Positions 1 to 64,000 of a DNA stretch of 64,000 nucleotides are shown here, piece by piece. Each line of letters begins with the position of its first letter. The first letter of the stretch is position 1. The stretch covers positions 37,399,946 through 37,463,945 of the forward strand of contig NC_069135.1 of NCBI RefSeq assembly GCF_026914265.1. Reading direction: 5' to 3'. Position numbers and translations under genes: made by a program. This DNA is from Mya arenaria (Eukaryota; Mollusca; Bivalvia; Myida; Myidae). Below the pieces are notes generated by a model. It was not told where the DNA came from. It did no database searches and worked only from the letters and a program-made list of their open reading frames with translations.

Positions 1-410
1 TGCTGAAGCATGGATATCCGATACAGTACTTATGATTGGCTAATCGGAGTCACGTGATATTGCTGTTTGAATATTCAATATTATAATCTTTGATTCCAAT
101 ATGTTCGTTTTAACAATCTACAAGTCTAGATATGTTAATGTGAAAGAATATTTAGGTCATTGTTATGGTACTATTAAGGAGTGTTGTGAAAATAGGGAAA
201 TAAGGTTTACCACCATGAACTTTTTTCTCTCTAGAATATTGTATGCATTATATTATATTATTTATATAAGGCTATAACAGTTTAAAAAGCAAATACGCAA
301 AGCATTGATATCATTGACATGATAACATTTGAAGAACTACTTGAGATTTCTATAGATTAAGTTGAAATTCTGATTTAAACAGATATATAGGTAAAGATAT
401 ATAGAGGTGA
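1..410. other. No gene seen
   Basis: AT-rich single-copy-looking DNA without coding signal or clear repeat. Confidence 0.5.
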
Positions 411-740
411 CCCGACCCAAGAGTCTCGGGGTGAAGGGGAGAGGGTGAGGGGTGGGGGGGGGTAAATGTCATCTGTGACTTTATTAAGTTCAAGATTGAA
501 AACTAAACGGCATGACAGAAAACTATAACCCGACCCCAGAGACTCGGGGTTTTAAGGGGAGTGGGTTTGGGGAGTGGGCAAATGTCATCTGTGACTTTAT
601 TAACTTCTAGATTGAAAACTAAACGGCATGACAGAAACTATAACCACTTTAAGGGGAGAGAGTAAGGGGGGGGGGGGGGTAAATGTCATCTGTAGCTTTA
701 TTAACTTCTAGATTGAAAACTAAACGGCATGACAGAAAAC
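411..740. repeat. Three tandem units of about 110 bp
   Basis: Each unit has a G-rich part and AAATGTCATCTGTGACTTTA through AACTAAACGGCATGACAG. Units 1 and 2 also share CCCGACCC and GACTCGGGG; unit 3 lacks them. Confidence 0.8.
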
Positions 741-1021
741 TCTTAAAAGTCGCCTATCAAGTATTGACGCGAAGCAAACAATGTTGAGGTGTAAATCATA
801 GCTAGATCCTGCAGATAGACTTAACATTTATCAGTGTATGTTCTTAAAGGCCGAGTGACTAATCAAATATGGCTGGAGTTCAATGAAAGAAATTCAATAT
901 AATATATCGATTTCGTATCGTAAGTATTTACTTATGCTTACATGGGAGCGAAGGTTTTGTTGACTTGAGATCATGTTGTAGTTACAAACATAGTAACCAC
1001 CGCGTTATGAATTCTCGTTGT

Positions 1022-1200
1022 TAAAGCTGCATTCCCACAGATTGACTTGTTTTTATTTATTTATGTTTGTCTTGAAATGAGCCAATTTGCGTTTAGTGGG
1101 GAACCCAATGCTATAAGACTGCTGTTATAAGATCAAATCGCAGTTGTTCATATTTACGGTTGAAAATTTATAGTTTATTGCTAAAAGCGTAAAATGCCCT
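1022..1200. mobile_element. AAGCTGCACTCTCACAG MITE, half copy
   Basis: TTAAAGCTGCATTCCCACAG, TTGTCTTGAAATGAGCC, ATAAGACTGCTG and GCTAAAAGCG landmarks of the family; no second end. Confidence 0.45.
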
Positions 1201-2010
1201 TTCGTCAGAGTGCAGTTTAAAAGGAGCACACTACTGGTCGACACCTTTTTCTGAAATATTTTTCATTGCATTATTAAGTTCAACTCATTCGACTTAAATG
1301 GTAAAACAAATAAAAACAGGGTTTGTATACAGATAACAAATATTTAACATTCATAAACGTTAATTTTACTAAGTACGTGGCCACAAATTTCTCTGTCAGT
1401 AAAAAGCGCCAAAATATCGCCGGTATTTTTTTTTAATCTTTTCAAAAAACATATGAGTTTTTTGTTTGTTTTCATGATTAACGTCAAATGGGCTTAATAT
1501 GATAATGCATTAAATAAATGTTTGCATCAAACTAAATTGTGCGACTTTAAAAATGTAAACCAGATGACATGAACTTCAGAAAAAAGAAAGTACGTATTAT
1601 CTTTTTCTCCCAATGTATATTTTAAGAAGATAAATATTGGCTCTAAAACCATTTGTTGTCAATGAATTAACAAAAGCTCTACCTCAATTAAATAAATATA
1701 TTGAAGTTTCGATACTCGGGGTGGATCAATGGTTGAAGAGAATTAGTATTAGTCCTTAATCTTACATGTAGCTATTGGTTTTGCAAAACATATCGATTGA
1801 AACAATCCAATAATCAGATATTGACGACGATTAGTATTTGTGAACCTGAAACTATTTGTAGTCACTGGCAGTACAAAACATGTCAAAATTGAACTTGAAA
1901 ATAGTTACGTATAAATTAATGGTAAAACAGAAACTATTTGACAGTTATGTGAGAGGTTTATATGACTATTATTTTTGTTCTGTTTTTCAAAAACTTGTAT
2001 AAACCTGATT
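1201..2010. other. No gene seen
   Basis: AT-rich DNA; only weak internal repetition (CAAAAACTTGTATAAAC also near 3641). Confidence 0.5.
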
Positions 2011-2172
2011 TAGTGGTCAACATTTTATTTTGTTCAATGTGAAGGCAGTTTTTCTCAATTACTCCGATGCATCTCTTTCAGTAAATAATTGAGTTTAATC
2101 AGGTGAAGCGGTAGATATAAAATTGGCTGGCCCGGATAGTGGGTAGTTTACATAATATAGTTTAGACCACTA
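2011..2172. mobile_element. TAGTGGTCAACATTTT MITE, copy 1
   Basis: Ends TAGTGGTC and GACCACTA; interior AGGTGAAGCGGTAGATATA and GGCTGGCCC. Confidence 0.5.
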
Positions 2173-2330
2173 AAAAACTTATAGATTGTCAGTATGTACT
2201 TAACTAACATAAATGGTTATGCGAATGCCTCAAACTATTTATTTTTGTACGTGAATTCTAAAAATCCTTGACCATTACTTAGTTCATATATGCATAAAAA
2301 TATGTGTAGTCATTGACATCACAAAATATG

Positions 2331-3530
2331 ATGTACGTGAAGTTAGCGGCCTAGCGGCCTAGCGGCGTGAAGTTAGCGGCCTAACGGCCTAGCGGCGTGA
2401 AGTTAGCGGCCTAGCGGCGTGAAGTTGGCGGCCTGGCGGCGTAATTATTTTTTTCGATTTCCAAGCAATTGTTAATGCGTTTTTTTTTAAACACTGATAA
2501 GTTTCATATACGTACATAGCGGCCTTAAATTGTTATCTATTCAGAATATTTTTCTTTACCTTTTATTCTAAAACAATTTTAAATTAACTGTTTTACGCAC
2601 AAATTATCACTCTGGAGCGTTTTTGTAACTTTTTTTCAAAAAAATCGATCAAGCACTTCAGCGGCCTAGCGGCCTAGCGGCCTAGCGGCGTGAAGTTAGC
2701 GGCCTAGAGGCCTAGCGGCCTGGTGGCCTAAAATGCTATCCAATTTCAAAGCATGTATACATGCATTTTCTTCTAAAACAATGATATATTAACTGTTTTT
2801 ATGCACAGACTATCACTCTGAGGCGATTTGCTTTGAAATAGGAAACCCTTTTAGGCCGATCGACTTTTTTGGAAAAAAAATTGAAAAACGCTTCAGAGTG
2901 ATAATTTGTGCATAAAAACAGTAAATACATCATTGTTTTAGAACAACAGGCATGTTTAATGCTTTTAATTAGCTGACTGCATTATCGACGTTTTTGGAGA
3001 AAAAAAAATGTTGATAATCGCTTCAATGTGTTAATGTGTGCAAAAAACAGTTAAAATGTCATTGTTTTAGAAGAAAATGCATGTATACATGCTTTAAAAT
3101 AGGATTCAATTTAGGCCGCTTGGCTGCTAGGCCGCTAATTTCACGCCGCTAGGCCGCTAGGTCGCTGAAGTGCTTGATCGACTTTTTTGAAAAAAAGTTG
3201 AAAAACGCCTCAGAGTGATAATTTGTGCATAAATCAGTTAATTCAAAATTGTTTAAGAATAAAAGGTAAAGAAAAATATTCTGAATAGACAACAATTTAA
3301 GGCCGCTTTGTACCTATATGAATAAAAAAACTTTGATTTATCAGTGTTTTTAAAAAAAAACGCATTAACAATTGCTTGGAAATAGAAAATATAATTAGGC
3401 CGCTAGGCCGCCAACTTCACGCCGCTAGGCCGCCAGGCCGCTAACTTCACGCTGCTAGGCCGCTAACTTCACGCCGCTAGGCCGCTAACTTCACGCCGCT
3501 AGGCCGCTAGGCCGCTAACTTCACGTACAT
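2331..3530. mobile_element. Foldback (FB)-type element with repeat-built inverted ends
   Basis: 1200-bp element flanked by an exact 9-bp direct repeat CAAAATATG (2322-2330 and 3531-3539). Ends are inverted: ATGTACGTGAAGTTAGC at the left and its complement at the right. Each end is an array of 22- or 30-bp units made of GTGAAGTTAG plus 8-bp CGGCCTAG modules. Inner arms continue the inverted symmetry for several hundred bp, with a second block of CGGCCTAG modules at 2660-2725 and 3112-3165. There is no reading frame. Drosophila FB elements have the same three traits: long inverted ends, ends made of short tandem repeats and a 9-bp duplication. Confidence 0.85.
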
Positions 3531-3984
3531 CAAAATATGTAAGAAAAAACAATAATTTCAATATAAATATTAAAATTGGAAAAAAGAACAAATTTGACGA
3601 CTAAAATACGGCAAAACGTGACTATGTCGATTTTATTTTCAAAAACTTGTATGAACATGATATATATTCCATTAAAATTGTATCTATTCTGAGGTGATTA
3701 GATTAATCTCATTGAGAAAAGGCTGATATAATACAAATAGATTAATTTCAACGTAAAAGATTAGCTGGTAACTATTGTATTGTTTAAAATGGGTAAGCTG
3801 GTATAAACATAAGCCAGTCTTAATAATAATAAGAAGAAAATCATTGTTATTATATTTAAGAATTATTATGTTTTACAAAATCCCGTATAACATGTTTTAA
3901 CCTTGTTGGACTCTGGTAGAACTTTCAATTCGTGTCAATTTACCACAATCCAAATAAATACAAATCCCAAAACTTGGTAATGAC

Positions 3985-4082
3985 TAAAGGCTGTTTGTGT
4001 GTACTAACAAAAAAATAAATGGTTTTCCGCGACGCAGTTCCGTTACCATTTATTTTGTGTAAGTGCATACGAACAACCTTTA
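3985..4082. mobile_element. Short hairpin MITE
   Basis: TAAAGGCTGTTTGTGTG and its near complement CGAACAACCTTTA, with AATAAATGG/CCATTTATT inside; about 98 bp. Confidence 0.4.
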
Positions 4083-4089
4083 ACTTTTA

Positions 4090-4258
4090 AGTGGTCTACA
4101 TTTTATTGTGTAAACTACCTAACTAACTGGGCCAGCCACTGTTTATATCTACCGCTTTATATGCTTCAATTCAATAACGGCTGACTGACTGACATAATTG
4201 TATTTGAAAACTTGAGAAAAATCACTTTTCATTGGACAAAAGAAAATGTTGACCACTA
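4090..4258. mobile_element. TAGTGGTCAACATTTT MITE, copy 2 (inverted)
   Basis: Opposite orientation to copy 1, with GGGCCAGCCA, TATCTACCGCTT and AAAATGTTGACCACTA. The FB element lies between the two copies. Confidence 0.5.
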
Positions 4259-5885
4259 AGGTCACTTTAGTGCAACCTTTTGATTCACAATCTGTGGTAT
4301 GCTTGCAGCCAATAAATTATTGATCACCAATATATCAAATCAATGTATCGATTGTCAATCAAATCAGACCGATGCAATGCTACATAGCGTGAGTTTCATG
4401 AATTTGAAATTATTCAAGCCTTGAGACTTCATTGACAATATAAAGTCAATTAATCTGTGTGAAACGGCATCAGGATTTAATTCAGTGGTTATCAATTCAA
4501 TTTACATTTTAATTAAACTTGGTGTATGGTGTACAAAAGGTGCCAACACTTCTGATACTAGTGTACAATGCATATACTAGTTTAAGTTGACGTAGGTTGA
4601 AAAATAACAAAATATATTTGTGTGTGTGTCCCTCTCGGAAGACGATTATCATTTTAACTGGTACGGCGGGGAATCGAACCTGCGGCCCCTGGATTGAAAG
4701 TCAAGATAATAAATATACATTTAAGCTACTTATTCTTTCGCGCACCACACACAATATTCTTGGTCGGCTTTAAAGCATTTTAGTCAGAATTCAAACTAGG
4801 GCCTTAGATGTTCTCATATAAGTACACACACGCTAAATATTATGACTTCACCGTAAACCAGGACGAAACCTTTACACTGTCGAACATAAGAGTCTGTATA
4901 ATTCAACCTTAACTTATAAGAGTTTTGTCCTACCTAGCGTTCCATACTTTTGAATCCTGGCCAATTGCAATGAACATTCCATCGGGACTCCAATGAATAA
5001 TAAGTTTTTGTTAAAAGGTATTGATCTTTAGTATAAACAATCGTCGGCTCGGTGCTAGACGGTCTTAACTCCATTTAAAATGGACATATACGGTAGTTTT
5101 ACGCTGAGGTTCCGATTATTGCGATCACAGTCATGGGCAACCGAGCAGTTGGTTATACAAAATCTATAGACTAGATCAAAACCTAAATTATTTAACAATA
5201 CAATAACCTTATATACAATGGTTCCTCTGTTCAAATTGATTTTTGTTTTTCTCGTATCTTAGGTTCTTGTCTGCATGGGGATATTCGATAGCAATTGTAG
5301 ACATAGTGGGTCACACCCGTATTTATAAATCAGGCATTGACTTATATCAAGTACATGATTTTAAATATGATTGAAAAACAAATTCATGAATAATTTTAAT
5401 ATTAAAGTTTGAATACCATTATAATCATTGAGTCATACAATCTTTGTATACTTAGTATTTTTAATAACCCCGTTATATAAAACGGAGTTTGATATGAAAA
5501 TATGGGACGGCGGCGACGGCGGACGGGAGGGCGGCGCCCATTAAGTTACCCGCGTTCCAACTCGAATAGCTTCCGTCACATTACACGCACGTATTAACGG
5601 TTTATAGGTCCGTGGTCCTTTGACAATATGCGTATATTGAAGAAATATCTCGACCAGGTTCGATAAAAAGCCATGTCGGCTTAGTCACTTCAGAGTTGTC
5701 GCCCTGGTATTGCTTAATTGAGAAAAAAATCATAACTTCCAGGGGCGTCCCATGTGACAGATAACAACACTTGTTTAGTTGGGACTCGGACAGTTGAATC
5801 ATCTGATCACTTCATTATTTTATTAACAGAAATAGTAATAATATTTCCTTTTGGGAAACCAGCACAATTCATTACCAGCGTACGA
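4259..5885. other. No gene seen
   Basis: A tRNA-like remnant (4655-4745) and a G/C-rich stretch at 5500-5560 (GACGGCGGCGACGGCGG) that looks like part of an interspersed repeat. No coding pattern. Confidence 0.45.
4655..4745 (-). mobile_element. tRNA-like remnant
   Basis: Minus strand has GGTTCGATTCCCC (B box) and CTTTCAA (Glu-like anticodon loop). The 5' half is decayed. Confidence 0.35.
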
Positions 5886-6142
5886 TGAATGGGCGCGCGC
5901 CCTCTCTAAAATCGTCCAAGTTTACCTTCTATGTCAATATAGGAGAAAATGTAGTAAAACATGCACTCAAAATGCACCATTTCGGAATAGAATTTGTTAA
6001 ATTTTCCGAAGGGGTATACCCCAAACCTCCCTTACCAACATTTTAACCGAATAAATTCTGATTATTAGGGAGGGGCGAAAGTCAAAAGGTTACGCCACAA
6101 GGATACGCCCCCTCTAACTTCAAATCCTGGAACCGCCCCTGG
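5886..6142 (-). mobile_element. hAT-derived interspersed repeat (CAGGGGCGG end), copy 1
   Basis: Right end reads CCGCCCCTGG, complement of CCAGGGGCGG, preceded by ATCCTGGAA. The interior has AATGCACCATTTCGGA and ATCGTCCAAGTT, shared with 50762-51045 in the other orientation. Confidence 0.45.
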
Positions 6143-6637
6143 TTAGAGCAAATAGGATGAACAGCACTTTCGTTCTAGGAGGGGGTAGGGTGGAGGGGTC
6201 CGGCACATGCCCCTTTATAGACTTATTCTATTTTGTGGCATATCTTAACACTAAAACAGCATATTTTCTGTCTAAAATGTGCAGGCCCTGGAAAATTGCC
6301 ATTTGACATTAGTATGGGTATTTTTATGAAATAATGCGCTAACCAAATTATTATTCAATAGGAAATAAGACGCACTTCAAAACCATTTACACAATCAAAA
6401 CACTTTATGTCGAAGGAGATGTTTAGCCATATTATCTTAAAAGTATGGTTGGAGGGTCGAGGGGATAAAAACATGCTTCTTTTTCATCATATTTTATCAT
6501 ACTTTTATTATGAACAAACGTTATCTTGAGACAAAAATGTACATGTATGTTGATTGATAAATGAGAATACCACAAACCTGCAAACATATCGATTACTCCA
6601 TTGAAATTTTATCAGACTTAAAACCTACATGTATATT

Positions 6638-6835
6638 TAAAGCTGCACTCTCAATGCAGATTGACCATTTTGACAACTTTTTTTTGTCTTGTAGTGAGCC
6701 CTGATTTTATTCGTGAATGTCTCGAAGCCTGTGATATAAGACTGCTGACAAAAAATCAGATCGCACGTTTTCATTTTTAAGGTCGAAAATTGATGTTTTA
6801 TGGCTAAAAGCGTTACTAACGTTATAAGACAAATA
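6638..6835. mobile_element. AAGCTGCACTCTCACAG MITE, half copy
   Basis: TTAAAGCTGCACTCTCAATG followed by the same landmarks as the copy at 1022. Confidence 0.45.
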
Positions 6836-7039
6836 TGTTTATCGGCATGAAACATCAGTTTTCGAAAGTAGACAGGAAATAGTGTGGTCTTATCTTTTGT
6901 CAGCCGTCTTTGGCAAAAGGATATACCTGCTGTCTCCATTAGGGCAGATGGGTGTCACCATAAGCGGACAGGGTGTAGCACCCTTAAAACCCTACTTTAT
7001 AGGCCTAAAACCCATTTCTGAATGTTGCATGTTATATAT

Positions 7040-7117
7040 GGCGGAACCCTGGTCTAGTGGTGACACACCCGACTGTCAATCCAGGATTCGGAGGTTCGAT
7101 TCCCCATCTCCACCGCG
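7040..7117 (+). mobile_element. tRNA-Asp-like pseudogene or SINE head
   Basis: A box TGGTCTAGTGG, an anticodon-loop-like CTGTCAA (GTC) and B box GGTTCGATTCC. The acceptor stem does not pair, so it is not a working tRNA. It sits about 20 bp before a complete SINE. Confidence 0.4.
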
Positions 7118-7135
7118 ATACAAGTACGTTATGTT

Positions 7136-7372
7136 GGCCGTCCGGTTAGCACAGTGGTTAGCGCATTCGCTTCTCACCTAGGCGACCTGGGTTCGATTCC
7201 CGGCTCGGGCGCATGTGAGTTTGGTTCGTGGTCACCAAGCCGGACAAGTGGGTTTTCTCCGGGTTCTCCGGTTTCCCCCACAACACAAGACCACACTCTC
7301 GCGTAAAATCGTGCCAACGAGAGTGATTAATATAATATTGTAATAACTTGTTTCACAATCGTTGTAAAATAA
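7136..7372 (+). mobile_element. tRNA-derived SINE
   Basis: tRNA-like head with A box TTAGCACAGTGG (7147-7157) and B box GGTTCGATTCC (7190-7200), a body with CTCCGGGTTCTCCGGTTTCC and an A-rich tail TAAAATAAA. A 5'-truncated copy lies at 39951-40130. Confidence 0.75.
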
Positions 7373-10167
7373 ATATGTTTAAACTAAGTACGTTACGTTT
7401 TCCGGGAGGGACGTTGTCCCGTGTGACAGTGCTATACACTGGTGCACGTTAAACAACTATAATAGCTCTAACCAGGGTTCTATTCTGTCTGTGCACTATG
7501 CTCCAAAAAACAACAAAAATGACCAACAATCTTATCGGAGATTCGGAAAATGGGCCTTGCCCAAGTGCAAGTATAAATAAGCTTACATCCCCCACCATTT
7601 GCTGTAGACACACTTAATATTGGTCCATTTATATGGAATCTGAGTGAAGCTATGATGTTTTTTGCCTTCATGCATTTAAGCAAAACTTTCCACTGGAGAT
7701 TTAATACAATAAAACAATTGTGAAAATTACCAAAATTTATGTCAGATATATATATATATATATCCCCTTATACAAAAATAGAATTATTATAATAGAAGAA
7801 AATTAGCAATAAAATACAAAACACAAGTTTAGCAAAATCAAGGTTAAACATGCAAATACATGTATATTTCACAGTGGAAATACTGATTTAAATTATAATC
7901 AATACAGATCAATAGGTTTTAGGTCTCATAAATTACAGATCCATATTATTATGTTGGAGTTATTTCAAGTCAGTATGTTTATACCAAAGTATATTAAATA
8001 CTTCATCGTTTATGATTTAGCCTACATAGAAACCATACAAATACTATACATGTAGTCATTCATGTTTATCACATAGAAATAAAAGTAATAAATGAAATGG
8101 AAAATAAACAGAACATGTTTATCATAAAAGCATTTTCAATGATCTTTAACTGTGACATTTAACTGAATATCTGTTTTGTTGGTAATTTAATGACAATCAT
8201 GGTTTTAAAAGTCTTAAGAAATCCATAATGATATATCTAAAATAGTGTGCTTAACAAGTGAATTCATTTAAAAATTATGAAAAGCAAAAGAGGTGGGCAT
8301 TCAATCAATTCACTGGCGACACATCAGTTCAATTTCAGTATGGTTTTTAAAAGGGAGAAATGCTTCCGAGATCAAAGGAGATCTCTCTTAGGAGCCAAAC
8401 TATTCCAACTAGTAGCAACTGTAACCATTTTTCATATCATAGTTAACGAACTTATTTAAAATTATTTTTATTTAATATTGATTGATATTATTTTCTGAAA
8501 GCAATTAACGGTTACGAATGCAATAGTACTAGTGCTCTTCTGACTGTATTTCTCCAATAAACAATTTAATTGTTTCAAAAAATAATCTGAGAAAAATGTT
8601 TATTGACTCATGATATAATTTTGCTATAATTTTAGTGTTGAGTTTAAATAATTTTATCTTTTTCCAGAATGTGAAAGATTTATGATAAAATGATGCATCA
8701 ATCTCAGGAGCGCCATGGAGCAATCATCAACCAATGTCTGTTGTTTTGTTGTAGAAAAACGGGCATAACTCTACAATCATTAAAGCAGTTAAACATGCAC
8801 GTATCGTCCCTGGCAACATGTGTACCAAGTTTCATATGAATATCTTGAACAATTTCAAGTTATGGCCAATGGAAGTTTTTGCATAATACTGAAAACACCA
8901 CAACTCAAGGTTAGTTTCTGCACAATGCTTAACGACATCACAGTTATATAACAATATCGAGACATTGTTTCTTTTAAAAAAAGAACAGCTAAAACACAGA
9001 CCAAACAAATAAACAATTTGAGAGTGGAGATAATGCGATCAAGCGAAAACTGGCATTATGATACATGTAAATTCTACAGAATGACATGCCAAATGAAACA
9101 TTAGTACTTGTATACATTTCTCGAATCTTTGGTCATTAGAATTTTACCTTCAAAATATTATTTTTTTACTGAACAGACTTTATAAGATTTAAGCGCTTAA
9201 CCATTTTTCCCTGTTGGCCTAGGCTGCCTTGATCATTTGTTCATAACTTCACTTTTATTTCAGAACTTGGGCTTACAAGACTTGATTAAACTTACTGGCA
9301 CCTTTAGTTAAATGTGTACCAAGTTTCATGCAAATATCTTGAATGTTTTTGAGATATATATGGCAAATGAAATCTTGGGTGGTATTTAATATTCAACTTA
9401 GGTTAATATTCAGGACTAAGCTACACTCACTATTTTTGACACTGAATAATTTGCATAATATTTACTTCTTTAAGAGTTTTATACTTTAAATTTTATATAG
9501 GAATTATCATAATATTTTTTTAATCGAAATCCAATTTGTATATCTATTTTTGACTAAATGAAAAAAAGCTACTTTACCCTTTTAAGCTTAAGAAGATTTG
9601 AAAAATTGGGCTGGTCATACAACATTGACCTTATTACACAATTGGTCGGTTATTATAGTAACACGAAAATCCGATCACTACATCGTTCTAAGATCCAATT
9701 CAGACCCATACTGAATACCAGCTCTTTGACAATACATCAAAAAAAATTTAAGAACGTGTAAAAACAATCATTAATAAAACAACGGACATGTTAAAAAAGT
9801 TAATTCAAAATGAATTCATTTGTGTCTCAAATAAAATGTATACATCTAGAAAAAATCGAATAGAATTTAAAGCTTATACGAAAATAAATAAGTGGATATT
9901 TCTGATGACATTTAGAAAAGATTTCCTTGCAATCATGTTATAAAAGCCTAAATTTTATTCTGTCCATATAAAAAATTCAGCGACATGAAAAATAACATCA
10001 AAGCTGTCCAGCAGTAAGAAAGTTGAAGGTAGGAATAAACCATTCATCCACGTGTGATGATTCAACCCTCACTATAAGCGCACCGATGTCTTTTCCATCA
10101 TCAGCACTATCGCAACACGACCCAGCACTTTTCATATTTACAATTACTACATCTCCCACAATCTGTT
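7373..10167. other. No gene seen; old interspersed repeats
   Basis: Text such as GTACCAAGTTTCATATGAAT (8822) and GTACCAAGTTTCATGCAAAT (9318) marks copies of an old repeat. The BRK1 3' UTR probably covers about 9940-10167. Confidence 0.45.
9954..9959 (-). terminator. Candidate BRK1 poly(A) signal
   Basis: AATAAA on the minus strand, about 210 nt downstream of the BRK1 stop codon. It is the first good hexamer seen in the likely 3' UTR. Confidence 0.35.
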
Positions 10168-13069
10168 TCAATCTAATGTCTGTCCTTTAACAATCTGAAA
10201 AAGAACAAAACATGAACCACTTTACATCATTAAAAGGCCAAAATAAAAATAAAAATGTGTGGGTAGAGTTACATCTTGTCCAAAACAGGTAGGGCAGTTT
10301 TTTTGTTTGTTTTTTATAAGGCTTTATGTTAGAATATTATTGTCATTATTTGGGATAATGGCCTATAAGTAACTTTCACTTGAAACGTTTTAACTACATG
10401 TATGTACTAAAATGCACACAAAATAAATACTATAAAAACGGAAGATTGATCGGGTAACCATAACCAGAAGTATTTTTTAGGCCTAACTATTAATGAACAT
10501 ACACATATAATGAATAAAATTTCATTACCGCTGTGATAGGACTCAACATATTCAAAACACACACTGTCTGTAGTGTATTTGACTCTTAATTGGTTATGCT
10601 AGATTTTTACAATATCACCACACACATTTTCAAATTATTAACTTTTATGTGCATATAATTCATAGATAAGACAAAAGCACATAAAAAACATATATCAATT
10701 AATCAACTGCAGGGTTAGACAATCAATATCTCATATGAGTCATATTTAATTGCTTTAATGTTATTTATTTTCACCTTTTTCACTTTATGAGCCAATTATT
10801 CAATTTAATTCTTAGTAGCCACAATGATACCATTTACTTTTGCAACTTGGAAAAATTAATTTAACAGTGGACTGTCCATATAAAACACTCAATTTTAACT
10901 CTGAATGAAATATGAGTTAAATATACCTTAGATAATGATAATGTGCCCCTGGTATGCCAGCCTCAGCACCCAAGCTATCATAACCTATATGATATATATA
11001 GTTTATGATACACTGGGGTGCTGAGGATGCCGGTATGCTTGCTAAACATAATTTATGGCTTTTAGCCTTTACAATTTACAAATCTGTAAGTGCTCAAGAC
11101 ATTTTTCAACATATAGCCTCCCTACATAATGCACCATGCAGTCAATTTTTACCTTTCAGTTGGCCCAGGGGGGGGGGGGGCGTGGTTACAATTGACTGGT
11201 GCATAAAATCAAGAATTTAGCAAGCCGGGAAAGCCTTTTACTAGTGCATCGCTTGTGTGATTGTGCTGATTTCTAATGTTCACCATCATTCAAGACATCT
11301 TCGTTAGAAACTAAAGGGAGCTTACTCTTGCTTCAATATACTCCACTCTTCTTTCTAGTTGTGTCAGCTTTTCGTTTAAAGTTGCAAGACGAGATCGACA
11401 TGATGTGTCTGAAATTTTAAACAAAAACTGATAGTTAAATATATCATATTTGTTTTAAACAAAGGTCACATTTAAATACACGTAAACTATCAGCAGGGAA
11501 ATGATGGCTGAAACTAATTATTAAAACAATAAATGTCATACCTGTGGAAAGTGCTAGAAATAGGACAAGTAAAATGCTTACTTCAAATACTATGATTTGT
11601 GCTAAAATAAACCTATAGGCTGGATTACTATAATGGACTATGATATCCATAAACAAAGATCATAGAAAAAAAGCGCCAACTTTCTCAAAATATCCCTGTT
11701 CTATTTTTATGACATAAATTTGGTGATAGCTGGTTTTACATTAGTGAAATTTAGAAAGCAGAGACTGTCATAATTCTGAAGTGATTGAGGTGACATGGCT
11801 GGTTATCTCACCTGACTGAGATATTCTAACCATGCACATTCTGACCAAATTTGGTGATGATTTAACAAATATTTCTTAATTTATCAATCCAGCAAGATCA
11901 ATTGAAGGTCTATAACTTAAAGGGGGATTACTCTCGAGTGACAGGAGCTAATGCACCAGTCAATTGTAACCACAGCCCCGCAAGGTCCGGGGGTATACCG
12001 GAGATAGCCGGGGAAATGGGCCGTGTTTTTACCTTCCAGGTGGCCCAGCAGTGCCGGGTGAATGCGGTGGTTTTGTCTATGCGCCAAGTATAGCGGGGAA
12101 TGGGCCTTACCTAGGGTCCCCAAAGTCCCCGCTATTCCCTGGACCTGGGGGGGGGGGGGGAGGGGGCAGTGGTTACAATTGACTGGTGCATAGTGTTGGG
12201 AATCGGTTGCAATTTTACTATCAATGATCGGTTCCACTCAAGTTACCGATTATCAATAGTACAATCGGTTTTTAAAATACTAGATAGTACCCGAGTTGTA
12301 GTTTTATTCATGTACAGTATTAAACTCTTAATCATTATATGCATATACCTTATGTCTATGATTGAAGTTATTAAGTGTTGTTGTATAAAAAATAGTTCAT
12401 TTTCTTGCTCATTGTGGCTTTCATCAGCCATTTTGTTAAAGATAACATCTGAACACTTACTAATTATTTTTTATTATTAATATTTTTATTTTTTTTCGAT
12501 AATCGATTATAACCAAATACTATCGATTGTCGCCGATTTCAGGCTCAACCAATCGATTTTCGATTATAATTGATCATCGGAACATCACTACTGGTGCATA
12601 ATGGTTGATTATCAAACTTGTCTGAACAAATTTGGAGATGATTGGACAAAGGCTTCTAAAGGTATAGAGCAGGCAAAACTGATATCAGGAAATTTATTTA
12701 ATTAAAGGGCGATAACTCATGAGTGACTCCAATGATATGGCTGGTTATTGAACTCTTAAATCCAATATATTATGCCCACACACATTCTGACCAAATTTGG
12801 TGATGATAAGACAAATGTTTTGTAATTTGTTGGTCAAACAACAAACTGGAAATTTCCAGTTGTCCTGCAATAGGTAGTCTGTAAAGAACTGAAAACAAAC
12901 AAATATTTTGCCAATACTTTCCTGAAAAAGTTGTCTTTGAGATATTGCGAATGGACACACTTTCAGAAAATACACTGATTTCGCATACTCTCAGGTATGA
13001 AATTGTTTTTCTGTACAATCAGCCAAAACACAGAAAAACGTAAATTGCTGTAAAAGGGCTTTGACAATC

Positions 13070-13107
<38 letters not shown>

Positions 13108-15906
13108 TTTATTTAAAGAAGGTAACACATTAAGACATAGGCATCATATTATAAACAAACATAACACACGACTTATTTACAATGTGGCCTTCTGAAAGAA
13201 CATACACACGCACACACACATAAATGCTTAGAATGAAAACGCAAGCATAAATTTATGTTATTTCAAAAGGGTACATATTAAAATGTTATACGAAAACATA
13301 AAGAAACATGAATATAATACATTAATTATAAGATCAATGCCGAACAATACATCAATTAGTACCTAAAGGTTAACAAATCGTATCATTAAAATTTATTAAC
13401 TGAGTAAGGCCACTCCTTTTTTATTTTTTGGTTTACAAGAATTTTTGGGAAAAATGTCCACCGGGCGGTCGAAAAAAAAAAAAAAAAAAAAAAGGAAAAA
13501 AGTCACAAAACATACTCTTAAAGGGTAAAAATCAGAGAACAACATAAAAACATTGAAAATTTATATCATTTACATGACATTTTAAACAGAACACTAAACT
13601 GAACAATATTAAATTGAAAAAAAGAGAAGGCAATTTTACGCATTAAAATACAAAAAATTGCACTGTATTAAAACAATACATAATATTTTCTAAACATTGT
13701 TTCAGTTATTTCAATATTGGAAAATGCCAATAACGTGAAATAATTACCAATTTTGTAAATAAGAAAGTAACATTTTATGAAGACATTTGAGCTTTAACAT
13801 TGTGAAAGCAATTCCTGAAAAACTAAAAACCAAACTAGACCTAGATTTGAGTTTTAATAACCTTTACCATGGTGGGTCCTAGTTATGTGTAACCCGATCC
13901 ATGCTAAGTTCGGATATTTTCGGACCGGGATATTTACCATGGGATGTTCACCAAATCCATTTCAAATTCAAATCTTGCAGCAAATTACCACATCAGTACA
14001 TAAAAATCACATAACAAAATAATAAATCTAGCATGTGACTTAACTTTATGTACCAATGATAGTAACAGAGAAATCCATAATTATGTATCGGATATTTTCA
14101 TCTTCTCCCAACTCTGCCATTTTGTCTATACACGAGTTCACAGGGCATCTATACTTCATGCTTGTTTATTTTTCATTTTAAAGAGTATTCCTTGGTTACA
14201 ACAACAAATCTCATTTATAGTGAAATATCAAGTTCATTACAAATTGAAATGGACTTATTCAAAATAGTTTTCCGTGTTGTTTTATCTAAATGTTTTGCAC
14301 ACAACTCCTGGCATTAGTATTAAAATGTCATTGAGACATGTGTTCAACTCTTTCATTGTTTTTACTCTACTATTGACCCAAACATGAATAAACATGTAAT
14401 CTAGAATAAACACAAGCTTTACATTGACTCAATAACAAGTATTTCCAAACCATTTTGTGATTTTAAATCCATAAACACCATCGACCGAACTTGTGAAATT
14501 AGGTCACCGGTATCAACTTAGAAATTTTACTTTCGATTTCACCACTCACACTTAGTGCACTGTTATTTGATATTTAACCATAAAATGTTATAAAATGTTT
14601 TTCTCACACATAATTTACAGATATTTGTGTCTACTAATTCGATGGCAGCCGCTGACAATTTTATTTTTTATCTATAAACAACAATAATTTTCATGACCTA
14701 AATTGGCTTGGAATAACAATAATCACGTGTTTATTGCTATTGTTATTTTAAAAACTCCTGCATATTTTAATTAATTATTTCATACAAAGAATGACTGCTA
14801 TCGTCAATTCCGCCATTGCAATCGGCGCTGCCATAACAGTTGACTGGCTCACATGCTATCACTATAAATTGGCAAATACGGCCACGGAACAACAAACCAG
14901 TCGAGATCTACTGCATTCGTATTCTTATCTGTGCGTTTTTCTTTCGTTTCGCACCAAAGTCAATACGGTCATGAAAATAATTTTGAAAAATTAGTGAAAT
15001 TCATTTTTTATTTTTTTTGTACTTTTCGGAAAATTAGACCCGCCGGTTTTGTAAACCAATTTATATAAAAGTAGTGGCCTAAGTAGGACAGTCACACATG
15101 TATTTAACACCTTAATCGAGATATATATAATGTAAAAACAATAGTCATGGAATTATGCGTACAATTCTTACAACGGTTTTTGCAATTGATGATGTAAAAA
15201 GAACTTCTTGCAGCAGGCTTTAAATGTATTTTCCGTGTTCGATTTACGTATTCGTTCTGGTAGAGTTCCAAACTGTCCCGCTGTAGCATGCAAACGAGTG
15301 TTTCTTGTATTGAGTTTTATGTCGAATGTGGGCAATGTCTTGTCGCGTAGAAGATCGTAATCCATATCTTGTATTGTTTGATAACTTTATAATGTCTCTT
15401 ATATAACTCGGTGTAAGATTGTTAATAGATTTATATACCATAACAGCCGTTTGATATTTGCAACGGTATTCAAATTGAAGCCATTCTAATTTTTTAAATA
15501 ATTCATGCGATGGCGTTCTAATAGGCTTAAAGAGAATAATTTTAGCAGCTCTTTTTTGAAGCATGGTTATTCGTTTCGTATGCATAGAAGCCACAACTAC
15601 CTCTGGATGTATTCTAGGCCATGGATACACTTATATCTGCTTGTAACCCATTTACGCCTGAAGATGTCCAACCATTGAAACTTCCCTGTTCTACATGAAC
15701 CCTATTTTGTGTAAAAAGTGTAGCTTGATCCAAATCCAAGATATCAAACTTTCTTACAAATAAATGAACAAGAACAGTTTACCAAAAGAATTCAAGAAGT
15801 CAGATATTTTCTTTATGCTGCATGTGATGACTTCAACATATTCTCTGTTCGCCCAATCCTGCTGTATAGGCTTTTGAATTGAGTTGGGCTGTGGTGGTCC
15901 TGACAT
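10168..15906 (-). CDS. BRK1: BRICK1 (BRK1/HSPC300), WAVE complex subunit, 3 exons
   Basis: Spliced gene; coding exons on the minus strand are 15906-15783 (124 nt), 11408-11326 (83 nt) and 10194-10168 (27 nt), total 234 nt and 77 residues against 75 in human BRK1. Exon 1 encodes [14 protein letters not shown] followed by [20 protein letters not shown] and DFLNSF, nearly identical to human BRK1. Exon 2 encodes the coiled-coil half ([20 protein letters not shown], then YIEAR). Exon 3 encodes only IVKGQTLD and a stop, matching human VTKGETLT. Donors GTAAAC and GTAAGC and the acceptors TTTCAG, TTTTTCAG fit, with phases 1 and 0. The start was chosen by alignment to the family; an in-frame Met lies upstream at 15957. 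The family protein is a small helical subunit that trimerises with WAVE and Abi in the actin-regulating WAVE complex in the cytosol. Introns are 4374 and 1131 nt and full of repeats. It is head-to-head with the RD3-like gene, 880 bp between start codons. Confidence 0.93.
10258..10486. repeat. Interspersed repeat, copy 1 (GGGTTACATC...CAAAACAGGT)
   Basis: Direct homology with 24869-25128: GAGTTACATCTTGTCCAAAA, ATAAGGCTTTATG, TTTTTTAGGCCTAA. In BRK1 intron 2. Confidence 0.5.
11130..11203. mobile_element. Internally deleted copy of the TGCACCAGTCAATTG MITE
   Basis: Only 74 bp; inverted ends intact and TAA duplicated at 11127-11129 and 11204-11206. In BRK1 intron 2. Confidence 0.65.
11952..12598. 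mobile_element. Harbinger-like MITE split by a hAT MITE
   Basis: Ends TGCACCAGTCAATTG at 11952 and its complement, with a TAA duplication on both sides (11949-11951, 12599-12601). The outer element is 239 bp plus an inserted hAT MITE at its right end. The TWA-type 3-bp duplication points to PIF/Harbinger. Confidence 0.7.
12191..12590. mobile_element. 400-bp hAT-type MITE nested in the Harbinger MITE
   Basis: Starts TAGTGTTGGGAATCGG and ends CGGAACATCACTA; exact 8-bp duplication CTGGTGCA at 12183-12190 and 12591-12598, inside the terminal repeat of the host MITE. Confidence 0.75.
13070..13106. repeat. (AAT)n microsatellite, possibly a LINE tail
   Basis: Twelve ATA units followed by CTTTATTTAAAG; on the minus strand this looks like the 3' tail of a non-LTR element whose body would lie above 13107. 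Confidence 0.5.
15100..15640 (-). mobile_element. LINE 3'-end fragment (reverse transcriptase C-terminus)
   Basis: Minus-strand text encodes the typical tail of a non-LTR reverse transcriptase: [20 protein letters not shown], then [20 protein letters not shown] and [18 protein letters not shown], continuing in another frame to [20 protein letters not shown]. It is 5'-truncated near 15640, has at least one frameshift and lies in BRK1 intron 1, on the same strand as the gene. A jockey- or CR1-like clade is likely but not decided. Confidence 0.75.
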
Positions 15907-15919
15907 CTTGAATATTTTT

Positions 15920-15984
15920 ATTTCCGGGTTGGAACACTTTGTAAAAGACACTTCCATTGGATAAAGCTTTGATAGTCGGCCAAT
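15920..15984 (-). promoter_or_regulatory. Candidate BRK1 proximal promoter (ETS site and two CCAAT boxes)
   Basis: On the minus strand just upstream of the BRK1 start codon are a CCGGAAA ETS-type site (about 15921-15927) and two CCAAT boxes in opposite orientation (CCAATGG at 15954-15960 and ATTGGCC around 15978-15984). There is no TATA box. This combination is common in housekeeping promoters, which suits BRK1. No transcript start can be seen from sequence. Confidence 0.4.
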
Positions 15985-16749
15985 GAAAATTACCCTCTAA
16001 TACCTCATCAACTTCTGTAGTATTGGTACATCTGATTGGCTTGTACATTTTCCTTTCGGCTAATGAAATGCTTTTTAACAAAAGCCACACGACAGTAAAC
16101 AACGAACAAAATGGAGAGAATAAAACGATTTCTAGAGAAAAGATACATTTCATCATCAACATAAACAACGCTAATTGGTAAAAAAAAATAACATATCATG
16201 TCCAATTCTGTTTAAGTAAAGGAAATGGCAGTTAATTTGGTATTGAGCGTTTTAGTTAGTTTGTAATATGTTTTCGCGATTTATTGAAGAAGAGTGAGAT
16301 GTTATCTAACGACCTCATGCATAGAAAAATTAAACGTTATCATGCTATTCCAATAAACATCATCTACAGACTCTCAAACTCAAAGATGGCCTGGTCACAA
16401 CACATCTAATTTGTTTGTAATCTCCGTTTTGTCCAGAGTAAAAAAATGCACTGATTAAATTCTACATATGCCAACGATATTCACCAATGATTTGGAATGA
16501 TATGGCAAACTTATAAACTAGACCAGTAACTTAGTTACTTTATCTGTGTCTGCTATCAGTTTGACAGAAAAAAAATGATAAAATAGTGTTGTTGTGTTCG
16601 TTTCAAACTAAATTTAGCTGACGTCATTCAGGCCCTTGATGTATCATCCGAATCTGCTCAAAACAAACAGTTTTCAGACACAGATATAGTCGCTATATAG
16701 TTTATAATTTTATCAACATTTTAATTTTTTGAATTAATGAACACCATGG

Positions 16750-16764
16750 TTTTCTTTTCTTCAG
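16750..16764 (+). promoter_or_regulatory. Splice acceptor of the RD3-like coding exon
   Basis: A pyrimidine tract TTTTCTTTTCTTCAG ends 21 nt before the RD3-like start codon, suggesting that a non-coding first exon lies upstream and that the transcription start is not next to the ATG. I could not identify the donor. Confidence 0.5.
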
Positions 16765-16785
16765 ATTGATTATAAAGAAAGAGAG

Positions 16786-17421
16786 ATGTTTTCACTGAAA
16801 TCAATCTGGAAGCCTTGGATTGGCGGTGATGCCAACAAGCCTCCTGGAAAGGATGAACACATGGTAATAGTGGATTCACTCATGTTAGAGCTCGAGTTTC
16901 ACATACGAGAGCAGGAACAGATTCTCAAAGATCGTGAACAGGAAGAAAGAAGACGAATGACTGGTGTTGACTATAGCTGGCTCGTCAGTGCTCCTGTGAA
17001 ACAGTATGAAATTCCCCACCTTGAAAGATTGGAACTAGAGGATCTTTGCTACAGAGTTAAGCCACCAGAATGTGGTAAAGTTATATCACTCTTCAGAGAT
17101 TCAATTCTCAATGAGCCAAGAGTTTGTGATATTCCTAAGATTCTCAAAGCTTGTATTCGTCAAGTGGTCGAACAAAGACCTAAGGAGGAGACTCTAACTG
17201 ACTGGGTTACGAAAAGGACATCGAGTCTTATAAATATGAAAATACGGCCTTCGACTAAGATTACACCATTCCACAAAGAAAGTGATGACGTGGAGAGCAA
17301 TACAACAATTGAAACCATATCAAGCCATGTAGATTTGATTACACCTAGTGGTGCCCATAGAAACAACCAATCATTATCATACCACTCACAACCGCACGAT
17401 TTTGACTCACTGCCAGTTTAG
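16786..17421 (+). CDS. RD3: RD3-like protein (retinal degeneration 3 family)
   Basis: Open reading frame of 211 residues. Hallmarks of the RD3 family are seen: an N-terminal acidic helix (LMLELEFHIREQEQIL, residues 32-47), the family signature TGVDYSWL (59-66), then IPHLERLELEDLC (76-88; compare human LSPIERLQLEDVC), PPECGKVISLFR (93-104; compare PSYCGPAILRFR) and a TPF-type motif near residue 160. Human RD3 is 195 residues. Vertebrate RD3 binds and inhibits membrane guanylate cyclases and helps their export from the ER in photoreceptors; a similar role here is inference. The frame is open upstream to a good 3' splice site (TTTTCTTCAG ending at 16764), so a 5' non-coding exon is likely; the Met at 16786 aligns with the family start. 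Unlike human RD3, the conserved domain is not split by an intron. The tail after residue 165 is low-complexity and rich in S, T, H. Confidence 0.85.
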   Translation: MFSLKSIWKPWIGGDANKPPGKDEHMVIVDSLMLELEFHIREQEQILKDREQEERRRMTGVDYSWLVSAPVKQYEIPHLERLELEDLCYRVKPPECGKVISLFRDSILNEPRVCDIPKILKACIRQVVEQRPKEETLTDWVTKRTSSLINMKIRPSTKITPFHKESDDVESNTTIETISSHVDLITPSGAHRNNQSLSYHSQPHDFDSLPV

Positions 17422-17827
17422 ATACAGCATTTATTTTTTATTTTTTGTTCTCATAATACAGGCATCAAGTAAGACTTTGGAAATGAATAAGTCTTTGGAG
17501 AAATTTGTTTCAAGATTTTCATCTTCATCTATAAATGTCTATGTATAGCTAAAACCTCTCCCTAAAAATACAAAAGCTAAAAATGGCCTATTGAAAAGTA
17601 TGAATGATTTTGGAGACTCAAGCTTTTAGGATTCCTGTTATACAAAATGTGTTCATTTTTTACAAGTCATGATTTCTACAAGTTTATTTCAAGGTTATTT
17701 ATTTCTTATGACTTTGAGTTTTACTTTATGTGTCAGAACCTTATCACATTAATGTACACATGTTGTTCACTTCTTAAGTGTTGTTGCTGGCCCTGGCTAA
17801 TAGCAAAAAGGTTCTTTCCGCCATGTA

Positions 17828-17833
17828 AATAAA
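17828..17833 (+). terminator. Candidate RD3-like poly(A) signal
   Basis: AATAAA about 405 nt after the RD3-like stop codon; the first clear hexamer on this strand after the gene. Confidence 0.35.
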
Positions 17834-20800
17834 GGGCACTTGGAACCATTTCGCCCTGACCCGTCAAAATGTTAGAGCTGATCGATATTTTATTACCATT
17901 GTTTTCCGTTTTCTTTGTTCCTGGCCTTCTTTGTTCCTGGCCTTATTGAATACTTCTTACATTTATATACAGCCTTTTCTCCTTGTCCCATCAGATTGTA
18001 TTCCTGTATAGACATAATCATTATTAAACATTGTACCTTTATTTTTGTTCAAAGTTATGTTCTTTCTGCATTATTTTTTGTAACTAGCCTTATTGAATGC
18101 TACGCAGAAACTTTTTGTCTTAACCTGAGGCTTTCAAATTGTATTCCTGTTTTTTGTTCACTTTAAGCACTGATCATGTTATCAATTGTACAGTACATGA
18201 AGTGTATCACTTGTTTGTAGTTGTTTAGCCTTATCGAAGCATTTGTGTTCGAGTGCCTTTAAGGAATTATACCGATTTTGGTTTACAATCTCTCAGTTTC
18301 ATTGGGTTGATTGTTTATAATTTTGTTAAAAATATCAATCAAATTAACAACATCGTTGTTAACTTTTAAATGTGAAATATCTGCTGATGTGCTCATATAT
18401 TTAAATAAATCAAGTACATGAGCTTAAATGGGCGTCTCAATCAAGTGTTTTCACTGAACTTCCCAAGCAATAACGATTTGAAAGTTAACAAAGATGACAT
18501 TAACAACGTTGTTAACTTTAATAAAGTTCAGAACAATCGGCCCAATGTTTTTTAAATGTGCTATTATGGTATATTGTTGTGATGTTATTGTTTGAATTGT
18601 TGTTCATAACGTAAGAGTTGTTGTTCATAACGTAAGAGTTGTTGTTCATAACTTAAGAGTTTTGTTCATAACGTAAGAGTTGTTGTTCAAAACGTAAGTG
18701 TTGTTGTTCATAACGTAAGTGTTGTTGTTCATAACTTTAGAGTTGTTTATGTCTTTAACATATCATTAAAATGTTTTTGAAAGTTTAAACATTTTAACAG
18801 TCAAAATATATGACGCAATGTGATGACGTTTTGCTGTTCTGTTTTGAGAAGACAAAAAGTTTTGGTATTGTTTTAGCCCTGGTGTCATTGTTAGTTGAGT
18901 CAATGTGCGAAAACTTGGCTATAACTCAGAAAGATAGTTCAACCACAACTTTGTACACATGTTGCCAGAGTCAAAACACACATATTAAGCAAGGGTCATA
19001 ACTTGGACCTAAATGATCATCAATTTATGCCCTTCTTCACATGATAACAACAAAGGCTAAGCAAAACTTTTGAACTTGACATTTCATATTTTGTAACAAA
19101 CCTAATTTTCGAGCCTAGATGGCTTATTCTTTTACAATCTTCTAAAATTCAGGTTTCAAAACAACCCTTAACCGATGAAAAGATAAAACTATTAAAACCT
19201 GATTTCTTATGAATTTCAAATATATCTTTGAATGCAATTTTGAAAATGCATGAATTGAAATACATTAACTATGTACAAAGAAAGATGTTTTATATACTGG
19301 AAAATAAGTGTTCATTAATCTTGTTAATGGAAAGGTTCATTATTCAGGGGTGTTTTTAACTACCGGGTACACACCTTTGGGCCGTTTCAATGAAGGATTA
19401 TAGTGTTCTACATCACTAGGTCACAAATGGCCACACATGAAGAGTTCCCAATAAGTTTCAGTTGAACCGTCACAAAAAGAAAAGTAACTGAACAGCTATT
19501 CTACTTAAAATTTATTTATTTTTCCAGATTGGAACCGGCCCAATTGCCATTTGAACCGCCCATTTTAGCCGGCAGCCGGTTCATATTGAGAACACTGACA
19601 TGATACTTTTTTTATTTCCTCAACTTTTGTGCTCATTTTTAATACTGGCTAAAGGCCAAGTCACTGAATTTTTTAGCTTAATTACAAAAATATGACATTT
19701 TCAAGATGATTTCAATGTACGACTTAGATTTTTCTTGTATCGTCACCTAGGCTATGTTTACACGAAGATGCATATCATAACATGCTGCAATATATTAAAG
19801 CAGAAATGTTACTGTTGGATGGTTATATTGAGACCACAGTTAATAGTTTTTGGCGTATTCCGGTTTGACTCAGAAAATAACCTGTGACCCGAAATATATA
19901 CTTTTTATCCTATCTATCTAGTGTTTTTTATTTCAATATAGTAAATTTACCTTAAAAGTGAAATAAAAGAAGAAAAAAAACTTCCTACCAACAGAATCAC
20001 ACCTTGAAATGTTGATAGGGTAACGCCAGACAAACTGTAAATTGTAGTCTAATATTTACAAACTAAAACAAGTTATAAGCAAGTTGATCTCATAAAAAAT
20101 CTTAAGCATTATAATCACAGAATGGTGAAATTATGAATGTTGTTTTTGGACCAAAATATTGTTTGTGATACTCTGTATACCATTTACAAATGTTCGATGA
20201 TTTTTATTTTTAGCTTTTGTTGTAATGTTGGCCACGATGATGTACCATATCTCTATAACTGTTATTGGATGTGATTTACATACATGTAATAAGCTATCGA
20301 TGGCGGCAAAAAGTGCTTGTATGTTATATTACTCTAGTCGTTTTTTATGTATATGATATCTCTATACTTTATCTACACCGAAAACCGTTTCAAATAAAAC
20401 CAAATAAAGCCGAAATAAAATGGGGTAATAATAGGCCTCAAATTCCTGAATTAACTCAAGCAGTTGAAGTACATGTATAATATTTCATTAAACCCAAACA
20501 TAGTTCATCAGGATTATTTTATTTGTAGCAGAATGACGTTATACCGAAAATGACATCCTTAATGTTTTTCATAGGCACTATGCATAAACATTTGTTTATC
20601 AAAAAGCAAGAAATAAGTTGATTTGTAAGCATAAATTATTTTCTTATTCTCAATGGTTAAGATCATGTTTTTAAAACTGTCAAACTCATTTTAAAATACA
20701 GGGAAAAAAAATGTGTTTAATGATTTTTAAAATAAACAAAATTATATTATAACAGTCTTCAGGATTATATATTGTCATATTTGTATACATGTACCTGTGA

Positions 20801-21403
20801 TGTGCAAAGGGGTAGACACCAGAGGATACGATTGCAAGAAAAAAAGAAAACTGTCAAAAACTTGCATTCTGTTGATATCATTGTGTACAAAGCATAGAAT
20901 CTTACTGACTGACTGATCACATCCCTTATGACACATGCATCTTTTGCAGTAGTTTTTATGCAGTTTTACAATTCGAAATGTATTGGGGTTGTCTACCATG
21001 TAAACCCCAGTAAGTTTAAAAATAGCGTCAGTATATTTATATGCAACTATTAATAGATATGATTTAAACTGGGAAACCATTATGCGCTATTTTAAATTGA
21101 GAAACACAAATGAGACTGCAACATGATGGTTGCGTTTATTATTTCAAGCATTTGAAATGATGTATAATCGGCCTCCAACTAGCTCGCAATGACAATTCTA
21201 GACTTGTTCTGATGAAATACTGTATAAGCCGAATTTGTGATCATCTGGTGTCTAGCCCCCTTAATGTTGCTATTTATAGTTGTGTATGTTTGAAAAGTTC
21301 TAGTCTACTTTGCAATTGTTAACATATCACTTATGTTGTTTAAAGCTGTTTAATTGGATATTAAAATGTGACAAAACTATCAGCTATTTGTTGTCTATAG
21401 TTA
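17834..21403. other. No gene seen
   Basis: Intergenic DNA between the RD3-like gene and the Ig-domain gene; holds one 21-bp minisatellite (18598-18747) and short old repeats around 18880-19010. Confidence 0.45.
18598..18747. repeat. 21-bp minisatellite (GTTGTTCATAACGTAAGAGTT)
   Basis: About seven units of TTGTTCATAACGTAAGAG with small changes. Confidence 0.85.
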
Positions 21404-22005
21404 AGGAACAGATTAATTGAACAAAACAAACCAGTTAATCAGAATAGAACAGTGCAATTGAACAAATCAGAACAGAACAGATCAATTGAACGGAATAGAA
21501 CAGAACAATTGAACAGATCAGAGTAATTGAATAGAACAGATTAATTGAACCTAACAGAGCAATTGAATAGAATAGAGCAATTGATCAGAATAGAATATAG
21601 CAATTGAACAGAATAGAACAGAGCAATTGAACAGAATTTAAGAACAGAGCAATTTAACAGACTAGAACAGAGCAATTGAACAGAACACATCAATTTAATA
21701 TAACAGCAATTGAACAGAATAGAACAGAGCAATTGAATAGACTATAACAGAGCAATTGAACATAATAGAACAGAGCAATTGAATGGAAAGGAGCAATTTA
21801 ACAGAACAGAGCAATTGAGCAGAACAGATTAATTGAACAGAACAGAGCAATGGAATAGAACAGAGCAATGGAATAGAACAGAGCAATTGAACAGACTAGA
21901 ACAGAGCAATTGAACAGACTAGAACAGAGCAATTTAAAAGAACAGAGCAATCGAACAGACTAGAACAGACCAATTGAACAAAACAGAGCAATTAAATATA
22001 ACAAA
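21404..22005. repeat. Minisatellite of GAACAGAGCAATT units
   Basis: About 600 bp of variable 13- to 25-bp units built on AGAACAGAGCAATTGAAC. Related in motif to the array at 51962-52088. Confidence 0.85.
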
Positions 22006-22009
22006 GCAT

Positions 22010-22319
22010 AAACCCTTAACTACCTCCTAAATAATGCATTTATAGAAAATACTAATTACTGATAACAAGATTGCAACCGTGTACTTAATAGATGAAAAAG
22101 CAAAATATTAGATGATTGGTGAGTGCTAAAGGATTTCCTGTGAACTTCTGTCGTCTCATAAGGTATAAATACCGTGTTTTCTGCTCCTTTCTTTCAAATT
22201 AAACTCGCATATCCTTCATAAAAAACTTTTTTTTCTACATTTATTCATCCTTTTTGGTATTTCAAAACACTCGTATTAATTGTGATAAATCTTGTTTGGG
22301 AGTAAGAGTGTATTTTTAA
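22010..22319. mobile_element. AAGATGCACTCTTACTC MITE, copy 4 (one end missing)
   Basis: Matches copy 3; its left end is cut off by the minisatellite that ends at about 22005. Confidence 0.55.
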
Positions 22320-22507
22320 GTTTGATCCAAGTCGGTTACCGAATACGGCCGCATTGGGTAAACATAAGTTCGATCTTTTTTAATACGGTCCCTTATGAAG
22401 TTCGATCTAAGTTACATATTCAATATTATTCTGATCAATATCCTTCGATATGACTCGATTATTCCATTCAGTCAATTGGCCAGTTATTTTTAAGGTTCCA
22501 TCAAAAC

Positions 22508-22820
22508 CAAGGGCGTAGCTTGACGAAAATATATGTGTAGGCCATGTTTTAGGGGGCACGCGGGGCATGCTCCCCACACCAAGGAAATTTTGCCTAGCTA
22601 GGTGATTGTAGGTGCGTTTTGGCGTATATTTCGTTGTTGTAAAAACATTAAAGAGAGCAACAATATCATTATGTTTTACCATAAATTAATTTGGTACGTA
22701 TATTAGCTAAAGAAGACAGGCCATAGAAGTAAAACATTGAACATTTTATTTAATGTCACTCAATATTAATGCAATTTGTTACCAAAATCTAAATTAACTA
22801 TATGTGTATTTGCACAAACA

Positions 22821-22883
<63 letters not shown>

Positions 22884-24198
22884 AAATATAATGTAGCTTT
22901 CTACACCACAGCTGACTTTCCGGGATCATTAAAAAACCCTCTAGCTTCCGGCATTTTCGCGACTCAAACACATTGATGACGCGGTCAACATCTATGATTA
23001 TGCTCTTGTGGCTGTGAGTTTGGGCCAAGGATGACAACCGGTCGCTTTTCATTGTCGTTCGCAGGAAGTTTTTTTATTCCTTTCAGTCCACTTAACGACC
23101 TTTCACAAAGAGGCTGATGTAGGTGGCATAGTAAGAAGAACCTCGAATATTGTAAATATGCTAGGGTACAGGTCCATGTTGGTCTGCTTCGTGGTATCTT
23201 GTAGTCAAGATAAACTTGCGGCTGCGATGCTCCATCTCACATTCCATTCTGTTTTAAATGTGTCAAATGTTTCGTGGCGATCAGGGGCCTTAGCAGCATA
23301 AATTGATGGCAGCATGTCATCCTTTCCAGTTTTGAAGGCAATACATGTTGTGCACTGTATCTGTCTTTGAAGACATTGAACAAGGTTGGCTCTGTTTTGC
23401 TGTCGACCAACTCTTCTCGGCATTGATGGTTGAATGTCGAAGCCTGAGCTTATATCCGTTGCTTTCATGTACATTCCATTCTACACATCAGGTTTCAAGT
23501 GTGTAGACCACTACGGGGAACGCATTTTGGAACGTTTCGAGTGCGCCCGCATGTCTGAACCATCGTGTCACACATAACGAGCGAAGTTTAGTGCGCCGAT
23601 TCATTTCCTCTTTCGTTGCGACTTCTCTAGAAACCTCGTCCTGGAACGCTGCTAGACGATTTGCTGAAAACTTGAACAAGAATCCAATGTCCTGAACTGT
23701 GTCCATCAAAGTTCGGACACTCGGATGGAAACTGGTACAGGAGGCAGGATTGCCAAGTTCCTTCTAGCATTGTTGTTTGGTATCTTCATCTATTGAAGTC
23801 AAGGTGAGACTATCGAAAAGAGGATACGTAGGAGTATGTTCGGCAATATACAGACCGTTTACAATTTCAAATAATAAAGCGCCCGTAAACTTTTACCAAG
23901 CCAACTGGAAATGTTTAATGAACGGCGTAAATGCGCAGACTACTGATATGCAACTTCCAATTAATTATATACGAAACATTAACGTCGCGTGAAAATATAC
24001 TTTAGATCGAAGGAAAACGATATATTTGAAATACCAGGTTTCCTATTTATTAAAGCGCATTTGTCGGAATTTCATATTTAGTCCGGCACCCTCCTATGCC
24101 TTCAGTTTTTATTGCAGATTTGCCATTTTTATTTTTTCGGTTTTTCTGAAAAATGTGTAGGCCGCGGCCTACACGGCCTATAGGAAGCTACGCCCCTG
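22508..24198 (-). mobile_element. Decayed hAT transposon with ZMYM/hAT-type transposase remnant
   Basis: Ends are inverted and hAT-like: CAAGGGCGTAGCTT at the left and the complement of CAGGGGCGTAGCTT at the right, each followed by GTGTAGGCC. Minus-strand coding remnants lie at 23709-23488, with the family motif LRSLCVTRWFRHAGALETF, and at 23474-23205, with DISSGFDIQPSMPRRVGRQQ followed by NRANLV. These match the central region of hAT transposases and the related ZMYM1-like domesticated proteins. The rest of the protein is missing or unreadable, so it is inactive. A clean 8-bp duplication was not found. Confidence 0.65.
22826..22883. repeat. (TA)n(TG)n microsatellite
   Basis: About 45 bp of TA followed by six TG units, inside the decayed hAT element. 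Confidence 0.9.
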
Positions 24199-24269
24199 AA
24201 AACATTCATATTCTACTTTTAAACCTAAGTTAGATCTTCATGTGCTTATTTAATACGGTCCCTGGTGTA

Positions 24270-24600
24270 TAAATAATATCAGTGGTTGAACATTCGCTTC
24301 GGGTTCGGAACGTCAGGGGTTCAAACCCCGGCCACGTCCAACCGAAATGCGTAAAATAGGTACCTAGTAGCTCCCTTGCCTAGTGCTCGGCATTCAAGGG
24401 GATGTACTCCGAAAACAGTGTACTCAGTACTGGTTCAGCCAAGGAAAGTATCCCGTGTATCTGTGTTTTACATCTAGAACGTTAAAGAACCAAGAGGTCT
24501 CTTCACAAAGAGCTAGGGTATCGCAATCGAATCTCTTTTATCCCAATCTGTTTCTTTAAGTCTTCCAATGTCTGGATTTGACTGAGAATTGCAGTCACTT
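24270..24600 (+). mobile_element. tRNA-derived SINE of a second family
   Basis: Head with CAGTGGTTGAACATTCGC and B box GGGGTTCAAACCCC; body with GTACTGGTTCAGCCAAGG and GAACGTTAAAGAACC, the latter like the conserved centre of Nin-DC SINEs (resemblance only). Confidence 0.55.
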
Positions 24601-24868
24601 CTATTTTATGTCACTGATGGCATTTATACACAATGTAAGTCGTGATGGCGTCACGATGGGGTCAAGGCGTCACGTCGGGTTGAAGGCGTCACGTCGGGGT
24701 AAAACCATACTTAAGCCAAAAGGCGCGGGCAGACCTTGATAAACTCAAATAAACAGATTAGTTTATTATTGTATTGATTCTTTAAGATGTTTATGTCTGA
24801 TGACCTCATATAATTTGGGCTATTTGTATCATTCAATAGAATGTTCAACTTAAGCCTGGCTAAAACAA

Positions 24869-25128
24869 AAAGTTTGGTAAGGGTTACATCATTTTCAAAA
24901 CAGGTTGGGTAAGTAAGCTTTTTTTATTAGGCTCTATGAAAGAACGTTAGTGCAATCATTGGAGAATAGTGTTAAAGTAATCTTCTGTATAAAGCTTTAA
25001 AGGTTTTAAACTACACATTAAAACAAACACATATTTTTTACCAACTGACTATACAAACGGTAGGCTCGGCGTCTATTTCGTTGGTAGGGTCGGGTAACCC
25101 GAACCAAATGTATTTTTCTTAGGCCTTA
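24869..25128. repeat. Interspersed repeat, copy 2
   Basis: Same orientation as 10258-10486; ends GGGTAACCCGAACCAAATG then TTTTCTTAGGCCTTA. Confidence 0.5.
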
Positions 25129-25387
25129 TAATATTTAAATTAGTTGACAAAAACATATTACAGATTATGCAATAATGCAAGTTTGTATTTTTATTCTGTA
25201 CTGAACTGTAAATGGATGTAGTGTTATATTGTTTAACTACACCACTTCGATACCCACTTTAAATGTATCTTCAACTTAAGTATAATCTTAGTTCAGATGC
25301 ATATTCGGCTTACAAAATATATCTGGATTTACAGTAATTATTAAAGTTCTTGCAAATTCCGCCATCCTTACGTCAAAAATGCTGAAA

Positions 25388-25440
25388 TGACGTTATTTCC
25401 GGTCTGGCAGTACACTGACGTCACTTCCGGTTTGACGTCA
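25388..25440 (+). promoter_or_regulatory. CRE and ETS motif cluster at the Ig-protein start
   Basis: Two perfect cAMP-response elements TGACGTCA (25416-25423 and 25433-25440), a related TGACGTTA (25388-25395) and two ETS cores (TTTCCGG about 25396-25402; CACTTCCGG 25422-25430) lie in the 56 bp before the preferred Met at 25444. Palindromic CREs abutting ETS cores are typical of TATA-less promoters. Their presence argues that 25387-25443 is promoter or 5' UTR and not coding, supporting the downstream start. Confidence 0.5.
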
Positions 25441-25443
25441 ACA

Positions 25444-26409
25444 ATGGCTGTTACGCTGTTAAATATGTGTGTCTTCCTGACTGCCTTGTTCATGATTTGC
25501 ATTTCATTTAGTTCGGCAAGAAGTGGTTATCAGAATTTACATCAAAGACAAAGACCTACCCCTAAACCTCCAACACCTGCAGTGGAATTACGGAACATGT
25601 ACCATTCGCTGGACTTGAAACCTCTGCAACGCATGACCCTAGACTGCAACAGCAGAGAAATGGAACAGCTTTTGCAGAAGCATCCGTTTGTTGAACATCG
25701 CTGGAAACACAATGGGGAAGCGTTTAAGTTGCAACCGGTTAGAATGGAATACATGACGGAAAAACTGACAATAAACAATCTGATGCCACAGGACAGTGGA
25801 ACATACCATTGTATAGCCGAGGAGCCATCGGCCACGCAACAAGTTGTCGCAATTTACGCCACTGTTATTGGTAGGCTTTTGAAGTACACTTACAGAGGTG
25901 ACGACCTTGAACTTGACTGTCTGAGTAACGAATTCGGCAAACTATACCCGAAAGCCATACGCTATTGGATCGATCCGAAAGGAAAACGGGTTTTTGAAAA
26001 ACCGGCAATCGATAATCTTGAAACATTCCCCATAGCTGATGACAGATTGGCGGGAAATTGGACGTGCTTTGTTGAGGATCCAGTTGTTCCAAGAAAATGG
26101 ACGACAGCGAGGCTCCAGGTTTTCATCAGTCCTATACCATCTTTTGTGAAGAGAACAGAATTATTTGTGAAAGGTAACAAAATCGTAAGTTGTATTATAA
26201 TAGTTTTGATGATAGCAGCCTTCCTAATGCTTTCCCAACTGGTTGCAAAACTTTCGGATAAGAGTGAAAATCGCGTGAAAAAGGACATGAAACACATGAA
26301 AAACGTTTTGGGCCTCAAGGATAAGAAGAAAGGGTCAGACGACGATGATGACGATGACGATGAACACCACGAAGACATAAGCGTTGAGGATAAATTTAAA
26401 CATTTCTGA
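25444..26409 (+). CDS. Two-Ig-domain type I membrane protein, intronless in this window
   Basis: Open frame from 25387 to the stop at 26409; I prefer the Met at 25444 (321 residues) because a signal peptide starts there (MAVTLLNMCVFLTALFMICI) and it has the better context (CAACAATGG). Numbering from 25444: first Ig-like domain about 60-140, with Cys68, Trp87 and the DSGTYHC motif (117-123); second Ig-like domain about 145-228, with Cys159, Trp175 and Cys208, and an N-glycosylation site NWT (205-207) beside the last Cys. A single transmembrane helix spans about 247-268, followed by a basic juxtamembrane stretch and a tail with eight consecutive Asp (299-306). The layout is that of a cell-surface Ig receptor or adhesion molecule; basigin/neuroplastin are a loose comparison, but the glutamate in the basigin membrane helix is absent. 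I cannot name an orthologue. A single uninterrupted exon is unusual for this architecture and could mean an old retrocopy. GC and codon use look like a functional gene. Confidence 0.82.
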   Translation: MAVTLLNMCVFLTALFMICISFSSARSGYQNLHQRQRPTPKPPTPAVELRNMYHSLDLKPLQRMTLDCNSREMEQLLQKHPFVEHRWKHNGEAFKLQPVRMEYMTEKLTINNLMPQDSGTYHCIAEEPSATQQVVAIYATVIGRLLKYTYRGDDLELDCLSNEFGKLYPKAIRYWIDPKGKRVFEKPAIDNLETFPIADDRLAGNWTCFVEDPVVPRKWTTARLQVFISPIPSFVKRTELFVKGNKIVSCIIIVLMIAAFLMLSQLVAKLSDKSENRVKKDMKHMKNVLGLKDKKKGSDDDDDDDDEHHEDISVEDKFKHF

Positions 26410-26496
26410 AGCATTGTTCAAAAAGTTGCATGAGTGTGTAAACGAGCATAGCTTTTATTTATCAAAAGGTGACCTTGTTCCAGTACAAGAAAACAT

Positions 26497-26670
26497 TACA
26501 GTCGAAACCCGCTGACTCGATGTCGCTAGGCTCGATTTTCTCGTTGGCTCGAACTGAATGTAAAGGATTTTTTTAACTCTGTGTAAGAATTCCCGCTTGG
26601 CTCGATATTCGCGAAGCTCGAAGTATTTTGGTCGGTCTCTTCAACATCGAGCCAACGGGTTTTGACTGTA
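26497..26670. mobile_element. TACAGTCGAAC MITE, copy 1
   Basis: Palindromic element of about 175 bp with ends TACAGTCGAAACCCGC and GGGTTTTGACTGTA; inner GGCTCGAA motifs. TA at the ends suggests Tc1/mariner (pogo) origin. Downstream of the Ig-domain gene. Confidence 0.65.
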
Positions 26671-26957
26671 AATGATGAACAAACGGCATCTAATTGACAA
26701 TTAGCACTATCAGATGTTTCGAAGGCACAGTGTTCCTCCATCCAGAAATTCATTCTTAGATAATTGCTGTATATATGTTTTATTTTGTCTGTAGTCCACT
26801 TGTCGTAACATTCTGTGGCCGCTAGTACAGGGGACATCGATCGTATTAACATCTTACGAACGTGTGTGTAAAAATGCATGTGAGTGGGTGCGTGTATGTT
26901 TACATACGCGCTTGTGTTTTGTTTTGTTATTTTATACGCGCGTTTGGGTGTGTGCGA

Positions 26958-27021
26958 ATGTAATAGCGTGTGTGTGTGTGGGGGGGGGGAGCGGTTGTGT
27001 GCGTGCATGTGTGTGAGCATT
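26958..27021. repeat. TG-rich microsatellite with G-run
   Basis: Imperfect TG repeats around a run of nine G. Confidence 0.7.
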
Positions 27022-27065
27022 TTTGTTTTTGTACATATGTTTATCCTTACAAATTGCAATTGAAG

Positions 27066-27071
27066 AATAAA
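27066..27071 (+). terminator. Candidate poly(A) signal for the Ig-domain gene
   Basis: AATAAA in the text GAAGAATAAATGAG, about 660 nt downstream of the stop; a MITE copy (26497-26670) would then sit in the 3' UTR. Confidence 0.25.
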
Positions 27072-28403
27072 TGAGATTTAAAAGAATGATGTTCGTATTC
27101 TTGCTGATTAAACAAGACTGCTTATTTAACTGTACAGGTATGGTAACAAGAAAAAAGTACACTCCGCTGAAGGAATAGTTCCCCCTGCTAAGTTAATGGG
27201 CGTCTGACGAAATAATAACACACACTGCTGAAATTAAAGTTCAATGCAAAATTCAGTAAGTCTCATTATACTAACAATGCCAACCAATACAGTTCCAATA
27301 CTTTAAGTTCAATGTTACATATTTGTGAAAGAAATCTGCGACAGTAGATAAAATGTTATTATTTAAATCCCCAAAGGCCTACCGTGTTAAACCAGCCATG
27401 TCCAAATGTTCAATATTGTCTGAAAGAAATTGTGGAAGTGATATGCGTATAACGAATATTTTGCAAAACATTCAGTTCGATTCACTTTAAGATATGAAGT
27501 ACAAGAAGGGTGAAAGGGGATGTTTAATAACGCTTAAATAGTGTATCTTAAGGGAGTGTGGAGTTTGTAGATCGATGACTGTAGATCGATGACTATTACA
27601 ACGTGATCATTTTTTCTCAACTCATGTAGATAAACCCATATACATGTGCAGAAGATATACAAGGTAAATATAGTCTTCGATTATCGATTACGACCACTTA
27701 CCCAACTTTATGGCTTAATTTGATCAGGTGAAAACTAATTAACCGAATAAGAATTTTAATTATTATTCATTTACTTGTTTTATGTATTATGTATAAATAT
27801 TTTCAAAATGCAGTTTAAGTTGAATCTAGTATAATGTTTCAAACGAAATACCGGTGGTGCTAAATAGGTTATCATCTTTTATCAATTCAAATCGATTCTT
27901 TAAAATAATCTCAAAACTTATCTTTCATGTTATGCTTTACTATGTTGATTGTTCACTGTACTTGGCTTCTCACAATAAGAAATAGTGAAGCCATTAATGG
28001 TTATATTATGTAAAACAAGGGTGTAAATTTGAAAAGCAGTTAAGGTAAGCCATCCATCATTAATATAAAAATATTGCTACCGCTTAAGTTTCATTTTAAA
28101 GTTACAAAATGTTAAAATTGAATATAAATAATGTTTACACCGAGATATATTTTGATATATACATTATGTTATTTAAGAAAAAAGATCACTACAGTTGCAG
28201 TATAAGCACTAATATAAAGTAAACATATAACAAATCTCGATATAAATATATAAAATGAACACATCCCAGTTAGATTGGAGGAGTGTACATGAACATCGAA
28301 GCGTTTTGAAAACTTAGATTTAAAACTCGTCGCTGTAAGCCATGGTTTATACATATGTCTAAGGTAAATGGCTCTGTATATCAAATGTCATGGTAAAATA
28401 TGT

Positions 28404-29120
28404 CACCAGGCTTGACCTAGGACCATGAAACTTTAGCATTTTGGTTGTAGTTTGCATTTAACCGTAAGATAAAACATTTGATTTTAGGATCAAGTTTTCA
28501 GTCAAGGTCAACGTTTTTCTATCCATACGAGAATTGTGTCTTACATTCATGAACATTCAGCTATATATCGCTGTTGACCAGTAGATGGCCACTATTGTTT
28601 ATGGTCAGCAGGTCAAAGGCGAAACCTCGAAAAACAGTGGATTAAAGTATACACCGAAAAAACGTAAAGGGTTAGATATAATCATGAAACGTCAGTGGTT
28701 GAAACGTCATTGACCAGTAGGTAACTATCGTTTTGCGGGGATTAATTGGTTAATGTCAAGGACACCATTTATATATAATCACAAGCCTTTGCCAGCACAA
28801 TAAGCAGACTGCGGTTTGACCTACGCTTATGAAACTTAAGTGGCATATTGATGTCGACCATCAGTAGACCTACGGTCAAGGTTATGGTCAGTGTTGTTTT
28901 TGAAAACTTGAACCGCAAAATTACTCAAGTATGGTTTGACGTGGATCATTTAAAGTTCATGAGTAAGTTGCTGACCTCTACTTCATGTATGTAGGTCGAA
29001 TTCACGGTCACCGTCAGCATTTTTGTGGACTTTTTGTCCGTGCATAATCGAAACAATGCTATGATGTAGGATCAAGGAACATTTTAGTTGTTATGTCCTT
29101 GACAAATAGTTGACCTTGTG
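28404..29120. repeat. Diverged tandem repeat (TTTGACCTA...CATGAAAC units)
   Basis: Four or so degenerate units of 150-200 bp recur with TTGACCTAGGACCATGAAAC-like text (28412, 28817, 28939) and GACCAGTAGATGGCC-like text (28575, 28713, 28857). Confidence 0.45.
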
Positions 29121-29161
29121 TGTTGGGACCTCTTGTTTCAAAAGCGGACATATTTACTTAC

Positions 29162-29364
29162 GCCTTCAATCTAAGTATTTGAGTGTCGAGTTTCCAACTT
29201 TGAATCACGACGTCAATGAATATGGGTCCAGCAGATTCTGCTACCTCGGAGTGTGTTTCGGACCTCCAAACTGGTCGGTCTAATTCTAGCACTTTATAAA
29301 TTTCCCAGTGTGATCGCGTTGCCCCACCAAGATTAAAACCTCGATTTAAAATGGACATCGCTAC
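29162..29364 (-). CDS. Possible orphan exon of a C2-domain (copine-like) protein
   Basis: Minus-strand open stretch bounded by TTAG (acceptor, ending at 29365) and a perfect GTAAGT donor (29161-29156). It reads VAMSILNRGFNLGG, then ATRSHWEIYKVLELDRPVWR, SETHSEVAESAGPIFIDVVI, QSWKLDTQILRLK and an incomplete codon. The order resembles part of a C2 domain: 'DPFVAM' strand, W/E-rich strand, SETxxV, GPxF, and a hydrophobic strand before an expected YD. No neighbouring exons are recognised; the 700 bp downstream is repeat. It may be an internal exon of a gene whose other exons I missed, a lone relic, or chance. Confidence is low; the donor and amino-acid pattern are the only support. Confidence 0.3.
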
Positions 29365-31270
29365 CTAATTATAGATTGTTTGCATCGTTCCTTTCAGATT
29401 ATTTCCTGAGTTCCGAAGACTTGGAATCGCCGAGAATAGTTCGATAAACTCGATACATTTGTTCACCTTATCCACCTTCAATGGGAGAGTCTCAATCACG
29501 TGACATTAATGGCGGAAAGTTCAACACAGATCCTTACCCCAGACAAAGTGGTCAAGGTGCAGAGCCCTTCATGATGCAACTTAACGCTAATAGGTCGATC
29601 AGCCGACAAGGGGAAAAGGTCAAGGCCGCTTATACGCATATTTCTGCAGACGACGGCAGAGTGGTGGGGAAAGCAGGCGACACCTGGAACAAGGCACATA
29701 ACTCTCAGAGTTAATTAGAGAACTAAGTTAAGCTAAAGTGAAAGCAAGAATTAAGTCACTACAATAAGCGTACTTGGAAGTTATTTCAAGAAACAGAATT
29801 ACAATCGCTATATAACTGTATACATCAAAAACAACAAAACACTATTAAATATCAAATAACTTGGAATGGGGACTACATATACTACATATACTGATACATG
29901 TATTTTCAAAGATTTATGTTCCAAGGGAAGCAATTACAGCGCGTATAGCAAGGCCAAGGGAAGCAAATCAGTCGTGTGTTTCTGAAAATGAGGAAAACGG
30001 GGCTAGTTTGTAACAAAAATAACAACCAGCTTATGAAAGTGATACTTAATGTTATCTTGTAATAAACTATTACAAAAATTATCATTTTTTAAAATGGTTA
30101 TGTAATAATTATGTCTCAAAAATGATTCAATTCTACTTTAACTACGAACACATGTATGCAGAAAAAGAGAAAACAAAATCTATAATTTTTAATTGCGGTT
30201 TGATAATGTGTGGCGGCGCTGTTTTATTCTGGTACACGGGGATTTTTTCTTGCGAACGATCAGACAAACTATGACTTTAAAAATATATATTTTCATCTCA
30301 CGAAGAACAAAGTTTGATACTAACAGGCCATCCTATAAATTTATGTTTAAATTTAACATGGCTTTATTTATGTTTAAGGATTTTGTTTTTAACAATTGTG
30401 TGCTGTAAATGATTCTAGTTCTGTGCCTGAACAAACAGTTCATTACAACTGTTTTTCAAATCCAGCAACAAACTGGGACCTACTGAAAGGAAATTATTTA
30501 GACTTCAAAAGACCAAAATTATGATAGATAACAAGTCACCAGACAGCGACAGAAAGGGACGCGTCTGCGAACAGTATCTTCTCCGAATTCACAACAATTT
30601 TGTGCAATACTTCTTATATCATTTATGTCTTCCCATCATTTGAAAATGCTTCAACATGATCAACATGTTGATGATATAATCATCATCTTTGTTAACTTTC
30701 ATGTTTGTTCTAGTGTGAAAAAGACCAGTGACTTTATAAGAAAAACTGTGTAAATGTTGCACTGTTAACTAATAAGAAAAACATTGTGTAAATGATGCAC
30801 TACTTTTCTTTTCTCATTTTAACTTTTTTTAAGAAATAAATCTTCCAAAAATCGAAGGTATAGTTTGTGTGTTTTAACTGAGCTGGGAACAGTTTTCATT
30901 ACGGGATCTTGGAGCCATCTTCTCAACACAAACGTATCCAACCTGCAGTAAAAGTGCTCTAACACGGTACCACATTCTCCGATTTTCGAAATATATCCAT
31001 TTAATAAAAGCATCAGGGCTGGTATTTGATACTGGCCTTAATTGGATCTCAGAACTGATAAACTTTAAACAATTGTTTTAAGTGTGGTAAATCTTTTTGG
31101 AAGTAGGAGAGCATCTTTAAATTTTAAAGTTGTTGAGACTGAAGCCCTGCACAGGACTGGTGAGGTCGACTGCAAAAAGTAATGTATTAACTCAATCAAT
31201 GGATAAACAATACCTGTGTGCATTACGGCCTTGAACAACCTCAGGGCTTATATTCAATGTAGGTCCTAAG
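29365..31270. other. No convincing gene
   Basis: 29480-29715 has balanced base composition and open frames on both strands, but no family match. The rest is AT-rich. Confidence 0.4.
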
Positions 31271-32260
31271 CTGGCGTTTAGTAGGCGTTTAACTTCTTCG
31301 CAACATCGATAAGTGGTGGAGCTGGCGTTTAGTAGACGTGTAACGTCTTTGCATCACCGATGATTGGTGGAGCTGGCGTTTAGTAGGCGTGTAACTTCAA
31401 TGCATCACCGATAAGTGGTGGAGCTGGCGTTAAGTAGGCGTGTTACTTCTTTGCAACATAGATAGGTGGTGGAGCTGGCGTTGAGTAGGCGTGTTACTTC
31501 TTTGCAACATAGATAGGTGGTGGAGCTGGCGTTAAGTAGGCGTGTTACTTCTTTGCAACATCGATAAGTGGTGGAGCTGACGTTGAGTAGGCGTGTTACT
31601 TCTTTGCAACATAGATAGGTGGTGGAGCTGGCGTTTAGTAGGCATGTCACGTCTTTGCATCATCGAAAAGTGGTGGAGCTGGTGTTTAGTAGGCGTGTAA
31701 TTTCTTCGAAGCATAGATAAATGGTGGAGCTGGCGTTTAGAAGGCGTGTAAATTCTTCGCAACATCGATAAGTGGTGGAGCTAGTGTTTAGTAGGCATGT
31801 AACGTCTTTGCATCACCGATGATTGGTGGAGCTGACGTTGAGTAGGCGTGTAACTTCTTCGCAACATAGATAAGTTGTGGAGCTGGCGTTTAGTAGGCGT
31901 GTAACGTCTTTGCATTACCGATTAGTGGTGGAGCTGGTGTTTAGTAGGCGTGTAATTTCTTCGAAGCATAGATAAATGGTGGAGCTGGCGTTTAGAAGGC
32001 GTGTAAATTCTTCGCAACATCGATAAGTGGTGGAGCTAGTGTTTAGTAGGCATGTAACGTCTTTGCATTACCGATTAGTGGTGGAACTGGCGTTTAGTAG
32101 GCGTGTAACTTCTTTGCAACATCGATAAGTGGTGGAGCTAGCGTTTGGTAGGCATGTTACTTCTTTGCAACATCGATAAGTGGTGGAGCTAGCGTTTGGT
32201 AGGCGTGTAACTTCTTTGCAACATCGATAAGTGGTAGAGCTAGCGTTTGGTATGTATGTA
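31271..32260. repeat. 51-bp minisatellite with 255-bp higher-order repeat
   Basis: About 19 units of GTGGTGGAGCTGGCGTTTAG plus GTAACTTCTTTGCAACATCG. A five-unit block starting at 31695 recurs at 31950. The unit length is a multiple of three, so frames stay open without being genes. Confidence 0.9.
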
Positions 32261-33545
32261 ACTGGGTACTTCGCGAAAGGAAAGTCAGTCAAGTTATTTA
32301 AAATATTAAATCATAATGATAAAAGTTACGTATTTGTATTTGGTATTATAACAATATCAATCCGCATGTTTGATACCAATGCAATTGAAAACAACAAGAC
32401 TAATTTTGATGCAAGTTACCCTTTTTGCCTTTTAAGTTAACCTCACAATCACCAAAAAAGAAAAAAAAATCTGCGAATGTTTATGACATTAATTCATCGA
32501 TGTTTTAATTATCAAAACTAATTTTGATTGTATCAATTAAAACATTAAGTGTCATAATAACTTTTTTACAAATATATTCCCCAAGTATAACATTAAAAAA
32601 ATAATAAAATATTGAATTAAAAGTTACTATATTCCAGATTTACAGTATGTTAAAAATGTGTAATTTTAACCGGACTGTCTACCTATTGATACATGTTATT
32701 TATGTTTTTTAACATATTCAAAGTCATAGTAGACTATTGTGGACATTGAAACTGGGCTTATCAATACCGGGTTTTCTTAAGAGAGTATTATATTACATAC
32801 CGTGACGAAAAACCCGGTATTAACATAATCTGGTGCCATAAACTGTGATACCGGCTTTTCCCAATATCGATACAATGTACCGGGTTTTAGCATTACCCCG
32901 GAAGTATCTTAACTGAAATGCCTACAATTTGATTGGCTGATGGGATATCGTGTGACCCTACATGTATGTAATTGTTGGGTTACGTACAGTTCCTACATTT
33001 TATCATTGATACTGCTATATGTAACGAATTGTCCATGATTTTTCAAGTATAATTATTTATTGAAAATAATTTTATTTTAAGTAAGCAAAACATCCTCCGT
33101 AACCTTTTTCTAAGTTTTGATGAATCGGGTCTTAAGGTTTCTAAACCAAGCTGTAAAAAAACGTAGCCTTCGAATTTGGGGGCGAGTTATTAAATACCCA
33201 TTAATTTTGCTCAAAGATTTGTAAAAACAGTATAAATACACTTTTTTGTATCGTGATGTTTCCTTTTTCTTTTATCAGTTTATACAATTGTTTGCTGGTA
33301 AAGTTGTTTTTTTATTAAACATATTTTATAGTGTTGTTTTACAATAATTAATAAGTTGGCTGGTCCATTTTGATCACGTGATCCTTCATGGTACAGCAAT
33401 TTAGACCTATCCCAAACTGATTGCTTAATTCGTAATATTCCAGTAGGTCATGCGGTTTCATTTTCAGCTCGTCTGTTTTTGAAAAAAAATTACGAGCTTT
33501 TGTCGTCACTTGATTGTAGTCGGAGGAGGAGAAGGCGTTCGTTAG
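32261..33545. other. No gene; small palindromic motif
   Basis: AATACCGGGTTTTC at about 32765 and its complement at about 32810 may be ends of a short hairpin element. Otherwise AT-rich. Confidence 0.4.
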
Positions 33546-34330
33546 GTTTTGCGTTTAGGTCACTTACATGGAAACTATCAAAGCTATCACTTCGATACTT
33601 GGGGAACTTGTTCATATAATACCCTTTTTCACATTGTACCCTAAAGATCCTGAGTCTCACCTATTTTGGGGGGTAAAAACATAAATTTTAATGAATTTTG
33701 GTTCATTTTGAAAATTTGACATAGCTTCTTCAATTTGTTGTTGGATTGATTTCATTTTTTTTTTCACAGACGATAAATGGAAAATGCCTTCACAAAGTCA
33801 AACGGGTTTTTGAGTCACACATTTGGAAGGGTAGGGGGAGGGTGGGGGATATTTTAGTATTTTTGGACTTTGAAATGTTTAGCTAGTCTGTTTTTTTAAG
33901 TTAAGTTTTGCGTTTAGTTCACTTGAATGGAAACTATCAAAGCTATCAATTTGAAACTTGGAGAACTTGTTCATCTAACACCTTTCTTCGCATTGTACCC
34001 TAAAGATGCTGAGTCTCACCTGTTTGTTTTTTTGTTAAAAAGCATAAACTTTGCTAGTTTTTGGTTGATATTGAGGGCTGGACATAGCTTCTTCATTTCT
34101 TTTTTGGATTGATTTCCAAATTTTTACAGACAATAAATGGATAATGCCTTTATGAATATATCAAATGGGTTATTGAGTCTCACATTTGGAAGGGTAGGTG
34201 TGGGATATTTTAGTATTTTTGGACTCTGTAATTTCTAGCTAGTCTATTTTTTTAAAGTTTTATGCTTGGATCACTTACAAGCAATCTATCAAAGCTATCA
34301 CTTTCATACTATGGAATACCTGTTCACTAT
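33546..34330. repeat. Tandem repeat of about 355 bp, 2.2 units
   Basis: Units start GTTTTGCGTTTAG at 33546 and 33905 and GTTTTATGCTTGG at 34257. Each contains GGAAACTATCAAAGCTATCA and CACATTTGGAAGGGTAGG. Confidence 0.7.
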
Positions 34331-34482
34331 CAAATATACAATATGAAATAAATGAACCGAAAAAGGATAAAATCAGACGAGCGTTCAGCAACAGCAAGCA
34401 GTGCTCTTCTTTTGAGTTTATGGTAAAGATTAATTTGAATAAAGAAGCTAATTTTTTATTCAAACCATAAGAAAATATAATA

Positions 34483-34623
34483 GGGTTATTAGTACTGCGT
34501 TTTGATCCGGGGATTGTATTCGAATCGAGTGGATTTTTGCAGATTCGGATTTCTTGAGGCGCAAGCAAAAATCCACGAGAGTCGAATACGACATTCCGGA
34601 TCAACACGCAGTACTAATAACCC
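34483..34623. mobile_element. Short palindromic MITE (56-bp inverted ends)
   Basis: GGGTTATTAGTACTGCG at the left and its complement at the right; arms of about 56 bp, roughly 86% matched, around a 28-bp loop. It lies 19 bp from the large palindrome. Confidence 0.6.
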
Positions 34624-34642
34624 TTTTATTATATACATAACT

Positions 34643-36714
34643 CACCGTGTCCAATCGTTACTGGTAGCGGTGGCTAATGGTAACGCCTGTGTAGTGGCTA
34701 AATAACGCCAGTGTGCGGCTAATTTTCGGAGGGTAAGGTAAGAAAATTGAAAAAAGTAATCGACAAAGTTTTTGTTTTTCTAATAAGAATAGGTGGCGGA
34801 TGTGGCCATACAATCATACTTTCAGGTCATATGTTTCTTTTTGCCCAGACTTTTGAGTGTTTCCATATCATCGTGGAAAACCTCACCCTGTTTGGAGTGA
34901 TATTTCGATTTTCAATTTTAAAATCAAGATTCTAGCATATCTATCCATCTTAGGATTCAATTAAACCCTTTAAAGTTTTTATATTTATACTTGTAAACAT
35001 TAAACAACATTCTGATTGTCCAATAAAATATAATGTTACTTCGGCAGACCCTTTTAAATAACGATTCGGTGGTAACGCATGTGAAGTGGTGCGCTTTTTC
35101 TGTAACGCCTGAGGAGGTGGTGCAAATACTTGCACTCCATAGCTTAATTTTTTGTCAAATATTCCATTTAAACGCCAATCTTTACATAGATTTCTCAAAA
35201 CAAATGCCCGTTAAAGACCAGATGACATTTATTTACAAATTTATCATTTTAATCTCAACGCATTTATGTGCATTTATTCGTATACTATTCCCAAATTGAT
35301 AACTACAATGCAAAACATTGCATAAATATCCTTTTAGTTTGGTGTTAAATGTTTCATACTTGGGTCTGTTTACTAGTAACTGGCAAAACATGAGTCTGCA
35401 AATTACATTTATTTTAGAAACATGTTCATTTTGAGAGAAAATAGGATAAAATAAGTACTCTTGTGAGGTTCGAACACGTGACTGTAAAATAATGACCCAT
35501 TAATCTTAAAGAGCAGAGCGCAAACAAAAAGGCTATTGGGAATTTAAATAAAGCAATAAAAAACACATACATCGTCTTTGCCATATGTGTACATCAAACG
35601 CACAAAAAATGCGTTTTAGTGTCCATATGGGTATGTTAAGGAATGATACCTTACAGGCTAAACATATCTCGGATGTCCCACATAATAATACGGACATGAA
35701 TGATATGTTTAGCCTGTAAGGTATCATTCGTTAACATACCCCGCATCTTTTTGTGCGTTTGATGTACACATATGGCAAAGACGATGTATGTGTTTTTTAT
35801 TGCTTTATTTAAATTCCCAATAGCCTTTTTGTTTGCGCTCTGCTCTTTAAGATTAATGGGTCATTATTTTACAGTCACGTGTTCGAACCTCACAAGAGTA
35901 CTTATTTTATCCTATTTTCTCTCAAAATGAACATGTTTCTAAAATAAATGTAATTTGCAGACTCATGTTTTGCCAGTTACTAGTAAACAGACCCAAGTAT
36001 GAAACATTTAACACCAAACTAAAAGGATATTTATGCAATGTTTTGCATTGTAGTTATCAATTTGGGAATAGTATACGAATAAATGCACATAAATGCGTTG
36101 AGATTAAAATGATAAATTCGTAAATAAATGTCATCTGGTCTTTAACGGGCATTTGTTTTGAGAAATCTATGTAAAGATTGGCGTTTAAATGGAATATTTG
36201 ACAAAAAATTAAGCTATGGAGTGCAAGTATTTGCACCACCTCCTCAGGCGTTACAGAAAAAGCGCACCACTTCACATGCGTTACCACCGAATCGTTATTT
36301 AAAAGGGTCTGCCGAAGTAACATTATATTTTATTGGACAAACAGAATGTTGTTTAATGTTTACAAGTATAAATATAAAAACTTTAAAGGGTTTAATTGAA
36401 TCCTAAGATGGATAGATATGCTAGAATCTTGATTTTAAAATTGAAAATCGAAATATCACTCCAAACAGGGTGAGGTTTTCCACGATGATATGGAAACACT
36501 CAAAAGTCTGGGCAAAAAGAAACATATGACCTGAAAGTATGATTGTATGGCCACATCCGCCACCTATTCTTATTAGAAAAAACAAAAACTTTGTCGATTA
36601 CTTTTTTCAATTTTCTTACCTTACCCTCCGAAAATTAGCCGCACACTGGCGTTATTTAGCCACTACACAGGCGTTACCATTAGCCACCGCTACCAGTAAC
36701 GATTGGACACGGTG
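34643..36714. mobile_element. 2.07-kb foldback palindrome with 5-bp target duplication
   Basis: Arms 34643-35668 (1026 bp) and 35702-36714 (1013 bp) are inverted copies, about 98-99% identical, around a 33-bp spacer. The main difference is a 14-bp insertion in the left arm near 35608. The ends are identical (CACCGTGTCCAATCG) and the element is flanked by TAACT at 34638-34642 and 36715-36719. No transposase. Mirrored short open frames in the arms are by-products of the symmetry. Confidence 0.8.
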
Positions 36715-36719
36715 TAACT

Positions 36720-37599
36720 GGTTAGATCAATTAAAAGCCACATGTTTTCATAATAAATGTCATTTTAACGACGCACTGTTTTGTTTTATTACGTCATTTT
36801 AACATCGCGCAACGATACTTGTTATGACGTGACGTCACAAGAGTGGAATACGGCCGTATTGCACTGGAGTGGAATACGGACTACCTTATTTTGCGATATG
36901 TATTGCGTGTGGATTTATGATGGGTATATAATAAAACGTAATATTCTCTTTGGAATTCCTAAAAAAAGGTTATGGTGATAATTAAAGAAGTCCAACTTCA
37001 ACAAACTGTTAAAAACAAAGGTTAAACTGTTTGTATTTAAACGGAAAATGACGTCATGAACATACGGGTACACAATTATGACGTGTGCGACGTCGTCATT
37101 TTAAGTCGTGCTAAAAGTTTGGTGTTAACTTTATTGCTTTTAACATGTTGAAATCATTGATAATTTATATATGTATATATGTATATGCACTCTCGCATTT
37201 ATCAATTATTACCATGCCATGTGTTATGTTATTGTAATAACGATGAACTGTATATGTTCAAGTTAACAATACATGTTCTGTTCTGTTCTGTTCTATAATT
37301 TGATTCCCTCAAATATCATCACATAATTCATTCTACTTATACAAGAAAGTAAAGTGATCATGACAGATCCTGTATATATAATAAGCAATGAAAACCTTTT
37401 TTTACGCATTTTATTCACAGTTTTCCAAAGTACACGAGAGAAAAAGGATGCATTGAACATTACGTAATTTTGCTAAGAATATACTGCACAATAAAGTAAT
37501 ATAAATAACACAACAATTTGATAATAAATGGACGAAACATTCCATTACAGAACGAAATAACACGACATGGCTAGTAGGTCAGATATTTAAACAATTATC
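36720..37599. other. GST copy A 3' flank
   Basis: 37020-37599 is homologous to the 3' flank of GST copy B (45010-45564), for example ATGACGTCATGAA against ATGACGCCATGAA and GACAGATCCTGTATATA against GACAGATCCTATATATA. It includes the likely 3' UTR. Confidence 0.55.
37410..37415 (-). terminator. Candidate poly(A) signal, GST copy A
   Basis: AATAAA on the minus strand about 185 nt after the stop, in the text GTGAATAAAA that also occurs downstream of copy C. Confidence 0.45.
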
Positions 37600-40500
37600 C
37601 TAGAATGTAGTGACGGGCCTCTTCTTCAAGTATTCCTTTATCTTTGGTAGCTGCTCGACCTTCTTTCTGTTGGCGTCCAACAGTTTGTAATCTTTCAAAA
37701 GTTCCACAATTTGAGAATTTTCTATGAAGGCGTAAAGCATAAGGTCGGCAACTGTTAACTGAAAGAAATATTAGGATTTAAAAATCAAACTCGATCATCG
37801 GAAATAATAGGTTTCGAGACATTTAGATTAATGTTCGATTATGTTACCAATCGAATAATATATATTAAACAACATCAACATGTTTACAGGGACTCGCTCA
37901 TGTTTTTGACCAATTCTTTTTCCCGCTAATGCCCATAAAACACTCGTATTATGCTACTATTATTTCACTCTTTGTTACCCAAATTGCAGAAAAAATACAA
38001 TTAAAGTAAAAATGAACGGTTTAGTGGGGAGCGAATACACATCGGTACAGTTAAGAGAAAAAAAGAAAACTGACAACAAAACCGCTTGCCCACATGTACT
38101 CTTACATACCCTGAGTGCTGTGGGATAATTTAACCATTTCGATTTATGTTGAAAAACGTTACTTTACGCTGTTCAAAAAATGTGGACTTCAAGGCCAATA
38201 TTTGAGCATATTTTTTATCAACATATTTTAAAGGTTACAGCAGTCAGTATATTAGTTTTAACACTTGTTATGCTTTGCCACACTTTATTTCGTAATAAAA
38301 AATGCATTTTATAAAACATGAGCGAGTCCCTTTACGGTAAGTTAACTGAACAATGAACTGACATTAAAGTAAAATACTATGTTGCTGGCATTACATATGT
38401 AAAGAAAATAACAATAAATACATTGCAACTGTTAAATTTGTTGAAGTTTGTATTTTCCTTCAACTAAAATGACCCATATGCATTTTTAAAGCCAAAAAAC
38501 TTGTTTGTATTTTATTCATCAGATTTAACTTAAATTTAAAATGATTGCCTCGATTGGCCTGTATCATTAATCGGTCATTGAAATGCATGGATTCATTTAG
38601 GCACGACTGAGTATAGGGATAATAGTTATTTTTAATACGACCCATCCCCAATTTCTTAAATGTTGATCTTGAGGGCCAGTATTCCATATTGATCTCATTC
38701 ATATCATTAGACATGCCTCAGTCATTCAATTAAGCCTATTGGTCAGCTAAATATACAAGCCAATCAAAACACTTAAAATTGATTTCAAGTTCAATCTACA
38801 TAAGTTGTTTATTGAATACGACCACAGAGTGCATACATTTTATAAAATGCCTACATTCTCACTCATCAGAGGTTTGATAATGATAAATCTACGCATAGTA
38901 ACATCTCTCAGGTGATAGAAAAAGCTGGTTCAGTATCTTCTGAATTTTTTTTTTATCTTACCGACGATCCAACCGCAAAGCCGCTCTTTCCGCCCTCTTT
39001 AACAAGGTTTTCTAAAAATCCCAGATATTTTTTAGCGTCACCTGCCAAGAACTCTTCCCTTTTCTTGGCCTGAAATTTAAGTCATTCACAGTAAGTCTTT
39101 GCTGAGCCGAGTTGTTAACTCCACATGTAGTTACTTCCCTTGTCAATCGGATCACCTCGACCATTTTTCCATGGCCTTCCAGTACTGTTTTTATTTATCA
39201 ACCTATATATTGTGCACCTCTAAGCGCGACTTAATGTTATCCCTACTTTAAAGGTCAATTTTGTTATTACTGACAAGACTGGTTTTCGGATAAATTGTTT
39301 ATATGCCCAAGTCTTGAAAATTCTCATTAATTCATTAAAAGATATACACCATAAACTGTGTCTTAACCTCGGACTTGGGGTCTATATTTAATTACATCGT
39401 GAGTCTGAATTTCAGACTCAGACTCTTTAACAACACAATTAAAAATCAATACTGATTTAAGTGTATATGGGACAGGGCTTATTATGTGTTCTCTTTAAAC
39501 TTCAAGCCTTACAATGATATACTTAAATTATATACTAACCTTTTCAGCTTCGTCCTTAAGAAAGGCAAATTTTAAGACCGCGCTTAAGAGATCTTGGGTG
39601 GTGTCAATAATCTGGTCCACTAACGCCATTTCAGTGTTACCCTTGCCATACAAGTCTGAAAAAATAAATTCATAAATCAGGATATGGTATACTGGATACC
39701 GCCTATGAACCAGTTAATTGTAACTACGCCCCCAGGTCCGGGGATTAGTGGGGACTTTGACTTTCGGTCCAGCCTATTCCAGGTGAAATCTCCGCCCTGC
39801 AGGGACAAACTGCTGGTAAAACTCCCGCTATATGCCCCTCACACCCCGGGGAATCATAGTTAAGGCCAATTTCCCGATATTTTCGACGCGAAAACAAAAC
39901 CACTTCTTTCACTCAGCACTGCGGGGCCAATTGGAAGGTAAAACATCCCGGGACGGGTTCGATTGCCGGCATGGGCGCATTTGAGTTTAATTTGTAGTCA
40001 TCATGCCGGACAAGTTGGTTTCTTCACATACTCCGATTTCCCCCACAACACAAGACCGCACTCTCGCTTAACACTGCACAAACGAGACCGATTAGTATAA
40101 TGCTGTAACAACTGGTTTCACAAGTCGTAGTTAACTTTTAAGTTTAATCTAATTTTGATATTAAACAAGATACTAACCAAACTCTCGTGCGAGGTACCTC
40201 GCTATCGATACGCTCTGTGAGATCTTCGTCTTTCCACCCACTTCCAACACCGGCAGTGTTCCCTGTGGCATAACTGTGGACAAAAGTATTTTATAAAACA
40301 TGAAAGAGACTCTTTACATATAAAAATAAACTTAAAATTTCAATACGTTTAAAGCGTGCGTTTTTCAATGTTCCAAATATTAAGGACTAGTTTTTGACCT
40401 TTTCATGTTGTTTAAAAAAAAGATTTTTTATTGTCAATAGCTTGCTTGTCGAAGGACGTATTGTGTCCAGTTTGTTCACTTTTTCCAATCAGTTGTGAGT

Positions 40501-40686
40501 CGCCATACTGGCTGAATTTGATCACCACCATTTTCAAATTGTAGCCACAAATCCAGTGTAAATTTGAATAAGCGCATTAATATTAGGTAGCCACTTCATA
40601 ATATTGATGTTTTAATTCATTTCAAATATGCTGTCACATTCCAATATACAGTGTATAAAAAAACTCCAGGCATGAAAAGGTTTTTT

Positions 40687-40733
<47 letters not shown>

Positions 40734-41219
40734 CATATATATACACAGTCGAACCCCGTCGGCTCGAACTCATAGGGACCGGCGAAAATACATCGAACAC
40801 CGGAAAATCTTGAGCCAAGCGGAAATCCTTATTTTCAGTATAAAGAAATGGCCCCCTAACATTCCGTTCGATCCAACGAGCAATTCGAGCCAAACGAGTT
40901 TGAACCAACGGGGTTTTACTGTATGCATACATCAAATATATCGATAATTTACTACTATTGAAATATAATAAGTGAATGCTAAAGTATTCAGGTTGAAACA
41001 ATAAGTTAACGATACAATACTACGATTGAAATAAGAAGAGAATGATCATTTACTGAGAATGAAATAATACGAAATTGAAAATTTACCTTTTTTGAGATCA
41101 CTCCATTGCGCGGAATCAATCCTAACGTCGTCAAAGGCCTTTCCAGCAGCAGCAAATAAAAGCCGAGAAACCTCCGCTCTCCCCTTTCCATTAAAATACG
41201 TAAATTTATAAGAAGGCAT
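37600..41219 (-). CDS. Sigma-class glutathione S-transferase, copy A (5 exons)
   Basis: Coding exons on the minus strand: 41219-41087 (133 nt), 40273-40178 (96), 39655-39540 (116), 39069-38962 (108), 37758-37600 (159); 203 residues, the usual length. All introns are GT-AG, phases 1, 1, 0, 0. The protein starts [20 protein letters not shown]: catalytic Tyr8 that activates glutathione, Arg14, Trp39 and Lys43 match the glutathione site of hematopoietic prostaglandin D synthase. The thioredoxin-like domain continues with cis-Pro52 (GTLPVLEV) and Gln64-Ser65 (SQS). The all-helical domain follows (exons 3-5) and contains the family-typical [10 protein letters not shown]. Likely cytosolic dimer; glutathione conjugation or isomerisation of lipid endoperoxides is family knowledge, the substrate here is unknown. 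It is closest to copy B (about 87% identical) and shares flanking DNA with it. Intron 2 carries a MITE and a SINE fragment, intron 1 a CT microsatellite and a MITE, intron 4 a 444-bp MITE. Confidence 0.95.
37888..38331. mobile_element. 444-bp MITE with AGGGACTCGCTCATG ends (GST A intron 4)
   Basis: AGGGACTCGCTCATGTTT at 37888 and its exact complement ending at 38331. No coding content. Confidence 0.6.
39705..39950. mobile_element. Diverged copy of the TGCACCAGTCAATTG MITE, inverted and truncated
   Basis: Begins GAACCAGTTAATTGTAAC, follows the 11952 copy in reverse (AGGTCCGGGGATTAGTGGGG) and breaks off where a SINE fragment begins. In GST copy A intron 2. Confidence 0.55.
39951..40130 (+). 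mobile_element. tRNA-derived SINE, 5'-truncated (GST A intron 2)
   Basis: Starts at the B box (GGGTTCGATTGCC) and follows the 7136-7372 copy: ATGCCGGACAAG, CTCCGATTTCCCCCACAA, CAAGACCGCACTCTCGC. Confidence 0.65.
40691..40730. repeat. (CT)n microsatellite in GST A intron 1
   Basis: Twenty CT units. Confidence 0.9.
40744..40923. mobile_element. TACAGTCGAAC MITE, copy 2 (GST A intron 1)
   Basis: CAGTCGAACCCCGTCGG at one end and GGGGTTTTACTGTA at the other; same family as 26497-26670. Confidence 0.6.
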
Positions 41220-41300
41220 ATTTGCTGCCGATTAATTTAGTTAGACTCGTTTATTTAACACAAGTGCTGTACAATATGGCAACGCATAGACTGAACGATG

Positions 41301-41333
41301 CGTATTTATACCATGGGTAAAAGCTAGGACTCC
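41301..41333 (-). promoter_or_regulatory. GST copy A core promoter: TATA box and GGAGTCCTA block
   Basis: On the minus strand, GGAGTCCTAGCTTTT (41333-41319) lies about 10 bp before TATAAATACG (41310-41301), which is about 82 nt upstream of the start codon. The same arrangement occurs at copies B and C. Confidence 0.7.
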
Positions 41334-43665
41334 AATGTTTACCTTTGTTATTAGTAGTTTTTAGTGACCCTGAGGTGTTCGCACAGGACATTCATGGTAA
41401 GTGTTGTTCTATATAATGTTCCATATGATTTGTCAATAATGCCCAGTTAGAACTGCACTTTAGGTATACGCGTATTGACCCGTGGAAAAACTAGGAAAGC
41501 ATCTGCATGGACAGGGATAAAGGTCATATACCACTAAATAAATGTTCTATTTCTTATATCGTGCATCGATCGATTTGCTCGTTCATTTTATGTGTGCAAT
41601 ATATAGGACATGTTGAAGTTATTATTACTTTTAAAGAATTATCAAATAATATTCTATTAAAGTACAACATTTATAAAATGTTAAATTTTTTAAAGATTCG
41701 TTTTGATTGAAAATAAATATCACAAAAGTAAGATATTATCACAGAATTATAATGATTTACAATTAAAATGGAACAAACATTACGATTAAGACATATATAC
41801 ATAAATTCACCTGACAGCCCATACACTTATATCCATTGCGGTCTTATTAAATACAAATGGTCAAGGGTCAAAATATTGGCTTCATTGAAATATAATAGTT
41901 ACATAGAAAATAGGTAACTCATATATTCTAATAAAATATATGATATCTGAAACGTTGTTGTTTTCCATGTACAGTTTGAGGTAATCTTTAACTCCATTCT
42001 AAAATGCATATATGTGTCTATAATTTTGTACACAAAGTGGCAGTTTGTTCCTGTCAAGATTAGCTTGATAATAAAAAGAATAATCATTTACCTGAGGCAC
42101 ATTAAAGTTACAATATGAGCCCCTATTAATATGCAAAATCGTGTCAGACATCTTCGTAAAATGATTATGCATATAGGATTCACTCGCCGATTCAGAGGGG
42201 GCGGGGGGGGGGGGAGGGCGCACCCGGCGACAAGATTAGAAAGAGGTACAAACCTCCTGAGATTACCGTTCCGCTGACACACCGTGTCTTTACAAATGAT
42301 TGAGGAGGACAGTGCAGAGGGTCAGGTGGCCCTCAAAGAAGTTCGAACATTGGGTGGGTTCTGGGAAAATCAGAAGGCAAGATCAGGAGTCCAGGTAGTT
42401 CGAACAGGAGGTAAGGACACTTACGGTGGGATTCGTGAAGTAGGTCAGGACGCCCTCGGAATGATTGAGGAATAAAACGTTGTTCTTGAAATGAGGTTTC
42501 CATGTCATTTTGCTATTGCGTTTCACGTGATCTGCATCTATAATGACGTAATGCATTCTTGTATATGTATCACACAACCACATAGATTATTACGTCAAAA
42601 ACACTGTACATTACGCGGCAAATAGTGAGATGTAGCCATTGAATAAGCAATAAGCCAACCTATAAGTTGTCACCTCCTTACTCCCCTATGCTCATTTTCC
42701 ACCGAGATGTCAACAAGCTCAAATGCGAAATATGCCATTGGACGCTGAGTACGCGAGATACTATGCTACGACATAACAGAACGACGACGAAATAAAATCA
42801 TACGATTCGAGCGGCGAGTATGACACGAACGCCTCTAATGAAAACGAAAACGGCGAAGGCAACGACATTTGTGACTCCTCAGAGGACGAGCAAGTGACCC
42901 GTGGTATGGAACTTATATGAAGTGCCAATCAGAATACAAAGACATTTTACAAAACTACCTGTAAATTGAATTTGTTGCAGTAGATGATGTTAAGAAGCGG
43001 GATTTCAACGATATGAAAAGCAAACGATCGGAACACAATGGCGCGAATCTTTAACTTCACTATCCTATGAATCAAGTGTCTTTAATCGGATCCTATTTTA
43101 AGTCAATTAAGAATAACTCCTCCCCGTATTCTGCGTCAGGTTTAGCAGTTATTTCCCTTGGAAGACAGAGCTGAGACCTGCCCTGGGTTTTCTTGGAATA
43201 AATTATATCATAACAAATGGGTTTGCTTATCACATTTCACGATGATACTGCGCATTACATAATACATGTACATGAATACATTTGTAATTCAACGTTAAAG
43301 TGTTAAATTGTTTTTGACGCGCTTTTTTGTAGCGCGAGGGGCGGGTGAAGGGGAGGGGCCCACCTCCACCAGAACGGCGTACATAACCCACTCTACTACT
43401 TATATCGTTTGAAGACGTAAAGTTACAACAATGATTTGATTGTCGATGTATCTACCTCAAATGCATTTGTAAGAAAGCGTGTTATTTTGTTCCTAAATAT
43501 TTTGGTCATATACCAGTCCCAAAATGTGTTTGTTTGTTTCTGTACTTATTGAGCATAAATTGCAAACTAATCCGAGAACTCGTACTGCATCGATTCAGTT
43601 AACACATATCAGGCAGCATTCAAAATAAGCATTTTGACTGCAATGCTCTTAATTTAGAACCTATT
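41334..43665. other. GST copy A 5' flank and intergenic DNA
   Basis: Homology with the 5' flank of copy B runs to about 41515. Beyond it, 42777-42920 has an acidic stop-free frame (DSSGEYDTNASNENENGEG) of unclear origin. No gene is recognised. Confidence 0.45.
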
Positions 43666-43747
43666 GGCATCCAATAGAAATCGTTAATAGTTCCACAATT
43701 TGAGAACTTTCTTTATAGACGAAAAGCTTTACATCGGCCATCGTCAA
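43666..43747 (-). pseudogene. Relict exon 5 of a lost GST copy
   Basis: Minus-strand text directly after a still recognisable acceptor (AAATCAG) reads LTMADVKLFVYKESSQIVEL then LTISIGCQ and a stop, against [20 protein letters not shown] in copies A and B. It is truncated to about the first half of exon 5, carries small deletions and an in-frame stop. No matching exons 1-4 were found between copies A and B. It is the remains of a fourth gene or of an unequal-crossover fragment. Confidence 0.75.
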
Positions 43748-45050
43748 CTGATTTGTTTATGAAATGATTTGTGTACTTCAAAGATAAAAATAGTTTGTTG
43801 ATAATTGATTTTTTCATAATACTGTTACATTTTGCCGTCATTATTTAAAACTTCGTAATCAAGCAAGTTATACATTTTTTTTAAACACATCGTCCTTCAC
43901 TTTCTTCCGTGCAACGTGAAAAATAAACAATATTTTTTTCTGTATTTATGAACTGGTCCGTAAGTTAAGCTATATATTTATCAAATATAGTCGGCTTTCT
44001 CCTTGGATGCTGAGTCAACTAATGACCTACTACATACATATCAATTGTGCGTATTACCCAACAAACGTTTATACGCAGTGATTTTCTTCACATATCAGGT
44101 GAGCGCTTCGGGGCCATCATGGGCCTCTTGTTAAGGAATAATTCAAAAGCGTTAAATATTTCCTATAACCATTTTGGTAAATTTCATATAGTTTATGTGA
44201 TTACTTAAAATCATAAACTGTTTCTTGTTTAAGTTCTACAGAAACTTAATATAGTGAATACATTTGTTGTTGTTTTTTTCCAATTTTTATAGTTAAACGT
44301 GTAATAGTTATGTCAGTGTGTGTATACCGCGTGATAAATAACGTCATATATGCTACGTCGGAAGGCAACATTTTGCTTAAAATGAAGACTTAAAACAAAC
44401 ATAACTTTTCTTTTACTACACCATTTTTAATGAAACAAAGAGCAGTCTGTGCCGTTTAAAGAGCTTCGCCTTTGTTTCATTACCGGACTTTAATTAGGCG
44501 ATAATTTTTATCAAAAACTTCGACAAACCTGTTTTCGAAATAATGTTTTGACAGTGCTCCGTCAGACGGCCGTTTTGTGAAAAGGTTTGTCGAATTGTTT
44601 TAAGAAACTAAACTCTCAATCAAACTCTGGTAATAGACCGAGGGCGGGGCTCTCTATATTTCTATCATTCTGCATAATTGGATTTCGCGAAACTTTATCG
44701 CGATATTTGCCCCACACAAGATGGATTTCGTTTTTGTTTAATATTATATCTAAAAATGTACCTGAATGCGAGTTTTATGACGTTTGTTTCTGTTTAACCA
44801 TTTCCTGTTGTAACAATTTCACTGGGAACCTTTGTGAACAATATAATTGAATAAAATAATTGCTTATTTCATAATACTCAAGCAAGTCATACGTTTATTT
44901 CCCTTTCTGCTTTCATGAGTATGATTAATTTGAATAAAAATTTACATCATCAAAGGAAAACGTGTGATTCCTCATGGATCCTTGAAAAAAAAAAAACATT
45001 GTTAAAACTTTCGTCAGGTATTGTACTTAAACAGAAAATGACGCCATGAA
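43748..45050. other. No gene between relict exon and GST copy B
   Basis: I looked for exons 1-4 of the lost GST copy and saw none. A short inverted pair (AATGAAACAAAG/CTTTGTTTCATT, 44429-44482) and another (TTCGACAAACCT/AGGTTTGTCGAA, 44518-44596) are present. Confidence 0.4.
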
Positions 45051-45228
45051 AACAGTCAAAACTCGCTATGTCGAAGTCGTTGGGATCACGGGAAATACTT
45101 CGAGATAACGAAAGTTCGTTATAACAGAAGTACAAAAAGTGTATAACCTAATCATCAAAAATCGAGAATTGTTCAACATATCCAGAACATCGAAATAACA
45201 GAGTTCGACTTAGCGAGTTTCGACTGTA
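45051..45228. mobile_element. ACAGTCAAAACTCGC MITE, copy 1 (3' of GST B)
   Basis: ACAGTCAAAACTCGCTATG at one end, CGAGTTTCGACTGTA at the other. Related in style to the TACAGTCGAAC family but with a different interior (CGAGATAAC, CGAAATAAC). Confidence 0.55.
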
Positions 45229-45376
45229 TGATGTCATCTAGCCGTATGTCGCGTTAATCGTGTTTATGTTGTTAATGTTTGTGGATATTATCAAATAATT
45301 CATTCTTCTTAAAAACGGAATTAAAGTGGTCGTGACAGATCCTATATATAAAAAGATATAAAAACAATTTTGCGCA

Positions 45377-45382
45377 TTTAAT
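45377..45382 (-). terminator. Candidate poly(A) signal (ATTAAA), GST copy B
   Basis: ATTAAA on the minus strand about 185 nt after the stop, at the position homologous to the AATAAA of copy A. Confidence 0.4.
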
Positions 45383-45564
45383 TTACAGTTTTCAAAAATA
45401 CACGGAAATTAAAACATTTATTTGGTGCTTTCGCTCAAAGAAACAACAACTACACAATAACATAATGTAAATACCACAACGATTTTATAATAAATGCACA
45501 CATGTTCCATTTCAAAATGAAATGACACGACATGGGAATTAGGTTAGATAATTAAACAATTATC

Positions 45565-48500
45565 TTAAAATTCAGTGACGGGCCTCTTCGCCAAGTATTC
45601 CTTTATCTTTGGTAGCTGCTCGACCTTCTTTCTGTTGGCGTCCAACAGTTTGTAATCTTTCAAAAGTTCCACAATTTGAGAATTTTCAATGAAGGCGTAA
45701 AGCATAAGGTCGGCCACCGTCAACTGAAAAAGATGTGATTAAAATTATATTCGACCATCGAATACTAGTAGGTCAAAACATTTCGATAAATGTTTGATTA
45801 TGTTATCAAATTATAGTCAAAACTCGCTCTGTCGAAGTCGCTGGACCAAGAGAGATTCTTCGAGATAACAATCATTTGATGTAACAGAAAAAAAAGTTTA
45901 TTTTAATCGTAAATAATCGAAAAGAGTTCGACATATCCAGAACATCGAGATAACAAAGTTCGACTGTATCAACAATCATAAAGATGTTAAAAAAATTAGT
46001 CTACTCAACAATGAAAGGACACGAAAACAGATTACTATATGTTTCTGACTTATTACTTCTATGTAAAGTTAATGCAAATAAACACATGGTAATATATTAA
46101 ATAATACATAATTGGCCATGGATTAGTATGATATCGAATACGACCCCTGGCCCCAATTTCTCTAAACTTCATAAGCTTAAACGGCTTAAGCTGCTTATTT
46201 CAATAAGCCAAAATACAAAGTTATTGTGATTTGATTTAATGAAAAATGGTTTATTGTGACAATCGTAACGAGAATTCTTAACTAAAATATTAACACTTTT
46301 AAAGGAGTATATAAAACGCAAAATATTGAAAGACAAAAATAGTGGATTTATTTAGCTTAATCATGTTATAAGAGACTTGAGAAGTTTCGAGAAATTGGGG
46401 CGTTGGTTCAATAAACAACTTAAATCGTAGTTAAGTTTACAAGTAGAAAATGATTGTTTTGAATGGACTGGCCAACAGATTGAATACAGAATACTTATTT
46501 TCATAAAATCAGTATAAATAAGGAATTTGCAAACTTTATTTTAATTTGCTGGTTAAGCATTTTCAGAATAATTAATATTAACTTACGGACGATCCAACCG
46601 CAAAGCCACTCTTACCGCCCTCTTGGACAAGTTTTTCCAAAAGTCCCAGATATTTTTTAGCGTCACCTGCCAAGTACTCTTCCCGTTTCTGGGCCTGAAA
46701 TTTAGGTCATTCACTGTTAGTGTTTGGTGAGCCGAGTTGTAAACTCCACGAAAAGTAAATTCCCCATTCGGAACTCCTCGGCTATTTTTCCATCGAAAAC
46801 AACCTTGGATGTGTATGTACGGTTAAATACATTGTCAGAAATTGAAACACTTAAAATACGCTGCATCGCGTAGTAATTTCAATTAAGCAGTTAAACTTTA
46901 TGACTTTACTCTTTGAAATCATAATTATTTATGCAATAATTCACTTCAATGGCAATCAATTTAGACTTAGTGCGACACAACCCACGTTAGAACACTGCAA
47001 TTAATTAATACTATTATTAAAAAAATAACGAACTACTTCTACTGATGTACCGGCATACATCCGAGGTTGTTTTCGATGGGCAATGGGCGAGGAGTTCCCA
47101 ATAGGTTTCTTCACAGTTATAAAATCATTTCTGAATCTGATTCTCTGACTCCAGAAATTAATGAACATGGACCTATGGCGCGATTACGAACAGTTGCAAG
47201 TTCAAGTCTAGAGTCTGACTTAGAAAAACACCTTTATTTAATTACATGTACATATAATCACTTTTATTATATTCGTTTTACAAAAATAAATGTGAAATAT
47301 CGTACAATTTCAAATAGTTATAAATTTCAACAAACTTTGCCTTCAAAACTCAACTAGTAAGACAATAACGATAAAATTTAGATTTGTAGTTTTGCCATTT
47401 GAGTCTGAACTCTGACTTTAGATTGTTTGTAATCATTGCCACAGGGCCGTGTTCACTAACATACTGAGTCTAAGTTTGAAACTCAGATTTATTAAAGCAA
47501 CATTTTAATTTTGTGCTATTACAGCAGCAAATATGGTCAAAGGCCTTGTATCTGTAACACATTGCAGGCTCTCAACCAGGCACATATCTTTTCTAAAAAT
47601 ACGTTATAGTATAGATATTTCAAAACATTTAAGAATTCAATTTCCTGATCCTGAGTCTCTAACTCAGACTTAAGGCGTTAGTGAATATATCGATCAGGGC
47701 TTTTTTGTGTCCTCTTTTGTATTCATATCTTACAATGATATACTGACCTTTTCAGCTTCGTCCTTGAGAAAGGCAAACCTTAACACCCCACTGAAGAGAT
47801 CAATACAGGTGTCCATAATCTGGTCCACCAAGGTCATATCCGCGTTACCCTTGCCATACAAGTCTGAAAAAATAAAGGACAAATTCATTTAATGTTTCTA
47901 TTTTTGACTGGATATGATTAAAGATGCACTCTTACTCACAAATAAGATTTACCACAATTAATAATATTGTTTTGATATACAAAAAAGGATGAATAAATGT
48001 AAAAAATGCTTCTAATGAAGGATACCAAGTTTAATTTGAAAGAAATATGCATAAAACACGGTATTTCTACCTTATAAGACTATTATAATAGTAGATTACA
48101 GTTAATCTGTTAGCATTCCCCAATCATTTAATATTTTTGAGCTTTCTGCAATTTAATACACGGTTACAATCTTGTTATCAGTAATAAATATTTTCCATAA
48201 ATGCATTATTTAGTAAGTAGTTAAAGGTTTATCGGTCAAAATTGATGCTTGTTATATATACATGTGTATGTATTGGTTTTGAATAAGAGTGTCACTTTAA
48301 CTGATACAACGTATACTGAACATAAGCGGAAAAAATGCCACTATATAGAGGATAATTGCTTGTTTCAGTGGAAGATCGCAATATATTTCACCGAGTTAAC
48401 GCCAAAAGCTATATAACTTGAGTATTGAAGTTTAATCGTATTATATTGTCTATGATGTACACACATTCGACAAACACTTTTATCATACAATTGGGATGGG

Positions 48501-51500
48501 CCACATGTTAGCATACTTGAGTATTCACGAGATGAAATAAATTGCGATCTTACACTGAAAGGAACTATTTTCTTTTTATTATTTTCCTAAAAGAGATACG
48601 AAATGGCAGTTGTAGTTTCTCGTCGTTAAAGTTGTGTCCAAGACCTGTGCGCACTTCATATTTGACGTTCGATTTGGACCGTGAAAAGTGAAAAGTGAAA
48701 AGAAAAGTGATATTTTTACTGATAAATCCTTTTAAACAGAAAACATTGTTATTAAGATGCACTATTACTCCCAAATAAGATTTATTACAATTAATATCAT
48801 TGTTTTAATATTCCAAAATGGATTAATAAATGTCGCAAACAATGGTTCTTATGAAGGATACCAAGTTTAATTCGAAAGAAATATGCATAAAACACGGTAT
48901 TTCTACCTTATGAGACTACAGTTGACCACAGTAAATATTTTAGCATTCACCAATCATTTAATACTTTTGCGCTTTCTGCAATTAAATACACAGTTACAAT
49001 CGTGTTATCAGTAATTTTTATTTTCCATAAATGCATTATTTAGTAAGTAGTTAAAGGTTTATCAGTCAAACTTGATGTTTGATATACATGTGTATGTATT
49101 GATTTGGAATAAGAGTGTCACTTTAAGCTGATGTCCCTTATCCTCCAGACGGTTATGCCCATTCCTTTAGCAGTGCCAATTTGATTGCAATATTTAAGCT
49201 GCACTCTCACAGATTTACCGTTTTGACAACTTTTTTTGTCTTGGAATGAGCTTTTTTTGCGTAAATATCTGAAAACCAGTGATATTTGACTGCTTACAAT
49301 AGATCAGATAGCTGTTTTTCACATTTATGTTCGAAAATTAATGATATTTTGCCAAAACGCATTACTATTAACGCTTTAAGAAAAATGCATATAACATCAA
49401 TTTTTTATCATAAATATGAGAAACTTGAGATCTGAGTTTATGTCACAGTATTATATCACTGGTTTCCATGCATTTTCGCAAAAATAGGCTCGTTACAAGA
49501 CAAAAAAAGCTTTCAAAACATTTAATATGTGAGAGTGCAGCTTTAAAACGAGGACCAATAACGGTTACCATTCTTATTTGTCAGAGGTTTGATAATGATA
49601 AATATAATAACATCATCGCTCCGGTATACGAGAATGCCAATAAATAGCTCTAAGATCAAAACTGATTGGTTGGTATTACTAATTTTGGTTAATTCTTTTA
49701 ATTAAGGAATGAAATGCGGGGTTGATATCATTAACGGGGTATGAACGCAATTGGGTTGGTCAATGTGTGTGGAGTCCGAAGGACTCCACGTGTACTTTGA
49801 CCAACCCAATTGCGTTCATATCCCCGATAATGACATCAACCCCGCAATTCATTCCTTATATTTACACGAATAGTTCATTATTTCAATCAAGAATTGCTAA
49901 AAAAAGTACTTCATTTTATTTAAGAAAACCTTTCAGTAATCCGTTCTTACCCATTCTGTAAATAGAACGACCCGACTATAAACGTCACAATAACGCGGGA
50001 AAAGATTAACCACTTGGAATCACTTTGAAACGTAAAATTGAAGCACTTCTAGTATATTTAAAATATAATAAACTAACACTTATAAAAATGTTGATCTATA
50101 TTTTACGGGACCTGCAGACACAATACAACCAATAACAAGATCAATAGCTTTCATGTATATTGTTATGCAATGAAGTACGATCCGAACATATCCGAATTGT
50201 TGCGTTCATCGATTGATGAACGCAATTGCCGAAAGGCAGTTCATTTAAGGAATGGAAGTTGAGGTGTAAATATTTAAGAAATGAAGTATAATCTGAAATA
50301 AGATACTAACCGAACTCTCTTGCGAGGTACCGCGCTATTGAACCGCTCTGAGAGATCTTCATCTTTCCATCCACTTCCAACACCGGCAGTGTTCCCTGTG
50401 GCATATCTGTGGACGAAAGTATAATTGTACATTAATAAGCATAATTATCCAGTAGCGGATTTAGGAGGCTGAAGGGGTGGTGGCGGCGGTTCCCAGTGCA
50501 CCTCATGTCCCAGGCCGAACACAAATTAACTTTGGGTAGGTACCCCAGACCCAAAGGCAAGTTTATAGCTCCTATAGAAAAAGAGAAGACAGGTCACTAG
50601 CCAAGGCAACGTATGCACAAATAACTCTAAACATCGGATAACTCGAGGTTTTAGGTCGGGCCCGGCGTCTTCGAGTTATCGCAGTATTACTGTTTATCAT
50701 ATTTTTACAAAAAGATTGAAAACGAAAATAAACAACCCCACCAGTTCTAATATTCACCACGACACTGTTTTGAGGCGGATCCATGATTTGACGTTAGAGG
50801 GGGTGGAACTTAGGGGTGTTTTTTGACCAGCGGCCCTCGATCAGAACCGAACCTGTTTGGTTTAAAGCGTTTCGCAGGGGTTTTTAGGGTCATCCCCCAA
50901 GAATGTTATTACAAGTTCTAGTCCGAAATGGTGCATTTTGGGAGTGTTTTATTACTTCTATTCTCATATATTACAAATTAATTAAATTAAAAGCCAACTT
51001 GGACGACTTTAGGGGGGGGGGGCGCTACGCTCACCCCGCCCATTGTTAATCATTATAATATAACTTCATGTTATGGGATTTCAAAATAATTAAATTTTCA
51101 TTGACAATAGCTAGTTTAATGTCAAAGGACACGGTGTCTTATTTGTGAACTTTTAATCTAACAAGCCTGACCTCAAATTGACACAGCACTTATATCATGT
51201 ATTTGCGGTTATAATGGTTTGTTGGAACGCCATTAGAAGCTGTATTTGTTCAACGCAACTTTCAAAGCGTCCGAACAAATCCAGTGTAAACTTGAATAAG
51301 ATTATAAATATACTGTAGCTCTTGCCGGGGGGAGATCCAGGAATCGACGTTAGAGGGGGCATTACTTATGGGGCGTAACCTTTTGACTTGCTTCCCTATC
51401 TTAGAACCGAAATTTATTTTGTTTAAAGTGATGGAAGGGGGGAGGGTTTGGTGGTACATATGGGCGTCTAATCCCCCTCTCCCTGTATGCACTGGTAAAA

Positions 51501-52952
51501 GTAGTCACACGAATTATGTGCTTATTAAATGCAAATAAATTGCAAATTCACTGTATTAATTCAAGTTTTCAAATTAAAGCGTCAGTGTATTATAAAATTA
51601 TGTGCATGAAATGTCTGCTTTATCTTAATGCATTGATTTTATTTAATACGGAGCTCAGAACGTATGACCTTTTGGTATTAAAATGAAAGTTTAAAATACA
51701 ATTTATATGACTTACAGTTTAAATGTCCGAAATGTTATAACAACAATATTGAATTTATGTGGCGAAAATAATAAGTGGTCAACATATTGTTTTGTCTAAT
51801 GAGAAGGCAGTAGCTCTATGCTTCAAATTTGCCAAATCTTTTATTTCAGTAAATCATTTTATTAGTTTTTTTTTATTTTAATCAGGTGAACTGGTAGATA
51901 TATACCGTATCTGGCTCACTTAGTGAGTGGTTTAAATAATAGTATTTAGAGCACTAAAAAGTTGAACAGAACAGAACAAAGCAACACTGAACAGAACAAA
52001 ACAGAGCAATACTGAACAGAACATAACAGAGCAATTCTGAACAGAACAGAACAGAGCAATACTGAACAGAACAGAACAGAGCAGTACATATGTTTGCATA
52101 TACAAGTCCATACTGTTTTAAACATAAAAAAGTTTAGTGGACTCAAACCCAATACCACTAAGATTGGAATATTAAGAAAAAAATTGAAAATACAAAAATT
52201 ATTTTCCAGGCAAAGTAAAAATGATTAAATGATCAAATATTATCATTTAATTCGAGTCAGAGTTAAATAAAACAATAGTTTCAAGTTTTTCACCCATATA
52301 TAAAAATAAAACTAAAAAATGGCAATGGAAATAAGAAGAAATTGACAAGTTACTGCGATTGAAAAAAGATGAAAATGGCAAGTTACTGCGATTGAAATAA
52401 AAAGAAAATGGCAAGTTACTGCGATTGAAATAGGAAAAAATTGCAAGTAACAGCGATTGAAATAAGAAGAAAATGGCAAGTAACTATGATTGAAATAAGA
52501 AGAAAATGGCAAGTACCTACGATTGAAATAAGAAGAAAATGGCAAGTAACTGCGATTGAAATAAGACGAAAATGGCAAGTTATTGCGATTGGAATAAGAA
52601 GAAAATGGCAAGTAACTACGATAGAAATAAGAAGAAAATGGCAAGTAACTACGATAGAAATAAGAAGAAAATGGCAAGTAACTGCGATTGAAATAAGAAG
52701 AAATATGATCATTGAATACGATTAAAATAAGACATAACTGACAAATTACTAAAACACATACAAGAAGTAAATGTCAAATACTGAAATTTAAATTCTTAAA
52801 GAAGAAAATGGCAAATTACCTTTCTTGAGATCACCCCATTGCGCGAAATCAACTCTTACGTCTTCAAACGCCTTTCCAGCAGCAGCTAATAAAAGTCGAG
52901 AAACTTCCGCTCGTCCCTTTCCATTAAAATACGTTAATTTATAAGAAGGCAT
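45565..52952 (-). CDS. Sigma-class glutathione S-transferase, copy B (5 exons)
   Basis: Coding exons on the minus strand: 52952-52820 (133 nt), 50406-50311 (96), 47863-47748 (116), 46694-46587 (108), 45723-45565 (159); 203 residues and the same phases as copy A. It keeps Tyr8, Arg14, Trp39, Lys43, Pro52 and Gln64-Ser65, so it is predicted active. It differs from copy A at about 26 residues, unevenly: 9 of 39 in exon 3 but 2 of 52 in exon 5. Introns are much longer (2413, 2447, 1053 and 863 nt) because of insertions: a 33-bp minisatellite and other repeats in intron 1, three palindromic MITEs and a 157-bp hairpin in intron 2, two MITEs in introns 3 and 4. Homology with copy A continues about 290 bp upstream of the ATG and several hundred bp past the stop, so the duplicated unit included promoter and 3' end. 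Confidence 0.95.
45812..45968. mobile_element. ACAGTCAAAACTCGC MITE, copy 2 (GST B intron 4)
   Basis: TATAGTCAAAACTCGCTCTG to AAAGTTCGACTGTA; same family as 45051-45228, on the other side of exon 5. Confidence 0.55.
46151..46400. mobile_element. CCCCAATTTCTC MITE (GST B intron 4)
   Basis: CCCCAATTTCTCTAAACTTC at the left and GAAGTTTCGAGAAATTGGGG at the right. A partial relative lies at about 62893-63093. Confidence 0.6.
46771..47102. mobile_element. Palindromic MITE (GGAACTCCTCGG ends), copy 1, GST B intron 3
   Basis: Left end GGAACTCCTCGG then CATCGAAAACAACCTTGG; right end CCGAGGTTGTTTTCGATG then GAGGAGTTCC. About 330 bp. Confidence 0.6.
47918..48300. mobile_element. AAGATGCACTCTTACTC MITE, copy 1 (GST B intron 2)
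   Basis: Left TTAAAGATGCACTCTTACTC, right AATAAGAGTGTCACTTTAA; about 380 bp. Copies also at 48752-49126, 61338-61710 and 22010-22319. Confidence 0.65.
48752..49126. mobile_element. AAGATGCACTCTTACTC MITE, copy 2 (GST B intron 2)
   Basis: Same orientation as copy 1, 450 bp away, well conserved throughout. Confidence 0.65.
49194..49546. mobile_element. AAGCTGCACTCTCACAG MITE, full palindromic copy (GST B intron 2)
   Basis: TTAAGCTGCACTCTCACAG at the left, ATGTGAGAGTGCAGCTTTAA at the right; interior has the TTTTGACAACTTTTTTTGTC landmark. Confidence 0.65.
49703..49858. mobile_element. 157-bp near-perfect hairpin element in GST copy B intron 2
   Basis: Arms of about 76 bp meet at GGAGTCCGAAGGACTCC (about 49771-49787); outer ends are TAAGGAAT and ATTCCTTA. 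A smaller hairpin sharing GAACGCAATT lies at about 50196-50228. Confidence 0.65.
50762..51045 (+). mobile_element. hAT-derived interspersed repeat, copy 2 (GST B intron 1)
   Basis: GAGGCGGATCCATGATTTG then GTTAGAGGGGG, AATGGTGCATTTTGGGAG and CAACTTGGACGACTTTAG. Confidence 0.45.
51324..51490 (+). mobile_element. hAT-derived interspersed repeat, copy 3, partial (GST B intron 1)
   Basis: GAGATCCAGGAATCGACG then TTAGAGGGGGC and GGGGCGTAACCTTTTGAC, as in copy 1. Confidence 0.4.
51774..51956. mobile_element. TAGTGGTCAACATTTT MITE, copy 3 (GST B intron 1)
   Basis: AAGTGGTCAACATATTG, AGGTGAACTGGTAGATATA, ends at AGAGCACTA. A minisatellite starts directly after it. Confidence 0.5.
51962..52088. repeat. 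Minisatellite GAACAGAACAGAGCAATACT (GST B intron 1)
   Basis: Four to five units of about 29-31 bp. Confidence 0.85.
52315..52700. repeat. 33-bp minisatellite (GST B intron 1)
   Basis: About 12 units of AAGAAAATGGCAAGTAACTG plus CGATTGAAATAAG, ending 120 bp from exon 1. Confidence 0.9.
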
Positions 52953-53033
52953 ATTTGCTGCCGATTAAGTTAGTAAGACTACTTAATTCAAACCAAGTGT
53001 TGTACAATATGGCAACGCATAGGCTGAGCAATA

Positions 53034-53066
53034 CGTATTTATACCCTTGGTAAAAGCTAGGACTCC
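53034..53066 (-). promoter_or_regulatory. GST copy B core promoter: TATA box and GGAGTCCTA block
   Basis: GGAGTCCTAGCTTTT (53066-53052) followed by TATAAATACG (53043-53034) on the minus strand, 82 nt before the ATG; identical spacing to copy A. Confidence 0.7.
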
Positions 53067-53243
53067 GATATTTACCTTTGTTATAAGAGGTTTTCAGTGA
53101 CCATGTGGTGTTTGCATAGGTCATTTATGTGTAAATGTTTGTTCTATATAATGTTCCATATATTTAGTCAATACTTACTAGTTCGAAAATGCACTTTAAT
53201 AAGACGCTTACTGACCCGTGGGGAAACTGCATGGACAGGGATA

Positions 53244-53408
53244 TACAGTCGACATCCGGTTGGCTCGAACTCACAGGGACCGGCGCAAATACCTCGAGCC
53301 TCAAAAAATTCGAGCCAAGCGGAAATGTTTACCTTCAGTATCAAGACATCGATCCTTTACATCGAGTTCGAGCCAACGAGGAATTCGAGACAACGGGTTT
53401 CGACTTTA
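53244..53408. mobile_element. TACAGTCGAAC MITE, copy 3 (upstream of GST B)
   Basis: TACAGTCGACATCCGG to CGGGTTTCGACTTTA. It sits exactly where homology between the 5' flanks of GST copies A and B ends. Confidence 0.6.
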
Positions 53409-53434
53409 GTCCTAATTCAAATAATTACTTGTGC

Positions 53435-53540
53435 TTAAAGCTGCACTGTCACAGACAGTTTTGACATTTTTTTTTTTTTTTTTTGCTTTGGAAAGATTCA
53501 ATCTTTGCGAAAATGCATTGAAACCATTGATGAGTTTTTT
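53435..53540. mobile_element. AAGCTGCACTCTCACAG MITE, fragment
   Basis: TTAAAGCTGCACTGTCACAG with a long T-tract; breaks off within about 100 bp. Confidence 0.4.
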
Positions 53541-53739
53541 TTTGCAATTCTTCTTCTCACTTGAGCGATGACGATGTCAAAAGTACATACATTAAAAATC
53601 ACTTCTTTGGAATAAGTTAGGTTTATATAAATATTTGCGCTTGGTTTCCCTTAAAACACTTTCTCAACCATTATTTATGCTGTCAGTTCTGTCCTAGATA
53701 CCATTTCCAATGGCTCTGGTGTCGAATTTTACATGTATA

Positions 53740-53914
53740 TACAGTCAAACCCGCTGGCTCGAACTCGCTTGGCTCGAATTCCTGGTTGGCTCGAACTGAA
53801 TGTTAACGACCGATTTTTCTAAACTGAATCTAATCATTACCCGCTTGGCTCGAATTTTCCGAGGCTCGAGGTAATTCGATCCCTCGAAGTTCGAGCCATA
53901 AGGGTTTGACTGTA
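53740..53914. mobile_element. TACAGTCGAAC MITE, copy 4
   Basis: TACAGTCAAACCCGCTGG to AGGGTTTGACTGTA, between GST copies B and C. Confidence 0.65.
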
Positions 53915-54468
53915 GTGCGTAATCTGTAAAACTTATAAAAAACGTCTATCGTATGTGAGGAAGAAGACACATCGAGCTGTTTAATGTCGATGTGACTAAT
54001 TATAAAACGCTATCTGATTATGTTGTCGACTTATAAATTTCCAAACGATTTGTCCAAAACATTATTTTATTTTAAACTTCACATTATAAAGACGACGTAG
54101 CATATTGAACTTTTTCCGATAAATATAAGTCGACATAAATAGGTTATTAAATCGAGGCAACATTGACAATAATTCGTGTAATTAAACGTAAAATTAACAT
54201 ATAAGCTTTGTAATTAATTCCACTTCTTTCATAAATAAAACTTGATGTATAGCAGTTATGCGTAATTGCGGTCATGGAAGTTATACAATTTTGAAAATAT
54301 AATGATCAAAGAATTAACCTTTGCTGATCCAATGTGAACTTTAACATGATATTAGGTATCGAGTTCATAGACATACTGCACGAAACGCGGATTAGCAGTT
54401 CGTCTTTTACCAAGTTTCGTCGATCATCTTATTGGCGTAATATATCATTACTCTAACACACACTCCTA

Positions 54469-54915
54469 TTTGCCACATTTCAGTTTAGCCATACTTCATA
54501 GAACCATATTTACTATTCGCCAAATTTTTACTGGCCACATTTCCTATCTGCCACATTTCCTGTCGGTCATATTTCCGATTGGTCGTATTTCCTACTGAAC
54601 ATGTGTCATATTGATCATATTACCTATCGGCCATATTTCAGGTTGGCCATATTTCCTATCGGCCATATTTCCAAATGGCCATATGTCCTAATAACAATAT
54701 TTCCTATCGGCCATATTTCCTATCGGCCATGTTTCCTATTGACTATGTTTCCTATTGATCATATTTTAAATCGGCCATATTTCCTATTAGCTATATTTCC
54801 GATTGGCCATGATTCCTATCGGCAATATTTCCGATCGACCATATTTCCTACCGACCATATTCCGTATGATCGGTCATATTTCGTTTTTGCCACTTTTGTA
54901 TTGGCAATATATTTC
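54469..54915. repeat. 16-bp minisatellite (CGGCCATATTTCCTAT)
   Basis: About 27 variable units between GST copies B and C. Confidence 0.85.
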
Positions 54916-54944
54916 ATTGAATTCGATAAATAATCAAGTCCTAT

Positions 54945-54950
54945 TTTATT
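54945..54950 (-). terminator. Candidate poly(A) signal, GST copy C
   Basis: AATAAA on the minus strand about 160 nt after the stop, in the same GTGAATAAAA context as copy A. Confidence 0.4.
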
Positions 54951-55107
54951 CACATTATTAAAAATATAACAGTAAACATGTAAAATTCAAAACAACGAGG
55001 TAAATGTCATGAGAATCTGTACAGAGTAGAATGCGACATAAATAGACAGTCAAGTCGATTTGTAGTTATTTGTCGTAGTTAGATATTATGATTGGACAGT
55101 TATTGCA

Positions 55108-58100
55108 CTAGAAGGCAGTGACGGGCCTCTTCGCCAAGTATTCCTTTATCTTTGGTTGTTGCTCGACCTTCTTTCTGTTGGCGTCCAATAGTTTGAAATC
55201 TTTCAAGATGCCCACACATTGAGAATTTTCTATGTATGCGTAAAGCATAAGGTCAGCAATCGTCAGCTGAAGAAAAGTTGAGCTTTCAGATAAAAAGAAA
55301 TACAGTTTATCATAGTTGTAGAGTTTAAGCAAAATCAACGACGTCATTTCCGAAATGACATTCCGTTATTTTATAATTTTGAGCGCTGTTCTGAAAAATT
55401 AAAATAAAAGTAAAAATAAAAAGAAGGGTCTTTGGTTTCAGTGAAAGATCGCAATATATTTCACCTCTTGAATATTTTAAGTATAGCTTTTGACGCTCAC
55501 TCGGTTAAATATTATAAGTATCTTCCATGGCCGAGAGTGTAAGATAGATTCATTCCGATCCGAGCGTAGGGTGTTTAGCGGAAACGAGGTTTACCGGGAT
55601 GAACCTATCTTACACGAGCAGCTATGGTAGATGCTTTTTCTCCTACCTCAGTTAAACAAAATTAAGTAAAAATGTATTTTTTTGCTGGAACTCTTTTGTG
55701 CTTAGTGAAAATAATTGCGTACGGATAATTCGTGGTTGTCATGGATATTCGCGCAGTGATTCAGAGTATGTAAATGGTCTGATCGGTCTTTATATAGTTC
55801 TAAGAAGAGTGAAACATTATTTCTTGAAAGGTGCGTGAAAACTGTTTATGGTGACATTTGAAGCGAGAAATAATTAACTAGCGTTCTAAATATTGCAATA
55901 GACAATAAATATAGACAAAGTTTCCATGATGCGCTACAGACGACAGTCTTCAACAAGGGAGGTAATAACAATGTGGTGACCAATAAAAGAAGTTCCATAC
56001 GGGCATTTTATCTTCGCCCGTGGGCAAGATAAGAATTTCTAGCATGGTTAAATTATTGGATCTAATTATCTGAGGTGGGAGAAATAACGATCTCACACTG
56101 AAAACAATTATTATCCTCTATTTTTATCGCACAACCGAGCACAAATAAAGTCCGAGTCTTCCGTCTTATGTTCCCCCGGAAGACAAAAATGTTTAGTCGT
56201 ATTTTCTACATATGGTACAGCAGGAATTTGCTGATATGCATATACTATAAGCTTTAATTATTTAATATATCCAGACATTGATGTTCAGAGAAGACTGTTT
56301 TGATGTTTTGGTATTATATATCCGTCCACTTACAGAAGATCCAACAGCGAAGTCGCCCTTTCCGCCTTCCTTCACCAATTTTTCCAAACATTCGAGAAAT
56401 GTTTTTGCTTTTCCTTGTAGGAATTCTTCACGTTTCTTGGCCTGAAATTGTGCAAACATCAAAATTATTACTATCAACAAATCGGTTATGCATCAAAATT
56501 ATTACTATCAATAAATCGGTTATGCATCAAAATTATTACTATCAACAAATCGGTTATGCATCAAAGTTATTACTATCAACAAATCGGTTATGCATCAAAA
56601 TTATTACTATCAACAAATCGGTTATGCATCAAAGTTATTACTATCAACAAATCGGTTATGCATCAAAATTATTACTATCAACAAATCGGTTATGCATCAA
56701 AGTTATTACTATCAACAAATCGGTTATGCATCAAAGTTATTACTATCAACAAATCGGTTATGCATCAAAGTTTTTAATTACCCTGAAACGACACATCAAA
56801 AGATACACACCCTAAACACATATGTAGTGGTGGTATTCATTATTGGTTTTAATTTTATCTAAGAACGATTTAGCTAATCGGATTGCTCGATATTAAAAAC
56901 CCGGACTAACACAGTGACTGCAGTTAGTTATGTATGACAATAAGATTGACTTAAAGTGCACTTTGAATTCCATCCAAGAACTTAAGTTTGTTTCCTTTTT
57001 TATTATTAATCTAAAGGTAGAGATACTTTTTTTCTTTTCTTTTTGAGGCCTCGATGCTCCCATTTATTTGCCCCATAATAAGAACCATGGGGTCGGGCCA
57101 GAATAGAATAGCAGTACCTATAAATTATACCTTGGTTATCGACGTCTATGTAGCGCATATGTTTTATATTTTAGAGATTTATTTATTTTTACCTTCGAAA
57201 GCAAAAGTGGTAAAAGCACAGCACGATGAGATACTGACCTTTTCTGCTTCGTCCTGGAGAAAGGCAAATTTCACGACCTCGCTAAAGAGATCTACGGCGG
57301 TGTCCATAATCTGGTCAACTAAGGTCATTTCAGTGTTATCCTTACCATTCAACTCTGTAATAAGATTGTATAATGATTTAAAATGACAATTTATTATAAG
57401 TTATTGGGTTAGTAGGTGACCCGATATGGGATATACGGTAACCTCGTAACGTATATATCATGTCGACAACCTGTTTACATGTTTGAATGTTTCATTTATT
57501 TATCGGAATATTCATTGTAATCGGGAAGTAGACGCCATTTTCGTACGATATAAATTTGGTGACCCAATTTGGAAAAATATGGCGTCACCGCGTGACAAGT
57601 CCTGGGCCAATAGCATTGCGTCATTATTGTTGGAGGCGTGATATAAGAAGTTACTATTTGATTATACTAATTATACCAACATTTGTTGAATTGATAACAA
57701 ATACTGATTTAACTATATATAGAAGGTTAGATAATTTACCTATATGACCTTTACTCTAAGGAGTTCAAACTTCTATGTTTAATGAAATTATAATTAGAGT
57801 CGAACACCGTTTGCTCGGATTCGAGTGGCCCATATTCCTCGTTTGCTCGAATTCAATGTTAAAGACCGACCTCTTTACACTGAACGTAAGTTTTACCGCT
57901 TGGCTCGATTTTTCGAGGCTCGAGGTATTTTAGCCGGTCCCAAAGAGTTCGAGCCATCGGGGTTCGACTGTATAACCATTAACCCATTACTGTGTTACCT
58001 TGTATTTGTTAATGAGGGATAAATGTGGTTGGTAATCGCCTAAGCAATTATTATCAAAATTTATTTGATTGTGCCAATATTATGACCTTCGATATTTTGA

Positions 58101-61100
58101 CATGTTTGTAAATACAGTCGAACCCCGTTGGCTCGAACTCGCTTGGCTCGAATTCCTCAAAAACTTGAATTGAAGGTTAAGGACCAATCTCTTTACACTG
58201 AACGTAAGTTTTCCCGCTTGGCTCGAATTTTCCGAGGCTCGAGGTGTTTTAGCCGGCCCCATGGAGTTCGAGCCATCAGGGTGCGACTGTAAGCTATTAA
58301 TTTCTATTTGTTGTATGCTCATGGGTTTATAGCTTTTATGCAGGGCCGATTGTTTAGAACTTTGTTTAAGTATACAACGTGATGATGTCGTTAACTTTTA
58401 AGCGTGAAATGTTTGATAACGTGCTTACATCTTTAAACATATAAATGTAGAGCTGAAACAGCTGTCTCAAATCTTGATATGTGTGTGCGTGTGCGCGCGT
58501 GCGTGTGTGTGTGTGTGTGTGTTGTTTGTGTGTTAAATGAAAATGAACTGTAGAAAAAGTTGTATAATTGTTGGATTTGGGGGCAACAACAGCCATACGT
58601 AAAATAACTAACAAATAACTAATAGTAGTACAATCCCGGGTACTTACTGAATTCCCTTGCGAGGAATCGAGCAATCGCCAAACTCTGTGAGATCTTTCGC
58701 TTCCCGTCAATCTCCAACACCGGCAACGTTCCCTGCGGAGTATCTGAGGATACAGATATAATAATAGACTTATAGTTAGTTGGTTATTTTCTGATCTTTC
58801 TGGATAATTGGATATGACTTTCTTATCCCTCTGGTTCATTGATATGACTTTATAATCCCTCTGGTTCATTGATATAACTTTCCTATCCATCTGTTTCATT
58901 GATATGACTTTCTAATCCTTCTGTATCATTTAATATGACTTTTTTATTCGTATGATTAATTTGATATGACGTTTTAATCCCTCTGATTCATTAATATGAC
59001 TTTCTAATCCATCTAATTAATTTAATAAGACTATTTAATTCCTTTCATTCATTAATATGATTTTCTAATCCCTTCGATTCATTTAATATGACTTTCTAAT
59101 CCATCTAATTAATTTAATAAGACTATTTAATTCCTTTCATTCATTAATATGACTTTCTCATCCCTCTGATTCATTAATATGATTTTCTAATCCCTTTGAT
59201 TAATTTAATATGACTTTCTAATCCCTCTGATTCATTAATATGACTTTCTAATCCCTCTCATTCATTGATATGACTTTCTAATTCCTCTGATTCATTAATA
59301 TGATTTTATAATCCCTTTGATTCATTTAATATGACTTTCTAATCCCTCTGATTCATTAATATGACTTTCTTATCCCTCTGATTCATTGATATGACTTTCT
59401 TATCCCACTGATTCATTAACATGATTTTCTTACCACACTGATTCATTAATATGACTTTCTTATCCCTCTGATTCATTGATATGACTTTCCTATTCCTCTG
59501 ATTCATTAACATGATTTTCTTACCACACTGATTCATTTGATATGACTTTCTTATCCCTCTGGTTCATTGATATGGCTTTCTAATCCATCCGGTTAATCTG
59601 ATATGACTTTCTTATCTCTTTTATTTGATATAGATTTGTAATCCTTTTGGATAATTTGATATGCCTTGCTTATCCTTCTGTTTCATTGATATGACTTTCT
59701 TATCTCTTTTATTTGATATAGATTTGTAATCCTTTTGGATAATTTGATATGCCTTGCTTATCCTTCTGTTTCATTGATATGACTTTCTTATCTCTTTTAT
59801 TTGATATAGATTTGTAATCCTTTTGGATAATTTGATATGCCTTGCTTATCCTTCTGTTTCATTGATATGACTTTCTCAACTACTCTGGCTCATTTAATAT
59901 GCCTACGCGATTCGTCTCGTCGATAATGGCTTATGATTATGGATTTTTAGATTGATATATACATATTAATAACCCTTTTACCAGATAAGTTTTCGAGATT
60001 ATAATTATTTCATCTGATGACCTAGCCTCCGTTTTAAACTACCGGATCACCTGATTAGAATATATACCGGCTTGCTGCTTATCTAACGAATCGAATTAAA
60101 GGCCGATTTGAAAAAAAATCCCATTGGACAAAAAATAATTTCGAACACTAAAACTATATTTGTCTTGCACTAAAGGTGAAAAAGCTTTGTCAGACTGAAT
60201 TTGAATTTGAGAGTTATCAAATTACAGTTTGTCGTTTCATATTTCATTACGGAAACCTTCGGTAATTGAAATACCTATCCATGAATGGACTTCTTACAAG
60301 CAGCCTAATAAATGAATTGCAATAGCTTAGACCTCTAGGGTGGTATTCAAAATGTGTCTTAAGGCAATCTTATGGTCATGCATCATTGACTCCATTCATT
60401 GTATAGGTTCGTTATTTGTATCGAGTAATCCGATGAGCTACAGCGTTCTTACATTGAATTAAGACAATATTGAATACCACCGCTGTCATCCATGCAGATT
60501 CAATTAAATTAGGTGTGGTGGTGTTAGTAGTTTATACTCCGGGTCCCGGCGCGAGCACATTGAAGGGTCCCAGAGTGACAGTTCAACCACCGCACACCTA
60601 TCCTGGGCGGTGAACCAGTACTAGGTGCCTTCACTTCTGCAAGGAACTGACAACTTCTGTACATGCCAGGGGCAGTGGTACAGTGCGAATGGTCGTAGAA
60701 AGGATTTCATAACCAATCACAACAGAAGTGACCTGGTCCGCCCGGGAATCGAACCCGGGTTGTCCGATTAACAGTTCAACGCTCTACCGACTGAGCTAAC
60801 CGGGAGGACAAATTAGGTGTTGGGTGTGTAAGCTAATTTATACTCGCACTCGGGCCTTGCCCACACGGTGAGTGCTCCGTTAAGATTGTTAGTCATTTTA
60901 GGTAAACAAAAGAAATGCAGATATTTGTATATCTAAAGTAAAATATTTTGTCAACAAAACATCATTCGTTTTCTTAGTTATTATAAATTCATGACAAGTT
61001 TCCGACCGTTTGAATACAGATATTAGTCAATTTTTGTCGTAAATTAAAATAATATTTTTGTGTCATACAGTTGAACACCAATGGCTCGAACTGCTTGGCT

Positions 61101-61935
61101 AAAATACCTCGAGCCTCGGAAAATTCGAGCCAAGCGGAAAAACTTACGTTCAGTGAGAGAGATCGGTCTTTAACATTCAATTCGAGCCAAGCGAGTTCGA
61201 GCCAACGGGGTTCGACTGTAGTTTCATTAATTTGCTACATATCTGAGTGAATTGAACTTGAAACACAATAAAATAATTTACACAAAATTAGGGCACATAC
61301 TAAAATAATTGAATTGCCACATGTGACGTTTATAGTGAAGTGACACTCTTATTCATAATCAATACAAACACATGTATAACAAACATTCATTTTGAGTGAT
61401 AAACCTTCAACTACTGACTAAATAATGCTTTTATGGAAAATATCAATTACTGATAACAAGTTAATAACTGTGTATTTATTAGCTGAAAACACAAAAATAT
61501 TTAATGATTGGTGAATGCTAAAAGATTTACTGTGATATAATATCAGCTCATAAGGTAGAAATTCCGTGTTTTCTGCACATTTCTTTCAAATTAAGCACAG
61601 TGTTCTTCATAAGAAACATTGTATTCTACATTTATTAATACTTTTTGGTAAATTAAAACAATTGTATTAAATATGGTAAATCCCCTTTGGGAGTAATAGT
61701 GCATCTTTAAAGATAAGAGAAGTTACGACTGAAATTTTGATTGAAATTGTCCAAAATAAAAGATTAGTTAGTATCCAAATAAAAGGTGTAGTTATTAAAT
61801 ACCTTTTTTTAGTCCACCCCAATTTGCAAATTCTATCCTGTTGTCCTCAAATGCTTTTCCAGCTGCAGCAAATAAAAGCCTTGAAATTTCACCTCTCCCT
61901 CTCCCATTGAAATACGTTAATTTGTAAGAAGGCAT
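55108..61935 (-). CDS. Sigma-class glutathione S-transferase, copy C (5 exons)
   Basis: Coding exons on the minus strand: 61935-61803 (133 nt), 58743-58648 (96), 57354-57239 (116), 56441-56334 (108), 55266-55108 (159); 203 residues, exon lengths and phases identical to copies A and B. It begins [20 protein letters not shown] with Tyr8, Arg14 and Trp39 kept, then [10 protein letters not shown] and the SQS motif. It is clearly more diverged than A and B are from each other. One oddity: at the end of exon 2 the usual REFG-D/L-Y-G reads REFKLNGKD. Exon 5 ([20 protein letters not shown] onward) ends in RPVTAF. Intron 1 (3059 nt) holds a 1.1-kb 30-bp minisatellite, a SINE and three MITEs; intron 3 holds a 34-bp minisatellite directly beside the exon 4 acceptor. 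Role as for copy A; first transcribed of the three in cluster order. Confidence 0.95.
56457..56772. repeat. 34-bp minisatellite (GST C intron 3)
   Basis: Nine near-identical units of TCAAAATTATTACTATCAAC plus AAATCGGTTATGCA, only 16 bp from the exon 4 acceptor. Confidence 0.92.
57795..57972. mobile_element. TACAGTCGAAC MITE, copy 5 (GST C intron 2)
   Basis: TAGAGTCGAACACCG to GGGGTTCGACTGTA. Confidence 0.6.
58113..58291. mobile_element. TACAGTCGAAC MITE, copy 6 (GST C intron 2)
   Basis: TACAGTCGAACCCCGTTGG to GGGTGCGACTGTA, 140 bp from copy 5. Confidence 0.65.
58477..58522. repeat. (TG)n microsatellite
   Basis: TG/CG mixed dinucleotide run in GST C intron 2. Confidence 0.85.
58791..59902. 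repeat. 30-bp minisatellite (GST C intron 1)
   Basis: About 37 units of ATGACTTTCTAATCCCTCTG plus ATTCATTAAT. The last part has an 88-bp higher-order unit starting at 59600, 59688 and 59776. Confidence 0.9.
60339..60481. mobile_element. GGTGGTATTCAA MITE (GST C intron 1)
   Basis: Inverted ends GGTGGTATTCAAAATGTGTC and AATATTGAATACCACC. Confidence 0.55.
60515..60810 (-). mobile_element. tRNA-derived SINE (GST C intron 1)
   Basis: Minus-strand head at 60808-60735: TTAGCTCAGTCGGTAGAGC (A box), anticodon-like CTGTTAA, and GGGTTCGATTCCC (B box), followed by a 220-bp body ending near 60515. Acceptor and anticodon stems are mispaired, so this is a SINE head, not a tRNA gene. Confidence 0.65.
61066..61220. 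mobile_element. TACAGTCGAAC MITE, copy 7 (GST C intron 1)
   Basis: TACAGTTGAACACCAATGG to GGGGTTCGACTGTA; slightly shortened. Confidence 0.6.
61338..61710. mobile_element. AAGATGCACTCTTACTC MITE, copy 3 (GST C intron 1)
   Basis: Opposite orientation: AAGTGACACTCTTATTC to GGGAGTAATAGTGCATCTTTAA, ending 92 bp from exon 1. Confidence 0.6.
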
Positions 61936-62023
61936 TTTTTGCTAAAGTTTATATTTCACAAATTTATTTAAACTCCGAGTCGTACAGCGCTGTCAAGTTG
62001 TGAGGCGTCCGTTGACTGATGCG

Positions 62024-62053
62024 TTTTTATATAGTATGCAAAAGTAGGACTCC
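62024..62053 (-). promoter_or_regulatory. GST copy C core promoter: TATA box and GGAGTCCTA block
   Basis: GGAGTCCTACTTTT (62053-62040) followed by TATATAAAAA (62033-62024) on the minus strand, about 89 nt before the ATG. The block survives although the surrounding flank has diverged from copies A and B. Confidence 0.65.
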
Positions 62054-62300
62054 GCTGCTTGTATGTGCTAATAATAGTAATTCATAAACGATTTGTGTGA
62101 TAGTTTCTGTTCTAGAATGTGTTCCAAAATGTTAGTTAATCAAATTTCAATTGGAGCACCTCGGTCATTTTCCAAAGAAACAGCTCCGGATGAAATCGGA
62201 ACTTCTCTGTCATTTTCCTTCGAAACATCAAAAAATATTACGAGCTGCTGGTGCATTATATACTTAAACGCCGGGTACCATGCGTTAAATTTCATACAGG

Positions 62301-62630
62301 GGAACAATCGGAACACCTCGGTCATTTTCTATCGAAAACAACCTCGGATGTATATGGACGGTTTACAATTAAAAATAAGTATTTTCATTTCACTACGCTG
62401 CAAGTAGATCGCGTAGAAATTTTATTTTAGCAGTTAAGTCTGAGGACTTAACCCTTAGGAATCTTCATGTTTGATGCAATCACATTTCTTACTGTGAATC
62501 AAGTGGATCTAAGTTATAAAAATTACATGTTAAAACACTAAAATTAATTAATATTATCAACTACTTCTTCAAATGCACCGGCACACATCCGAGGCTCGAA
62601 GTATGGCCGAGATGGCCGAGGAGGTCCGAT
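62301..62630. mobile_element. Palindromic MITE (GGAACTCCTCGG ends), copy 2
   Basis: Same interior landmarks as 46771-47102 (ATCGAAAACAACCTCGG, CTGCAAGTAGATCGCG, ACTACTTCTTCAAATG, CACATCCGAGG). It lies upstream of GST copy C. Confidence 0.55.
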
Positions 62631-62683
62631 TGACCTTTTATTTGGACACCTCCTGAATCCCTTAGAAAACTGGTTTGAGAAAA

Positions 62684-62861
62684 TTCAGTCGAAGCCCGTT
62701 GGTTCGAACTCACTTGGCTCGAATTCCTGGTTTGCTCGAACTGAATGTTAAGGGCCGATTTCTTTAACTGAATGTTATCATTCCCGTTTGGCTCGAATTT
62801 TCCAAGGCTCGAGGTATTTACGCCGGTCCCTCGAAGTTCGAACCATCGGGGATCGACTATA
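62684..62861. mobile_element. TACAGTCGAAC MITE, copy 8 (upstream of GST C)
   Basis: TTCAGTCGAAGCCCGTTGG to GGGATCGACTATA. Confidence 0.55.
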
Positions 62862-62892
62862 GTTGAATACTCATAATATAGTTAAACTTTTG

Positions 62893-63093
62893 CCCCAATT
62901 TCGCAAAACTTCTTAAACCTTAAACCTTATAACAGGATTTAGCTTCGCATTTAGCAAATATCATTAAAACAAAACTGAAAAGATTTGCGTACAATAAAAC
63001 GTTTTCAACTTGTCAAAAAATCAAGTTTAAGTATGTATATTGGCTAATTGAAATAAACTACTTAAGCGTGTTATGTTTATGAAAGTTTGAAAA
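62893..63093. mobile_element. Partial CCCCAATTTCTC MITE
   Basis: Left end GCCCCAATTTCGCAAAACTT and part of the interior of the 46151-46400 family; the right end is not clear. Confidence 0.4.
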
Positions 63094-63181
63094 GCTAGGG
63101 TCTTTCTTTGGCTGTGTCACTGAACACTTCAGATTGTCACCAAAATATTTCTTTAAGATGCACAATTACTCCTAACAAACG

Positions 63182-63425
63182 TTAAAACTGTTCTCTCACA
63201 GATTGAACGTTTTGACAACTTTTCTTCTTTTTTTTTTGTTTTGGAGCGAACATAGATATAATGTGTAAATATCTGCAAACCTGTGATGAAAGACTATTGA
63301 CAAAAGATCAGATGGCAGATTTTCAAATTTCCATTTCAAATTTTGATTTTTTATGGATTAAAACGTTATAAAATATATATAAAAAATCAATTTTGGAGCC
63401 AAAATATCTTATCTTTGTGAATAGC
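63182..63425. mobile_element. AAGCTGCACTCTCACAG MITE, diverged half copy
   Basis: CTGTTCTCTCACAGATTGAA, TTTTGACAACTTTTCTTC and AAAGATCAGATGGCAG landmarks. Confidence 0.4.
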
Positions 63426-63909
63426 TGAACTGTTCCGAATGGTTTAATTTACAGGACACCCTGAGAGTTCAATATTGGGTACAAGTTTATTTTGATATTT
63501 TATAGAACTTAAACTAGGACATTGAGATAAGAGAACGTATAGAATTTTATTTATTTTTTAAACATTCAACAAGTATAGTTGTATATATACAATGAAAATG
63601 AGGCCAATGAAGAGAAAATACACCGTGCTTATATATGCGTGACGATCAGCGAGTCAAGATACAAGATACAAGAATCAGATATTTGATATATTATTAAAAG
63701 AAACATAAGCTCAATGACCTATTTTCCGAAAATAACTGAAAGGAAAGAGGTTTTATCATTTGAGCACGATTCGGCTTATTGCAATGCAGCAGACGTAAAT
63801 GTGGAAGTATTGGAGTCAAAAGATAATACATGTAAAAGCCATGATCTATCAAAACGTTTTATTTGTGCAAAAACATTCAACACTACTTTAGATTTCCGAT
63901 ACATCATAA

Positions 63910-64000
63910 TGCACCAGTCAATTTTAACCACGCCCCCCCCCTCTGCCAAGTCCGGGGTTATACCGGGGCTAGCGGGGAAAATAGGCCGTGTTTTTTTGCG
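63910..64000. mobile_element. Copy of the TGCACCAGTCAATTG MITE running off the window
   Basis: Preceded by TAA (63907-63909); matches the 11952 copy through GGCCGTGTTTTT at the window end. Confidence 0.6.

Follow-up and report, generated by a model that had tools for sequence, protein, structure and literature searches.

A young 2-kb palindrome in Mya arenaria, very probably a double-5′-end foldback of a long-TIR DNA transposon family with an inferred YqaJ-bearing transposase

The closest analogue of the element described here is Galileo of Drosophila, a member of the P superfamily that was formerly classed as Foldback-like. According to the available text of two reports, Galileo moves by cut and paste, carries terminal inverted repeats (TIRs) of 0.5 to 1.2 kb that recruit internal sequence and hold multiple binding sites, and includes copies reduced to two TIRs (PMC4168063, PMC3688188). 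Galileo has a THAP domain and target-site duplications of 7 to 8 bp, whereas the family studied here has duplications of 5 bp, and among its relatives no THAP domain is reported in the two full-length proteins and a YqaJ domain lies inside the transposase. The ISL2EU group (PHIS/Harbinger-like) also encodes a YqaJ exonuclease domain protein, as stated in the available parts of two sources (PMC4482050, PMC9179366); there, however, YqaJ occupies an ORF of its own and the target duplication reads AT, in contrast to the single large protein and 5 bp found here. KolobokP and KolobokD are animal transposons that have gained an extra nuclease, and KolobokP is rich in bivalves, but these nucleases are of other types (His-Me finger; DEDDh) and KolobokP has long direct repeats (available text of PMC9587614). 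Transib and RAG-like (RAGL) transposons share with the present locus TIRs that start with CAC and a 5-bp duplication; according to the available text (PMC7204232), the TIR similarity between RAGL elements of different species is confined to approximately 13 to 15 terminal bp, whereas the similarity between an element's own two TIRs extends over 0.5 to 1 kb here, and the transposase is a different one, with no RAG1 match. CAC ends and a 5-bp duplication, common to Transib, RAGL and the present locus, are therefore insufficient on their own for assigning a superfamily.

The window, a stretch of 64,000 nt (C14:37399946-37463945), was analyzed together with the genome from which it comes (1.216 Gb, 18 contigs). 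At C14:37434588-37436659, it contains a palindrome that is very probably a non-autonomous foldback composed of two 5′ ends, derived from a low-copy, long-TIR, cut-and-paste family whose transposase is inferred to be large and to bear a YqaJ domain. The features of the palindrome are given below in window coordinates.

34638..34642, no strand: target-site duplication TAACT, left copy; present once in the paralogous empty site (L078)
34643..36714, no strand: whole palindromic element, 2072 bp; its boundaries match 24 genome termini
34643..34649, plus strand: terminal CACCGTG, left
34643..35668, plus strand: left arm, 5′-end type, arm positions 1-1026, with content beyond 712 and G at column 709
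34681..35108, plus strand: four subterminal TAACGC repeats of the left arm (starts at 34681, 34703, 35073 and 35103)
35668..35702, no strand: centre, the family's native 5′ sequence, turned round
35668..35672: centre tail CTCGG, 5 nt; the junction lies between 35667 and 35668
35673..35678 and 35692..35697: 6-bp stem in the centre, ATGTCC and GGACAT, with a loop of 13 nt
35702..36714, minus strand: right arm, likewise 5′-end type, arm positions 1-1013, with one 15-bp deletion
36708..36714, minus strand: terminal CACCGTG, right (CACGGTG on the plus strand)
36715..36719, no strand: target-site duplication TAACT, right copy

The initial annotation had described a 2-kb palindrome with near-identical arms of 1026 and 1013 bp, CACCGTG ends and TAACT on both sides, and all of this was present, with the coordinates exact. 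Alignment of the left arm with the reverse-complemented right arm gave 1008 matches, 3 mismatches and 17 gap columns, the latter comprising one 15-bp gap (the deletion in the right arm) and two single bases. The substitution identity of the arms thus amounts to 99.7%, and the 15-bp deletion makes up most of the difference between them. Both ends of the palindrome read CACCGTGTCCAATC, with TAACT adjoining each. No ORF of at least 150 amino acids (aa) was listed within 34643..36714, and a scan of window positions 33000-38500 against Rfam yielded no match at gathering scores. The TAACGC repeats are possible candidates for transposase-binding sites, and the arms, if transcribed, would be expected to form a long hairpin and so a source of double-stranded RNA.

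The history of the insertion could be read from a paralogous segment (L078) that lies on the same chromosome at a distance of 0.85 Mb. The 480-bp left flank matches C14:38288607-38289088 at 98%, the right flank matches C14:38289084-38289285 at 99% over its initial 203 bases, and the two matches overlap by 5 bases. The paralogous site lacks the palindrome and contains one TAACT; when the flanks were joined accordingly (141 bases), 140 positions matched and none mismatched. This empty site with a single TAACT indicates that the 2072 bp were inserted as one unit with a 5-bp duplication. Two random 5-mers of the window are identical by chance with a probability of 0.0017. The palindrome is a complete-unit insertion flanked by a 5-bp target duplication, and the duplication proposed in the initial annotation was thereby confirmed.

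The surroundings of the insertion are repetitive as well. Directly left of the palindrome, window 34475-34638 constitutes a short inverted-repeat element whose 34-nt arms (34477-34510 and 34596-34629) are 94% complementary, and a copy with 95% identity lies at C8:49005001-49005165. On the right, the palindrome sits at the edge of a dispersed repeat of approximately 220 bp (window 36717-36937, starting inside the duplicated TAACT), which was found at 38 other places with 92 to 97% identity when 40 of 3075 candidates were scored. Further to the left, window 33541-34310 is a degenerate tandem array of three units spaced by approximately 355 to 360 bp, and more than 30 further places carry similar units with 82 to 88% identity.

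When one arm was used as a query, 28 pieces were found in the genome. A search with the terminal 26-mer, allowing up to 3 mismatches, yielded 24 termini distributed over 15 places, none with more than 1 mismatch, while the reversed-pattern control yielded none. The family ends read CACCGTGTCCAATCG, and the termini start with CAC in 23 of 24 cases and with CAT in the remaining one. Nine places are two-ended (the window, L009, L011, L013, L014, L015, L018, L019 and L020) and six are one-ended (L010, L012, L016, L017, L021 and L022). Since common flanks revealed the pairs L009/L010, L013/L014, L016/L017 and L018/L019 to be segmental duplicates, these were folded, which left seven independent two-ended insertions. 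The initial annotation had counted copies lacking 5-bp duplications as evidence against its reading; six of the seven are flanked by exact 5-bp repeats (TAACT, ATGTA, TTAAA, GCTAT, TTTCA and TGTAT) and the seventh, L011, by the 6-bp repeat AAGAGT. The six 5-bp target sites have A or T at 24 of 30 positions, compared with 65% in the window. Kolobok transposons target TTAA. Two candidate groups, Mutator, with a duplication of 9 bp, and Polinton, with a duplication of 6 bp and AG ends, were dropped on these grounds.

Arms of different copies diverge by 1.39% on average (range, 0.19 to 3.49%; 194 pairs, each with over 200 compared sites, omitting L010, L019 and the pairs L013-L014 and L016-L017), and on account of this low mean the family looks young. 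The two arms of the window copy differ by 0.28% (2 of 718 compared sites). The initial reading of a young foldback-type element was borne out. Within the other elements, the arms differ by 0.52% (L009), 0.85% (L011), 1.69% (L013), 1.55% (L014), 1.29% (L015), 0.66% (L018) and 2.63% (L020); in L013, L014 and L020, an element's own two arms are thus further apart than the between-copy mean.

The longer copies of the family carry a transposase gene in its 5′ part, and they have a distinct 3′ end whose inverted repeat measures 712 bp. At the 3′ end (L011, L013, L014, L016 and L017), this repeat extends as far as position 712, beyond which a common 3′-specific sequence begins, and the 5′ end continues from 712 past 1018 into a leader and the transposase ORF. 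The two types of ends can also be told apart at alignment column 709, which is C in all six 3′-type arms and G in all eight other arms reaching the column (duplicate pairs counted). Both arms of the window copy have G at this column and also have in common a private variant at column 155. Together with the content past 712 in both arms, the G at column 709 identifies the window copy as two mirror-image 5′ ends, and both arms are accordingly assigned, by their sequence, to the 5′-end type. A second double-5′ copy is L009, whose loop measures approximately 1.7 kb; in L018, the arms adjoin directly; and in L020, they are extended to approximately 1.2 kb by common sequence not seen in the other copies. 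These arrangements, along with that of the window, indicate that the terminal repeats of this family were rebuilt more than once.

Neither DNA nor ORF searches of the genome found an autonomous copy of the window's family, and the family's 3′-specific stretch (5 places) and interior (7 pieces) led only to the known copies and to one weak stretch at 69%. Either a relative therefore moves the family or the assembly lacks its source copy. In four copies with the same ends as the window copy (L009, L010, L011 and L015), pieces of a single ORF are present, the longest of which, in L015, comprises 325 aa; the ORF never exceeds this length and the 3′ coding part of the transposase is absent from the family. 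A Pfam scan of this ORF matched no family. A genome search with the ORF, however, gave 62 matches, of which 7 were the family's own pieces and 55 were relatives with 25 to 52% identity, several of them in long open frames. Two relatives have uninterrupted ORFs, of 1386 aa (L069, intact at C12:58633776-58637933) and 1350 aa (L070).

Three relatives could be traced to both ends; of L071, a second copy of the C7 family, only the 5′ end was followed.

L067 element: 7442 bp; TIR of 580 bp at 98%; ends CACCGGGGAG; duplication GAAAA
C7 element: 10,084 bp, intact ORF of 1350 aa; TIR of 478 bp at 97.7%; ends CACCGGGGAT; duplication CCTAC
C12 element: 10,913 bp, intact ORF of 1386 aa; TIR alignment spanning 488 columns, with 81% identity; ends CACTGTGAGG; duplication GTTAT

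All three have CAC(C/T)G ends, TIRs of approximately 0.5 kb and 5-bp duplications. The window's family shows a related transposase, CAC(C/T)G ends, TIRs of at least approximately 0.5 kb and a 5-bp duplication, and by these common traits it probably belongs to the same YqaJ-bearing group of this genome.

The YqaJ domain exceeded the Pfam cut-off (22 bits) in L036 (32.3 bits), L037 (37.7 bits) and L068 (26.0 bits), L036 being a fragment of the L069 gene. Pfam did not list it in L033 or in full-length L069 and L070, although the region is covered; its absence from full-length L069 may be a filter effect. When the family profile was compared with solved structures, the exonuclease 3syy was matched over the YqaJ region (E value of 8.8e-5). 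The motifs SPDG and EIKCP, residues expected of a PD-(D/E)XK nuclease, are present in all five alignment rows covering them (L069, L070, L068, L037 and L071). The YqaJ part is known from the relatives alone, because the ORF of the window's family has no 3′ coding part.

A second Pfam family, PF21787 (P-element-like/TNP-like transposase, N-terminal RNase H part; cut-off of 24.6 bits), passed its cut-off in one gene only, with 26.4 bits in L036 and 25.2 bits in L069; a piece of the gene scored 23.3 bits, L070 scored 20.9 bits, under the cut-off, and no match was reported in the C-terminal ORF of L068. The PF21787 match begins at profile position 59 to 64, and a conserved FDGKK segment is located approximately 440 residues before the match start in L036. 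Because the beginning of the profile is unmatched, FDGKK may supply the missing first RNase H strand. In L036, FDGKK is at residue 330, YqaJ at 520-664 and SFDGQW at 843, an order in which YqaJ would separate the two residues that are putatively the first and second catalytic aspartates of an RNase H-like core. The palindrome's enzyme presumably belongs to these large transposases, two of which were read as intact ORFs of 1350 and 1386 aa; in them a YqaJ (PD-(D/E)XK) nuclease domain would lie between the two aspartates, in a core that resembles P-element transposases weakly. No match to the 1386-aa protein was found in viral contigs. No description of this transposase family was found in a literature search that covered few subscription papers, and the available text of a bivalve transposon survey makes no mention of YqaJ (PMC10294476).

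Long perfect palindromes are a known assembly hazard, and a local inverted duplication or an assembly artefact, with no transposed element involved, could in principle produce such a structure. The clean empty site with one TAACT, the matching termini (0 or 1 mismatch) at 14 other places and the absence of any duplication of the flanks rule this out. A transposed element granted, the initial annotation had considered it a Transib/RAG-like foldback, which would have been moved by a Transib or RAG1L transposase. The 5-bp duplication and CAC start are indeed typical of that group, and one relative ends in CACTGTG, close to the RSS heptamer. However, the coding fragments in the same-ended copies belong to a different transposase family, and where a Transib- or RAG1-like transposase had been anticipated, the relatives carry a YqaJ-type nuclease; the TIRs of 0.5 to 1 kb also speak against it. 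The Pfam RAG1 family (PF12940) gave no match with E values up to 10 in the family fragment or the two full-length relatives, and no RAG1 or Transib chain was among the solved structures matched by the family profile with E values up to 10. A genome search with PF12940 carries no weight here, since it was silent in this genome and in its control genomes alike. The coding fragments refute this kinship in the main, and we regard it as very improbable. A tempting but unsupported link is thus removed, and the case shows that CAC ends combined with 5-bp duplications are not in themselves a hallmark of the RAG/Transib group. A true member of the P superfamily near Galileo, with the 5-bp duplication as a local variant, overlaps our preferred reading, which leaves the superfamily open. 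The long TIRs and foldback-like copies of Galileo, its recruitment of internal sequence into TIRs with multiple binding sites, and the score of PF21787 just above the cut-off in one gene are in favour of such a member. Nevertheless, the duplications are of 5 bp in six of seven insertions and 6 bp in one, not 7 to 8 bp; Pfam reported no THAP domain in the full-length ORFs of L069 and L070 (the ORFs alone, a possible upstream exon aside); and YqaJ lies inside the protein. Comparison by hhalign with three canonical P-like proteins encoded in this genome (3 loci of 39 PF21787 genome matches) was not significant, nor was a 3-sequence HMM built from them (500 shuffles per piece, many of which scored at least as high), and the family profile matched no P-element chain among solved structures. 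Given these points, we consider ordinary P-superfamily membership unlikely, if far from negligible. The YqaJ-bearing group shows neither the 7- to 8-bp duplication nor the THAP domain of P elements, and the similarity of its core to theirs is weak. Tentatively, and with rather more doubt than conviction, we suggest that its transposase may stand at the base of a superfamily not described so far, or else of a P branch that has diverged strongly; its RNase H core would have a lambda-exonuclease/YqaJ-type nuclease built in between the first two aspartates, which perhaps processes the ends.

The formation of the double-5′ structure has to be weighed separately. The clean flanks imply that the palindrome formed elsewhere and was then transposed to its present site. 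The native 5′ sequence to position 1059 (L009, L011, L012 and L015) contains the order ATGTCC, 13 nt, GGACAT, CCGAG, TCTTACG. The strand in the window copy keeps this native order through CCGAG and then reverses into ATATGTTTAGCC, which is complementary to the native stretch whose last position is 1024; the turn-round point is 5 nt beyond the native 6-bp inverted repeat. We propose that, after or during excision, repair synthesis could have copied approximately 1.06 kb from the 5′ end; the nascent strand could then have folded back on the 6-bp inverted repeat and primed copying of itself, and the resulting palindrome, with transposase sites at both ends, would later have been mobilized in trans into the present site. 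The position of the turn-round next to the native repeat is suggestive of such snap-back copying before transposition, and no more than suggestive because 5.5% of positions lie equally near such a repeat by chance. Alternatively, recombination or gene conversion between the ends of an internally deleted copy could have produced the two 5′ ends. Galileo copies are reported to be reshaped by inter-copy exchange and to recruit internal sequence into their TIRs (available text of PMC4168063), and in the present family, the common non-family sequence that lengthened both arms of L020 and the second double-5′ copy, L009, with its long loop, point in the same direction. The tight turn-round of the window copy (35 nt), adjoining the native inverted repeat, argues against recombination, a route that we take seriously without favouring it. 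This alternative concerns the formation step only. A small turn-round of its own was observed in the one-ended L012 (2059-2308), where positions 1-78 of L015:1790-3809 are followed by an inverted copy of positions 191 to 16; it is possibly another snap-back event.

The interesting part of the finding is the transposase family. If the proposed architecture is correct, the built-in nuclease may resect or process broken ends and thereby favour end-copying repair, which would give rise to long TIRs and palindromic copies. The intact-looking genes, which appear to join a DDE-type core to a resection-type nuclease, would permit a direct test of the origin of kilobase-TIR foldbacks, and a very recent, near-perfect 1-kb palindrome with a sequenced empty site makes a good substrate for studies of palindrome formation.

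YqaJ domains as such abound in this genome, where 150 matches were scored out of 311 candidates; many of the matches are in near-identical ORFs of 394 or 551 aa, which probably belong to other transposon groups. Elsewhere in the window, two host-gene-like ORFs were found, one for an RD3 family protein at 16786-17421 (PF14473, E value of 5e-34) and one for an immunoglobulin-domain protein at 25387-26409 (PF00047, E value of 5.8e-11).
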